Virus record (IMG/VR): IMGVR_UViG_3300046684_000128
Span: 1 to 46,460 of that record
Length of the DNA stretch: 46,460 bases
Strand: one strand, 5' to 3'
From: a virus
Made by a program: the position numbers and the translations under genes. This document shows, piece by piece, positions 1 through 46,460 of the stretch; position 1 is the first letter of the stretch; each line of letters begins with the position of its first letter. Under the pieces are notes generated by a model, which saw only the letters and a program-made list of their open reading frames with translations, searched no databases and was not told the origin of the DNA.

Positions 1-238
1 GCATGAGCATGCTGCCGTCGTTGGCCTACGGATTCAAGGGGTGCAGCCACAAATTCAAAATCGAACCTCAAGATAAGTTCTACAACAACCATCCCGCTGC
101 GCGCGAAGTGTGGGGGGGGGGCTGGCCAGCTTGTTACCAAAATGATCGGCTACGAAGCCCGCGAAGAGAAACGGTGGAAGCGCGCAAAGAAATTTGACGA
201 TAAATACGAGTACGAGTTTCCACTTGTCGAGCTGGGGT
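1..238. repeat. Terminal overlap, copy 1 (matches 46222-46460)
   Basis: The first 238 bases are repeated at the right end. The copies are offset by 46221 before the poly-G run and by 46222 after it, because this copy has ten G (112-121) and the other has eleven (46333-46343). I see no other difference. This is the signature of a circular or permuted genome assembled with overlapping ends, or of a short terminal redundancy. A gene reads straight across the junction, which argues for an assembly overlap and not for a physical end here. Confidence 0.9.
112..121 (+). repeat. Poly-G tract (10 G) inside the PAPS-reductase-like gene
   Basis: Ten consecutive G follow a T at 111. The same tract in the right-hand copy (46333-46343) has eleven. 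Upstream and downstream reading frames are joined only with nine or twelve G. Long G runs are prone to slippage in replication and to sequencing error, so this is either a variable tract or a base-calling problem. Confidence 0.85.
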
Positions 239-744
239 GGAACCGCGAGCACTGTATCGAGGCGATCAAACGGGTCGGCATGCCGATGCCGGCGAAATCG
301 AGTTGCTTTTTCTGTCCCGCCTCCACCCTTTCAGATATTCGCGAACTGCGCCGGGAAGAACCGCTTTTGTTCCATCGAGCTTTGCGCATCGAAGCTGAAT
401 TTCTTTCTGTTCCTGACAGAGAATGCCCTGCGTGCAATGGCTCCGGCCGCACGTTCTGGCGCGAGGTTACGGGGATACCAGTTCTTGATATGCACGGCAA
501 GCCCGATGCCAGTTTAGGGACGGTTAAGGGCATGGCCCCGTCTCTGTTTCCCTGTACGTGCGACAAGTGCGGGGGCATTGGCAGATTGGCCAAAACCGTC
601 AAGGGGCTGGGGCGGCGCTTCGCTTGGCGCGACGTCGATGTTATCGACATCGACATGCAAGAGGTGCAGGAAAACGAAAGGTGCCGTAGCTGCATCGACT
701 ACGCACCGGACGACGACAATTACGCGGATATTCTCGGGGATTGA
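142..744 (+). CDS. PAPS-reductase-like PP-loop protein, C-terminal part
   Basis: C-terminal part of the gene that starts at 45885 and crosses the contig ends. The stretch with GWNREHC, GMPMPAKSSCFFCP and the following acidic helix is typical of phage proteins in the phosphoadenosine-phosphosulfate reductase / adenine nucleotide alpha-hydrolase group. Two CxxCxGxG-like motifs follow (CPACNGSG and CDKCGGIG), resembling DnaJ-type zinc fingers, then a last CRSC pair. In this copy ten G at 112-121 put this part out of frame with the N-terminal part; nine or twelve G would restore about 360 residues. Translation could restart at ATG 142, but no good Shine-Dalgarno precedes it. The substrate is unknown; family proteins activate or hydrolyse the alpha phosphate of adenine nucleotides. 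Confidence 0.75.
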   Translation: MIGYEAREEKRWKRAKKFDDKYEYEFPLVELGWNREHCIEAIKRVGMPMPAKSSCFFCPASTLSDIRELRREEPLLFHRALRIEAEFLSVPDRECPACNGSGRTFWREVTGIPVLDMHGKPDASLGTVKGMAPSLFPCTCDKCGGIGRLAKTVKGLGRRFAWRDVDVIDIDMQEVQENERCRSCIDYAPDDDNYADILGD

Positions 745-755
745 AAGCCGCGCCT

Positions 756-1022
756 ATGACGAAGCCCAACAAGATAAACGGTGTCAGCAAGGCGCTTATT
801 GAACAGCTCGACGCCCACCAGCGCGCGGCGCAGGCAACGTGCGAGCGCAAATTGCGGTACGCCGACGAGTTCGCGGCCCGCGCCATCGGCGGGTACATGA
901 TGCGGGAAGACCCGGCCGTTACGCGCTACGTCTACAAGTGCAAATGGTGCCGGGGTTGGCACATCACCAAACAGCAGCAGCCGCCCTATTACGCGGCCGA
1001 CTACTTCGAGAAAAATAAATGA
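756..1022 (+). CDS. Small phage protein with CxxC-GWH motif
   Basis: An 88-residue protein from ATG 756; an upstream TTG at 741 would add five residues but has its purine-rich stretch too close. The C-terminal half has the pattern YxCKWCRGWHIT, which resembles short phage zinc-ribbon-like proteins with a CxxCxxWH signature. Metal binding is inferred from the cysteines and histidine only. It lies between the PAPS-reductase-like gene and the DNA polymerase and overlaps the polymerase start (ATGA at 1019-1022), so it is probably translationally coupled with it. Specific function unknown. Confidence 0.7.
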   Translation: MTKPNKINGVSKALIEQLDAHQRAAQATCERKLRYADEFAARAIGGYMMREDPAVTRYVYKCKWCRGWHITKQQQPPYYAADYFEKNK

Positions 1023-3343
1023 CAAATCAACTCTGGTTGGACACGGAGACGTTTTCCCCCGAGCCCATCACCAACGGCACGCACAAATACGCCGAGGGCG
1101 TGGAGATCATGATTCGCGCGCTGGCGTTGGACGACGGCCCGGTGCTCATGTTCGACCTCACCGAGGGCGGCGAGATATGGGAACTGCAGGGCGAGGATAT
1201 CGTGCCGGCCGACCCGTTCGACATCGCCGACGTGGAGGACGCGCTGGGCGACGACACGGTGGAAGTGTGGGCTCAAAATTCGCATTTCGACAGGACCGTG
1301 GAGCGCCACGCCGGATTGCAGATTCCGCTGTACAGGTGGCGCGACACGATGATACAGGCCATGGCCCACAGCCTGCCCGGCAAGCTGGCCGAACTGTCGG
1401 TGGTGCTGAACCTGCCGCAGGACAAAGCCAAGGATAAAGCGGGTAAAGCCCTCATACAATTATTTTGCCGCCCTGTGGCGTTCCGCTTCCCGAAGCTGGA
1501 GCCGTTCCGCGCGCAAGGCGAAGGCGAGCCAAAGAAGGAATACACCGCCGCCAAGAAAGCGTACAAGGAAGCCTACATTGCGGCGCGCGATGCGGCAAAG
1601 GCGAATTGGCCAGGCCGCGCCACGCGCGAGACTCACCCCGAGCAGTGGCGGCGGTTCCTCGTCTACGCCGGCCAGGATATCCACGCCATGCGCGCAGTGC
1701 ACAAGCTGGCCCCGAAATGGAACTACCCGAACCGCGCACAAGAGGTGGCGCTGTGGCACCTGGACCAGCGGATTAACGACCGGGGCGTGGCCATCGACCT
1801 GGAGTTGGCACAGGCCGCCGTTCGCGCCGTGGACATCGCGCAAGCCGAACTGCGCGAACGCACGGCGGAAGCGACCAGCGGCGAGGTGGAGAGCGCCACT
1901 CAGCGCGACAAGATGCTGGAACACATCCTCGCGGAGTACGGCGTGGACCTCCCCGACATGCAGTCGGCCACTCTCGAGCGGCGCATTGCCGATCCCGATT
2001 TGCCGGAAGGGTTGCGCGAGCTGCTGCGGATCCGGCTGCAGGCCAGCACCACCAGCACCAGCAAATACAAGACCCTCATGCGCTGTGTGTCGTCCGATAG
2101 GCGACTGCGCGGCCTGCTGCAGTTCTGCGGTGCGCAGCGTACCGGGCGATGGGCGGGCCGGCTGTGGCAACCGCAGAACCTACCGCGCCCGGTGCTGAAA
2201 CAGGATGATATCGATTTCGGCATCCAGGCTTTGCTGGAAGACTCCGCGCATATCCTTTACGACAACGTCATGCAGCTCACGAGCAGCGCCATTCGCGGCT
2301 GCGTCATCGCGCCGAAGCGGCGGAAACTTGTTGTTGCCGACTTATCGAACATTGAAGGCCGGGTACTGGCGTGGCTGGCTGGCGAAACGTGGAAGATTAA
2401 AGCATTCGCGGCCTATGACGAGGGAACGGGCTTCGACCTGTACGCGCTGGCCTACGCTAAATCGTTCGGCGTTACCCCGCAATCGGTGCTCGACGATAAG
2501 AAAGCCGGCGGCAACCAGCGCCAAGTCGGTAAGGTGCAAGAGCTGGCGCTGGGCTACGAGGGCGGCGTGGGCGCGTTCCTGACGTTCGCAGCAGCCTACG
2601 GTATCGACCTGGAAGCGATGGCCGACCAAGCATTCCGCGCGATCCCGCAGCACGTCATGGCGCAGGCGCAAATCATGTTCGACTGGTTCCGCACCCAGTT
2701 GAAAAAAGACCCGGCCGCCGCCACCGGCCTATCGAAAAAGGCGTGGTTGGTTTGCGAATCGTTCGTGCTGGGCTGGCGCGAGGGGCACCCGAATACCCGC
2801 CAGTTCTGGAAAGACTTGGACGAGACTGTGCGCGCCGCGATCAACAACCCCGGCCACACCTACCCGTGCCGGCTGGTGCGGATTCGCCGCGATGGGAAGT
2901 GGTTGCGGATCGTGCTGCCGTCCGGCCGCGCGCTGTGTTACCCCTCGCCCGCACTGGTGCCCGAGAAGCGCAAGAAGATGGCGGACCTGGAAACAGTGGA
3001 CGACGTCGCGCAGGAGTCCACCGGGCGGACGGTCATCACGTATATGGGGATGAACCAGTACACCCGCAAATGGGAACGGCTCACCACGTACGGCGGCAAG
3101 CTGGCCGAGAACATCACCCAGGCGGTGGCGCGCGATGTGATGGCGGAGAACATGCCGGCGGTCGAGGACGCGGGATACGACATCGTGCTCAGTGTCCACG
3201 ACGAGCTGATAACCGAGGCCGACGACGACCTGGACCACGACGCGGACGAGCTGTCCGCGATCCTGGCCACGGTGCCGGACTGGGCCGAGGGGTTGCCGCT
3301 GGCCGCCGCCGGCTTCGACGCCTACCGGTACAAAAAAGATTGA
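1019..3343 (+). CDS. Family A DNA polymerase with 3'-5' exonuclease
   Basis: A 774-residue replicative DNA polymerase of the Pol I family, without a 5'-3' nuclease domain, as in many phages. Exonuclease motif I is WLDTETFS near the N terminus, and the proofreading domain fills roughly the first third. Palm and fingers motifs follow: motif A VVADLSNIEGR around residue 437, motif B region KxxGNQRQVGKVQELALGYE around 494-512, and motif C LSVHDELITE around 723. All catalytic acidic residues appear present. The start is the ATG overlapping the preceding stop. It probably copies the phage genome together with the primase-helicase at 36-38 kb. The next gene has its own promoter just after this stop. 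Confidence 0.95.
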   Translation: MTNQLWLDTETFSPEPITNGTHKYAEGVEIMIRALALDDGPVLMFDLTEGGEIWELQGEDIVPADPFDIADVEDALGDDTVEVWAQNSHFDRTVERHAGLQIPLYRWRDTMIQAMAHSLPGKLAELSVVLNLPQDKAKDKAGKALIQLFCRPVAFRFPKLEPFRAQGEGEPKKEYTAAKKAYKEAYIAARDAAKANWPGRATRETHPEQWRRFLVYAGQDIHAMRAVHKLAPKWNYPNRAQEVALWHLDQRINDRGVAIDLELAQAAVRAVDIAQAELRERTAEATSGEVESATQRDKMLEHILAEYGVDLPDMQSATLERRIADPDLPEGLRELLRIRLQASTTSTSKYKTLMRCVSSDRRLRGLLQFCGAQRTGRWAGRLWQPQNLPRPVLKQDDIDFGIQALLEDSAHILYDNVMQLTSSAIRGCVIAPKRRKLVVADLSNIEGRVLAWLAGETWKIKAFAAYDEGTGFDLYALAYAKSFGVTPQSVLDDKKAGGNQRQVGKVQELALGYEGGVGAFLTFAAAYGIDLEAMADQAFRAIPQHVMAQAQIMFDWFRTQLKKDPAAATGLSKKAWLVCESFVLGWREGHPNTRQFWKDLDETVRAAINNPGHTYPCRLVRIRRDGKWLRIVLPSGRALCYPSPALVPEKRKKMADLETVDDVAQESTGRTVITYMGMNQYTRKWERLTTYGGKLAENITQAVARDVMAENMPAVEDAGYDIVLSVHDELITEADDDLDHDADELSAILATVPDWAEGLPLAAAGFDAYRYKKD

Positions 3344-3351
3344 TAAACTAC

Positions 3352-3380
3352 TTGCGCCAACGGTTTGGTTGTCCTATACT
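3352..3380 (+). promoter_or_regulatory. Promoter with embedded CAAC-N6-GTTG operator (P1)
   Basis: A -35 box TTGCGC at 3352-3357 and a -10 box TATACT at 3375-3380 are separated by 17 bp. The spacer contains CAAC-GGTTTG-GTTG followed by TCC, an inverted repeat found in the same place in the promoters at 7156 and 32830. It drives the 56-residue protein at 3420. Repression by the tandem-HTH protein encoded at 39736-40101 is inferred. Confidence 0.8.
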
Positions 3381-3419
3381 GAATTCATTGCAACAGACAA
3401 CCAAACCGGAGAAACGAAA

Positions 3420-3590
3420 ATGAACGCAAACGACCGCACCGAATGGATTTTCAACCTGTTGGCCCTCAACTCTGGCCGTGTAATCGTGAAATCGGTTATC
3501 GGCTTTAACGACTACGAAACCGCCCGTAACTTCGCGTTCTCGCTGGTCCCGAAAGCCGCCGGCCCGCTGACCGTTAAGTCCTACATGTAA
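3420..3590 (+). CDS. Small protein (56 aa) behind promoter P1
   Basis: A 56-residue protein starting MNANDRTEWIFNLLALNSG. The in-frame ORF extends upstream through the promoter, so the true start is ATG 3420, preceded by CCGGAGAAACGAAA with a GGAG Shine-Dalgarno. It has no recognised domain; the composition is mixed with hydrophobic patches and suggests a small alpha/beta fold. It is the first gene after its own operator-bearing promoter and is followed by a UUCG-loop hairpin, so it sits in its own transcriptional cassette. Genes placed like this in phages are often early host-interaction factors; that is inference. Confidence 0.7.
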   Translation: MNANDRTEWIFNLLALNSGRVIVKSVIGFNDYETARNFAFSLVPKAAGPLTVKSYM

Positions 3591-3599
3591 AGCAACGTC

Positions 3600-3615
3600 G
3601 CGCCCTTCGGGGCGC
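3600..3615 (+). terminator. UUCG-tetraloop hairpin, no T tract
   Basis: GCGCCC and GGGCGC form a perfect 6-bp stem closed by a TTCG loop. No T run follows, so it is at best a weak terminator and may instead be an mRNA-stabilising or processing hairpin between the 56-residue gene and the VRR-NUC gene. Confidence 0.5.
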
Positions 3616-3635
3616 ACCCTCCCAAGAGAATAATC

Positions 3636-4193
3636 ATGTCCAGCTACAGCGACAAAACCGCAGAATGCCCCGCCGGGCACCGCTTCACCGTCCGCCGCCG
3701 CGTCGAGTGCGCCGGCCTCATCGTGGACACTTATTGCCACGAATGCAAAACGAAATACCCCATCCTGGCCGGGCCGCAGTCCTATCGCTCGCTGGAAGAA
3801 ACCCAGCACAAGCGCGGCGCCCCTACCCGCGAATCGCAGATCGAAACGCGGCTGGTGCAGCGGGTCAAAGCGGCCGGCGGCGAGGTCCGCAAGGTGAAGT
3901 GGATCGGGCGGAACAGCGCGCCGGATCGGCTGGTGATGCTGCCAAACAGGGCCATGTTCACCGTGGAAGACGTAGCGCGTTGGTTCAAGGTGCCAATGGA
4001 AATCGTCGGCCCCCTTCCCCCGCAGACCGGGGTTTCAATTTGGGTCGAGCTGAAACCGCCGGGCGGCGCGGCCACGTTCCCGAAGAACGCGCACGAACGC
4101 GCCCAGCACCGCGAGCACGAACGCATGCGCAAGATGGGCCAGCGCGTCGAGGTGGTGGATTCCTATGAGCAGATTGAGGAGTTGTTGAAATGA
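3636..4193 (+). CDS. VRR-NUC domain nuclease
   Basis: A 185-residue protein. The region from about residue 65 (ESQIETRLVQRVKAAGG) through KVKWIGRNSAPDRLVML to VWVELKPPG and the C-terminal HxxQxxEHERMRKMGQRVEVV matches the VRR-NUC family, PD-(D/E)XK nucleases related to that of eukaryotic FAN1. The E, the PDR aspartate and ExK are the likely catalytic residues. The N-terminal ~40 residues have C-GH and C-HEC cysteines that could form a zinc ribbon, an extension on the usual short phage form. Its upstream leader is CCCTCCCAAGAGA. The gene sits between polymerase and helicase, as in other phage replication modules, and probably acts on branched DNA intermediates. Confidence 0.9.
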   Translation: MSSYSDKTAECPAGHRFTVRRRVECAGLIVDTYCHECKTKYPILAGPQSYRSLEETQHKRGAPTRESQIETRLVQRVKAAGGEVRKVKWIGRNSAPDRLVMLPNRAMFTVEDVARWFKVPMEIVGPLPPQTGVSIWVELKPPGGAATFPKNAHERAQHREHERMRKMGQRVEVVDSYEQIEELLK

Positions 4194-4462
4194 CCTACTA
4201 CCCCACGTTGTTTGTACCGCCCGAGGTGGTGCGCGCCGCCGTTACGGTGTGCGAGTTCGGGGATAAGAATAGCCCTAGCGGGGAATGGCAAATCATGGGC
4301 TTGCAGCGGGTGCACCCGACCATAGGCTATTACAAGGCCAAAATGGAAATCGCCGAAACCAAGCTGGATCGTGCGTGCCGGTTGCTGGATGAACATGCCG
4401 CCGAAATAGAACGCCTCACCGCCGAAAACAAAATGCTCAAACTGAACGGTGGGAAATGCTAA
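4190..4462 (+). CDS. Hypothetical protein with C-terminal coiled coil
   Basis: A 90-residue protein that overlaps the VRR-NUC stop by ATGA. The last ~40 residues (from KMEIAETKLDRACRLLDE on) form a probable coiled coil ending in an LTAENK-type heptad. The N-terminal half is not recognised. It overlaps the next gene by 7 nt, so translation is coupled. Function unknown. Confidence 0.65.
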   Translation: MTYYPTLFVPPEVVRAAVTVCEFGDKNSPSGEWQIMGLQRVHPTIGYYKAKMEIAETKLDRACRLLDEHAAEIERLTAENKMLKLNGGKC

Positions 4463-4659
4463 ACCCCGAGCAAGCAATTAAACTACGCGAACTTATCGCG
4501 CGCCACGCGCACTATCAATTCCAGGCCGGACGCCTGGAGCGCCGCCACGATCACGAACAGCGCGCCCGAGTGCAGGCCGCTGCCGACGCTTCCACCCGCG
4601 CGCTGTGCGCGGCGCTGGCCGCATTAACCAAAGAGGAAATGGAAAATGAAAACTGCTGA
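4456..4659 (+). CDS. Small helical protein, unknown
   Basis: A 67-residue protein, almost wholly helical and rich in R, E, A and H, starting MLNPEQAIKLRELIARHAHY. It is likely a single coiled coil. It overlaps both neighbours (ATG inside the preceding gene, stop inside the next), which is typical of this operon. No family recognised. Confidence 0.6.
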   Translation: MLNPEQAIKLRELIARHAHYQFQAGRLERRHDHEQRARVQAAADASTRALCAALAALTKEEMENENC

Positions 4660-4978
4660 ACTGACCGGCGCGCTGCTGGATTACTGGGTGGCGCGGGCCG
4701 AGGGCGTTTCGGCCGAAATCTTTTACGGGCAATGCGTAACCCCTGCCTCCCAACACCATGACGAATATCAATACAAAATGTATCGCCCATCTTTCGACTG
4801 GGCGCAAGGCGGGCCGCTCATCGAGAAATACAAAATGTCAATAACCGATGCCAAAGGAACTTGGTTCGTCGGCGCGAGCGGTGTGTTCCTCACTCGCGGC
4901 TCCACTCCGCTGGTTGCAATCTGCCGCGCCGTCGTGCGCGCCGCGTTTGGTGACGAAGTAGAAGAGGTGGCGCAATGA
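4646..4978 (+). CDS. DUF2591 (NinX-like) protein
   Basis: A 110-residue protein starting MKTAELTGALLDYWVARAEG, the typical opening of the DUF2591 phage family (lambda-like NinX proteins). The family has a WxP/Y-rich middle (here YRPSFDWAQGGPLIEKY) and a C-terminal A-x-CRAVVRAAFGDEVEVP-type helix, both present. No biochemical function is firmly known for the family. It starts 14 nt inside the preceding gene behind AAAGAGGAAATGG, which gives it a strong Shine-Dalgarno, and its stop overlaps the next gene by ATGA. Confidence 0.85.
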   Translation: MKTAELTGALLDYWVARAEGVSAEIFYGQCVTPASQHHDEYQYKMYRPSFDWAQGGPLIEKYKMSITDAKGTWFVGASGVFLTRGSTPLVAICRAVVRAAFGDEVEEVAQ

Positions 4979-5211
4979 AATTCTCTAAATGGTATTTCGC
5001 AACCCGCTGCGCGCTGTGCGCGGTGTTGGGCGTCGTCCTGTCGCTGGCCGGCGTGCATGTCTTCACCTGGCGCGGCGCGGCGGTGTTCGCGGTTCTGCTG
5101 GCGCTGGCGGTGGCCGACGGCGTACACGAAATTTGCGCCGTGCATCGCGCGTTCGACGCCGGCCGCCGCGACATGGCGGACTTCCTGGTGCGCAAAGGAT
5201 GGAGGGTGTAA
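4975..5211 (+). CDS. Small membrane protein with two TM segments
   Basis: A 78-residue protein with two hydrophobic helices at about residues 10-28 and 34-52, flanked by basic residues, and a short polar C terminus ending RDMADFLVRKGWRV. It is probably an inner-membrane hairpin. It lies far from the lysis cassette, inside the replication operon, so a host-interaction role is as likely as a lysis role. ATGA overlap upstream and TAATG overlap downstream. Confidence 0.65.
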   Translation: MKFSKWYFATRCALCAVLGVVLSLAGVHVFTWRGAAVFAVLLALAVADGVHEICAVHRAFDAGRRDMADFLVRKGWRV

Positions 5212-5414
5212 TGCGCGTTATCGTCTACCCCGGCACCCCAAACGAGTGCGAAAAAGAACTATCCACTGTCATGTCGCCAAAAGACGTTTTCAACAGCGGC
5301 ACCCCGGCCCGCTTGGCGGTGGGGAACCTAATCGAGCTACTGGTGGAGCGCGGCGTGCTCACACTTGAGGATTGCACGGACCTCGGCGGCCCGGTGATGG
5401 AACGTAAAGAATGA
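5211..5414 (+). CDS. Hypothetical protein (67 aa)
   Basis: A 67-residue protein starting MRVIVYPGTPNECEKELSTV. A longer frame extends upstream but overlaps the membrane protein gene; ATG 5211 follows AAGGATGGAGGGTGTA, a strong Shine-Dalgarno, and overlaps the preceding stop. The C-terminal half (LIELLVERGVLTLEDCTDL) is helical. Not recognised. It overlaps the helicase start by ATGA. Confidence 0.65.
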   Translation: MRVIVYPGTPNECEKELSTVMSPKDVFNSGTPARLAVGNLIELLVERGVLTLEDCTDLGGPVMERKE

Positions 5415-6790
5415 GCCAACCCTACACCCCCCGCCCGTACCAGGGACTTATCGGAAATCACATACTCGACACCGAGCGCCCCGCCGTATGGGCCGGCATG
5501 GGGCTTGGGAAGACGAGCGCCACGCTCACCTCGGTGGACGAGTTGCAGCTACTCGACAGCCGGCCCGCACTGGTGATTGCGCCGCTGCGGGTGGCCACCA
5601 CCACGTGGCCGGATGAGGCGAAGAAGTGGCGGCACTTGAACCGGCTGCATGTGCTGCCCATCGTCGGCAACGAACGCTCGCGCCTGGCCGCGCTGCGCCA
5701 GGACGCCAACGTGTACACAACTAATTTCGAGCAACTCCCGTGGCTCGTGCAGCAGTACGAAAAGCGCCCGTGGCCGTTCCGCACCGTGGTGGTGGACGAG
5801 TCGACGAAGCTTAAAGGGTTCCGGCTGCGGCAGGGCACGGCGCGCGCCAAGGCGCTGGCCAGGGTGGCGCATTCGCAGTGCGAACGGTTCATCGAACTCA
5901 CCGGCACGCCGTCACCCAACGGCCTGGCCGACTTGTGGGGGCAAATTTGGTTTCTCGACAGAGGCGCGCGCCTCGGCCGCACCTACGACGACTTCAAACA
6001 ACGTTGGTTCGAAAAGTCGTATGACGGGTACACCGTCCAGCCGCGCAAGCACGCCCAGGCGCAAATCCAGCGCGCGCTCGCGGACTTATGTTTGACCATC
6101 GACGCGAAAGACTGGTTCGATCTGCGGGAACCCATCGTGAATAACATCTACATCGATTTGCCGGCGAAGGCCCGTGCGCATTACGAGGACATGGAAAAGC
6201 GCATGTTCATGGAACTGTCCGGCCACGAGGTGGAAGCGTTCGGCGCAGCAGCCCGCACCGTCAAATGCCTCCAGCTGGCCAACGGCGCGGCCTACGTGGG
6301 CGAATCGAACACCGAGTGGGTGGAAGTCCACGATGCCAAGCTGGACGCCCTGGAGGACGTTCTGGAGGAAGCTGGAGGCATGCCGGTGTTGGTCGCCTAC
6401 AATTTCAAATCCGACTTGGCCAGGATGTGCAAGGCGTTCCCGAAGGGCCGCGCGCTCGATTCGGATCCACAGACTATCCGCGACTGGAACGCGGGCAAAA
6501 TCCCGGTGCTGTTCGCGCACCCGGCCAGCGCGGGGCACGGCCTGAACTTGCAGGACGGTGGCAACATACTGGTGTTCTTCGGCCACGACTGGAATCTGGA
6601 AAACCGATTGCAGATTATCGAGCGCATTGGCCCCACCAGGCAGAAACAGGCCGGGCATGACAGGCCCATGTTTATCCACAACATTATCGCACGCGGCACG
6701 GTGGACGAGATGGTGCTGGAGCGGGTCGAGACAAAACGTGAAGTTCAAGACATCTTGTTGGATGCTATGAAAGTAAAGGGGTACAAATGA
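5411..6790 (+). CDS. SNF2-type DEAD/DEAH helicase
   Basis: A 459-residue superfamily 2 helicase of the small phage SNF2-like type. Motif I is GMGLGKT at about residues 29-35 and motif II is VVVDESTKLKG (DExx form DEST) around 126. Motif III is ELTGTPSPNGLADLWGQ around 160. In the second RecA-like domain, SAGHGLNLQDG and IIERIGPTRQKQAGHDRP are motifs V and VI. The conserved Q of motif VI is placed as in phage relatives. It likely remodels DNA or protein-DNA complexes during replication or recombination. It lies downstream of polymerase and VRR-NUC, an arrangement shared by many phages. Confidence 0.93.
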   Translation: MSQPYTPRPYQGLIGNHILDTERPAVWAGMGLGKTSATLTSVDELQLLDSRPALVIAPLRVATTTWPDEAKKWRHLNRLHVLPIVGNERSRLAALRQDANVYTTNFEQLPWLVQQYEKRPWPFRTVVVDESTKLKGFRLRQGTARAKALARVAHSQCERFIELTGTPSPNGLADLWGQIWFLDRGARLGRTYDDFKQRWFEKSYDGYTVQPRKHAQAQIQRALADLCLTIDAKDWFDLREPIVNNIYIDLPAKARAHYEDMEKRMFMELSGHEVEAFGAAARTVKCLQLANGAAYVGESNTEWVEVHDAKLDALEDVLEEAGGMPVLVAYNFKSDLARMCKAFPKGRALDSDPQTIRDWNAGKIPVLFAHPASAGHGLNLQDGGNILVFFGHDWNLENRLQIIERIGPTRQKQAGHDRPMFIHNIIARGTVDEMVLERVETKREVQDILLDAMKVKGYK

Positions 6791-7146
6791 GTTACTTTGA
6801 CGACAACGAAGACCGCATAGTCTACGGCGGTCGCAGGAGCGGCAAGTCCACGATGGCCCGCCAGGCGGCCGAGAAACGCGCACGCGCGGCGCTGGCGGCC
6901 CCGCCGGGGTCTGCCCTTGCCCGCGCCCGAACGGCGGCCCACGCGGCGTTTGATCCGCTTTGGCAGTCCGGCCATTTCTCGCGCGGCGTAGCTTATGAAT
7001 GGCTGGCGTCGCAACTCGGCGTTCCGGTCGGGTCTTGCCACATGGTCCTGTTCAACGAGGCGCAGTGTCGCCGCGTGGTGGATCTGTGCATGGCGCACCC
7101 GGCCCGCGCGAAAGCGGCGGCTGCGGATTTCGACGTGCTCGATTGA
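6787..7146 (+). CDS. DUF3268-like protein with Walker A-like N terminus
   Basis: A 119-residue protein. The C-terminal ~65 residues (AHAAFDPLWQSGHFSRGVAYEWLA through GSCHMVLFNEAQCRRVV) match the helical part of DUF3268-type phage proteins, whose N-terminal half is normally a zinc ribbon. Here the N terminus lacks CxxC pairs and instead reads YGGRRSGKST, which fits GxxxxGK[ST] at residues 14-21. The chain is too short for a full P-loop NTPase, so ATP binding is doubtful. It overlaps the helicase by ATGA and is the last gene before promoter P2. Confidence 0.75.
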   Translation: MSYFDDNEDRIVYGGRRSGKSTMARQAAEKRARAALAAPPGSALARARTAAHAAFDPLWQSGHFSRGVAYEWLASQLGVPVGSCHMVLFNEAQCRRVVDLCMAHPARAKAAAADFDVLD

Positions 7147-7155
7147 AAATACTAC

Positions 7156-7184
7156 TTGCGCCAACCGTTTAGTTGTCCTATAGT
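7156..7184 (+). promoter_or_regulatory. Promoter with embedded CAAC-N6-GTTG operator (P2)
   Basis: TTGCGC at 7156-7161 and TATAGT at 7179-7184 with a 17-bp spacer containing CAAC-CGTTTA-GTTG then TCC, the same arrangement as at 3352 and 32830. It drives the 57-residue protein at 7232 and the small genes after it. Confidence 0.8.
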
Positions 7185-7231
7185 GTCTACATGGGCGGCG
7201 CACTGGGCGCGGCGAGAACTGGAGAACGAAA

Positions 7232-7405
7232 ATGCTTACTTGGAATATCCCCGTAATCGTCGCTGGCCGCTGGGTTCAAGCAAAAATCGTTTGCGACCAC
7301 GGAAACAAGTACGAGGCATACGCCCAGTACAAAGAAGAACAAGCCGCAAAAGGCGTTGAAGTAAAAGGCTACGACATGGGCAACGCCTGGATGCAGTGGA
7401 ACTAA
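7232..7405 (+). CDS. Small protein (57 aa) behind promoter P2
   Basis: ATG 7232 is preceded by ACTGGAGAACGAAA, a leader much like that of the 56-residue gene at 3420. The product begins MLTWNIPVIVAGRWVQAKIV and ends YDMGNAWMQWN; it is rich in aromatic residues and beta-like in pattern. No family recognised. It is the first gene of the P2 cassette and is followed by a GC-rich hairpin. Probable early accessory protein, by position only. Confidence 0.65.
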   Translation: MLTWNIPVIVAGRWVQAKIVCDHGNKYEAYAQYKEEQAAKGVEVKGYDMGNAWMQWN

Positions 7406-7417
7406 AACCAACAGCCA

Positions 7418-7435
7418 CACCCGCCTCGGCGGGTG
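7418..7435 (+). terminator. GC-rich hairpin after the P2 gene
   Basis: CACCCGC and GCGGGTG form a perfect 7-bp stem with a CTCG loop. No T run follows, so full termination is uncertain; read-through into the next small genes is likely. Confidence 0.45.
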
Positions 7436-7466
7436 CATAATAAGCAAACTCATCCGGAGGTGCAGC

Positions 7467-7604
7467 GTGGAGACAACGAAGCCGACCCCGCAACAGGTGC
7501 GCGACTATCTCGCCGAGCGGCGCGCCAGCACCACCCCGCCGCCCAGCAATGAGCGGATCCGCGAAATGCTCGGCTGGCACATGCTCACCAACAATCGGAG
7601 ATAA
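7467..7604 (+). CDS. Small protein (45 aa), GTG start
   Basis: GTG 7467 lies 7 nt after a perfect GGAGG. The product reads (V)ETTKPTPQQVRDYLAERRAS, then a short proline linker and NERIREMLGWHMLTNNRR. The pattern is two short helices around a PPP linker, which could be a small nucleic-acid or protein binder. Function unknown. The next gene starts 3 nt after the stop. Confidence 0.6.
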   Translation: METTKPTPQQVRDYLAERRASTTPPPSNERIREMLGWHMLTNNRR

Positions 7605-7606
7605 CT

Positions 7607-7849
7607 ATGCAACCATTCAAACGCGGCGACATCGTGCGCCAGCCTGTCGCGGGCACCGTCCGCTATGATTACTTCCACGTTGAATACGCGCACCCCGAGG
7701 GTGCCCTGGACGTGATCGACGACGCCACCGGCAAACCGGCCGGGCTCAGTGCGAATGCGGGCGGAGTCGAGCCGGCCACCATGGCGCAGCTCTTGGAAGA
7801 ACGCGAACGCCGTGCATTTCAGGTCAGCCACTTGCGGGAGGAAGTGTAA
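7607..7849 (+). CDS. Hypothetical protein (80 aa)
   Basis: Starts MQPFKRGDIVRQPVAGTVRY and has an SH3-like run of short strands (GDIVRQPVAGTV, VEYAHPEGALDVID) followed by a C-terminal helix rich in E and R. A Shine-Dalgarno ATCGGAGATAACT precedes ATG 7607. Its stop overlaps the next ATG (TAATG). No family recognised. Confidence 0.6.
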   Translation: MQPFKRGDIVRQPVAGTVRYDYFHVEYAHPEGALDVIDDATGKPAGLSANAGGVEPATMAQLLEERERRAFQVSHLREEV

Positions 7850-7989
7850 TGCGCATCGATCCACTGCCCCCGCCTACAGAAGACCCGGCGGCATACTTGG
7901 AGAGCCTGCCGCGCTTTGTAGCGCAACTAAACACCCTCGCTGAATCGCTTATTTCGGCCACGCGGCCACGGTCTGCCGGTGGCGAATAG
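7849..7989 (+). CDS. Small protein (46 aa) at the end of the rightward unit
   Basis: ATG 7849 overlaps the preceding stop and is preceded by GGGAGGAAGTG, a strong Shine-Dalgarno. The product is MRIDPLPPPTEDPAAYLESL followed by a helical segment and a short basic tail. The last 41 nt overlap, in the opposite direction, the end of the Rz1-like gene, so the two transcription units converge here with no visible terminator between them. Function unknown. Confidence 0.5.
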   Translation: MRIDPLPPPTEDPAAYLESLPRFVAQLNTLAESLISATRPRSAGGE

Positions 7990-8203
7990 CGCAGTCCCCG
8001 TACTTGCGGAACACGGTGCCGGATACCCATGACAGCAGCACGTCGAAGTCGTTGGTATCCGGGACCGCGCCTATCGGCTCACAGTCATTTGCCAGGTATT
8101 GGTCGAGCGATGGCTTGATCGACTGCGGCGGCACTTTCGGCGAGGTTGCGCACCCGGACAGCACCAGGGCGGCAATCAACAGGCAGTGCAGGGGCTTTCG
8201 CAT
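7949..8203 (-). CDS. Rz1: Outer-membrane spanin, Rz1-like lipoprotein
   Basis: An 84-residue lipoprotein. The signal MRKPLHCLLIAALVLSGC has a lipobox LSGC with the lipidated cysteine at residue 18. The mature part carries proline-rich PKVPPQSIKP and a C-terminal domain with two cysteines (NDCEPIG and YGDCAIRH), longer than classic lambda Rz1. The gene starts inside the Rz gene in another frame and extends past its end by 136 nt, the usual overlapping spanin layout. Together with Rz it should fuse inner and outer membranes at the end of lysis. Confidence 0.85.
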   Translation of the reverse strand: MRKPLHCLLIAALVLSGCATSPKVPPQSIKPSLDQYLANDCEPIGAVPDTNDFDVLLSWVSGTVFRKYGDCAIRHRQTVAAWPK

Positions 8204-8492
8204 TTTTATAACTCCGGTTCAGTGCATCCAGTTTCGCGCCCAGCGCGGACACGTCGACGTTGCCCGACTCGGCCGCGGCCTTGATCTTGCCGGCGGCGTC
8301 CGTCAGATCCTTAAGCGCGGCCTGCGACGCTTTCGAAACGTCCTCGGCCTGTTTCTGTTTGAGCTGGGCGAGCGACAGATTCAGCGCCGCAATCTCGCTT
8401 TTGTCCCACACGTGGACGCCGGCCGCACCCGCCACCAGGCCAACCACCAACGCGCCGGCCACGAACGGCCATTTCGGGACGAGGTTAAGCAT
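8085..8492 (-). CDS. Rz: Inner-membrane spanin, Rz-like
   Basis: A 135-residue protein with one N-terminal membrane anchor (about residues 9-28, WPFVAGALVVGLVAG) followed by a periplasmic coiled coil (SLAQLKQKQAEDVSKA and on to about residue 100) and a C-terminal ARPIPGK tail. This is the N-in, C-out topology of i-spanins. The Rz1-like gene overlaps its last 119 nt in a different frame. The start overlaps the end of the upstream lysozyme-like gene. Confidence 0.85.
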   Translation of the reverse strand: MLNLVPKWPFVAGALVVGLVAGAAGVHVWDKSEIAALNLSLAQLKQKQAEDVSKASQAALKDLTDAAGKIKAAAESGNVDVSALGAKLDALNRSYKNAKAPALPVDCRPGAVRVRNLAESAAAVDQAIARPIPGK

Positions 8493-8985
8493 ACGGCACC
8501 CCCACGGCCTCGGACGCGGCTTGCCAGTTCGCGGGCCAGTCCTGCGGGCGCGGTTGGCCTGGACGCCAGGCCGCGACGTACTGCGCCCACCCGCCGGCCG
8601 CCGTCATCGGCAACTTACTGGGCAAGGTGTAGACCAGCAGGCGCGCAGCGGCCGCGGCCACCACGTCCTGATATTGAATCGAGGCCCACAGTGCAGCCGG
8701 CGACGCCTCCACGTTGAACATTTCACACACGCGGGCCATGTCGACCGCCACGGCCGGGTGGGTCAGCACCCCGGCGCAACCGCCGCCCTTTTCGAACTGC
8801 CAGAACGACACCGCCGGCCCGGCCTCGGCACCGCCAACCACCTGGCGGCGATGACGCAAGCCGGATTCCTGGAGCGCGATGGCCAACAGGAAGCGGCGCG
8901 CGTCCACGGTGTCGGGGATACCCCGCGCGGCCAGCTCGGCAAGCGCGGGGATGATGGCGGTTTGGAGCAGGCGCGAAGGGGTCAT
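8485..8985 (-). CDS. Putative endolysin, lysozyme-like fold
   Basis: A 166-residue protein between the holin-like gene and Rz. The segment RRFLLAIALQESGLRHRRQVVGG places a candidate catalytic glutamate at residue 40 in the LLAxALQES context seen in transglycosylase or lysozyme-like folds. SFWQFEKGGGCAGVL and the later helical part fit a family of uncharacterised phage proteins found in this position. No signal peptide or membrane segment, so export would depend on the holin. Muramidase or transglycosylase activity is inferred from context and the glutamate; no other endolysin candidate is visible in the genome. Confidence 0.65.
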   Translation of the reverse strand: MTPSRLLQTAIIPALAELAARGIPDTVDARRFLLAIALQESGLRHRRQVVGGAEAGPAVSFWQFEKGGGCAGVLTHPAVAVDMARVCEMFNVEASPAALWASIQYQDVVAAAAARLLVYTLPSKLPMTAAGGWAQYVAAWRPGQPRPQDWPANWQAASEAVGVPYA

Positions 8986-9434
8986 GAGGGGGTGCCGTCC
9001 TTGGGAGGGGTGATGTTGAATACTCGGCGCATGAAGTCGCGCAACCAGGGCATAGCGCCTTCCACCAGCGCGAAGTCCAGCAGCTTGCTACCGCCGTACC
9101 CTGCAATGGTGATGCACGCCGCCATGGCCCAAAAGTCCAGTTTGTCGATTGCGTTGGCGATAAAAAACGACAGCATGCCGGCGACAGCGGACGCCATTAT
9201 GTCTTTTACGATTTCTAGTGGGAGATTGCGCACCACGACATCGGGCCGTGATAACTTGGCCAAGGTGCTGGCCGCACCACCGATGATAGCCAGGCCGAAA
9301 ACGTATGCGGCCGCTTTAGCCGGGATCGCGTCCAAACCGTCCACGAATTTATTATCTGCAGCGTACGCCATGGCCGACCACGCAAGAGAAAGGTAGGCCC
9401 AAATGGCGTATTTTAGCTGCAGGCTTTTTGCCAC
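8982..9434 (-). CDS. Holin, LydA-like family
   Basis: A 150-residue membrane protein from GTG 9434, which has GGAG 8 nt upstream and overlaps the preceding stop; a longer in-frame ORF would run far into the preceding gene. It has about four hydrophobic segments (near residues 10-27, 42-60, 74-98 and 101-118) and the FVDGLDAIPAKAAAYVFGLAIIGG and SKLLDF stretches typical of the LydA holin family. Its place directly before the lysozyme-like gene and spanins fits a pore-former that sets lysis timing. Confidence 0.75.
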   Translation of the reverse strand: MAKSLQLKYAIWAYLSLAWSAMAYAADNKFVDGLDAIPAKAAAYVFGLAIIGGAASTLAKLSRPDVVVRNLPLEIVKDIMASAVAGMLSFFIANAIDKLDFWAMAACITIAGYGGSKLLDFALVEGAMPWLRDFMRRVFNITPPKDGTPS

Positions 9435-9871
9435 TGGAGGCTCCGTGATCGTAATTTCGCGTCGAAAAAAGCGATGGTGATGTTCTGGAAACTGTTCCAA
9501 TAGAAGAATACCACCAATGAAACAGCAGAGCCACGCATTTCCGCCACATAGGGTTGCGCGGCGTAGCAAAACGCGATAACGACAAACAGCATGTGGCGGT
9601 GTTCAAACGCTTTTTTCCATTTGACGCGGAAATGGCGGTGCCCAATTCGGATAAAGTCCGGCGACCAGTCGTTTATTAAAACGTCAAGAACCACCGCGAG
9701 ACCGGCGAGGGCCATTATCCGCAACAGAATACCGCCGTCCGTCGTGTGGGCAATCCGAAATAGCTTCGCGCCAGGATCCATAACAGAGTTGTACCAGGAC
9801 ACCATCGCATCGCCGCCGGCATACAATCGGCAAAGCGCCGGGAAATGGTCGTTAAGTCGTTGTCGGAACAT
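9413..9871 (-). CDS. Membrane protein of the lysis region, possible antiholin
   Basis: A 152-residue protein from ATG 9871, which has GGGGG 8 nt upstream; an alternative ATG at 9901 adds ten residues and also has GGGGG close by. About three hydrophobic stretches are visible (GILLRIMALAGLAVVLDVLI, MLFVVIAFCYAA, and SAVSLVVFFYW). It precedes and overlaps the LydA-like holin gene by 22 nt. A second holin or antiholin role is plausible from position only. Confidence 0.6.
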   Translation of the reverse strand: MFRQRLNDHFPALCRLYAGGDAMVSWYNSVMDPGAKLFRIAHTTDGGILLRIMALAGLAVVLDVLINDWSPDFIRIGHRHFRVKWKKAFEHRHMLFVVIAFCYAAQPYVAEMRGSAVSLVVFFYWNSFQNITIAFFDAKLRSRSLQWQKACS

Positions 9872-9978
9872 GGTAAAACCCCCGCTATTAGTTTTGCCCA
9901 TTATGCCCCCAACTCGGCGGGCTCTTGCGTGGGATAGGGTATGTGTACCATGTAGGACGATTCCTATAGATAAAACAA

Positions 9979-9997
9979 AGCCCCATTCTATGGGGCT
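9979..9997. terminator. Bidirectional terminator between tail and lysis genes
   Basis: AGCCCCAT and ATGGGGCT form a perfect 8-bp stem with a TCT loop. On the minus strand it is followed by TTTGTTTTA, so it should stop leftward transcription after the lipoprotein gene; on the plus strand it is followed by CTTTTA. The lysis genes would then need their own promoter in 9902-9978, where I see only a weak candidate (minus strand TTGTTT, 17 bp, CTACAT). Confidence 0.75.
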
Positions 9998-10019
9998 CTT
10001 TTACTTCGGTCAACTGGCG

Positions 10020-10589
10020 TTACTGATAGTACGAAATGGTTATCGAGCCGCCGGCCGGGATTACAAGATTATACGGTGCGCCAGGCGTCACCGCGACGTT
10101 ATTAAATGACGTGGACGAGGCGGGGCCGCCCGTACCGCCGGGGAATGTTTTGCCGAAGCCCGTTGCGCTGGATCCGGTAGTGGCGGGGTCCACCTCGTAA
10201 TGCGAAGTATCAGTAAAATCGTAGCAAGTCCACGTGTAGTTATAAACGCCGCCGTTGCCTTGGTACGGGGACTCCGCGGTGCAGTAGTTGGCCGGCGCGA
10301 TGCCGCTGTTGCCATACGTGGTGCCGCCATCCAGCGTCACAACCTGTCCGCCCAAGTCGTTGCGCCGATTGTAGATCGTAGTCTTCTTGGTGTAGTCCCG
10401 GACGAAATAGGAGAATTCCGGTTGGCCCGCCGCACCCTGGCCGGATACCAGCGCGAGAGTAGAAACGCCGGCCGGAATCGTGATGGTCTGCGACGTGTTA
10501 TAGGTGGTCGATACCAGGCTTTGAACACCGCCACACGCAGCCAGCGCCAGTAGTACGCTCATAATGACTATCCTTGATAGGTAACGCAT
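10020..10589 (-). CDS. Lipoprotein with glycine-rich beta domain
   Basis: A 189-residue protein. The ORF extends upstream, but ATG 10589 follows AAAGGAAAAATAAA and opens a lipoprotein signal, MRYLSRIVIMSVLLALAAC, with the lipidated cysteine at 19. The mature part is a beta-rich, Gly/Thr/Ser-rich domain (QTITIPAGVSTLALVSGQG and the terminal VIPAGGSITISYYQ), like the glycine-rich domains of phage tail-end proteins. Being secreted and lipidated, it is more likely a host surface factor, for example receptor masking or superinfection exclusion, than a virion part. That role is inference. Confidence 0.7.
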   Translation of the reverse strand: MRYLSRIVIMSVLLALAACGGVQSLVSTTYNTSQTITIPAGVSTLALVSGQGAAGQPEFSYFVRDYTKKTTIYNRRNDLGGQVVTLDGGTTYGNSGIAPANYCTAESPYQGNGGVYNYTWTCYDFTDTSHYEVDPATTGSSATGFGKTFPGGTGGPASSTSFNNVAVTPGAPYNLVIPAGGSITISYYQ

Positions 10590-10620
10590 TTTATTTTTCC
10601 TTTGGGAGGGTAAGGGATTT

Positions 10621-11508
10621 TTACCGCGCCACTTTTCCGTGGTCCGGCACGCCGGAGCGGCCCCACAATAATACGTTATCCTCGCCACTTGTGCGCAAAG
10701 TCGCGCCCTGATTTGTGTTAATCGATACGGTGCTTGTGTAGGTGCCATCGGCTTTCAACCACGAGACGGCCGCGAACATACTTACCGTCGCAGCGCCCAT
10801 GTTGGTCCCGATTATCCAGAACTCCCCGAGAGTGCCCGCGGCGGGCCAGTTGGCGATTTGGAGGGACAAACTTTGGCCCGCATAAGGCGCAAGGTTCCAC
10901 ACCAGGCAGTTGCCAGCCTTGTAATCCACCGACACCACGCCCCCGGAAGGGGACGGCGCAGTCTGCACCTTCTTGTCCGCGTTCCCTGTGTCGCCCTTGT
11001 CGCCGGCCTTGTCCAAGTAAATCATGAGGTCGTCATCGGCCACGAACGGCGATGCGACGCTGCCGGCGCGGGGGGCGACAACAAGGTTCAAGTACCCTGT
11101 ACCGGATCCCGACAGGACGTCAAAAATCAGCCACTTGGACGGGTCGTTGCGCTTCTGGATTCGCAAGCTCGCCTTTACGTTGCTGGTGCCCGTCAGAAGG
11201 CTCGCCAGCACGGCGGATATGTCGACGCCGGACCCGGTGATAGGGTCGAGCCGCAGCACCGTAGCGGTGTTCTGCACGGCCGATCCGAGCCGCAGTTTGC
11301 CGGCACCGGGGTCCGCGTCGGCGGTGGCGATATCGAATTTGTAGGAAAACGTATTCGCCCCGCCCGCGGCCAGGGTGGAAAGCTGGGCCAGGAACGCGTC
11401 GAGCTGCGCCGGAAGCGCCGCCATCCACCGAATGAACGTATCGAGCATGCCCGAGAAAGTGGACCGCGCGCCACGTTGCGGGATTGGTGGTGGTGGAGTA
11501 AAGGCCAT
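10621..11508 (-). CDS. Tail fibre-like structural protein
   Basis: A 295-residue protein. The N terminus (MAFTPPPPIPQRGARSTFSG, then a helix with ALPAQLDAFLAQL) resembles an attachment segment. The middle (FSYKFDIATADADPGAGKLR and the following SLRIQKRNDPSKWLIFDV) is a beta domain common in phage fibre proteins. A short collagen-like GDKGDTG follows near residue 170, and the last ~110 residues form another beta domain. Likely a trimeric host-binding fibre on the tail tip. Its start shares one base with the end of the spike gene. Confidence 0.75.
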   Translation of the reverse strand: MAFTPPPPIPQRGARSTFSGMLDTFIRWMAALPAQLDAFLAQLSTLAAGGANTFSYKFDIATADADPGAGKLRLGSAVQNTATVLRLDPITGSGVDISAVLASLLTGTSNVKASLRIQKRNDPSKWLIFDVLSGSGTGYLNLVVAPRAGSVASPFVADDDLMIYLDKAGDKGDTGNADKKVQTAPSPSGGVVSVDYKAGNCLVWNLAPYAGQSLSLQIANWPAAGTLGEFWIIGTNMGAATVSMFAAVSWLKADGTYTSTVSINTNQGATLRTSGEDNVLLWGRSGVPDHGKVAR

Positions 11509-14240
11509 TATATTAATCCTCGTACGGTCGCGTTCAAAGTAACAAAGGGGTACTCGGCCGGCGACATGCTGGCGCTAAGCAAACCGAATACCGTCATCCA
11601 TTCGTAAAACTGGGCTTGGCTACCGACCACCACCACCGGGACGCCGAGGACGTCCTTGACGGAGTCCAGCACCGCGCCCGCGTCCTCTTTATCCATCTTT
11701 ACGGAGATTCGCATGCCCGTGGAATTTGGGCGCTTTTTAATCGTGGTATTGCCGAACCCGTCTGGTTTAATCAGGCTGAAATCTTGCGGTTCCACCGTGG
11801 CGTCGCGTTGCGGAATGCCAGATGGTCGCATGTCGCCGATTGCGTACATGCCCAGTTTAACGGGGCCGCCCGACTTATTCAACGTCAACTTGATTTGCGC
11901 AGTGCCATACGGGTCAATTCCGGTACGAACAATTTGCGTCAACGGTTTAAAGCGGTCGAAAAAGTATTCGTAATAGTCCGTTGGGTCGCTGCCCTCCAAC
12001 GGCGCGGTGGGCTCGTTATACACCACGGTGCCGCCCGGCGCATCGAGCACCTGGACCGCGAAGCTATCGGCGTCGATACCGAAAAGCGAAAAGCCGTTGA
12101 ACTGGCCGGGGGTGAGGGTAATAACAAGTGGGCTCGCCGCCACCGTTGGGGTGCTCACCAGGCCGTCAAACATCGCGTATTTATTCGTGGGGCCGGAGTC
12201 CAACCACCACGTACCCACGCCGGCCGCGTTGAATTGATTCGAAATGTCAGAGGGTAGCCGGGCGGTGTTCGCGTCTTTGAGGCTTTCATAAACCCGATGC
12301 GTGCTTGCCATGTAGACGCGCTGCCCGGTGCTATACGTCGCGCCCACGTTCCACAGAGGTGCGCTGTCCTCCGGCATTTCGACACCCCCCGCCGTGACGG
12401 ATTGGATCATCGTAACGCCGGGGCTGTCGCCGTAGGTTATGTCGATAGGTACAAGGATGCTTACCGCATCGCCGTATTCGTTAGCCAGCGCCTCGTTGCT
12501 GCCCCCGCCGACGTAGCCCAGCTCGGCGAAACTCTCGTACATGCCGACGCTCGGCGGGTTCTTGAAGGGCGCGCCGCTGTAGTCGTTATACGTGCCCAAG
12601 TAAAGGCCCGCACCAATAGCGCCCGAGGTCAGCCCAAGTTTATTATCCACGTCAAGCTGCGGGTCGTATTCGTAATCGTTCACCCCGGTGTACCCGAGCG
12701 CCGAGAACAGCGGCACCCCGTTGGCGTCCACATCGCTGTTGGAGTATTTCACCATGCCCGGCGACGAGGAGTAGAAAACGTTGTTGCTCGCGCGGGTGAA
12801 CCCGGCCGGCAGCGAAATAGGGTGCTGGACGTTCAGGAAAATATTATTCGCTTTATCCAGAATGTTGGCGTTGTTGCCCGCTTCCGAGATACCGCATTTC
12901 GCGTTCTTGAAAATGTTGTTTGCGCAGATAGACGGGTTGCCGATGTGCGCAGCAAAAGCGCATTCTGCGATAAAAGCCGTTTGCAGGGTGCCGCTTGCCC
13001 GGCGGTTCTTGATCGCTGCGGTGCAGTTGTTTTCAAAGTAGTTACCGACGATCTTATGCGCGCCGGTCATGGTGCCGGTTCCGCCGTACTGCTGCAGGCC
13101 GTTGCCCTCGTTGAACGCTATGTAGTTGCCCCACACGTAGCATGTGTCGGTGCCATCGTCCAAGCCGATGCCGCAGCCCTCGCTGCCGTTGTCGGACGGG
13201 CCGCCCCAGTTCTTGGCATAAGTCGCGGTGTTATTATAAATCTCGTGTCCGCCGTTCTGGCCCTGGCCGCCGGACGACGAAATCTCAATGCCCCGACCGT
13301 AATACGACGAGGTGGCCAGGTTCGACCCTGCATAGCTGACGTTGTTACGGCCGATCTTGCAATCTCGCGTGCCGCCGGGGAAGTGGATACCGAACATGTA
13401 GCAATATTGGACGTTGTTATCCAGCACCTCCACCCCGGTGATGATGCCCCCGCCGCCGTTCACGAAGATGCCGACGAACGCGCCAGGGAACGTGTTGCGG
13501 TAAATTTTGGCGTTCGGGCACCGGCCGGCGCGAATACCCATCGCGGTGGGATTTACCTGTTTCTCGACGCCGCCAGCAGGCCGCCCGAGGTTATCAAGCA
13601 TTACTAGGTTGGTGAGGGTGTAGGACGCGCTGGTGGTCTCGCACCGCGCCATGTGCGAGTTGGTGCCCCCGCCGCCCTTGTGGTTAAACACGTTGCCGAG
13701 CACCTGGACGTTGTCGATATTGGCGCTGTCCGCGCTGATGGTCAGCAGGTTGTTATTGTTCGCGTTCGTATGCGAAACGCCGTTCAGCTCGCAATCGCGC
13801 ACCATGAGGTTGCTACGGTTGTACGCCTGGATGCAGCCCACATTCGTATCGATCCGGACCCGCGCCACGGTGGAGTCGCTGCCGAGATAGAGCATGGACG
13901 TATCGTTGGCCACCGTCAGGGTGCCGCGAATGTCCAGGTCGAAGACATCGACGTAATCCTTGTTCGTGCTGCTGTACGTCGCCGCGGGCGTCGTGCGGTT
14001 GATGATCGGCTTCGGCAAGGCGCTGTTGTCCGAGCCGTCCGCATTGGCGTAGGCTTCAAACACGATGTGGGCCGAGGCGGTGCCGGGCACGGTAGCCCAC
14101 TCATTGCCGGTGTAGGTGCTGCCGCGCAGGAAGCGCACGCGGTCGCCCGCGGCAAGGGTTGGGATTGTCTTCTTCGGGGACGCGGGGGTGCCCGCCCCCG
14201 TGTTGTCCGCCGCGCCGCCGTTGATGTAATAAATCGTCAT
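11508..14240 (-). CDS. Tail spike: beta-helix fused to tail domain
   Basis: A 910-residue protein directly after the tape measure gene. Residues ~1-560 form a right-handed parallel beta-helix: MTIYYINGGAADNTGAGTPA at the start, then many N-rich turns (NNNLLTI, YNNTATY, ENNCTAAIKN). This architecture is used by pectate-lyase-like depolymerases. Residues ~630-910 (ALWNVGATYSTGQRVYMAS, SGPTNKYAMFDG, PTDYYEYFFDRF, TTIKKRPNST) match a tail-end domain found alone or as the main body in other phage tail proteins. The C-terminal part is probably the virion anchor and the helix the receptor- or polysaccharide-active part, an order reversed from most spikes. No catalytic residues can be assigned by eye. 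Confidence 0.75.
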   Translation of the reverse strand: MTIYYINGGAADNTGAGTPASPKKTIPTLAAGDRVRFLRGSTYTGNEWATVPGTASAHIVFEAYANADGSDNSALPKPIINRTTPAATYSSTNKDYVDVFDLDIRGTLTVANDTSMLYLGSDSTVARVRIDTNVGCIQAYNRSNLMVRDCELNGVSHTNANNNNLLTISADSANIDNVQVLGNVFNHKGGGGTNSHMARCETTSASYTLTNLVMLDNLGRPAGGVEKQVNPTAMGIRAGRCPNAKIYRNTFPGAFVGIFVNGGGGIITGVEVLDNNVQYCYMFGIHFPGGTRDCKIGRNNVSYAGSNLATSSYYGRGIEISSSGGQGQNGGHEIYNNTATYAKNWGGPSDNGSEGCGIGLDDGTDTCYVWGNYIAFNEGNGLQQYGGTGTMTGAHKIVGNYFENNCTAAIKNRRASGTLQTAFIAECAFAAHIGNPSICANNIFKNAKCGISEAGNNANILDKANNIFLNVQHPISLPAGFTRASNNVFYSSSPGMVKYSNSDVDANGVPLFSALGYTGVNDYEYDPQLDVDNKLGLTSGAIGAGLYLGTYNDYSGAPFKNPPSVGMYESFAELGYVGGGSNEALANEYGDAVSILVPIDITYGDSPGVTMIQSVTAGGVEMPEDSAPLWNVGATYSTGQRVYMASTHRVYESLKDANTARLPSDISNQFNAAGVGTWWLDSGPTNKYAMFDGLVSTPTVAASPLVITLTPGQFNGFSLFGIDADSFAVQVLDAPGGTVVYNEPTAPLEGSDPTDYYEYFFDRFKPLTQIVRTGIDPYGTAQIKLTLNKSGGPVKLGMYAIGDMRPSGIPQRDATVEPQDFSLIKPDGFGNTTIKKRPNSTGMRISVKMDKEDAGAVLDSVKDVLGVPVVVVGSQAQFYEWMTVFGLLSASMSPAEYPFVTLNATVRGLI

Positions 14241-17200
14241 TTAGATGGCTTCCGTTGCGAGGGCGTTACCGCCGCCACTGACTTGGTTAAACTGCTGCGC
14301 GAACTGGCCCGTCGCCGTTGCGGTGTTGTTCATTGCCACCTCCACGGTGGCCATGCGCGCGTTGAGCGTTTGCAGCTCGGACAGCATTGCCGAACTGCCG
14401 GACATCGAGCCGGACGTTGTCGACTCGACCACGGGCGGCGACAGCATGCCTTGCAGCTCGGCCTGCGCGCCCTTGACGAAGTCCAGGTATTCTGACTGGT
14501 CGACCGCGTCGCCAAATGCCTTTTTCCAGAACGCAATACCGGCGGCATCGCCGTCGCGTCCGAGCACCTTACGATAGAGGTCTTCCACCGTGGTGATGCC
14601 TGCCGGGGCCGCATCGCTGGCGCTGGTTGGCGCGCCCTTCAACGCGTCGAGCGCAACGCGCACTGCGCGCACGGCGTCGACCACGGCCAACACCCCGGTG
14701 GCCACCCCGTTGATGGCGTCGAGTTCGGCCTGGGCGCTGGCCAGAATACCGTCGAGTCGCGCCAGCTCGGTATCGTGCGCTGCCTGCGCTGCCGCTTTCT
14801 GGTCCTGCAGCACCTGAAGTTGCATTTGCGCGGTGTTAAGCTGGCCATCGGTCAGCCCGCCCAGCGCTTCCAATTCCGAGTTGGTGCGGGCGACGGCGCG
14901 CTGGTAGTCCGCCGCCGAGCTGAAGCCGTCCGAAGAGTCTTGCGTGACGGCCGACAGCGCGTTGGCCAGGCTGTCGGCCGTTGGCAGGATGCCGCTTGCC
15001 TTGGCGATGGCCAGCGCTGCGCTAATCTCGGCGCGGCCGACGTCCGCCCGTGCGCCGTTGTCCAGGCCCGGCGCGGTGATGGCACCCTTGAGCGCCTTGG
15101 ACAAGTCCCCGGTGCGTGCGATGGTGTCGTTGACGCTGGCGATGCTGGTGTCCAGCTTGCCGAGCGTATCTTGCAACGCCGCGTCTACGCGTGCCTTCTC
15201 GGCCTCCACAGCGCGGCCCAGTGCCGACAGAGCACCGTCGGCGATACCGGACAGCGTAGAGCGGTTCGAATCGACTAGCGCGGCCTTGGCGTCCGCCAGA
15301 TCCTTGGCCGTTTGCGCGGCGGCATCGCTTACCCCTTTCAGGTAGTCGGCTACCGTCTTGAACTGCGGGGCCAGCGCCAGCAGACCGGCGTATTGTTTCG
15401 CGCCTTCCTCGGTGGCCACCTTGCCCGACGACACCAGGCCGTCCACCGCGGCCTTGAAATCCTCGGTGGTGGTCAAGCCTGCGAAGCCCAGTGCGGCAAG
15501 CGCATCGTGCAGCGGCTTTTGCATAAGCGCGACCCGGTCGCCCTCGGTGAGGAAGTTTTGATAGTAGTACGACGTTTGCGTGGCCAGTGCATCCAGGCCA
15601 CCGGCAAGCTCCAACAGGCGCTCGCGCGCCAGGATAGAAACGTTGCTCACCGTGCCGAATACCTTTTCGGTGGTGGTTCCCAGCATGGCTAGAATTTGGT
15701 CCACCCCAGTGGCGTTGACTGCCAAACGCTGCATGGTCTGTCCGGCGGTTTCGCCAGCGCGCATGAACAGATCCATACTTGGCAGCACCTCGCGCGCCAC
15801 GTTGTCGGCTACGCCGCTGAAAAAGTCCGCGATGGCTTTTTGGTTTGCGGCGTCGTCCTTGGTGAACTGGATAGTCAAGTCCTGCGCGCGGTTGGCGATG
15901 TCGTCGGCGTTCAGGCCCAGCGCCTTGGCGTACTGCGCGGTGCTGTCCTTGATGTTCTGGTACGTCGACACCAGGGCCGCGGCCATCTGCGGATCCACCG
16001 GCAACCTGTCGCTGCCGTGCTGGTCGCTGCGTAGCCACCCACCTTGTTTCGTCCAATCGGCGTAGTTGTTTGCGTCCAGCGAGCCGTTGCCGGAAATCCA
16101 TCCCGAGAGGGTGGAATTGCCGCTAAACTCTTTCGGCCCCATACCGAAAGCTTTTTTGCCGACATAGTAAATGGCCGCGGCAGCGGCGGCGTACGGCGCC
16201 GCTGCCGCCAGAGCACCGAGGCCCGACGACAACGCGCCCGCAATCTCCGGACCCACCACACTGGCGATGCTGTTGCCGATTTGCAGGCCCGCCGCCGAGG
16301 TGAGGCCCGAGCCCACGCCGGCACCGTTCAGTCCACCGGCCACGCTGCCCATGAAGCCTGAGCCCAAGCTGCCGGCCGCGGTCATGCCGCCCGATAGCGA
16401 GCTGTAGAGGTTGCCGAGGCTACCCGCAACACTGGTGCTCCCGCCCATCGAATTGGCAATACCCGCCGTAGCGGAAGCCCCGTCAAACGAAGCGCCCACG
16501 TTGATGATCCATTTCTTCAGGGTCATTTGATAGAGCCATTCGAAGAACAGATTCTTGCCGGTATCGCGCAGCCGCTTCCACATATCCGCGCCGCCGTCCC
16601 CGATGGACACGAACGTATCGTGCGCGGTTTGCTCGATAGTGCCCCAAAACTTTTGCTGTTCCTGCACCCGTTCGCGGGTCAGGCCGAGGTCGGCTTGCTT
16701 ACGCAGTTCCTCAGCCTGGGCGCGCAGGGCGTCGTTCACATCTTCGATAATGCCGATTTCAGCGCGGCGGTCCAGCGCGGCGGCGCGGTCGCGCAGGCGG
16801 GCGGCCGTCACCTCGGCCAATTGCATGCCGGTCAAACCGAGGGCGTCGATTTCGTCTTGCAAATCGCGCGTGGCTTGTTGCTGGGTGAGGCTTTCCTGTT
16901 GCGCGGCCTCGATCAAATCGGCCTTGTGCGTGATGGCTTCGCGGTAGCTCTTTTGCTCTTGCTCGAAAATAGCTTCGTCGTTGCGCAGCTTTTTTGCGTC
17001 AATCGCCTTATCGGCCGCCGCAATCTGGCCGTTGAGGTCGGCGATTTTCTGTTTGTTGTCTATGTGCTGTTTTTCCAACACAAGTTGCGCCGCCAGCGCC
17101 TTGCGGGATTGCTCCAGGGTATCCAGTTCCAACGCGCCTTTCTTGGCGATGGCGTCGGCGTCGTTCATCTGGCCAGTGCGGTTCAAGAACGCGACGCGTT

Positions 17201-18617
17201 CGGCTTCCTGCTGATTGGCGAATGCTTGCGCGGCCGCGCGGCGTTTAATCGCGTCGGACGACAGGTCCAGCGCTTTTACCTGATTCTTGTACGCGGTCGA
17301 CGCCTCGGTGGTTTCCTTCTTGATTTGCGCGGTGTACTTCGCGTAATCCGCCTGCGAAATCGCCCCGGTGTCGAGCGCGGTTTTCAGCTTGGCCAGATTG
17401 CCCACGGTGTCCTTGTCGACGCCGTTAAGCTTGTTGGTGATATCGACGATGGCCAACAGGGCTTGGTTTTTCTTTTCCTCGGCGCTAATTTCCTTGGCGA
17501 ACCCGGCCAGTCGGTCGGTGCCGTTCTTGGCGATTTCCGCCGCTTCCTTTTCGCGCGCCGCAGCGGCCACTTTGTCGGCCTTGCCGATGGCGTTGATCTT
17601 GGCCTCGGTGGCGGTCTTGAGCGATGCCATGTCCGCCTCGCGCGCCGCGATGATGGCCTTTGCGCCGGCCCAATCACCTTTACCAACCGCCTGCGCGAGC
17701 GCGGCCAGTGCGCCGATTTCCTCGCCCACTTCCTTGATGCCTGCGGCCACCAGCACCGCCACCGCCGCGATGCCCTTGAACGTTTCCGTCAGCACCGTGT
17801 GGAGGCCGCTGGCTTCCTTGATTTTCTCGCCTTCCTTGCTGGCCGCGCCGCCCACCGTGTCGATGATGGCCGCCAGGTCGGTAAGCGCACCGGACAGCGC
17901 CAGCACAACGGACATTACGCCTTCGCCAAACCCGTTAGAGTTAAAAGAGCGCTCTACGGATTGCCACGTATCGCCAAGATTACTTAATGCGCCGTCAAGC
18001 TTATTGGCGCGGCGCTCCATCGCGCCCGCGAAATCGGTCTCGCCGATCTTCATGAGGTACGCTTCGATATCCTTGGCGTTGTTGCCAATGGATTTCGTAA
18101 CACCCTGGAACGTGAACATTACCTTGTCCCCGTTCTGTTTTGCCTTGATGCCGAATTCTTTGAGGCGTTCGAACTCGCCCGTCGCGGCGTCGGCCACCGC
18201 TTCAATCATTTGATTTAGCCCCTTGCCCATTGCCGCAGCGGTGTTACCGTAGGATCCGAGCGCGCGTTCGGACGGGGTCAGGCCGAGATTTCGCAACTTA
18301 ATAAACGCTTCCGTCGCCTCGGCCACGCTATACGGGGTGCTGGCGGCGAACGCCTGGAGCGCGCCGAATGCCTTTGCGGCGGACGCACTGGATCCGGTGG
18401 CGGTGACGAGCGAGGAATTTAACTTGTCGAATTCACGTTGCGCGGTGATGAGTTCGGACACCACGGCTTTAAGGCTGAACGCGGCGGCGAAACCGCCCAG
18501 CAGCTTTTTGGTATCAGACGTGAAGGAAGACACGGATTGCCGCGCCCGCGTCATGTCCTGCTGGAGGCGCGCAATGTCCGCTCGCAAACGAATTTCGACG
18601 TCACTTACGATTGCCAT
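14241..18617 (-). CDS. Tape measure protein
   Basis: A 1458-residue tail length-determining protein. The N-terminal ~250 residues (VEIRLRADIARLQQDMTRAR, LNSSLVTATGSSASAAKAFG, STPYSVAEATEAFIKLRNLG) are the conserved tape measure domain. Long coiled coils fill the middle, a hydrophobic Ala/Gly stretch (AAAPYAAAAAAIYYVGKKAFG) lies around residue 815, and a DUF4214-type segment (VEDLYRKVLGRDGDAAGIAFW) lies around 1342-1389. At the usual ~0.15 nm per residue this suggests a tail near 200 nm; the estimate is rough. It follows the frameshifted chaperone genes, as in lambda-like phages, with which its start overlaps by 17 nt. Confidence 0.95.
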   Translation of the reverse strand: MAIVSDVEIRLRADIARLQQDMTRARQSVSSFTSDTKKLLGGFAAAFSLKAVVSELITAQREFDKLNSSLVTATGSSASAAKAFGALQAFAASTPYSVAEATEAFIKLRNLGLTPSERALGSYGNTAAAMGKGLNQMIEAVADAATGEFERLKEFGIKAKQNGDKVMFTFQGVTKSIGNNAKDIEAYLMKIGETDFAGAMERRANKLDGALSNLGDTWQSVERSFNSNGFGEGVMSVVLALSGALTDLAAIIDTVGGAASKEGEKIKEASGLHTVLTETFKGIAAVAVLVAAGIKEVGEEIGALAALAQAVGKGDWAGAKAIIAAREADMASLKTATEAKINAIGKADKVAAAAREKEAAEIAKNGTDRLAGFAKEISAEEKKNQALLAIVDITNKLNGVDKDTVGNLAKLKTALDTGAISQADYAKYTAQIKKETTEASTAYKNQVKALDLSSDAIKRRAAAQAFANQQEAERVAFLNRTGQMNDADAIAKKGALELDTLEQSRKALAAQLVLEKQHIDNKQKIADLNGQIAAADKAIDAKKLRNDEAIFEQEQKSYREAITHKADLIEAAQQESLTQQQATRDLQDEIDALGLTGMQLAEVTAARLRDRAAALDRRAEIGIIEDVNDALRAQAEELRKQADLGLTRERVQEQQKFWGTIEQTAHDTFVSIGDGGADMWKRLRDTGKNLFFEWLYQMTLKKWIINVGASFDGASATAGIANSMGGSTSVAGSLGNLYSSLSGGMTAAGSLGSGFMGSVAGGLNGAGVGSGLTSAAGLQIGNSIASVVGPEIAGALSSGLGALAAAAPYAAAAAAIYYVGKKAFGMGPKEFSGNSTLSGWISGNGSLDANNYADWTKQGGWLRSDQHGSDRLPVDPQMAAALVSTYQNIKDSTAQYAKALGLNADDIANRAQDLTIQFTKDDAANQKAIADFFSGVADNVAREVLPSMDLFMRAGETAGQTMQRLAVNATGVDQILAMLGTTTEKVFGTVSNVSILARERLLELAGGLDALATQTSYYYQNFLTEGDRVALMQKPLHDALAALGFAGLTTTEDFKAAVDGLVSSGKVATEEGAKQYAGLLALAPQFKTVADYLKGVSDAAAQTAKDLADAKAALVDSNRSTLSGIADGALSALGRAVEAEKARVDAALQDTLGKLDTSIASVNDTIARTGDLSKALKGAITAPGLDNGARADVGRAEISAALAIAKASGILPTADSLANALSAVTQDSSDGFSSAADYQRAVARTNSELEALGGLTDGQLNTAQMQLQVLQDQKAAAQAAHDTELARLDGILASAQAELDAINGVATGVLAVVDAVRAVRVALDALKGAPTSASDAAPAGITTVEDLYRKVLGRDGDAAGIAFWKKAFGDAVDQSEYLDFVKGAQAELQGMLSPPVVESTTSGSMSGSSAMLSELQTLNARMATVEVAMNNTATATGQFAQQFNQVSGGGNALATEAI

Positions 18618-19047
18618 TGCGTTCCTTTACTGGGTCTTTAAGCGCCGCTTTCATTCCTGGGCCGTTTAATTGGTCCCGGACATATTTCCACATGTTACGC
18701 GCTGGCGGCCACGGCGGCAATGCGTTCCACTCGCGTGCGCTGTGCATTTCGGCCAGGTACGCGCGGGACAAATCCAGCAGCAAATCGGCTTGCCAGGGCT
18801 GCAGCTCGATACCGCGCCGCTGTTCCCACGGCTGTAAGTCCTGTTCGTAAATCGGGCCGTCGCCGCGCACCGGGCCGACTTTAAACAGAATCTCCACCAA
18901 GTACATGCCCTCTTGCACCACGGGGGCCGGCACCCGGTCTAGCACTTCCTCGATATCGAGCCGCCGCATGCGCTCGCGTTTGGCGGGCTGTTTCGAATTA
19001 CTTTGCGGTGCTTCCGGCGCGGCATTCAACCACGCCGTATATCGCAC
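18601..19047 (-). CDS. Tail assembly chaperone, downstream (T-like) part
   Basis: Open frame of 148 residues from GTG 19047, but that start has no Shine-Dalgarno and the frame is open upstream to the slippery site, reading GKLHRRLSDDLTEYVRYTAW. The natural product is therefore a -1 frameshift fusion with the upstream 131-residue ORF: about 127 residues from it plus 160 residues of this frame, about 287 in total. The fused part has LSRAYLAEMHSAREWNALPP and a basic C terminus. By analogy with lambda gpG/gpGT, the fusion helps assemble tail tube on the tape measure. The stop overlaps the tape measure start. Confidence 0.85.
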   Translation of the reverse strand: MRYTAWLNAAPEAPQSNSKQPAKRERMRRLDIEEVLDRVPAPVVQEGMYLVEILFKVGPVRGDGPIYEQDLQPWEQRRGIELQPWQADLLLDLSRAYLAEMHSAREWNALPPWPPARNMWKYVRDQLNGPGMKAALKDPVKERNGNRK

Positions 19048-19060
19048 GTATTCGGTGAGG

Positions 19061-19089
19061 TCGTCGCTTAGGCGACGATGAAGTTTCCC
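19061..19089 (-). other. -1 programmed ribosomal frameshift signal
   Basis: On the minus strand the slippery heptamer G-GGA-AAC (19083-19089, split as zero-frame codons) matches X-XXY-YYZ and differs from lambda's G/GT site in the last base only. After a 4-nt spacer, TCGTCGC and GCGACGA (19061-19078) form a perfect 7-bp hairpin whose CTAA loop carries the zero-frame TAA stop. The -1 frame is open from here through the downstream chaperone ORF. Confidence 0.88.
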
Positions 19090-19463
19090 CGGTCATTGAA
19101 AAACTTCTCGACACCATCGGCGATGTGGCCGAGCGGCAGATTTTGGTACAACGCCTTGGCACCGCCGGGAAATTCGAAATTCAGTTCGCTGGCGATTTCA
19201 GCCAGGAATGCGGCGCGCTCGTTGATTTCGTCCACCTCGGTGCGCTTGCTGGTCTTGCCGGCCATCGAGCCCATGACGCGCGCGCTGCGGGCCTCGTTGC
19301 GCTTGAACTCGGCGGCAGCGGCCTTGCGGGTGCCCGGCGAGATAACCGTAATCAGAACCGGCTGCGTTTCTTCGGCGTCCAGATATTGCGGGTTGCCGGC
19401 GGCATCGGTGACATGCCACTTTGCGGCGTCGGCGATTGCGAGTTTCAAAATATCGAAAGGCAT
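19068..19463 (-). CDS. Tail assembly chaperone, upstream (G-like) part
   Basis: A 131-residue protein, MPFDILKLAIADAAKWHVTD and so on, with a basic middle (ISPGTRKAAAAEFKRNEARS) and a C-terminal FPGGAKALYQNLPLGHIADG segment typical of tail assembly chaperones placed between tail tube and tape measure genes. ATG 19463 follows CTCCCATAGGAAACTACCATT. Most ribosomes should end at TAA 19068-19070; a fraction should shift at 19083-19089 to make the long form. Confidence 0.85.
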   Translation of the reverse strand: MPFDILKLAIADAAKWHVTDAAGNPQYLDAEETQPVLITVISPGTRKAAAAEFKRNEARSARVMGSMAGKTSKRTEVDEINERAAFLAEIASELNFEFPGGAKALYQNLPLGHIADGVEKFFNDRGNFIVA

Positions 19464-19575
19464 AATGGTAGTTTCCTATGGGAGGTGGAAAAATTGCCCT
19501 TGCTGCGCCGCGCGCCCTCCCATAGGGCGACACGGCGCAGTAGGTGCCAGGTATCGGCCCGCAGGCCGGAAAGCT

Positions 19576-20058
19576 TTACGGCGCGTCTTCCACCGGAACG
19601 GTCGGGGTCAGGGCGTCGATGGTGTCCGACTGGCGCAGAAGCGAGAGGGTGCCGGCGCGGGCGTCATTGCTGCCGCCGCCGGACTCGCCGAAGTTCGACA
19701 CCTGGGCGGTGAAGTACGACACGCCGCCGTTTTGGTCGACCACCGCGAACGATGCCGTCGAGTAGTCCATCAGTGCGTCTTGCGCGATGGTTTGGCCGAT
19801 CTGGTCGGGCAACCACTGAACACCCCAGTCCGTATTTGCCAGGGTGTACGAACCCTTTTTCACGCGATCATGCCCGCCGCTGACAACGGCCAGGGTCGCG
19901 GTGTTGTATTCGCGGCCACGGTAATTCGGCACCGACGTGATGGTGATTTCGTTCCAACCCAACGCTTCGAATGCCGTCTCGGTGTTGTCCGTCGGACGGG
20001 TCGCGCTGATAAACAGCTTGGTCCCCGCGTAAGTTTCGAAGTCTGGTTCAAAAGGCAT
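19576..20058 (-). CDS. Major tail tube protein
   Basis: A 160-residue protein (MPFEPDFETYAGTKLFISAT start). It has the pattern of small siphophage tail tube proteins: an N-terminal strand, WNEITITSVPNYRGREYNTA loop, then VVDQNGGVSYFTAQVSNFGE and a final helix-strand unit. It is placed after the connector and completion genes and before the chaperones, the standard tail order. A hairpin and a CTTAGGAGAATCAAA Shine-Dalgarno precede the start, which suits high expression. Confidence 0.85.
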   Translation of the reverse strand: MPFEPDFETYAGTKLFISATRPTDNTETAFEALGWNEITITSVPNYRGREYNTATLAVVSGGHDRVKKGSYTLANTDWGVQWLPDQIGQTIAQDALMDYSTASFAVVDQNGGVSYFTAQVSNFGESGGGSNDARAGTLSLLRQSDTIDALTPTVPVEDAP

Positions 20059-20078
20059 TTTGATTCTCCTAAGTTAAA

Positions 20079-20106
20079 CCCGCCCGCAGGGTGCGGAACG
20101 GGCGGG
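20079..20106 (-). terminator. Intergenic hairpin before the tail tube gene
   Basis: CCCGCCC and GGGCGGG form a 7-bp stem with a 14-nt loop; on the minus strand GGGTTTAAC follows, with only three T. It may act as a weak attenuator or protect the 5' end of the tail tube message. Confidence 0.45.
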
Positions 20107-20124
20107 CTGAACAATACCGCTATT

Positions 20125-20529
20125 CTAATTCGGTTCCGTAAAAGTTACTACAAAATCACGCGATTGCTCGTAAATTCCGTCGTCGCCCGGCGGAATCTCC
20201 GGACCCATGCCGACAGGTAGAACGCTATTTACTTTAAAACCTTTCACAATGCCCGTTCCAACGCCGCTGAAATTGGCCGCGCGAATAAGTCTTTTCATTT
20301 CGGCCCAGTCTTTACCAAGCGCCGTTACCTGCACCCGTTCACGGATCATGCGGCGCGAAGTATTGCGCGCCATGGTGCCCTCTTCGGTGTCGCCGATCTG
20401 GTGCACCGTCAGCGCGGGCAACGGCTCGCCCTGTTTCAACATGCCGGCCGCGACACGCGACGCCGGCAGCAGGGCCAGCACTGGGGGGTGATTGGCCAGC
20501 ATCTCGCGGAGAATGGCTACGCCGCTCAT
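20125..20529 (-). CDS. Tail completion protein (DUF3168-like)
   Basis: A 134-residue protein with the small alpha/beta pattern of tail terminator or completion proteins of lambda gpU / DUF3168 type: a leading helix REMLANHPPVLALLPASRV, the strand LPALTVHQIG, then RERVQVTALGKDWAEMKRLI. Its place between the HK97-gp10-like gene and the tail tube fits a tail terminator that caps the tube for head joining. It overlaps the preceding gene by ATGA. Confidence 0.75.
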   Translation of the reverse strand: MSGVAILREMLANHPPVLALLPASRVAAGMLKQGEPLPALTVHQIGDTEEGTMARNTSRRMIRERVQVTALGKDWAEMKRLIRAANFSGVGTGIVKGFKVNSVLPVGMGPEIPPGDDGIYEQSRDFVVTFTEPN

Positions 20530-21026
20530 GATGTCGGGTCCGAAGGCAGCGCGGGCGGCACGTTCAAGCCCTCCTTGGTGAGGCGCTGGCGGATCTTGGC
20601 CGTCACTGCCTGCACCGCACGGGCGAACCCAGCGTCGGCCGCGGGCCGCATGAACGGCTGCGCCCGCGTACCGGGGTGGTGCACTTCGTGCGTAACTACG
20701 CTTCCGAAGCGCATTGCGTGGCCGGGCTTCGCTTCGATGACGTGGGGTCGGGTTTGGAATTCAACTAAGTGCGCGTACCACGCGACGAAGTTACCCACCT
20801 TGACGCTGGCCGATACCTCGTCGCCCTTTGCGCGCGTGGTGATGCGCGCGCTCGCGCGGAGCTGGCCCGAGTCTTCCGGAATACGCGGTTTTACCTCGGC
20901 GAGATACACCGCCGCGCCTGCGCGCAGAGCTGCACGGTTGATGTTGCGGTGCATCTTCACCGGCAGCGTGCGCAACAGGTCGTCCAGCTCGCGCCCTCCA
21001 GCAATTACTTCGTCTCGGGTGCTCAT
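20526..21026 (-). CDS. HK97 gp10-like head-tail protein
   Basis: A 166-residue protein from ATG 21026, which overlaps the preceding stop (ATGA); a longer frame would add eleven residues. VMSTRDEVIAGGRELDDLLR opens the chain, followed by the family hallmark RIPEDSGQLRASARI and YAHLVEFQTRPHVI with PFMRPAADAG near the C terminus. Members of the HK97 gp10 family act at the head-tail junction or in tail completion. Confidence 0.88.
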   Translation of the reverse strand: MSTRDEVIAGGRELDDLLRTLPVKMHRNINRAALRAGAAVYLAEVKPRIPEDSGQLRASARITTRAKGDEVSASVKVGNFVAWYAHLVEFQTRPHVIEAKPGHAMRFGSVVTHEVHHPGTRAQPFMRPAADAGFARAVQAVTAKIRQRLTKEGLNVPPALPSDPTS

Positions 21027-21364
21027 GACGAGAAAGCCTTTATGGTAAATTCCAGCCATTCGCGGCGGCCAATCTCGGCCGGCGTGCTGGTGATTTCGTA
21101 CACTTGATCCGTGCCTTCATGCAATATTACTCTCATGTCCGCCGTGACGCCCGCCATGTAGCGAATCCGGACGCGCGCAGGGTAGCCCGCCACGCGCAAA
21201 CCCTGTTTTGTGTCTTCGCTGCTGGCGGGTAACAAGTCCCATTTCTGCGCGGGGATCCGCTCCACGACGTTGACCCACCCGCCAGGCTGCGGCCCGTACT
21301 CCGGATCATCGACGATGCCTTGCTGCTGCAGGGTGAGCCGGCGGTCGAGCTGCCCGGCCCTCAT
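21023..21364 (-). CDS. Head closure protein (SPP1 gp16-like adaptor)
   Basis: A 113-residue protein from ATG 21364, overlapping the connector stop. MRAGQLDRRLTLQQQGIVDD, WVNVVERIPAQKWDLLP, and YMAGVTADMRVILHEGTDQV with YEITSTPAEIGRREWLEF are the pattern of the phage head-tail joining family. It forms the ring that closes the connector and docks the tail. Confidence 0.88.
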   Translation of the reverse strand: MRAGQLDRRLTLQQQGIVDDPEYGPQPGGWVNVVERIPAQKWDLLPASSEDTKQGLRVAGYPARVRIRYMAGVTADMRVILHEGTDQVYEITSTPAEIGRREWLEFTIKAFSS

Positions 21365-22026
21365 TCGTACACCTGATACGGCTGGAGCAACCATTTGACG
21401 AAGTTATCGGGCAGCATTTCGACCGTTGCGCCGATCACTTCCGATTCGCGGTTCTCGTACATCGTGCCGATGGCCAGCAGCATCCATTGCACGATGGGCG
21501 CGGGCACCTGGCCGACCGGATAACCCGCGGTGTAGTAGACCCGCACCGCGTCGCGCCGACCGTGCACAAGCGTGGGATACACTCCGGCGTGCAACTCGAC
21601 GCGCGGCATTTCATCCTCGCTCACTGGGGGTACATAGAACGCTGCCGGGTCCAGGATTACCTCGCTGCCGGTGTCGTCCACGTAGCCGATGTTGTCCACC
21701 GAGATGATAGGCGGCTTCAGCAAAGACATGCTCGCGCCCCAGTGGCCGAACGTCGCCACCCGGCGGCGCTGCGCCAGGGTGCGATTCAACCGGCCCTCTG
21801 CCATCTGGCGCGCGGTGGTAATCAGGCCGGAAATGTACTCGTCGTCGTCCGGCACGACCACGCGCAAGTGCGCTTTCGCTTGTTCCAGCGTGATGGGCTC
21901 GGCCACCTCCAAGTCGGGGGCGACTGTCGCCGCTACCGCCACAGAAAAGGTTTGCGCCGCGGCATCAGCGCTTTCGCCTATCTGGTCATCTTCGCAATGG
22001 TTTACCGTTACGGTGGTTACTTGCAT
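21361..22026 (-). CDS. Head-tail connector (phiE125 gp8 / gp6-like)
   Basis: A 221-residue adaptor. EPITLEQAKAHLRVVVPDDD followed by YISGLITTARQMAEGRLNRT is the classic connector opening. FGHWGASMSLLKPPIISVDN, VYYTAGYPVGQVPAPIVQWM and the C-terminal MLPDNFVKWLLQPYQ complete the phiE125 gp8-like pattern. The first ~40 residues (TVNHCEDDQIGESADAAAQT) are an extension. The ring binds under the portal. It is preceded by the large beta-helix gene with no spacing. Confidence 0.9.
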   Translation of the reverse strand: MQVTTVTVNHCEDDQIGESADAAAQTFSVAVAATVAPDLEVAEPITLEQAKAHLRVVVPDDDEYISGLITTARQMAEGRLNRTLAQRRRVATFGHWGASMSLLKPPIISVDNIGYVDDTGSEVILDPAAFYVPPVSEDEMPRVELHAGVYPTLVHGRRDAVRVYYTAGYPVGQVPAPIVQWMLLAIGTMYENRESEVIGATVEMLPDNFVKWLLQPYQVYE

Positions 22027-24873
22027 TTACTGGTCCTCGGTGGTCAGGTACACCGTACGATCTTCGGTACGCGCCGGGTTGCTGCTGGTCGTGATACGGC
22101 AAGTAATCCTTATGTTGTTTCCCGTTGGGGCGGTAACGAACACGGTTGCGATACCGCCGAGCGAGTACCCTCCCTTGCTGGTCAACCCGACCAGGTCGAA
22201 GTCCACCTGCTTGATGGTGTCCGAGATATCGGCTAGCACTTCGGTCCAGTCAAACGAAATATCGATGGTGGAATCCGGGTCGATAGTCCCTAGCGGCTTT
22301 TTCGGGTTCTTCAAGTCCCAATACGCACTCCCCGCAAAAGTAAGGGGTGCGGCCTTGATCTGGATAGTACGGGTTTTCGACCGGGTAAATCCCGGATCCG
22401 GAGCGGCCGCCGGCACCGTAACCACGGCGGTGCCCGCGCGGGAAGTGTCCTGCTGGCTGGTCGCAGTGATCGTGATCGTTTGCGGGACGGATGCCGTGGC
22501 CGGTGCCGTGAACAGTCCGGCCGAAGTAAGCGCGCCCAAGGCCGGCGAGAACGTCCACGTAACCGCTTGGGACGGCCCGTTAGTGCCCGCCACAACCGCG
22601 TTGAACTGCTGCACCGCGCCGCCGGCAAGGGTGACGGTTGCCGGCGACACGGTAACGCCGGAGACCGTCACCACGGGGGGTGCCACGTTGTTGGTGATCG
22701 AGCGGCCCGTAAAGGTAGCCGTTTGGTTGCCGGCCGCGTCGCGCACGCCGTTGGTTGCCGGCTTGGTGTACGCCGCCGTGCGCGCGGCCTCGCTGTTTGC
22801 AAACGCGGGCGTAACCGTCAGAGTGATGGTGCTACCAGATACCGCTACGCCGGTAACAGTGTGTCCGGCTACTGTGAAAGCCGAAGCTGCGGGCACGAAC
22901 GCGGGGTCGAATGCCTCGGACGCGGTAAGCACCACCGCCGTGGGTGCCGCGTTCTCGACCGCCGCCGACACAATCGTCGGCGCGGTAGTGTCGGCGGCGG
23001 TCGTCACCGAATGGCCGATTGCAAGCGATTTGTTGCCCGCCGCATCGACAGCCTGCACCTTCACGGAATAGCTTGTTTGCGGGGTAAGCCCGGTCACGTC
23101 GACGGCGTTCACCGGTCCCGCGTTGGTGTACGTGGTGCCGTTCGTACTCCACGCGTAGTTCGTTACCCCGATGTTATCCGACGCGTTCGGCCAGGTAATC
23201 GTAAAGCCGGTCGGTGCGAGGTTCGTGATGGTGACGTCAGCGCCCGTTACCCACGTCGGCGCGGTCGGATCCGGGTCGGGCTCCGGTGCCTCCGGATTGC
23301 CCCCGATAGAAATTACTTGCACGCCGGCTCCGACGCCGCCAAGAGGGAAACTGGTGCCCGCGGCGGTCGTCAGTTGGACGATGGGCGCGTCATAGTTGCC
23401 CGGCGGGATACTCGCGCTGATATTGAATGCGCCAGCGGTCAAAGTTAAAGGCAGCGGCCCCTGCGTAATAGCACCGTTCGGGTTCGCCGCGGCAGCCGGC
23501 AGCGTCATCGCCCCCGACGTCGGCGCGCCGCTAGTTGTGCCGGACACCGTCAGGGTCGACCCCGCGATACTCTGCGTGGTGATGGACCCGGTAGCGCCCA
23601 CCACGTCGGCGTTGCCTTGATTATTCACCGCCGAGCTTGTGCCGCCGGAGTTCGTCAACGTAACGGTAGGCAAATACCGGCCCACTTTCACATTGGTGAA
23701 TACCACCGAGAAAGTGCCGGAACCCAGCGTGACATCGACCGGTCCTTGCGCGACACCGCCGTTATATGCCGTTGCCGTCGGGGTCAGCGACGCTTTGCCG
23801 GACGCAGGACTATTCGTCGTGGTGCCGCTGACCGTTACCGTTTGCCCACTGACCGTTACACTAGTCACCGTTCCGGTCGGCATCGCCGCGGCCGGATTCA
23901 ACTGCACCGCGCCCGCGTCCGGCGTAGCGCCCCGGTTGCTAAGGCGTACGTCGAGCGCACTGAGCGCGGAAGCATTGGCCCCGCCGATAAGCAAACTGCC
24001 CGCCGCCGGGCGTACGTCAGTGTTGCTGTTGACCAGTGGGTTGCCAAACGTGACGCCGGTCTGCGATGTTGCCGTGTCCGTGTAGTTGCTGGCGACGTTG
24101 GCATATCCCCCCGTGCCGATGTTGATTGGCGTTGCTCCGAAGCCCACGAACGCGTTATTCCGGATCACCGGGGAGGCCGACGTACCATTGCGCACGGCGG
24201 CCCCCGTAGCTGCTCCAGTCCGCACAAAAGTGTTACGCGCAACAGGCCCGACGCTGTTAGATGTGCGGACGCAGCAGCCGGCCCCGGTCGACTGGAAAAA
24301 CAGGTTGTCGCTAACGAAGTGGGATCCGCCGGAAGAACTATTCCGCACCGCGCCGTTTGTGGCTCCAATGACGTTGCTTTTAATCCGGTTGCGCCACAGC
24401 CCGCCGACAGATACTGAGGGCGACGGTTGGCTATCATCCGTTTGCGGACCCACCCAAATGGCGTATTGCTCACTGTCCGCCACCGACCCGTCATCGACGA
24501 TGTTAATGCGAAAATCTTGCATGAACACGCCATTGCCGACCTGAATACGCCGGTTGCTCGGCTTCATGGTTAGCTCGATGCCCTGCGTGCCGTAGCCGAT
24601 GGGGCCGGTAGCACTATTCTCCAGTTCACGTGCGCTTAAGCCGTCCCCTGGACGCACCACGACGTAATGCGATGTGTCGTACGTCAGCGGGTTCATGGTG
24701 CAGTTAGCGATATCGCTATCCGCCTGATTCGCGAGCACCACAGCGTCAATCCATACGTCCTGCGCCACCAAGTCCTGTGCGCTTACCCAGTTGTCGAAGG
24801 CGTTGATTAGGGCAAAATCCTTTGCCACGCCGCCGACAGTCGGGCCGATGGTTTTTGTTACTTTCGTTACCAT
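22027..24873 (-). CDS. Virion fibre: beta-helix, Ig-like domains, adaptor end
   Basis: A 948-residue protein inside the head gene block. Residues ~1-330 look like a right-handed beta-helix (VVVRPGDGLS, NRRIQVGNGVFMQDFRIN, RNNAFVGFG turns, closing at GATPDAGAVQLNP). Repeated Ig-like strands follow, with a fibronectin III-like unit at ~541-640, a second Ig-like unit at ~640-730 and a Big_2-like unit at ~737-830 (VTVSPATVTLAGGAVQQFNA). The last ~110 residues (PLTFAGSAYWDLKNPKKPLG, FDWTEVLADISDTI, ITCRITTSSNPARTEDRTVY) resemble the short stand-alone fibre/adaptor proteins that other phages encode at this spot. It probably decorates the head or neck and binds host surface glycans. Confidence 0.7.
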   Translation of the reverse strand: MVTKVTKTIGPTVGGVAKDFALINAFDNWVSAQDLVAQDVWIDAVVLANQADSDIANCTMNPLTYDTSHYVVVRPGDGLSARELENSATGPIGYGTQGIELTMKPSNRRIQVGNGVFMQDFRINIVDDGSVADSEQYAIWVGPQTDDSQPSPSVSVGGLWRNRIKSNVIGATNGAVRNSSSGGSHFVSDNLFFQSTGAGCCVRTSNSVGPVARNTFVRTGAATGAAVRNGTSASPVIRNNAFVGFGATPINIGTGGYANVASNYTDTATSQTGVTFGNPLVNSNTDVRPAAGSLLIGGANASALSALDVRLSNRGATPDAGAVQLNPAAAMPTGTVTSVTVSGQTVTVSGTTTNSPASGKASLTPTATAYNGGVAQGPVDVTLGSGTFSVVFTNVKVGRYLPTVTLTNSGGTSSAVNNQGNADVVGATGSITTQSIAGSTLTVSGTTSGAPTSGAMTLPAAAANPNGAITQGPLPLTLTAGAFNISASIPPGNYDAPIVQLTTAAGTSFPLGGVGAGVQVISIGGNPEAPEPDPDPTAPTWVTGADVTITNLAPTGFTITWPNASDNIGVTNYAWSTNGTTYTNAGPVNAVDVTGLTPQTSYSVKVQAVDAAGNKSLAIGHSVTTAADTTAPTIVSAAVENAAPTAVVLTASEAFDPAFVPAASAFTVAGHTVTGVAVSGSTITLTVTPAFANSEAARTAAYTKPATNGVRDAAGNQTATFTGRSITNNVAPPVVTVSGVTVSPATVTLAGGAVQQFNAVVAGTNGPSQAVTWTFSPALGALTSAGLFTAPATASVPQTITITATSQQDTSRAGTAVVTVPAAAPDPGFTRSKTRTIQIKAAPLTFAGSAYWDLKNPKKPLGTIDPDSTIDISFDWTEVLADISDTIKQVDFDLVGLTSKGGYSLGGIATVFVTAPTGNNIRITCRITTSSNPARTEDRTVYLTTEDQ

Positions 24874-24876
24874 AGG

Positions 24877-27534
24877 TTATGCGCTCACGGTGGGGGTGAA
24901 GATGCCAGCACCTGGCCAGCGGAAACGCCAGTCGGCGGCCGATTTTTCTAGTGGGGTAGGCATCGACGCAACGCGTTGCTCGATAGCGTCATACCAGCCT
25001 TGATACTTGGCGCAAGCCGCAGCAATCTTGGTTGCATTCGGCACGTAGAAATCGAAATCTCGACGCATAAAAGCGTATTGCGCGCGGAAGTGCTGCGGGC
25101 TATCCCGCTCGATTTGGTCGTTGTACACGCCACCGTAAGGATTGCCGTTCGGACGCCGCACCCAGTCCTCAACGCCTGTTTTTGGCTGAACGTTGGCCGC
25201 CCAGTCCGCCCAGCTCGCGGCTACCGGAGGTAGCGGGGCGCCAACCGGTACAGCGACGGTCCCGTTCATGTAGTACTCGTATCGGCCGTCGGTGTCGATA
25301 GCCCAGTCCAGGCTATATCGGTCGTAGCACTGAATCCAGAACGTCATTGCGTCCCGGTTGGCCTGCGACTTATTCCACAGCATATCCCACACGCCTGTCG
25401 TTTTCATCGTGAGGAACACCGCGGCCATGTAGAACGACATGGAGGAGCACCCGCTTTGCGAACGTGCTGCGTGATAGCCGCCTGGCTGGTCTTCGGTGGT
25501 GTCGATCAACGGCGTGCCTAAGTTGCGGATACCGTCGAAATAGATTCCCGGCGTGCCGTTCTGCGCGGGGGCCATCACGGTTTTGCGCATGGAATCGAGG
25601 TTGTACTGCATGCGGTCTTCGACCAGTGCCCGTGAGATTCCAAGGGTCGGGTGTTCGGACGCCAGTTTCCACGCCATTGTCATGGTGCCCCAGTGCCAGG
25701 CATCCTGCCGTGCCATGAAACGGGAAGTGTAATCCGGGTTTGCGACACGGCCGCCACCGAACCACGCCAGGCAATTTGATATGTAGTAGTGCTTATGGGA
25801 CACCAGGTGGGCCGGGCTGTTCAGGAACAGCGCGCCGTGGCCGGCTTGCTCGTGCGCGTGCATGTAGTCGACCGCGTCGCCGTTCCACGGCCGACGGCCG
25901 AATTTGTCGCGCGCGCCGCCGCCTGTAAGCCGCGTCGTGAACAGGGGGATCCGGTTATCGGGATTGGCCACGGTGCCGTCGCCGTAATACGAACCCGTAT
26001 GCATCCACTCGTTGCGGTTGGCTTCTGCAACCGGAATCGACGCGAACGATTTGACATCGCGGAAGAAGTGGCGCGACTGGTTGAAATATGCCTTGGTGTA
26101 CGCCCACATGCCGCTCTTGTAGGGGACATTACCTTTCAACCGCACGCCGTTCGGTTGGGTCATGTACAGCGAAAGCCAAGCCGGGTAGTAACACCGGTTG
26201 GGACGCGGTCCGCCAGGACCAGTGTATCGGTCTTGACCGCTAATTGATCCCACTTCGTAGTCCCACCCCGAAACGCGCCATGCGCGATGGATGGAGCTGC
26301 CGATTTGGGCGTCACTATCAAACAGGTACGGGTCAACCGCGTTAGGGTAATCGATGCTGTTGTAGGGGGCGTTCGCCATCGGCCATTGCGGTAGCGCGTT
26401 CATGTGCAGCGTGCCGTCTATCTGCTTGTCGTCGTCGCTCATCGGAACCCACGCCCCCGAGCCCCACGAGATTTTACAGGTGGAAGGGCGCAGAATGTCG
26501 GTCTTGAAGCCGTTAAAAAACTTGCGCGCCTTGGCGTTCATCTTCGGCTCGTGCGACTGCCAAAACAGCATATTCGCGCACGTAAAGGACGGGCGCAGCG
26601 CCACCGTGGTGCTGCGCGGCACGCCGGTGCTTGGGTCGTTGATCGGGAGGCCGTCGTGGAGTTCAAAGGTGTATAGCACCCTGTCGCTCGCGTCGAGAAT
26701 CTGGCCTTTGAACGGCGGCGGGATCGTCACATCGCTGGTTGCATCGTACCCCGTCACAGAGGGGTATTTCGCGGCCCACGCCGTCCCGTAGGGGCGACAA
26801 TTCACAAGCACCTGATGCAGTGGCACCGCGGCTTCGGCGTTACAATCCGCATTCATGCTCAGCAACAGAATGCCAAACTCAAAAGCGTCGAAGATAATTG
26901 TCTGGCTGGATTTGGTAACGCGCACGTCCCCCATCGACTCGGCCACCTCGGGATCGGTCATCACGAGATTGACGTCGCGCGTGTCAAACGGGATTGTGCC
27001 CACCGTCACGGGGGCGGCGGGGTTGGTGTAGTTGATGATACGGAACTTGGCGGGCGCGTTCGCGTCTAGCAAAGGGGGAATCGGCCCCACTCCGGTGGCC
27101 AGCAGAGGCGGTGACTTAACGCCAGTACCCGCGGAGAACGAAAAGCCCACGCTCGCCGCGCCGGTTGGGTTAGCGCCCAAGATGAAGTCTTTCCCGCTGC
27201 CGGGTAGCCCGAGCGTGCCTTGAACCCAATGCCCGCCGCCTTCGATGCGCAGGACACACGCGCCGGTCCCTAAATCAGCGGCAAGATTCACCGAGGCCGC
27301 GCCAATTATGCCGAAATCGGTAATGTCCCCGCTGTAAAGCGTAAGGGTGCCGGTATTGGCCAGGTTCAAAAATTCGGTGCCAGTGGTCGCCGGACTCGTG
27401 GCCGCTGCGTTCGAATCACGAAAGCAGCGCACCCGACGGGCGGTTCCGAGAGCAGTTCGCACCTTGGCGGCCCAATCCACTTTAGTGGGTGAGCCGGTGA
27501 GAATAGCCGCCAAAGATGGGCTAACTGTCAGCAT
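24877..27534 (-). CDS. Large virion-associated protein, unknown (885 aa)
   Basis: An 885-residue protein between the capsid and connector genes. The N-terminal ~140 residues (RRVRCFRDSNAAATSPATTG, NTGTLTLYSGDITDFGI) form a beta domain of the kind found in small phage structural proteins here, perhaps the virion anchor. The rest is rich in W, Y, H and helical segments with repeated blocks such as GDAVDYMHAHEQAGHGALFL, DAWHWGTMTMAWKLASEHP and SQSGCSSMSFYMAAVFL, suggesting an alpha/alpha-toroid enzyme such as a polysaccharide lyase or glycosidase. I cannot assign a family or catalytic residues. The size and the place are unusual for a head gene. Confidence 0.65.
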   Translation of the reverse strand: MLTVSPSLAAILTGSPTKVDWAAKVRTALGTARRVRCFRDSNAAATSPATTGTEFLNLANTGTLTLYSGDITDFGIIGAASVNLAADLGTGACVLRIEGGGHWVQGTLGLPGSGKDFILGANPTGAASVGFSFSAGTGVKSPPLLATGVGPIPPLLDANAPAKFRIINYTNPAAPVTVGTIPFDTRDVNLVMTDPEVAESMGDVRVTKSSQTIIFDAFEFGILLLSMNADCNAEAAVPLHQVLVNCRPYGTAWAAKYPSVTGYDATSDVTIPPPFKGQILDASDRVLYTFELHDGLPINDPSTGVPRSTTVALRPSFTCANMLFWQSHEPKMNAKARKFFNGFKTDILRPSTCKISWGSGAWVPMSDDDKQIDGTLHMNALPQWPMANAPYNSIDYPNAVDPYLFDSDAQIGSSIHRAWRVSGWDYEVGSISGQDRYTGPGGPRPNRCYYPAWLSLYMTQPNGVRLKGNVPYKSGMWAYTKAYFNQSRHFFRDVKSFASIPVAEANRNEWMHTGSYYGDGTVANPDNRIPLFTTRLTGGGARDKFGRRPWNGDAVDYMHAHEQAGHGALFLNSPAHLVSHKHYYISNCLAWFGGGRVANPDYTSRFMARQDAWHWGTMTMAWKLASEHPTLGISRALVEDRMQYNLDSMRKTVMAPAQNGTPGIYFDGIRNLGTPLIDTTEDQPGGYHAARSQSGCSSMSFYMAAVFLTMKTTGVWDMLWNKSQANRDAMTFWIQCYDRYSLDWAIDTDGRYEYYMNGTVAVPVGAPLPPVAASWADWAANVQPKTGVEDWVRRPNGNPYGGVYNDQIERDSPQHFRAQYAFMRRDFDFYVPNATKIAAACAKYQGWYDAIEQRVASMPTPLEKSAADWRFRWPGAGIFTPTVSA

Positions 27535-27553
27535 GCGCTACCTCTTTCGTAAG

Positions 27554-27862
27554 TTACTTCTTCGCGGCGGTTTTGTTGCGGGCTGGCTGTTCCATCTTGT
27601 TTTCCATCGGCTGTGCGGCCTTGCCGTCGCCCAGCACGTCGTCGGCGTCGTCCACCACGACGTCGCCCGCGTGCTTGGCCTGCGGCTGCGCGTCAGCCTG
27701 GGTCTGTTCCGGGTCGCCCTTCGCGTCCAGGCTCACGAAGCCTGCTTTCTCCAGCTCCTTGGCGTCCGCCGGGTTCATTGCGTACACGCCGTCCTTTTTC
27801 GCGTCCACGTTGCCGTGGGAGAACGCTTGGAGGGCCGTGACGAGGGTCTTTTGCTTTGCCAT
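27554..27862 (-). CDS. Small capsid-associated protein
   Basis: A 102-residue protein. The first half (MAKQKTLVTALQAFSHGNVD, then NPADAKELEKAGFVSL) matches short phage proteins encoded right after the major capsid gene, often with an FSHG and EKAGLV pattern. The second half is a disordered Q/D/K-rich tail ending ARNKTAAKK. A head accessory or DNA-interacting role is possible. Function unproven. Confidence 0.65.
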   Translation of the reverse strand: MAKQKTLVTALQAFSHGNVDAKKDGVYAMNPADAKELEKAGFVSLDAKGDPEQTQADAQPQAKHAGDVVVDDADDVLGDGKAAQPMENKMEQPARNKTAAKK

Positions 27863-27917
27863 GATGTACTCCCATGATGTTTTAAGAGGGCGACACCGTA
27901 GCGCCGCCCGCTTTGCT

Positions 27918-29210
27918 TTACGCGATGGTCAACGAACCTTTAACGAACGCTTCCGGACGGTACACCGCCAGGCCGAGACGTTCTTCAATCAGAACAGTTA
28001 CCAAATTGTTAACAAAGTCGTCTTCGTTCTCGGTGGCAATAACCACCGCTGCGTCTTCGCGGTCGAAGACCTGCGCGCCGAGCTGGAACGCGCCGGCCAG
28101 GAACTGGCCGACGGCCATAGCCTGGGTGCTCACCACCGGGCGATTCCACAGCGTCGGCGACATGGTGCCCTGCGGGTTGCCGATCAGATAGCGGCCATTG
28201 TCGTCCTTGAGCAGTTCGATGTTGCACCAGTCAGTCGGGTTCAGCACCACGCCGTCCGAAGGGAACTCGGCCAGCTCGGCTTGCAGCAGCGCCAGGCGCA
28301 GCAGATCGATTGCCGTGGTCGGCGCCGTCGCGCCCGTCGGCAGCGCGTAGGCGGTCGCCTGGGTGTAGATGCCGTTCAGGTTGTTGCCGACGCCCGAGCC
28401 GTTCAGCATTTGGGCTTCTTCGCGGAAGCGCAGCATGTAGCGCAGGCGGTAGTCGATGAACGACTGCAGGCCGGGCAGGTCGGCCAGGATCTCGGTCGAT
28501 GCCTTCATGAACGTTGCGATTTTCTTGACGGTCTCGGTAACGGTGGTCATCGAGATGGACGATTCCGGCTTGCGCGCGCCCTCGGCGACCGGCGCGGCGT
28601 TGTTCACGTAGCCGGTTTCCTTCGGATAGATGATGATCGGCTTATCGGTGCGGCCGGGGGCGATCAGGTCGCGCAGGAAGAAACGACGATCCGGAATGCG
28701 CAGCATGCCCGGCAGACGGTTGGGCTCGATAGCCGCGCCGACGTTGCCCGCGCCCGCACCTACCGCGCTGTTGACGTACTTGACGTCCAGTTGGATCGAT
28801 TGGCCCTTACGCAGCTTTTGCGAGCCGTCCGAGTAGCCCTTGAGGGCTTCGTTCTCGATGGCTTGCATGCCAATGGACTTGGTGCCGACGTCCTTGCCGG
28901 CGTCTTCGGCGCGGGCTTGCTTCTGCTGCACTTCCTTGAGCGCGTTCTGCAGCTCGCCTTGTTTCAACAGCAGCTCGTCGACGCGCTCTTTCTGGCCTTC
29001 GGCCATGGCGATGCCCTTCTTAGCTTCGGCGATAGCTTTTTCGCCTTCCGCTTTAACTTCGGCGCTGATACGGTCGAGCGCCTTTACGACTTCGTCCGGC
29101 GGGCTATCGAACATCGCCAGTTTGGTATAGAACATGCGGCCCAGCGGACGCGCGGCGATAGCCAGCATTTCCAGCAGGAAGTATTTAATCCGGATTTTAA
29201 GGAGTTTCAT
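27918..29210 (-). CDS. Major capsid protein, HK97 fold
   Basis: A 430-residue HK97-type capsid protein. The first ~120 residues (DEVVKALDRISAEVKAEGEK and the following long heptads) are a coiled-coil delta domain that acts as internal scaffold and is removed by the protease. The mature part carries IPDRRFFLRDLIAPG, AAPVAEGARKPESS, FMKASTEILADLPGLQSFID and GVVLNPTDWCNIELLKDDNG, all hallmarks of the family, with AYRPEAFVKGSLTIA-like C terminus (VYRPEAFVKGSLTIA). No separate scaffold gene is visible, in agreement with the delta domain. Confidence 0.95.
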   Translation of the reverse strand: MKLLKIRIKYFLLEMLAIAARPLGRMFYTKLAMFDSPPDEVVKALDRISAEVKAEGEKAIAEAKKGIAMAEGQKERVDELLLKQGELQNALKEVQQKQARAEDAGKDVGTKSIGMQAIENEALKGYSDGSQKLRKGQSIQLDVKYVNSAVGAGAGNVGAAIEPNRLPGMLRIPDRRFFLRDLIAPGRTDKPIIIYPKETGYVNNAAPVAEGARKPESSISMTTVTETVKKIATFMKASTEILADLPGLQSFIDYRLRYMLRFREEAQMLNGSGVGNNLNGIYTQATAYALPTGATAPTTAIDLLRLALLQAELAEFPSDGVVLNPTDWCNIELLKDDNGRYLIGNPQGTMSPTLWNRPVVSTQAMAVGQFLAGAFQLGAQVFDREDAAVVIATENEDDFVNNLVTVLIEERLGLAVYRPEAFVKGSLTIA

Positions 29211-29221
29211 TTTGTTTGCCT

Positions 29222-29911
29222 TTATCGGGTGAGGGTAAATTTCGACAGCAGGTTTAAAACTTCGCCTTTGGCGCTGTCGGGCTCACCCCGATGCAGCTTG
29301 CTCAAACCGTTATTGGCGATGAACGCGGCTTGAGTTTTCGAAAACCCTGCCTCGCGCAGGAAATCCTCAAAATCTTTCAGGGCCGGCAATTGGCCGGCTT
29401 TAATCATGGCTTGAAACGCGGACTTGACGTTGTCCACCTGGGCCTTGTCGTTTGCCGGGAACGTCACCGGGCTAATCTCGCGCAAATCCAATTCCGTCAA
29501 GGTGCGGATACTGGTTTTCTCGTCGTAGCTGTCGGCGCGCACGTAGTACCCGATGGACAAGCCTTTAACGAGCTTGTGTTTCATGAGCGCGTACGCCTCG
29601 CGGGCCAGTTGCACCTCGTTTTTGAGCAAAAAGCCCTCGACATAAAGGCCGTGGGTGTCCTCGGTTAGCTTGGTATAGCCGCCGATAGGCTTGTCTGATT
29701 GGTGTTGCCACAGGGCCGGCAGCGGGTCGCCCGACGACGCAATGGTGGCAAGGCTCGATTTGAAAGCGCCGGGGGCCACGATTTCGCGGTACGAATCGAC
29801 GTTACCGAAAACGGAGCCATAGCCCGAAAACGTACCGTCGTCTTTCACGTCGCCGGATTTGAACGCAAATTGTTTGCGCAGCATTTCGCCGCCTGATTCT
29901 TTACGTTTCAT
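29222..29911 (-). CDS. Prohead protease, HK97 type
   Basis: A 229-residue serine protease from ATG 29911; an upstream TTG at 29926 is in frame but less likely. GTFSGYGSVFGNVDSYREIV opens the family domain. The catalytic pair is probably H70 in LPALWQHQSDKPIGG and S119 in LVKGLSIGYYV, and ELDLREISPVTFPAN follows. It cleaves the capsid delta domain during prohead maturation. It overlaps the portal gene by 11 nt. The C-terminal helical tail (FEDFLREAGFSKTQAAFIAN) is the usual extension. Confidence 0.95.
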   Translation of the reverse strand: MKRKESGGEMLRKQFAFKSGDVKDDGTFSGYGSVFGNVDSYREIVAPGAFKSSLATIASSGDPLPALWQHQSDKPIGGYTKLTEDTHGLYVEGFLLKNEVQLAREAYALMKHKLVKGLSIGYYVRADSYDEKTSIRTLTELDLREISPVTFPANDKAQVDNVKSAFQAMIKAGQLPALKDFEDFLREAGFSKTQAAFIANNGLSKLHRGEPDSAKGEVLNLLSKFTLTR

Positions 29912-31196
29912 GTTCTTTGCTCCCAATTCCGAGCGCCGCTTTCAGCGCATCGATTGCGTTACCCGCCGCCGTAGTTGTTTTACCCAACATTTTAGCAGGG
30001 ACGAGATTGCTTTGCACCGTCAATTCGTCGCCGCCATCTTTCTCGTCCAGATTCTCGAGGTCGCGCACCTCGTTGCGGGTCATAATACCGTTTTGCACCA
30101 TGGTGCTATAAAACGCCGCGCGACCCGCGCTATCCGCGCGCAAAAGACCCTCCACCGAGAATTCGGCGTATATCCGGCCGCGTTCGCCGGATCGCAAAAG
30201 CCATTTCGAAATGCCTTGCTCCAGGCGCTTGGTGTAAGCGCGCAGCACGTACTGCAGGAATCCCAAATTGATTTGTTCGCGGCCGGTGCCCCAGTTGGAT
30301 ACCGCGGTGCCGTGGCCGATCATGGACGGATTCATGCCGAACCAGCGGCACAAGTCCTCCACCTTGAATTGCATCGTTTCCAAAAGCTGCGCGTCCTCGG
30401 CGGTAAGCGAGAGCTGCTGGTATTTCATGCCGCCCTCGATAAGCCGGAGCGGGCCGCCCTCGATAGACGACATCATGCCGTCCGCGATGGCTTCTTTAAC
30501 TTGCTTACGCTGGCCTTGCGTCAGAATCTCGTCGCGCGTCACCACCGCCACCGGGCGCAGATCATTCGAATACAGCTTTGCGCCGGCTCGCTCGGCGGAC
30601 ATCGCGCCGCCCATGGACCGCGCGCCGTACTGGATAACCGACAGCCCACCAAACCCTTTCGGAACCCAAATTTCCCGGTCGGTGTATTCCTGCATACCCT
30701 TTACGGGGTGGTTGTACGGGTAAATAATCGAGCCGTTGGCTAACACGCGCGGCGTGCCCATCCGGGAAAAGTCCAGCACCCGCAGTTCGATTGCTTGGTC
30801 GTTCACGTCGCGCGGGGCGTAGACGTACGCCCGGCCGCGCAGCATGAGATTGGCTACCAGCTCTTCCCAAAACTCAACCGCGATTTGATCGGCGTTCGGG
30901 GAATCGTGCAGCAGCGCATAAAGCCAGTGGTCGGCGGCTACCGCACGGCCCTTGGGTTTGCGGCGGTAGACGATACAGGGAAGGGTGGCGACGGTTTCCG
31001 CCGTCAGCTTGACGCAGGCGAAGACGACGGAAAGGGTAAGGGCACTATCCAGGGTGACGCACTGGCCAGTATCTTTGTTCACCAGCAGATTGCCCAACGC
31101 GCTTCGGAACCCTGCGGCGTCGCTCAGTCGAAACGGGGCCGATAAAAGGCTAACCGTTTTTTGTAGCAGGGCCGCAGTCTTCGTTTTTAGCGTCAT
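29901..31196 (-). CDS. Portal protein, HK97 type
   Basis: A 431-residue portal. Family features seen: TLSVVFACVKLTAETVATLP near residue 55, PNADQIAVEFWEELVANLML, IWVPKGFGGLSVIQYGARSM region with hinge, AQLLETMQFKVEDLCRWFGM, and PSMIGHGTAVSNWGTGREQI. These are the classic HK97 gp3 signatures. It forms the dodecameric DNA gate at one capsid vertex. It lies 0 nt from the terminase and overlaps the protease gene. Confidence 0.95.
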   Translation of the reverse strand: MTLKTKTAALLQKTVSLLSAPFRLSDAAGFRSALGNLLVNKDTGQCVTLDSALTLSVVFACVKLTAETVATLPCIVYRRKPKGRAVAADHWLYALLHDSPNADQIAVEFWEELVANLMLRGRAYVYAPRDVNDQAIELRVLDFSRMGTPRVLANGSIIYPYNHPVKGMQEYTDREIWVPKGFGGLSVIQYGARSMGGAMSAERAGAKLYSNDLRPVAVVTRDEILTQGQRKQVKEAIADGMMSSIEGGPLRLIEGGMKYQQLSLTAEDAQLLETMQFKVEDLCRWFGMNPSMIGHGTAVSNWGTGREQINLGFLQYVLRAYTKRLEQGISKWLLRSGERGRIYAEFSVEGLLRADSAGRAAFYSTMVQNGIMTRNEVRDLENLDEKDGGDELTVQSNLVPAKMLGKTTTAAGNAIDALKAALGIGSKEHET

Positions 31197-32822
31197 TTAA
31201 AAATATACCGGGTCGTTAAGTGCGTCGTCTAGATAGCCTTCTTCGTCTATCTCTTGCGGCATAACGCCCACCGCGATTGCAAGCGCCACCATGCCGTCGA
31301 TACGTCCGCGCAGCGTTTTCTTATCGAACTTGCGCGCACCGGAGTCGCCCACCACCTTGGCGTTAAAAGCGCACATGTTTAAAACGGGGTGGTTCCCGTG
31401 CTTTAGCTGAGCATTTAGTAATTTTACCTCAAGATCCCGTAGAGCGGGGGTCATGCTTGCCGTACCCTGCCCGAATTCTACGAATTTGTCAATTTCTTGT
31501 TGGGAAAACAGCGATTCTCCCGTCTTTTCGTCCTCTTTCTTTAACCATTCCATTAAAAACTTCATCAAGTACCTATCGAACCCGAATAGCACCACGTCGA
31601 ATTCGTCGAATATCTGGCGCAGGTATTGCGCGACGTGGCGGTACTCGATAGCTTTGCCCGGCGTGGTGAATAGAAAACCCTCTTTGTGCCAAACGTCATA
31701 TGGCACCTTGTCTTTCTCGGATCGCTCGCGCAGGCCGTGCTCGGGCAACCAGAAATATGGGAATACCCCGCCGTCGTCCTCGTCCACCAGGACGGCCGCT
31801 GTGAGGTCGGAAACGCTGGACAGGTCCAAGCCCCCATAAACGCGGCGGCGGCCTTGGCGGGGCGGTGGCGTGGCTCCGTTGGCCTGCCAGATGGACCTCG
31901 ACACGAACGGGGCGGACGCTTCCACCCGCTGATTCAAATTGAGGTTCCGGAACTCCGGTTCAAACGACGGTTGCGCGCTCGCTTTGACGCAAAGCTTCCG
32001 CATATCCTTTATCGACCGGAATACGCCGAGGGCCGGATTCGATAGCGCCCATTCCTTTTCGTCGTCCAGCGGCACCTCCACCACCGTACCGTCCAACAGC
32101 GTGCGCTCCATTGGCGTCGTGTGGACGTGGACAACGATGTGCGGATCCGGGTTTGCTATCTGCGCGTCGATAATCTGCGAAAGCATATCAACGTCGGTTG
32201 GCGCTTGCGTCGAAATGATAATTTTCATCGCGTTTTCGTACGCGCCCTGCGCCGTTTCCAGGGCGGTGACAAAGTCGTTTGTCGGGCCGCGCACCTGGCC
32301 CATTTCGTCGAAGATAATCAGGACGGGGGATAAACCGTGTTTCGTCTTAGCTTCGGCGGACAGCGCGTTATATTCGACGTTCTTGGACAGGCCGAGCAAA
32401 GACTTATTCGATGGGAACACGCGCACGCGCGGCGACAGGGTCGGCGACGATTCTACCATCTTGCGCATGAGCTTAAACACGATTGCCGCTTGGTCCTTGG
32501 ATAACGCGCCGCTGACGATTTGCGAATTCTCCACAGCTTCGGGGCCGGCGATGTGCGCCAGGCCGAGGCCGGCAATCAAACCCGTTTTGCCGTTCTTCCG
32601 CCCGATGGACAGCACCGCCGTGTGGGTGCCGTGCGGATTGTCGTACACCTCCAGGATGAAATCAATCTGGAACTGTTCCAGCCTCATGGGCTGGCCGAGC
32701 AAATCACCCTCCGGCACCGGGCAATGCGTTTCGATGAAGGCGACGACGCGCTGTCCCCGCGTACGCGGGAACGGGAACGCGGGCTTTCGAATGCCAGGTG
32801 ATTTGGTCGGTTTTATTTTCAT
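31197..32822 (-). CDS. terL: Terminase large subunit
   Basis: A 541-residue packaging motor. Walker A is SIGRKNGKT at residues 72-80, Walker B VLIIFDEMG around 168-176, and the motif-III-like KIIISTQAPT follows. The RNase H-like nuclease begins with YGGLDLSSVSDLTAAVLVDE around residue 328, with further acidic residues in VLFGFDRYLM and near IDGMVALAIA at the end. The type is that of HK97 and related cos phages. The start has no clear Shine-Dalgarno because the rightward promoter P3 begins 8 nt away, and it is separated from terS by two antisense genes. Confidence 0.95.
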   Translation of the reverse strand: MKIKPTKSPGIRKPAFPFPRTRGQRVVAFIETHCPVPEGDLLGQPMRLEQFQIDFILEVYDNPHGTHTAVLSIGRKNGKTGLIAGLGLAHIAGPEAVENSQIVSGALSKDQAAIVFKLMRKMVESSPTLSPRVRVFPSNKSLLGLSKNVEYNALSAEAKTKHGLSPVLIIFDEMGQVRGPTNDFVTALETAQGAYENAMKIIISTQAPTDVDMLSQIIDAQIANPDPHIVVHVHTTPMERTLLDGTVVEVPLDDEKEWALSNPALGVFRSIKDMRKLCVKASAQPSFEPEFRNLNLNQRVEASAPFVSRSIWQANGATPPPRQGRRRVYGGLDLSSVSDLTAAVLVDEDDGGVFPYFWLPEHGLRERSEKDKVPYDVWHKEGFLFTTPGKAIEYRHVAQYLRQIFDEFDVVLFGFDRYLMKFLMEWLKKEDEKTGESLFSQQEIDKFVEFGQGTASMTPALRDLEVKLLNAQLKHGNHPVLNMCAFNAKVVGDSGARKFDKKTLRGRIDGMVALAIAVGVMPQEIDEEGYLDDALNDPVYF

Positions 32823-32829
32823 ATTCTAG

Positions 32830-32858
32830 TTGACACAACCATTTAGTTGTCCTATACT
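32830..32858 (+). promoter_or_regulatory. Promoter with embedded CAAC-N6-GTTG operator (P3)
   Basis: TTGACA at 32830-32835 and TATACT at 32853-32858 with a 17-bp spacer holding CAAC-CATTTA-GTTG and TCC. This is the best match to sigma-70 consensus in the set. It drives the antisense two-gene cassette between terL and terS and starts just upstream of the terL start codon on the other strand. Confidence 0.85.
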
Positions 32859-32894
32859 GATTTCACTGACCCAACAAACCAACCGGAGAAAATC

Positions 32895-33029
32895 ATGAAA
32901 TACGCCACATACAACACCGAATCTGACGCAAAACTGTTCGTTCGCATTGCCAATTTCACGGCAAACGGCCGCCACTTCTACGTCGTCCCGGTCTGCGCAG
33001 GCGTCTATGAAGTGTGGGAAAAAGTATGA
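32895..33029 (+). CDS. Small protein (44 aa) behind promoter P3
   Basis: The in-frame ORF begins upstream in the promoter, but ATG 32895 follows AACCGGAGAAAATC, nearly the leader of the gene at 3420. The product reads MKYATYNTESDAKLFVRIAN and ends VCAGVYEVWEKV, beta-rich and aromatic. No family recognised. It overlaps the next gene by ATGA and is transcribed against the terminase genes. Likely an inserted early accessory gene (moron), by context. Confidence 0.7.
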   Translation: MKYATYNTESDAKLFVRIANFTANGRHFYVVPVCAGVYEVWEKV

Positions 33030-33235
33030 GAATCGAGCGCCTAAATTACAGCCGCCAGCCGTGGCGGCTTTTAGATTCCGAGGGCCGGGAAATTTATATA
33101 CCTCAAGCGTTTGACCACCCTTCGCTCGGCCTGACGGTGCATAGTGGCCCCGTTTGCGGCGCGACAAAAAGCGAGTGCGTCGAGAACGCGCTGGCATTGC
33201 TCGGTGTTCTGCTGGAGCGCAGCCGCAAAAAATAA
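33026..33235 (+). CDS. Small protein (69 aa), second gene of the P3 cassette
   Basis: Starts at ATG 33026 within the stop of the 44-residue gene (ATGA), so it is translationally coupled. The product, MRIERLNYSRQPWRLLDSEG then YIPQAFDHPSLGLTVHSG and a C-terminal helix ENALALLGVLLERSRKK, is a small alpha/beta protein. Not recognised. Its stop abuts the terS stop from the other strand with no space. Confidence 0.7.
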   Translation: MRIERLNYSRQPWRLLDSEGREIYIPQAFDHPSLGLTVHSGPVCGATKSECVENALALLGVLLERSRKK

Positions 33236-33721
33236 TCACGCCAGCAACCCGTCGCCGTCCGCGCCCTCGGTGGCCACCTCTCCGGCCATGGCGCGGGCGT
33301 TCTTCTCCAGGGTCCGCGTCCCTTGCGGTTTGCGCGGGTCGCCGATGGCGCGGCCGATCATCTGTAGCGAGCGGCCCAACGCCATTTGCCGGCGGGCCAG
33401 GGCTTCGGATATACCCACCAGGGGATTCGCCACCAGGGTGCCGCGCTCGTTCTTGAGCACCCGGCCGTCCAGCGCAATCTCGGCGCGCACCTCTTCCTGT
33501 TCCGCCATGCACTCGGCCATCTGCGCGGCGATGGTGAGCTGGTGTTCGTTCCATTCGCTACGCGCACGGGCGCGCACGATGTCCGCGAAGTAGGGCTCCG
33601 CCGAAGCGGTTAATTGCACGTGGGCCGGCGGGCGCAGCTCCGGCGAGGCAGCGGCTTTCGCAGCGGCGATTGCGGCGGCGGCGCTGTCGCTGCGGGCCTG
33701 GCGGTTTTTAGCTGTTGCCAT
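33236..33721 (-). CDS. terS: Terminase small subunit
   Basis: A 161-residue protein of the phage terminase small subunit type. A basic N terminus (MATAKNRQARSDSAAAAIAA) precedes a helical core with LTASAEPYFADIVRARARSE, WNEHQLTIAAQMAECMAEQE, then KNERGTLVANPLVGISEALA and ALGRSLQMIGRAIGDPRKPQ, the pattern of the family. It should recognise the packaging site and recruit TerL. terS and terL are unusually split by two opposite-strand genes. Confidence 0.88.
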   Translation of the reverse strand: MATAKNRQARSDSAAAAIAAAKAAASPELRPPAHVQLTASAEPYFADIVRARARSEWNEHQLTIAAQMAECMAEQEEVRAEIALDGRVLKNERGTLVANPLVGISEALARRQMALGRSLQMIGRAIGDPRKPQGTRTLEKNARAMAGEVATEGADGDGLLA

Positions 33722-33869
33722 GTTGTTCTCTTTGAAAAATTACGCTTGCAAGTTTTTGCACGAGGGTCGCTTGCAACCTGCGGGTTAGGTCAAGCTCAAG
33801 AAATCGCAAATCGGCCTCGGTCAATGCCTGTTTGCATGTTACCACGACGACGATTTTCGTTTCTTCCAT
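33708..33869 (-). CDS. Small protein (53 aa) upstream of terS
   Basis: Begins at ATG 33869 (MEETKIVVVVTCKQALTEAD) and ends at TAA 33708-33710, overlapping the terS start by 14 nt. A short strand (KIVVVV) is followed by helices (LRFLELDLTRRLQATLVQKL). The Shine-Dalgarno is weak (GGG). Function unknown. Overlap with terS suggests coupling. Confidence 0.5.
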   Translation of the reverse strand: MEETKIVVVVTCKQALTEADLRFLELDLTRRLQATLVQKLASVIFQREQHGNS

Positions 33870-33982
33870 GACAAGTTACCCAAAAGGAATTGTGAGTTAG
33901 CGTTAAGAAAAAGGCTGGGCGCGGTCCTTTGCGCGGTCGATTCTCAGACTTTCGAGGTGCCCTCCCCTAGCGCATAAAAATT
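33870..33982. other. Intergenic region with 8-bp direct repeat, candidate packaging site
   Basis: A 113-bp stretch between HNH and the 53-residue gene. GCGCGGTC occurs at 33919-33926 and 33931-33938 (12-bp period). In cos phages of the HK97 type the cos site lies between an HNH gene and terS, so this is the place to look. I cannot define cleavage positions. Confidence 0.3.
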
Positions 33983-34417
33983 TCATCCAAGCAACGCGTA
34001 GATTTTTGCGGACACGAAATCTTTTCTTCGGCCCTTCTCAATGTTGCATCGCCTGCACGCGCACTGCGTATTCACATATGAGTGGCTACCGCCGTCCGCC
34101 AACGCCACTACGTGATCCAGTTCCGGGGCGTCGTCCTCATGCGTGCCGCGTTTCTCTTTTGGCGTCGGGTCGAAGCACAACTGACACCGCCAGCCGTCCC
34201 TTTCAAAAACTACGAAGGGGTCCACCCTCTCTATCTTGGCCCCTTTCAAAACCGCTTTACGCTTTGCCTTCTCAGTTCTTTTAATCGCGGCCTTCGATGC
34301 GGCGCGGCACTGCAGCGAACAATAATCGCTCGGCCGCCCGCCGCTACTTCTTGGCGCGTACCCCACGGCGCAATGCCGGCATGTCTTGCTCAGCGGGAGC
34401 AACGAAACGTGAACCAT
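33983..34417 (-). CDS. HNH endonuclease (packaging type)
   Basis: A 144-residue protein. An N-terminal zinc ribbon-like part has CRHC and YCSLQC. The HNH core is DGWRCQLCFDPTP, then ELDHVVALADGGSHSYVNTQ and CACRRCNIEKG, with D-H as the catalytic start and two CxxC pairs binding zinc. HNH proteins next to terS in cos phages work with terminase in DNA cleavage and packaging. GAGG lies 6 nt before ATG 34417. Confidence 0.9.
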   Translation of the reverse strand: MVHVSLLPLSKTCRHCAVGYAPRSSGGRPSDYCSLQCRAASKAAIKRTEKAKRKAVLKGAKIERVDPFVVFERDGWRCQLCFDPTPKEKRGTHEDDAPELDHVVALADGGSHSYVNTQCACRRCNIEKGRRKDFVSAKIYALLG

Positions 34418-34424
34418 AAGCGCC

Positions 34425-35033
34425 TCATCCTGGCAACCCGCCGAAGTCGTCCGCGTTGCTCGTCACGCCGGCGCCATACTGCGCGCGCTGCTGTTCGGTC
34501 AGGTCAGCAGGATCCATCGCGTACTCGCCGCGCTCGTTCATGCCCACCGCCATGGCCTTCTGCTGTTCGGTCAGCGCGCGGCCAGGGACGTACGCATGGG
34601 GCGGCAGCTCGACAGGTTCGGGCGTGGTGTTGCCGGGACCACCTGGAAGCAAGCCCGCGTTGATTGCGTCCACCCGATGTTGCCCGTAGTCCCACGAATC
34701 GGGCGCGCCCATGTACGCCTTGAACTTGGCAAACGAGCCGTGCTTGCTGCGTTCGGCAGTGGGCAAGCCGTTGTACGCCGTGCGCAACACGCCATCGGTA
34801 AGAGGCCCATAGGCCACCTGAGGCTTGGCCTGCGCCTCGTCCACCGCTGCCTCGGTTGCCATGCGTTGCATGCGGACAGCAATGCCTGCCAAGTCGGCCT
34901 GATTCACCGCTACGCGCAACACGACCTCAATATCGCCCGTGGTGGCGTCGATGGTGCTGCCGTGGGTGAGTTGGTCGACAGGTACGCCCCAATAGCTGGC
35001 GGCGGCTTGGATGAAGCTGTGAAGGGCTGTCAT
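34425..35033 (-). CDS. Hypothetical phage protein (202 aa)
   Basis: MTALHSFIQAAASYWGVPVD opens the chain. A beta part (DIEVVLRVAVNQADLAGIAV) is followed by a GPLTDGVLRTAYNGLPTAER region and a disordered proline-rich C terminus with two short LTEQQ repeats (ALTEQQKAMAVG and DLTEQQRAQYG). No family recognised. Its start overlaps the stop of the 59-residue gene (ATGA), so the two are coupled. Confidence 0.6.
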   Translation of the reverse strand: MTALHSFIQAAASYWGVPVDQLTHGSTIDATTGDIEVVLRVAVNQADLAGIAVRMQRMATEAAVDEAQAKPQVAYGPLTDGVLRTAYNGLPTAERSKHGSFAKFKAYMGAPDSWDYGQHRVDAINAGLLPGGPGNTTPEPVELPPHAYVPGRALTEQQKAMAVGMNERGEYAMDPADLTEQQRAQYGAGVTSNADDFGGLPG

Positions 35034-35209
35034 GGCTGAGCCGCCAGTTCTGCGCCGACCAAGGCGAGACCAATAAATCCGAACGCGCGGTGCTGGAGCA
35101 GCACGCCGCGTATAGCTATTGCCGCCGCATGCACCATCGCCCTTTCTTCCTCGGCCATATCGGCGATGCTGCCCTTGATAATCAACAACGTTTCTTCCTC
35201 GTGAGTCAT
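35030..35209 (-). CDS. Small protein (59 aa)
   Basis: ATG 35209 follows the leader CCCTCCCAAAGGAAAGAAC. The product begins MTHEEETLLIIKGSIADMAE and has a helical middle and a hydrophobic end (GFIGLALVGAEL). Stop overlaps the next start by ATGA. Function unknown. Confidence 0.6.
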   Translation of the reverse strand: MTHEEETLLIIKGSIADMAEEERAMVHAAAIAIRGVLLQHRAFGFIGLALVGAELAAQP

Positions 35210-35239
35210 GTTCTTTCCTTTGGGAGGGTTTAAAACAAA

Positions 35240-35255
35240 ACCCGCCGCAGCGGGT
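35240..35255 (-). terminator. Rho-independent terminator after the 56-aa gene
   Basis: On the minus strand ACCCGC and GCGGGT form a 6-bp stem with a TGCG loop, followed by TTTGTTTTAAA. This is the clearest intrinsic terminator in the window and closes the cassette 35277-35447. Confidence 0.85.
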
Positions 35256-35276
35256 TCTTGTCGTGGTGTCCGCTGC

Positions 35277-35447
35277 TTAGGCCGGGGTCAGCTTCGACGG
35301 GCGATAGCGTTGGGTCTTGCCTTCGCCGTGGTCGACCTCCACGAACGCGCCACGCGCGCCAGGATGGGTGGCCACCACGCGGCCGGGCTTGATGCCGGCC
35401 TTGCTCGTTACGTTGACCTTTTGGCGGTCCTTGAAAGTCGGTTGCAT
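35277..35447 (-). CDS. Small basic protein with KOW-like pattern (56 aa)
   Basis: ATG 35447 follows CCTCCCCGAAAGGAAATAGAGT. The product starts MQPTFKDRQKVNVTSKAGIK and continues PGRVVATHPGARGAFVEVDH, ending in a basic tail. The run of short strands with GxVV and AFVEVD looks like a small SH3/KOW-like barrel, possibly nucleic acid-binding. It has its own promoter and a strong terminator, so it forms a monocistronic unit, unlike its neighbours. Confidence 0.65.
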   Translation of the reverse strand: MQPTFKDRQKVNVTSKAGIKPGRVVATHPGARGAFVEVDHGEGKTQRYRPSKLTPA

Positions 35448-35492
35448 ACTCTATTTCCTTTCGGGGAGGGTTGATAAATATCAGGAGACTTA

Positions 35493-35520
35493 ACTTTAAA
35501 TGGTTTAAATCTTTTGTCAA
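35493..35520 (-). promoter_or_regulatory. Leftward promoter of the 56-aa gene
   Basis: On the minus strand TTGACA (35515-35520) and TAAAGT (35493-35498) are 16 bp apart, in an AT-rich stretch unlike the surroundings. The -35 box overlaps the stop codon of the HNH gene upstream. It lacks the CAAC-N6-GTTG operator. Confidence 0.55.
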
Positions 35521-35843
35521 CCTTTTTCGATAGGCCAACCATCAAGCCCGAAAGCGGGCGGCGGCTCGCGATAAGTGCGGCCTTCCTCCACTGCTGTCTT
35601 TTCCTTATGGCAAGGCGTGCAAAGGTACTGCAGGTTACTCGGGTGGTCGATCTTCGCTTGGCTCCACCGCAGCACCTTGGCCTTGGCTTTGCTCACGATG
35701 TGGTCAACGTCGCGGCCCGCCGCCACCCTGCCTTTGCGCTGGCATTCCTCGCACAGTCCTTTTGCGCGTTCGATCACCTGGGCTCGGACTTTCTCCCAAG
35801 CTGCACCGTAGCCGCGCGATTGCCTGCTTTCTTTTGACCACGG
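35517..35843 (-). CDS. HNH endonuclease
   Basis: A 108-residue protein from ATG 35843, preceded by ACAGGTGAAAAC; a longer frame would add thirteen residues but lacks a good ribosome site. The fold is seen in CEECQRKGRVAAGRDVDHIV, then HPSNLQYLCTPCHKEKTAVE: two CxxC pairs and the DxDHI catalytic centre. It is a second HNH protein in the genome besides 33983. Its task may be DNA processing near the candidate origin just upstream, or packaging. Confidence 0.88.
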   Translation of the reverse strand, partial: PWSKESRQSRGYGAAWEKVRAQVIERAKGLCEECQRKGRVAAGRDVDHIVSKAKAKVLRWSQAKIDHPSNLQYLCTPCHKEKTAVEEGRTYREPPPAFGLDGWPIEKG

Positions 35844-35954
35844 CATGTTTTCACCTGTCTGTAAAAATTTGCAGATACCCACCTAGTTGTCCCAACTGGT
35901 TGATTTGGTCTGCCTTTTGGCCGAAACCCAATCCCCTCTGAAAATCCCACGCCC

Positions 35955-36058
35955 CATCCCACAAATCCCACACCTCTAAAGAGGTGTGTGGGAGTTGTGG
36001 GAGTGGTGAGGGCCCCACAAATGTGGTTTTGTGGGACGTTTGTGGGATTTGTGGGATG
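35955..36058. repeat. Iteron-like inverted repeats, candidate origin
   Basis: An 18-bp arm CATCCCACAAATCCCACA (35955-35972) is matched perfectly by its reverse complement at 36041-36058. Between them CACACCTCT and AGAGGTGTG (35969-35988) form a 9-bp stem, and CCACA/TGTGG (36015-36026) a smaller one. TGTGGGA or its complement occurs seven times: 35957, 35966, 35987, 35996, 36030, 36041 and 36050. The block lies just after the primase-helicase gene, where an origin would fit. A 105-residue minus frame over it is proline-threonine repeat translation of the iterons and not a likely gene. Confidence 0.65.
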
Positions 36059-36087
36059 ATTTTTTGCAGATTGCATTTTTCTGCGCT

Positions 36088-38256
36088 TCACCCAACAACT
36101 AAATAGTTGTCCTCTATTTTTGCCTTCCCAAGCTCGATTAGCTTGTCCAGCGCGCGAATAACTACGTCCCGGCGACGGTCGCGCTTGCCCTCTTCCGGTG
36201 CCGGGAGGTGCGAAATACCCGCCTCGACCGCGTCCGCGAACGTTACTTCGCCCACCAGGTCGATGGTGGCCACCAGCGCCTCAAACACCGCCGCATTGGT
36301 CCCCTTCAAGCCCCCAGCAGTGTCCGGGGCGTAGCCATCGGCCGGGGCGTCCAGGTGCGAGACCACGCAAGAGGTGATGGCGTCGCCGTCCTCGTTCGTG
36401 CCCAGCTCGACAATGGGCAGCTGGAAACGGAATTCGCCGGAGTCGTCGCCGTCCTTCATCTTGGCCACCCTGGCGGCCCTGTATTCGCGGGTCCGGATCA
36501 CCTCCACCTCGACGTCGGCCGCCGCCTTGAGCACGGACGAGCCCCGCGCCCGGCCCTCGGTATTCACCCCGCTATGGTGGACCAGGATCACCAGCGCGCC
36601 GGTATGCTTGTGGATGCGCGCGCAGTGGGCCACCATAAGGCTGGTGTCCTGGGCGTCGTTCTCATTGCCGCCGACCATCACCCGCGCGTAGGTATCCACC
36701 ACCACGAAGTCGAGCGGGCCGAGGGTCTGCAGATCCTTGATAAGCTCGATCACCTGGGCCTTATCCATGAGGGCCGGCGCGGCAGGCATCACCCACACCG
36801 CAAGGTCGCCCGGCTCCACACCATGGAACTCGCAATACGCCTGGACGCGGTTCCGGAAGCCCTCCGAGCCCTCGGCCACGATGTAGACCCCGCGGCCCTT
36901 GGTGACGCGCCGGCCGCACCACTCCACGCCCCTGGCGATGCTGGCAACCAAGTCCCAGGTGAAGAACGTCTTCCCCGCGGTGGATGCGCCGTAGATAACG
37001 GCCAAGGCAGCGCGCGGCAGCACGCCCCGGACGATCCAGGACATCGGCTTGCGCTTCAAGAACTTGTCCGGCTCCATGAGCGGGAAGTGCAGTTTCCGGC
37101 CCGCTGGTGCGGAGGCGGGTGCGGCCACGGTGCCGTCGTCCTCGATCACGTCGAAGTCGTCCGCCGTGGTGTTGGTGCCTGGCGGGCCAACCAAAGCAGC
37201 CAGCATGCGCTCTGCGTCTTTGGCGTAACGGTCTAGCTCATCTTCCAGCGCGGCGTCGCGGTCGACCTCGTCCAGCACGTCGAATGCGTCGAAACCGTCT
37301 TGTCGGAGCTGTTCGCCGCGCGCCTGGCCCTGTTGGCATTGCTTCCACAAGTACCGCAACGCCTTGTCGTAGTCCTGCCGGCGGTGGTCCAGCGCCACCT
37401 CCATGGCGTACTCGTTATCCTCCAGGATCGACAGCACTTCGTCAGGGGCCAAGCCGGCTTGCGACAGCGCGATAGCCGCGGCGAACAGTTGGCGCGAGCG
37501 GTCACCGGGTGCCGGGCCGGACGTCAGGAAGTTGGACGCGTGCGGCGGCAATTCCAGTTCGGACAGCGCCGGCAGGAATTCGACCGGCAGCAGGTCGGGC
37601 AAGTGGAGGTCTTCTACCTCGGCCTTGGTTGGGGCTTTGCGGTAGCGGTCCTGCAGTTTGGCCATGGCGAACGGCGGCGGCGCGCGGAGGGCGTCGCGCG
37701 ATCCTGGCACGCGCTGCCCGGTGACGCACAGGAACCGCGCTTCGTTGCCGCCGTAGACCTCGATACCGCGTTCGTGGTTCGTCCAGTCCTCGGCCACGTC
37801 GCCGGCCACCATGGCGTGCAACCCGGTGCCGGACGGGGACACCTCGGTATAGGTGTCGAGCTGCGCCACCAGTTCGGCGGCCCAGTCATCCAGCTTGCCG
37901 GTGGCCGGGTCGCGGCAGTGGTCCAAGTCCACGCCCGTGATGCCGTGCGGGCCGGTCATGAGGTAGCCGACGCCGGCAAGCGCAAACGGCGTCCCGTCGG
38001 GTAGCCGCAAGCTGTTGGGCCGGCTGTTCGCCTGATACGCAGCCATCGCCTGTTCGAACGTTACCCACCCGGTGGCGTTCTTGTTGGACAGCCCGTGCTC
38101 AGGGCGCGCGGCCCGGTGCGGGATCTTGGTGTATTTCTGTTTCTTCTCGTCCCATTCGGCGCGCCACGGTGCCCAGCGGCGCAGCGCGCGCATTTGCTCG
38201 GGGACGTTGTCGGGTTGCGGCGGGATGATGGGAGGGCGGGAGGGAGCGGGCATCAT
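36088..38256 (-). CDS. Primase-helicase (PrimPol-like plus RepA-like ATPase)
   Basis: A 722-residue two-part replication protein. The N-terminal ~300 residues hold a primase-polymerase-like domain: RRWAPWRAEW, GWVTFEQAMAAYQ, and the acidic GVDLDHCRD around residue 107 with GTGLHAMVAG and GIEVYGGNEARFLCVTG. The second part is a RecA/RepA-like hexameric ATPase: Walker A YGASTAGKT around 417-425, Walker B FVVVDTYAR around 515, and LVILVHHSGVN as motif III. The C terminus is a small helical domain. It likely initiates and unwinds at the repeat region following it. It overlaps the 58-residue gene upstream. Confidence 0.88.
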   Translation of the reverse strand: MMPAPSRPPIIPPQPDNVPEQMRALRRWAPWRAEWDEKKQKYTKIPHRAARPEHGLSNKNATGWVTFEQAMAAYQANSRPNSLRLPDGTPFALAGVGYLMTGPHGITGVDLDHCRDPATGKLDDWAAELVAQLDTYTEVSPSGTGLHAMVAGDVAEDWTNHERGIEVYGGNEARFLCVTGQRVPGSRDALRAPPPFAMAKLQDRYRKAPTKAEVEDLHLPDLLPVEFLPALSELELPPHASNFLTSGPAPGDRSRQLFAAAIALSQAGLAPDEVLSILEDNEYAMEVALDHRRQDYDKALRYLWKQCQQGQARGEQLRQDGFDAFDVLDEVDRDAALEDELDRYAKDAERMLAALVGPPGTNTTADDFDVIEDDGTVAAPASAPAGRKLHFPLMEPDKFLKRKPMSWIVRGVLPRAALAVIYGASTAGKTFFTWDLVASIARGVEWCGRRVTKGRGVYIVAEGSEGFRNRVQAYCEFHGVEPGDLAVWVMPAAPALMDKAQVIELIKDLQTLGPLDFVVVDTYARVMVGGNENDAQDTSLMVAHCARIHKHTGALVILVHHSGVNTEGRARGSSVLKAAADVEVEVIRTREYRAARVAKMKDGDDSGEFRFQLPIVELGTNEDGDAITSCVVSHLDAPADGYAPDTAGGLKGTNAAVFEALVATIDLVGEVTFADAVEAGISHLPAPEEGKRDRRRDVVIRALDKLIELGKAKIEDNYLVVG
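36096..36112. promoter_or_regulatory. CAAC-N6-GTTG operator at the primase 3' end
   Basis: CAAC-TAAATA-GTTG followed by TCC matches the spacer element of promoters P1-P3, but here it lies over the last codons of the primase gene, 38 bp from the repeat region. A -10-like TCTATT follows; no -35 box is visible. It could be a lone binding site beside the origin. Confidence 0.5.
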
Positions 38257-38429
38257 TTCGCCCTCTGCTGTCCAGCGGTCACGCCGTGCGCGTAGACCGT
38301 ATGCAAGAGGGCATGCAGCACCACGCCCATTTTCTCGCCGCCCTTGACGCGGCGGTAAAACTCTTTAATGAGTTGCTTGCACAACCCCTCGTTCAACAAA
38401 GCACCAGTCGGCGCGGCCTCGATAGGCAT
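38253..38429 (-). CDS. Small protein (58 aa) upstream of the primase
   Basis: ATG 38429 follows GTGGAGTTAAGACC. The product MPIEAAPTGALLNEGLCKQL continues with a helical stretch and HALLHTVYAHGVTAGQQRAK. Its stop overlaps the primase start (ATGATG), so it is coupled with it. Function unknown. Confidence 0.6.
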   Translation of the reverse strand: MPIEAAPTGALLNEGLCKQLIKEFYRRVKGGEKMGVVLHALLHTVYAHGVTAGQQRAK

Positions 38430-38514
38430 GGTCTTAACTCCACAGGAAAAGGTTTAGGCGGGAGCCTAGTTTATTCCTCGGGAGGTGGTTGGCACAAGTA
38501 GAATCTGCACCGTC

Positions 38515-38533
38515 GACGTAAAAACATTACGTC
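38515..38533. promoter_or_regulatory. 7-bp palindrome GACGTAA-N5-TTACGTC
   Basis: A perfect inverted repeat in the 190-bp space between the 34-residue gene and the 58-residue gene. TTGACG overlaps it on the minus strand. It could be an operator for the primase cassette; no protein can be assigned. Confidence 0.4.
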
Positions 38534-38558
38534 AACCGTTCAAATACAATTTGCACGG

Positions 38559-38594
38559 GCAAAAAGAAACGGCACCAGGTGCAAACCGGGTGCC
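38559..38594 (-). terminator. Rho-independent terminator after the Ea22-like cassette
   Basis: On the minus strand GGCACC and GGTGCC (outer bases at 38594 and 38571) enclose a partly paired loop and are followed by GTTTCTTTTTG. It should limit leftward transcription from the regulator and Ea22-like genes before the primase cassette. Confidence 0.7.
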
Positions 38595-38619
38595 GCAAGG
38601 CCAAACTCACGCAGAGATT

Positions 38620-38724
38620 TTAGTTTAGCACAGCCCGCAAGGCGAACAAACCCAGTAGTAAAGCAACCGTCACCAGGTTGGCTCCCCAACGCCGCCGGAT
38701 GGCGCGCAATTGATGCTCATTCAC
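38620..38724 (-). CDS. Small membrane protein (34 aa), GTG start
   Basis: GTG 38724 is preceded by AAGGAGG with 5-nt spacing, the best Shine-Dalgarno in this region. The product has a basic N terminus (VNEHQLRAIRRRWGAN) and one membrane helix (LVTVALLLGLFALRAV). The gene overlaps the end of the Ea22-like gene. Function unknown; a small inner-membrane regulator is possible. Confidence 0.6.
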   Translation of the reverse strand: MNEHQLRAIRRRWGANLVTVALLLGLFALRAVLN

Positions 38725-39739
38725 GATTACCTCCTTGCTGTGGGTGATGGGCGGCGAGATACCCGCGTTTGAAATAGTCGCAAGCGAGCAGGCGTTTAGG
38801 ACCGCCCGCGCGCAATTCGGCATCGTCGTCGGCGTCCGCCTCGGCGATGAATGCTTCCATAATGTGATCCAAAGGGGATGCGGCGAGCGATACCAACACG
38901 TTGCGCAGGTTCGGCACGCTGGTGGCGGAAACTTGCACTGCGTCGAAGCCGCATTTGCTCGGGTAGGTGTCGATCCCGTTGGCGTGCAGCGCAGCGATGA
39001 TCTGTGCATCGCTCGGCGCGGTCACCGCCTGCGCTGCCGGTGCTTTGGCTGCGGCCTGTTCGATAAACACCTGTACCGAACCGTTGACGCAGGCTTCTTC
39101 CAGCGCCGCCATGTTGATGGAGCCGAAGCGAGCTTCACGACCATATCGCCCGGTAGCTATCCACACCTTCGCCACGGCTGCGCCCTGCTGGGCGGATACC
39201 GGGGCAGCGTAGACGATGCGGCGGTGTTCAGGCATGAAGGTGTGATACGCGCTCTCAGTCGCATCGTTCCATGCGCTTGGTACAGCACCGGGCATTTTCA
39301 CCTGATAGATCGGCTGGGCGGATACCGGGGCACCTTCCAACTGTTCGATTGGAGCGTGGTTTGGGGTGTTATGGGTGGCTTTGGGGGCGGATACCGGGGC
39401 AAGACTGGCGCGAAGTTCGGTCTCAATCCTGCGCGCAAGGGCAATGTCATAGCCGTGCGGGTCGTCCTGATGGTCGGCGTGGTACAGCCCTTGTGCAATG
39501 TCTTTAATGCGCTCGTCCGTCAACGGTGTCGCTTCTCCAGCCTGTACCGGCAGCGCAGCGCACGGACCATCATGCCCCGGTGCGCGGGTGCAGTACCAGC
39601 CGGCAGGCGGCAAGATGCAAACGGTCGGCTTGCTGGGCAGCGCCATGGATGGGTCGACCTGGCTGGCGTTGCCCGCGTTTGCTACCGCTGCGACAAAAGC
39701 CACTTCCGCGCGATCAAACGCGTCGTCGGCCGCGCTCAC
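38717..39739 (-). CDS. Ea22-like accessory protein with APVSA repeats
   Basis: A 340-residue modular protein with APVSA(P/Q) boundaries at three places; the DNA GGCGGATACCGGGGCA recurs at 39191, 39317 and 39386. Modules include AGWYCTRAPGHDGPCAALP, PLTDERIKDIAQGLYHADHQ, and a C-terminal helical part ending YFKRGYLAAHHPQQGGNRE. The mosaic with repeated linkers is typical of Ea22-like phage proteins, which diversify by swapping modules. Role unknown. It overlaps the regulator stop by ATGA-type spacing and is co-transcribed with it. Confidence 0.65.
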   Translation of the reverse strand: MSAADDAFDRAEVAFVAAVANAGNASQVDPSMALPSKPTVCILPPAGWYCTRAPGHDGPCAALPVQAGEATPLTDERIKDIAQGLYHADHQDDPHGYDIALARRIETELRASLAPVSAPKATHNTPNHAPIEQLEGAPVSAQPIYQVKMPGAVPSAWNDATESAYHTFMPEHRRIVYAAPVSAQQGAAVAKVWIATGRYGREARFGSINMAALEEACVNGSVQVFIEQAAAKAPAAQAVTAPSDAQIIAALHANGIDTYPSKCGFDAVQVSATSVPNLRNVLVSLAASPLDHIMEAFIAEADADDDAELRAGGPKRLLACDYFKRGYLAAHHPQQGGNRE

Positions 39740-40101
39740 AGTTCGCCCCCTACGCCCATCATGTTGCGCACTTTCGGACTCACCAGCTCGGCGCGCGAGA
39801 TCCCGTACAGGTTTTCGATTTCGACGGCGCGGCCTTGCGGGACGTAGCCCTGTTTCAACCAGGTGCCGACGGCCTGGCCAGACACGCCGAGGTCACGCGC
39901 CATTGCGTACGCGCCGCGGGCCTTGTCCACAGCCTTGCGGATACCGCTATTAGGCGGGCGGATTTCCGGGGGAATCGGGGTGCCGTCTTCCTTCAGCCAG
40001 GTGAGAACGATTGCTTGCGTAACGCCAATGGCCGCAGCGAACCGGGGCACGTCCCCGACGCGCTGCACAGCCTTTTGCAGCCCTGAAAAAGTAGTATTCA
40101 T
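39736..40101 (-). CDS. Tandem YdaS-like HTH regulator
   Basis: A 121-residue protein with two similar Cro/YdaS-type helix-turn-helix units. Unit 1 reads LQKAVQRVGDVPRFAAAIGV then TQAIVLTWLKEDGTPIP; unit 2 reads IRKAVDKARGAYAMARDLGV then SGQAVGTWLKQGYVP and RAVEIENLYGIS. The repeat suggests internal duplication. It is divergent from the rightward replication operon, the classical place of a phage repressor or Cro. AAGGAGG precedes ATG 40101. It probably represses its own promoter and the rightward promoter and may bind the operator in P1-P3. Direct binding is inference. Confidence 0.85.
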   Translation of the reverse strand: MNTTFSGLQKAVQRVGDVPRFAAAIGVTQAIVLTWLKEDGTPIPPEIRPPNSGIRKAVDKARGAYAMARDLGVSGQAVGTWLKQGYVPQGRAVEIENLYGISRAELVSPKVRNMMGVGGEL

Positions 40102-40125
40102 AATGCCTCCTTGTTGGTTGACCCA

Positions 40126-40154
40126 AGTTTAGGACAACTAAACCAAACGCGCAA
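40126..40154 (-). promoter_or_regulatory. Leftward promoter of the regulator
   Basis: On the minus strand TTGCGC (40149-40154), a 17-bp spacer and TAAACT (40126-40131). The spacer ends TTTAGTTGTCC, identical to the right half of the operator in P2 and P3, so the regulator probably controls itself. It diverges from the rightward promoter 22 bp away. Confidence 0.75.
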
Positions 40155-40175
40155 CTAAATAATTTTCAAAAGCAC

Positions 40176-40204
40176 TTGCGCAAACAATTTGGTTGTGCAA
40201 TTAT
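40176..40204 (+). promoter_or_regulatory. Main rightward promoter of the replication operon
   Basis: TTGCGC at 40176-40181, 17-bp spacer with AAAC-AATTTG-GTTG, and AATTAT at 40199-40204. It carries a variant of the shared operator with one changed half-site and GTGC in place of GTCC. It should start the transcript from 40252 towards the DNA polymerase. Confidence 0.75.
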
Positions 40205-40251
40205 GTAGTCGTTGTTGAGCCCGGTTAAACCCACACATTGAGGTAGATCAA

Positions 40252-40839
40252 ATGAGCATGGAAAACGCAATTGAACAACACGCATCGGCACTGAATAACT
40301 TGGCCGAAGCTATCCGCACGGCATTCGGCGGCCTGGCGGCGCTGGCCAACATCGGCCAGCAATTCCAGTCGGTCAGCGCGGGCGGTGCCCAGGTGAAAGA
40401 TGTCGAAACGAAAGATATCATCAATACCAAAGCCGCGGAACTGGCCGCCGCCACCGCAGAGCGCGCCAAGCTGGCCCAAACCAAGCAAGTTGAAGACGCC
40501 GAGCTGGAGCAGGCGGTGAAGAAAGTTGAGGCCGATGCGACGGCCACCCGTGCGCTGACCAAGGAAGAAAAGGCGGCTGCGGCCAAGGCAAAAAAGGACG
40601 CCGAAGCGGCAGCGTCCGCCGCCAGCTCGGAAACCGATGGGGCCGATTCGTCGGATGACGACGGCGCGGTGCTCGATTACGTGAAGGACGTCCGCCCGGT
40701 CTTGCTGGCCGCGATCAAGAAATCCGGCAAAGAAACCGTGGCCGAGATGGTGAAAACGTTCGGCGTCGACAAGGCCGACAAGATCGATCCGGCCAAATAC
40801 GGCGAGCTGCTGGCCAAGGCCGAGAAGCTGGCGGCGTAA
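40252..40839 (+). CDS. Early protein with coiled coil (195 aa), unknown
   Basis: First gene of the rightward operon (GAGGTAGATCAA precedes ATG). The N terminus (MSMENAIEQHASALNNLAEA) is helical and amphipathic, a Lys/Ala/Glu-rich coiled coil covers about residues 60-125, an acidic linker (SSETDGADSSDDDG) follows, and the last 55 residues form a compact helical unit (YVKDVRPVLLAAIKKSGKET). The position before the DUF2800 and DUF2815 genes suggests a partner in recombination or replication, but no family is recognised. Confidence 0.7.
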   Translation: MSMENAIEQHASALNNLAEAIRTAFGGLAALANIGQQFQSVSAGGAQVKDVETKDIINTKAAELAAATAERAKLAQTKQVEDAELEQAVKKVEADATATRALTKEEKAAAAKAKKDAEAAASAASSETDGADSSDDDGAVLDYVKDVRPVLLAAIKKSGKETVAEMVKTFGVDKADKIDPAKYGELLAKAEKLAA

Positions 40840-40841
40840 TC

Positions 40842-41027
40842 ATGGCCCGCGCCCCTAAATATCAGGCCACGGTCAAAGTGTACAACGACCGCGGCACCCG
40901 GATGGAAGCGCAAGGAACACGGGTGTTCGGCGCGCGAACCATTTACCTGATGATGTCCGCGGACGAGCGCAAAGAGCACCGCGATCAAATGGACGCACTC
41001 GACGCGGAGGAAAAAGGCAATGGCTGA
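40842..41027 (+). CDS. Small basic protein (61 aa)
   Basis: [20 protein letters not shown] opens a beta-rich first half, followed by a helix rich in E, R and D ([20 protein letters not shown]). It overlaps the DUF2800 gene by 8 nt. Function unknown. Confidence 0.65.
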
Positions 41028-42489
41028 CCATGCCAAACTCTCACCCTCCAGCGCGCATCGCTGGATCCGGTGCGCCGGCTCGCTGTTCATGGAGTCGACG
41101 TACCCGGACAAGGGCAGCGAATTCGCCAGCGAGGGCACGCTGGCCCACGATCTGGCCGCCACTTGCCTGGACAACGAACGGGACGCCGCTTTCTGGGTCG
41201 GCACGCTGTACCACTACAAAGACGGCGGTGTCGAGAAGTCCGAAACCATCACGGCCGACATGGCCCGCGAAGTGCAAAAGTATCTCGACCAGGTGCGCGC
41301 GGCCGTCGACGGTGGCGAACTCATGGTGGAACAGCGGTTGCCCGTCTTCGGCGGCGCGATCCCCGACCAGTTCGGCACCTCGGACGTGGTCGTGCGCCAG
41401 CCAGAACAGCGCCGCATCCAGGTGCGCGACCTGAAATACGGTCGCGGCGTCCAGGTCTACGCCGAGGAAAACGAACAGCTCATGCTGTACGGGCTGGGCG
41501 CGCTGGACGAGTTCGACCCGCTCGGCGACCTGTTCGACGAGGTGGTGCTGGCCATCCACCAGCCGCGACTCGACCACGTGGACGAATGGGTTTGCACGGT
41601 CGAGCGGCTGCGCGAGTTCGAACAGCAAGCCATTGCCGCCGGCAAGCGCGCGCTGTCCATCGTCAGCCTGCACGGCGGCACCGTGTTTCTGGAACCCGGC
41701 GACAAGCAATGCATGTTCTGCAAAGCAAAGGGCGATTGCCCGGCGCTGCGTGACAAGGTGCTGGCCACCGTGGCCGGAGACTTCGAAGACTTGTCCGCGC
41801 AGAGCATGGCCAGAATTGAGGGCGACATTGCGGCGATGCCTTACGCGGACATCCTCAAAAAAGGCGAAATCGCGGTGTCCATCGGTGAAGCCGAGCGCGT
41901 GCTGGCCGCTGCATACGGCGTCGCGCCGGGTGCGGTGGACTACGCGGAGCCTGAGCCGGGCCACTTGGGGGTTGGCCACTTCGTGGTTAAAAAGCCCACC
42001 CTGCGGCCGTCGCTGGAGAACCTGGAGCAGCGCATTGCGGCGCTCGACGTCGAGCACCTGGCCCTCTGTATGGACTCGGTGGACCTTATCGAAGGCTGGT
42101 GCAAGGCGACGCGCGCCGAGACGGAGCGCCGTTTGCTGGCCGCCGGCCAGGTGCCGGGCTGGAAACTCGTGACTGGCAAGCAAGGCAATCGCGCTTGGAC
42201 GGATCCGACCGAGGTTGAAAAGACCCTCAAAAAGATGCGGCTCAAGAACGATGAAATGTACGACTGGACGCTGATTTCTCCAACGTCCGCCGAGAAGCTG
42301 GCCGCCGCCGGCACGCTGGGCGCAAAACAGTGGGCCAAGTTGCAGGACAGTATTTGCCGCGCAAACGGCAAACCGTCTGTAGCCCCCGTAACCGACCCGC
42401 GCCCCGCGCTGGCCATCACCAAAGCGGAAGACGATTTCGACGATCTGGACACCTCGTCCGAGCCGATGGAATTTGACGACCTCATTTAA
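41020..42489 (+). CDS. DUF2800 Cas4/RecB-like nuclease
   Basis: A 489-residue protein of the DUF2800 family, PD-(D/E)XK nucleases akin to Cas4. [20 protein letters not shown] near the N terminus has the lone cysteine (C18), [13 protein letters not shown] follows, then the catalytic [20 protein letters not shown] stretch. Three cysteines near residue 230-240 ([13 protein letters not shown]) complete a likely Fe-S or zinc site. The C-terminal ~150 residues are specific to phage forms. Together with the DUF2815 protein it likely forms a recombination pair. Confidence 0.9.
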
Positions 42490-42504
42490 CTACGAAAGCA
42501 AATC

Positions 42505-43050
42505 ATGAAAATCAAACTGAAAAACGTTCGCCTGTCGTTCCCGCACCTGTTCACCGCCCAGCAAAGCGACGAGGGCGAACCAAAGTTCAACGCCGCTTTC
42601 CTGCTGGAGCCAACGCACCCGCAAGTGAAGGAAGTCGAGGCGGCTATGCTCCAGGTGGCAAAAGACAAATGGGGCGCGAAGTGGGAGTCCGTTTATAAGT
42701 CCATGACGGCGTCCGACAAGCTTGCGCTGCACGATGGCGACACCAAGGCGCAGTACGCCGGCTACGAAGGCAACCTGTTTATCAACGCGAACAACCCGAG
42801 CCGCCCGCTGGTGCTGGACCGCGACAAGACGCCGCTGACCGCTGAAGATGGCAAGCCGTACGGCGGCTGCTATGTGAATGTCACGGTGGAATTTTGGGCG
42901 CAAGACAACAAGTTCGGCAAGCGCATCAATGCCGGCCTCGGTGGCGTCCAGTTCGTGAAAGACGGCGACCGCTTCGGCGGCGGCACCGTGGGCGATGAGT
43001 CGGACTTCGACGAGCTGGAAGAAGGCGCGGACGCCGACGACCTCGTTTAA
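42505..43050 (+). CDS. DUF2815 ssDNA-binding-like protein
   Basis: A 181-residue DUF2815 protein. MKIKLKNVRLSFPHLFTAQQ, KFNAAFLLEPTHPQVKEVEA, YEGNLFINANNPSRPLVLDR and GGCYVNVTVEFWAQDNKFGK are its signature; the fold is thought to be an OB-type related to T7 gp2.5. The C-terminal tail is strongly acidic (DESDFDELEEGADADD), as in SSB proteins that recruit partners. It probably coats single strands for the DUF2800 nuclease and the polymerase. Confidence 0.9.
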   Translation: MKIKLKNVRLSFPHLFTAQQSDEGEPKFNAAFLLEPTHPQVKEVEAAMLQVAKDKWGAKWESVYKSMTASDKLALHDGDTKAQYAGYEGNLFINANNPSRPLVLDRDKTPLTAEDGKPYGGCYVNVTVEFWAQDNKFGKRINAGLGGVQFVKDGDRFGGGTVGDESDFDELEEGADADDLV

Positions 43051-43057
43051 CCGTACC

Positions 43058-43075
43058 GCCCGGCGCAAGCCGGGC
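43058..43075 (+). terminator. GCAA-tetraloop hairpin between DUF2815 and ParB-like genes
   Basis: GCCCGGC and GCCGGGC form a perfect 7-bp stem with a GCAA loop (GNRA type). No T run follows. It may reduce transcription into the ParB-like gene or stabilise the upstream message. Confidence 0.5.
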
Positions 43076-43100
43076 AATCCTTCCTCCCATAGGACAAATC

Positions 43101-43901
43101 ATGACCAATACCAGTTACGTTTCTCTCAAACAGATGGCCGAAGACAAGACGCTGGAAAGCGTCGGCAAAGTAACATCGTTCGCGGTGGACCCGCGCATTA
43201 TTCAGCGGCCCGCACCCGGCACCAACCGCCCCATCGACCCCGACCACGTGCGCCGCCTGGCCGACGCGTACCACAAGGGCGCGCTGTTCCCGCCGCTGGA
43301 CGTGTCCGTGGACCGGGGCGCTATTACCCCGGTGGACGGCCAGCACCGGCTCGACGCTGCATTGCTCGCCATCTCCGAGGGTGCCAAGATTCGCGCGCTG
43401 GAGTGCCGCCAGTTCCGGGGCAACGCCGCCGACGCCGTGCTGCACCAGGTGCGCAGCCAAGACGGTTTGAAAATGACGCCGTTGGTGCTGGCCGACCGCT
43501 ACCGCAAGTTGCTGGGTTGGGGCTGGACCGCGCAACAGGTGGCCGAGCAAGCCGGCAAGTCCGCCCAGCACGTCCGCGATACGCTGGCGCTGCTGGACGC
43601 CACCCCGGAAGTGCAAAGCATGCTCGCCAAGGGCCAGGTGTCCGCCGACGTGGTGCGCAAGGCTGTACGCCAACACGGCGCGGACGCTGGCGAGGTGCTG
43701 GCCGGCGACCTGGAGAAGGCGCAGGCCGCCGGCAAAACCAAGGTGACGCCGAAAACGGCCAGCACCAAGAAGCCTAGCAAGCTGGAGACCGCGCTGGAGC
43801 TGCTGGAAGGTATGCGTTCGCTTATGGACAAGGCCGCCGCGTACGAACGGTTCCCCGAAGAATTCGTACTCAAGTACCGCGCGTTCATGGGAGACAGCTA
43901 A
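43101..43901 (+). CDS. ParB/Srx-fold DNA-binding protein
   Basis: A 266-residue protein. The ParB N-terminal fold is recognised by FAVDPRIIQRP, HVRRLADAYHKGALFPPLDV and the box PVDGQHRLDAAL around residues 77-88. A KorB-like HTH follows at about 141-165 (GWTAQQVAEQAGKSAQHVRD). The C terminus is a basic linker and coiled coil (KLETALELLEGMRSL). No ParA is encoded, so true partition is doubtful; a transcription or replication role is more likely. CCTCCCATAGGA precedes the start. Confidence 0.88.
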   Translation: MTNTSYVSLKQMAEDKTLESVGKVTSFAVDPRIIQRPAPGTNRPIDPDHVRRLADAYHKGALFPPLDVSVDRGAITPVDGQHRLDAALLAISEGAKIRALECRQFRGNAADAVLHQVRSQDGLKMTPLVLADRYRKLLGWGWTAQQVAEQAGKSAQHVRDTLALLDATPEVQSMLAKGQVSADVVRKAVRQHGADAGEVLAGDLEKAQAAGKTKVTPKTASTKKPSKLETALELLEGMRSLMDKAAAYERFPEEFVLKYRAFMGDS

Positions 43902-44078
43902 ATGAAAACCGCGTACCCCGGCCGCAAGACGGAAGATGCCCGCCGCCCCTACGGCAACACGTCGAGCTACACCCCGGCATCGGACGCCAACCCGCGCCCG
44001 TTCGTGCCGCCACGCGACTGCTACAGCCCGCCGGCCACCTCGGCGGATCCTAAACCCGAACCGGAGGACGCGCCTTGA
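43902..44078 (+). CDS. Small proline-rich protein (58 aa)
   Basis: MKTAYPGRKTEDARRPYGNT, then SSYTPASDANPRPFVPPRDC and a proline-acidic tail. It looks disordered. It begins right after the ParB-like stop and overlaps the next gene. Function unknown. Confidence 0.5.
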   Translation: MKTAYPGRKTEDARRPYGNTSSYTPASDANPRPFVPPRDCYSPPATSADPKPEPEDAP

Positions 44079-44251
44079 GCAAACCGAAACCTTGCACCCT
44101 CGGCAAAACGCATTCCTGGCAGTGGATGCGCGATACCACGGTGATATCCCGACCGGAGAAGGGTGCAATCCGTATGCAGGCGCGGGGCATTTACCGTTGC
44201 CCTTGTGGCGCGGAGAAGCGCGGCGCTCCCCAAGTTGCACTTTTCATGTAG
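44075..44251 (+). CDS. Small zinc-binding-like protein (58 aa), TTG start
   Basis: TTG 44075 is 7 nt after GGAGG and overlaps the preceding stop (TTGA). The product has C-TLGKTHSWQWMRD and YRCPCGAEKRG; CxxxxxH and CPC could bind one zinc ion. Not recognised further. Confidence 0.5.
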   Translation: MSKPKPCTLGKTHSWQWMRDTTVISRPEKGAIRMQARGIYRCPCGAEKRGAPQVALFM

Positions 44252-44260
44252 GAAACGACG

Positions 44261-44413
44261 ATGCAAAAACCTCATGCCCGATTTCTTTATGGCTGCTGGT
44301 GGGTATTCAACAGTCGCAAGGACGCTTACGCAATAAACGGACGGGGTTGGCACGGTCGCACCGTGGAAGAAGCCTACGTAAGCTGGCGCAACTTCAACCG
44401 CATGAAGCCGTGA
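44261..44413 (+). CDS. Small aromatic protein (50 aa)
   Basis: MQKPHARFLYGCWWVFNSRK, then GRGWHGRTVEEAYVSWRNFN; rich in W, Y and R. The short pattern Y-x-AxxAYxxW resembles small phage proteins next to zinc-ribbon genes. ATG follows GGAAACGACG. GTGA overlap with the next gene. Function unknown. Confidence 0.55.
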   Translation: MQKPHARFLYGCWWVFNSRKDAYAINGRGWHGRTVEEAYVSWRNFNRMKP

Positions 44414-44757
44414 CAACGTACTCTGTTCGCTGCCGCCGCGATGCGTGCCGCCACCGCCGCGTTACCCGCACCCACCCGGACGACTATAAGGTGGTGCCGC
44501 GTTGCCCGGTTTGCGGTTCGACAAACGGGTGGCGGATAGAGAACCGCGACTACAACAAGCGCGGGCTGTGCGACTGCAGCGGGCCGGAAGCGAGCCAGGA
44601 ACACGGCAAGCGATACCCGCACCGCACGACGCACCCGCTTTGCGACAAGAACCCGGCCGGCGAACGCAACCAGGCATTGGCGCGCGGCGTCAAGCCCGAC
44701 GAGCTGCCGCTGGAATTGATGGGCGAACCCTGTACGGCGGACGAGCCGCCATTTTAA
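44410..44757 (+). CDS. Zinc-ribbon protein (115 aa), GTG start
   Basis: GTG 44410 overlaps the preceding stop; a long frame continues upstream but overlaps three genes. The chain has RCRRDACRHRR, then VPRCPVCGSTNGWRIENRDY and GLCDCSG, giving a CPVC + CDC zinc ribbon, followed by a conserved-looking HRTTHPLCDKNPAGERNQAL stretch. It resembles phage zinc-finger proteins of unknown function. Confidence 0.7.
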   Translation: MTTYSVRCRRDACRHRRVTRTHPDDYKVVPRCPVCGSTNGWRIENRDYNKRGLCDCSGPEASQEHGKRYPHRTTHPLCDKNPAGERNQALARGVKPDELPLELMGEPCTADEPPF

Positions 44758-44769
44758 AAGGAAAAGAAT

Positions 44770-45249
44770 ATGTGGAACCTGATTGCAAAGCTCTTGGCGC
44801 GGCCTGCCGTTACGGACTGGCTGATTGAGCGCGCAAAGCGCACGCCGTACAGCCATATCGAAAAGGACGGCGACGTGTACATGGAGCGTTACTGGTTGTT
44901 CAACCCGTACCCCGCCGACTCGTCGGGCAAGGGGAAATTGATGCCGTCGATCCGGCTGCACAAGATCATGCGCCCGGATCAAGACCGTCATTTGCACGAC
45001 CACCCATGGAACGCTCGCACGTTCATTTTGCGCGGTTGGTATTGGGAGGAACGCGCGGGCGAGTTTTGGGACATAGAACGCAATGCCGGCGACACCGCCG
45101 CGCTTCGGTTCGGGGAATTCCACGCCATTACCAGGGTGCCGGAAGACGGCGTATGGACCCTGTTTATCACCTGGCGCTATCGCGGGACGTGGGGGTTTCT
45201 CGTCAACGGCCGCAAGGTGCCGTGGCGCGAGTACCTGGGAATTAAGTAA
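44770..45249 (+). CDS. Cupin-like phage protein
   Basis: A 159-residue protein. The core DRHLHDHPWNARTFILRGWY, then WEERAGEFWDIERNAGD, FGEFHAITRVPEDGVWTLFI and WGFLVNGRKVPWREYL, has the H-x-H-x(n)-E and later H pattern of a cupin barrel with a metal site. Related proteins are common in phages of proteobacteria, with no proven activity. The N-terminal ~30 residues are a helical extension. Confidence 0.75.
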   Translation: MWNLIAKLLARPAVTDWLIERAKRTPYSHIEKDGDVYMERYWLFNPYPADSSGKGKLMPSIRLHKIMRPDQDRHLHDHPWNARTFILRGWYWEERAGEFWDIERNAGDTAALRFGEFHAITRVPEDGVWTLFITWRYRGTWGFLVNGRKVPWREYLGIK

Positions 45250-45250
45250 A

Positions 45251-45637
45251 ATGCCCGGTGGCAAAGTAAAAGGCACATTCGGCGCGCGGCCCTGTTGGTC
45301 GATGCGGCGCAGGCTCATGGAAGGCGGGAAAGCGGCCTTGCCGCCGTCGTTCGCCGCGTCCGGGTGGATCGTCGCCCGAATCCGCGCGACCGTGCCATGG
45401 GCCGATTTCGTGGCGATACGGGCCATCTACGCGGAAGCGGATCGGCTCACCGAGGCGACCGGCGTAAAGCACCAGGTGGACCACGAAATACCGCTGAACC
45501 ACCCGCGCGTCTGCGGCCTGCACGTCCATTTCAACCTGCGCGCAATCCCGGCCGGGCCGAACATGGCCAAATCGAATTACTGGTGCCCTGAGCAGATGGG
45601 GCTGTTTGAAGAACCCGAACAATTGAGGCTTATATGA
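45251..45637 (+). CDS. HNH-type (His-Me finger) nuclease-like protein
   Basis: A 128-residue protein from ATG 45251, immediately after the cupin-like gene. KHQVDHEIPLNHPRVCGLHV and HFNLRAIPAGPNMAKSNYWC form the HNH-like core (VDHxIPL, N, and N-K). The N-terminal half is basic. Homing or DNA-processing nucleases of this type are frequent in phages; no intron or intein is visible. Confidence 0.8.
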   Translation: MPGGKVKGTFGARPCWSMRRRLMEGGKAALPPSFAASGWIVARIRATVPWADFVAIRAIYAEADRLTEATGVKHQVDHEIPLNHPRVCGLHVHFNLRAIPAGPNMAKSNYWCPEQMGLFEEPEQLRLI

Positions 45638-45885
45638 AAACCCGAACCGATGAAGAATTGCAGCAACTTTTTGTGGACGCGATGAAAAAACAAAAAAGCT
45701 CGTTGCGCGGAGCTTTCGCGTGCGTATTAAAACAAGACCCCGAGCTGACGCCCGACCAGTGGCCGGCGATGGTCGCGGCCGCACAGCTCATTATTGAGGC
45801 CATGGAGCAGTACGGGGCGCAAGGGGAATTGGCGTGCAGCCGGCTGGCCAGTTTGATCCACGCCCGCAAGCTGCTGGGGAAATAA
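45634..45885 (+). CDS. Small helical protein (83 aa)
   Basis: MKTRTDEELQQLFVDAMKKQ opens, followed by RGAFACVLKQDPELTPDQWP and helices to LIHARKLLGK. It overlaps the stop of the HNH gene (ATGA) and the start of the PAPS-reductase-like gene (TAATG). Function unknown. Confidence 0.65.
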   Translation: MKTRTDEELQQLFVDAMKKQKSSLRGAFACVLKQDPELTPDQWPAMVAAAQLIIEAMEQYGAQGELACSRLASLIHARKLLGK

Positions 45886-46367
45886 TGAATAAGCCTATTT
45901 TCCCTTTGGCTCGCCAGCCAATCGACTACGCGTCGGATAACTGGCCGTACCCGCCGGGCTTTCACGCCATCAACGGCTTGCGGGTATTAGCATATGGCGC
46001 GGGCGTTGACGGAACCGGGATTGTCGCCCATCGGTACGAAAGCGGGCGGCAACTGGTAGACCCCATCCACATCATCGTCACTGCGGACACCGGGGGCGAG
46101 CGCACCAGGTGGTACAAGTTCATTGTTGAAATGAACGAATGGCTTATCACCCATGGATTTCCGTCGATTCAGATCGTGAAGAAAGGCGGCCGCGTTGAAA
46201 CTCTTGAGGAAAATTGTTTGCGCATGAGCATGCTGCCGTCGTTGGCCTACGGATTCAAGGGGTGCAGCCACAAATTCAAAATCGAACCTCAAGATAAGTT
46301 CTACAACAACCATCCCGCTGCGCGCGAAGTGTGGGGGGGGGGGCTGGCCAGCTTGTTACCAAAATGA
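45885..46367 (+). CDS. PAPS-reductase-like PP-loop protein, N-terminal part
   Basis: N-terminal 160 residues of the gene completed by 142-744 across the contig ends. The PP-loop region is RVLAYGAGVDGTGIVAHRYE, followed by IHIIVTADTGGERTRWYKFI and WLITHGFPSIQIVKKGGRVE, the usual layout of PAPS-reductase-like phage enzymes. In this copy eleven G (46333-46343) shift the frame, which ends early at 46367 after LASLLPK. A -1 slip on the G run would give the full ~360 residues here. ATG 45885 overlaps the preceding stop. Confidence 0.8.
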   Translation: MNKPIFPLARQPIDYASDNWPYPPGFHAINGLRVLAYGAGVDGTGIVAHRYESGRQLVDPIHIIVTADTGGERTRWYKFIVEMNEWLITHGFPSIQIVKKGGRVETLEENCLRMSMLPSLAYGFKGCSHKFKIEPQDKFYNNHPAAREVWGGGLASLLPK

Positions 46368-46460
46368 TCGGCTACGAAGCCCGCGAAGAGAAACGGTGGA
46401 AGCGCGCAAAGAAATTTGACGATAAATACGAGTACGAGTTTCCACTTGTCGAGCTGGGGT
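46222..46460. repeat. Terminal overlap, copy 2 (matches 1-238)
   Basis: Right-hand copy of the terminal overlap, one base longer because its poly-G tract has eleven G (46333-46343) where the left copy has ten. The contig is thus circularly closed. Confidence 0.9.

Follow-up and report, generated by a model that had tools for sequence, protein, structure and literature searches.

A fibre-paired phage protein with a predicted toroid-like core, encoded between the capsid and adaptor genes of an HK97-like phage

The locus

The window analysed here is the whole 46,460-nucleotide stretch of virus record IMGVR_UViG_3300046684_000128. An 885-residue protein had been proposed at 24877-27534 in a preliminary description that named no strand; we find a real open reading frame on the minus strand, hereafter P0001, while the plus-strand frame over the same interval is interrupted by stops. 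The P0001 ATG is preceded by a ribosome-binding-like AGAGG at a spacing of 6 nt, and its stop is followed after a gap of 3 nt by the ATG of a 948-aa fibre gene. The features considered below, in window coordinates, are as follows.

21361-22026, minus strand: head-tail adaptor (phrog_442), the downstream edge of a variable slot
22027-24873, minus strand: 948-aa fibre, partner gene of P0001, with an N-terminal beta-helix-like domain, Ig/fn3 repeats, and a C-terminal Gp77 domain
22045-22281, minus strand: fibre residues 865-943, Gp77 (PF23148), a podophage GP4 fibre-tail-adaptor domain (E 1.7e-8)
23584-24873, minus strand: fibre residues 1-430, a beta-helix-like domain of ~400 aa
24877-27534, minus strand: P0001, 885 aa, with an N-terminal domain (N-domain), a beta domain, and a helical, toroid-like core
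24925-26187, minus strand: P0001 residues 450-870, a series of long helices (toroid-like)
26545-27090, minus strand: P0001 residues 149-330, beta domain common to all family members
27091-27534, minus strand: P0001 residues 1-148, the N-domain, a beta domain
27554-27862, minus strand: 102-aa core gene that follows the capsid gene and is retained whether or not cargo is present, the upstream edge of the variable slot
27918-29210, minus strand: HK97-type major capsid protein (PF05065, E 2.7e-49)

The placement first described, between a capsid accessory gene and the 948-residue fibre, is thus correct, with the 102-aa gene on one side and the fibre on the other. Terminase, portal, and protease genes lie farther upstream and were named by inspection and synteny with phiL7 rather than by search. 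The impression that P0001 is rich in W, H, and Y also holds, since these residues make up 9.4% of the protein, the highest content among eight large window proteins compared, the other seven ranging from 2.7-6.8%. No signal peptide was seen in P0001 by inspection. Elsewhere in the window, a 910-aa gene (11508-14240, minus strand) closes the tail module; its C-terminus matches phrog_6278 and its N-terminal part looks beta-helix-like by eye, so that an additional, separate spike at the tail end is probable.

A small family of phage proteins

P0001 matches no model or entry in Pfam, PHROGs, NCBIfam, or PDB, in agreement with the initial failure to recognise a family, and its single sequence, compared with phages, plasmids, IMG/VR, and GTDB contigs, likewise retrieved nothing. 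The orphan status that these empty searches suggested was overturned by homologues in genomes of Oxalobacteraceae, a group chosen as a search target because the window capsid has relatives in Massilia and Undibacterium. The 394 Oxalobacteraceae genomes searched contain homologues at 30-35% identity (E 1e-64 to 1e-100), a profile built from these recovered nine IMG/VR loci and later L094 and L095, and a fibre-seeded IMG/VR scan contributed two further members, L112 and L117. With L085 and L086 counted as one phage protein, and L092 and the prophage copy L078 likewise as one, the family numbers 17: P0001, 12 other phage members, and 4 chromosomal members.

The core of P0001 (residues 149-885) is found in every member, with about residues 150-875 aligning significantly in all 17 sequences at 27-34% identity to P0001 and E values down to 1e-133. 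Some alignments span the full length of the protein, for example residues 2-873 at 33% identity (E 1e-133), and because homologues match along its entire length P0001 is no chance reading frame. In the 13 members checked the core carries no Pfam or PHROGs domain, and PDB searches by family profile and by sequence were both empty. Sampled genomes of Burkholderiales (399) and Pseudomonadota (398) yielded no member, and the family looks rare. Judged by these alignments, P0001 belongs to a real, small, and undescribed protein family that is mostly encoded by phages. One further candidate, MT836302, was rejected: its match is weak (E 0.1), and among its listed ORFs none resembles the family.

A consistent pairing with a fibre

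What the preliminary description left out is the association of P0001 with the fibre encoded next to it. The gene directly downstream of the homologue in L085/L086, L087, L088, and L094 matches residues 1-430 of the window fibre, and in the loci compared before the reciprocal search both this fibre domain and the P0001 N-domain were confined to these pairs. A reciprocal IMG/VR search with the fibre domain alone returned, beyond the phages already known, L112 and L117, both of which carry an N-domain-bearing homologue directly upstream. In all, a gene for N-domain plus core is followed by one bearing the fibre beta-helix domain in 7/7 distinct phages, the window included, the two genes being separated by 3 to about 65 nt. 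The N-domain occurs only in these seven phages, and the homologues that lack it (L089-L093 and L095) also lack the fibre partner.

The consistent pairing and the reciprocal search together indicate that P0001 and the fibre form a two-gene cassette rather than P0001 being a lone head enzyme, and we regard the cassette as real. It is also encoded among virion genes, a setting that, like the fibre pairing, would suit a phage depolymerase or other virion-associated carbohydrate enzyme. The partner fibres carry Gp77, fn3, LamG, and DUF4832/DUF4874 domains. In the partner of L094 (L094:12708-18017), DUF4832 and DUF4874 (E 5e-55 and 7e-33) are fused upstream of the beta-helix domain, which implies that the fibre itself can bear an additional putative enzyme domain. 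The Gp77 domain of the window fibre is a likely point of attachment, to neck or tail.

A variable slot for surface-active cargo

The window cassette is bounded by the 102-aa capsid-accessory gene on one side and the head-tail adaptor on the other, and the corresponding slot is empty or short in the isolates phiL7 and vB_MseS-P1. Across related contigs the slot is short (263-736 bp) in nine and 1.9-7.2 kb long in 20 others, with cargo that includes GDSL/SGNH hydrolases and, by inspection, beta-helix proteins. In L003 it holds a PcRGLX_1st protein (L003:6276-8543) and a SASA esterase-like gene (L003:8557-11628). The capsid-to-adaptor interval of this phage lineage therefore has the appearance of a swap site for surface-active cargo.

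Several other features of the slot were observed. Cargo of L007, L008, L009, L010, L014, L018-L024, L026, L027, L033, L035, and L048 shares a start domain of ~45 aa, 'TIRLLSTYxGxxPxTIxTLdxAxxxaLlaGGnATxdLTGG', ahead of variable and often GDSL/SGNH domains; P0001 does not have it. This domain is possibly a virion anchor, and homology between the 102-aa gene and this N-terminal domain of GDSL cargo was tested and not found. A 900-aa cargo protein in L007 (L007:9489-12188) has no Pfam match and looks polysaccharide deacetylase-like by eye, and proteins that combine a PcRGLX-type RIFT domain with a helical C-terminal part constitute a second phage family in the slot (L003, with homologues L052-L064).

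Homologues of P0001 are not restricted to this position. In L112, which has a Mu-type portal and an S49 protease, the cassette lies between head-closure and tail-terminator genes, and in L088 it comes after the portal and capsid genes. L091 and L092 carry their homologue at the end of the tail module, as judged by neighbouring tape measure and tail proteins; the same placement of the remaining homologues without an N-domain was assigned from gene order only. The original designation of P0001 as a head protein therefore holds only in part: it fits the head-module position of the window gene, but not six relatives at or near the tail-module end or the bacterial members, in which the homologue is a lone protein with a Tat signal. 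The tail-module homologues L089, L091, L092/L078, and L093 share an extra C-terminal domain, 'W.xIGxExxxLTVxxDTxVxYG...FFGsDP', together with a Pro-rich stretch and a ~25-aa end, all of which P0001 lacks.

Chromosomal copies in bacteria

One Oxalobacteraceae genus carries a single chromosomal homologue in each of the four genomes included in the search (4/4; L072-L075 in G088, G129, G110, and G049), and G088 has an additional copy, L078, inside a prophage. A twin-arginine-like RRxFL signal opens all four proteins, L072, L073, L074, and L075, one of which matches TAT_signal at E 0.0064, and none has an N-domain or a fibre partner. By inspection, three of the four adjoin a conserved RND-efflux-like operon, the fourth lying in a different context, and the surroundings of the four copies contain no polysaccharide locus. 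In our tree the chromosomal copies nest among phage sequences with weak support (84/84), and from this nesting a phage origin of the bacterial copies is possible.

The Tat-like signals of the chromosomal homologues suggest that the fold can function when exported by bacteria, and some homologues are encoded by prophages. P0001 could on this view be no part of the virion but a phage protein, released or expressed from a prophage, that alters the surface of the host, for instance so as to shut out competing phages, and that lies in the head operon by accident. We consider this very improbable, given that P0001 is without a visible signal peptide and lies in a late head operon, and that its partner bears a fibre-tail-adaptor domain.

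Domain architecture and predicted fold

A structural beta domain had been suggested for the first ~140 residues. This boundary is borne out by homology, since matches begin at residue 2-10 in homologues with the N-domain and at about residue 151 in the others, and AlphaFold2 also places a separate beta domain there. With the single sequence the prediction reached a pLDDT of 30, and the model used was therefore one built on a 15-sequence alignment (pLDDT 68.4, pTM 0.76). It is arranged in the order N-domain, beta domain, and helical C-terminal half. Residues 1-110 are mostly confident and 150-250 very confident, and the helical blocks of the first reading appear as many long helices in the C-terminal half, running on to residue 867; the word toroid, as applied to P0001, is an interpretation of this predicted helix series. 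Residues 349-447, 509-540, and 552-560 have pLDDT < 50, and these loops include several invariant residues and the candidate active site.

Structure prediction with fold comparison had been put forward as a check on the idea of an enzyme, and here the proposal found no backing: against PDB, Foldseek of the model, low-confidence in places, gave nothing significant, the best match having an E value of 0.55 and TM scores not exceeding about 0.15. The top, insignificant ranks are cellobiose, chitobiose, and kojibiose phosphorylases and one polysaccharide lyase. Two BFVD phage proteins match the model at E 3e-4 and 7e-3, neither of them functionally named, and the N-domain has no convincing match among PHROGs and phage records. 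We propose that residues 1-148 are a docking domain.

Conserved residues and the question of activity

Forty-seven positions are invariant in 17/17 members, including N485, Y516, Y517, D556, H559, R609, and H628, these seven lying within the long-helix series. Toroid polysaccharide lyases typically use an Asn/His/Tyr/Arg set, and by analogy enzyme activity on carbohydrate may be inferred for P0001. Could the protein instead be purely structural, decorating the virion or forming part of a neck fibre without engaging glycans, its helices serving as a rod or platform for the fibre? Its head-module position, its obligate fibre partner, and the failure of Foldseek to find a significant enzyme fold would fit, but strictly conserved polar residues would be odd for a mere structural part, as would stand-alone Tat-signal bacterial homologues without N-domain or fibre, and we regard this explanation as improbable.

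Within the 15-sequence alignment P0001 itself departs from the family more than any other member. It differs there at 52/145 near-invariant positions (36%), compared with 1-18% in other members, and this loss makes a binding-only or substrate-shifted role a serious rival to catalysis. It shares H434Q/N435D with L112, its sister in the tree (support 100/98), and E363, R536, and R555 are altered in both. If the fold is derived from an enzyme, P0001 and L112 may no longer cleave, and P0001 may be a binding-only adhesin, in effect a lectin fixed to the head or neck through which the phage keeps its grip on polysaccharide of the host. Set against these substitutions is the retention in both proteins of N485, Y516, Y517, D556, H559, R609, and H628, and the loss of cleavage seems to us unlikely, if less so than a purely structural role.

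A model for the cassette

The reading towards which we lean, with modest confidence, is of a virion-attached, toroid-type, carbohydrate-active P0001 docked with its fibre in a swap slot. P0001 and the 948-aa fibre would constitute a laterally moving two-gene virion cassette, inserted between capsid and adaptor in an HK97-like phage whose host is probably one of the Oxalobacteraceae. P0001 is probably attached to the virion, with residues 1-148 docking it to the fibre or virion, the fibre beta-helix domain acting as its obligate partner, and Gp77 likely providing attachment to neck or tail. The beta domain and helical toroid-like core (149-885) would bind host-surface polysaccharide, the carbohydrate nature of the substrate being our inference, and in most family members the core probably cleaves it, in analogy with alpha/alpha-toroid lyases or toroid glycosidases.

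Of this, the analysis has shown that the reading frame is real, that it belongs to a family, where its N-domain ends, that it is paired with the fibre, that the slot varies, and what architecture is predicted. For the model speak the full-length homology in phages and Tat-signal bacterial proteins, the pairing in every N-domain phage together with the reciprocal search, the slot cargo of relatives and its absence from phiL7 and vB_MseS-P1, the position of the pair in L112, the domains of the partner fibres, the invariant residues, and the predicted beta domain with long helices. Against it stand the absence of a significant PDB fold, the low confidence of the loops with invariant residues, the many deviations of P0001 itself, and chromosomal copies outside any polysaccharide locus. 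A broader claim, which we put forward tentatively and judge to be somewhat short of an even chance, is that these proteins are a new family of polysaccharide-cleaving enzymes of toroid type, borne as an obligate enzyme-fibre pair in the head or neck operons of unrelated phages (a 271-kb contig included), re-used in the tail modules of others, and retained in a single bacterial genus, which exports its copy by the Tat route.

Comparison with known systems

The closest parallel in position is the PcRGLX-like protein of L003 (PF19501; exo-rhamnogalacturonan-lyase-like), which, like P0001, follows a 102-aa gene, is of similar size, combines by inspection a beta N-terminal part with a helical C-terminal part, and precedes a large partner gene, in L003 a SASA esterase-like one. 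Homology between the two was suspected by eye and rejected: their hhalign score of 22.7 falls inside that of shuffled controls (14.9-24.5), and P0001 matches neither a Pfam RIFT-barrel nor the L003 profile.

In the Alishewanella phage LSH1, gp34-36 form an optional structural module whose genes always occur together; one part is a lyase-like beta-helix, and another protein matches the GP4 fibril 8JOU_g (PMC13243795). These parts are analogous to the beta-helix and Gp77 domains of the window fibre, but no P0001-like helical protein is described in that module, which lies downstream of lysis genes rather than after the capsid.

The alpha/alpha-toroid enzymes of GH94 and GH65 and the toroid polysaccharide lyases resemble P0001 in having a beta domain followed by a helical half, and they lead its Foldseek ranks, although the similarity is insignificant (E >= 0.55) and their catalytic residues cannot be mapped onto it. 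Among phage depolymerase candidates, the DepoScope survey assigned 11 of 984 fold hits to alpha/alpha-toroids and did not study them further (PMC11326577); these are toroid-type candidate polysaccharide-active phage proteins to which P0001 can be likened by type alone. Where alpha/alpha-toroid depolymerases are reported to be rare and unstudied in phages (PMC11326577), the P0001 family would add a whole undescribed family, one that moves among head, neck, and tail operons, whose N-domain form is always coupled to one kind of fibre, and whose lone exported bacterial counterpart could be purified and assayed free of virion parts.
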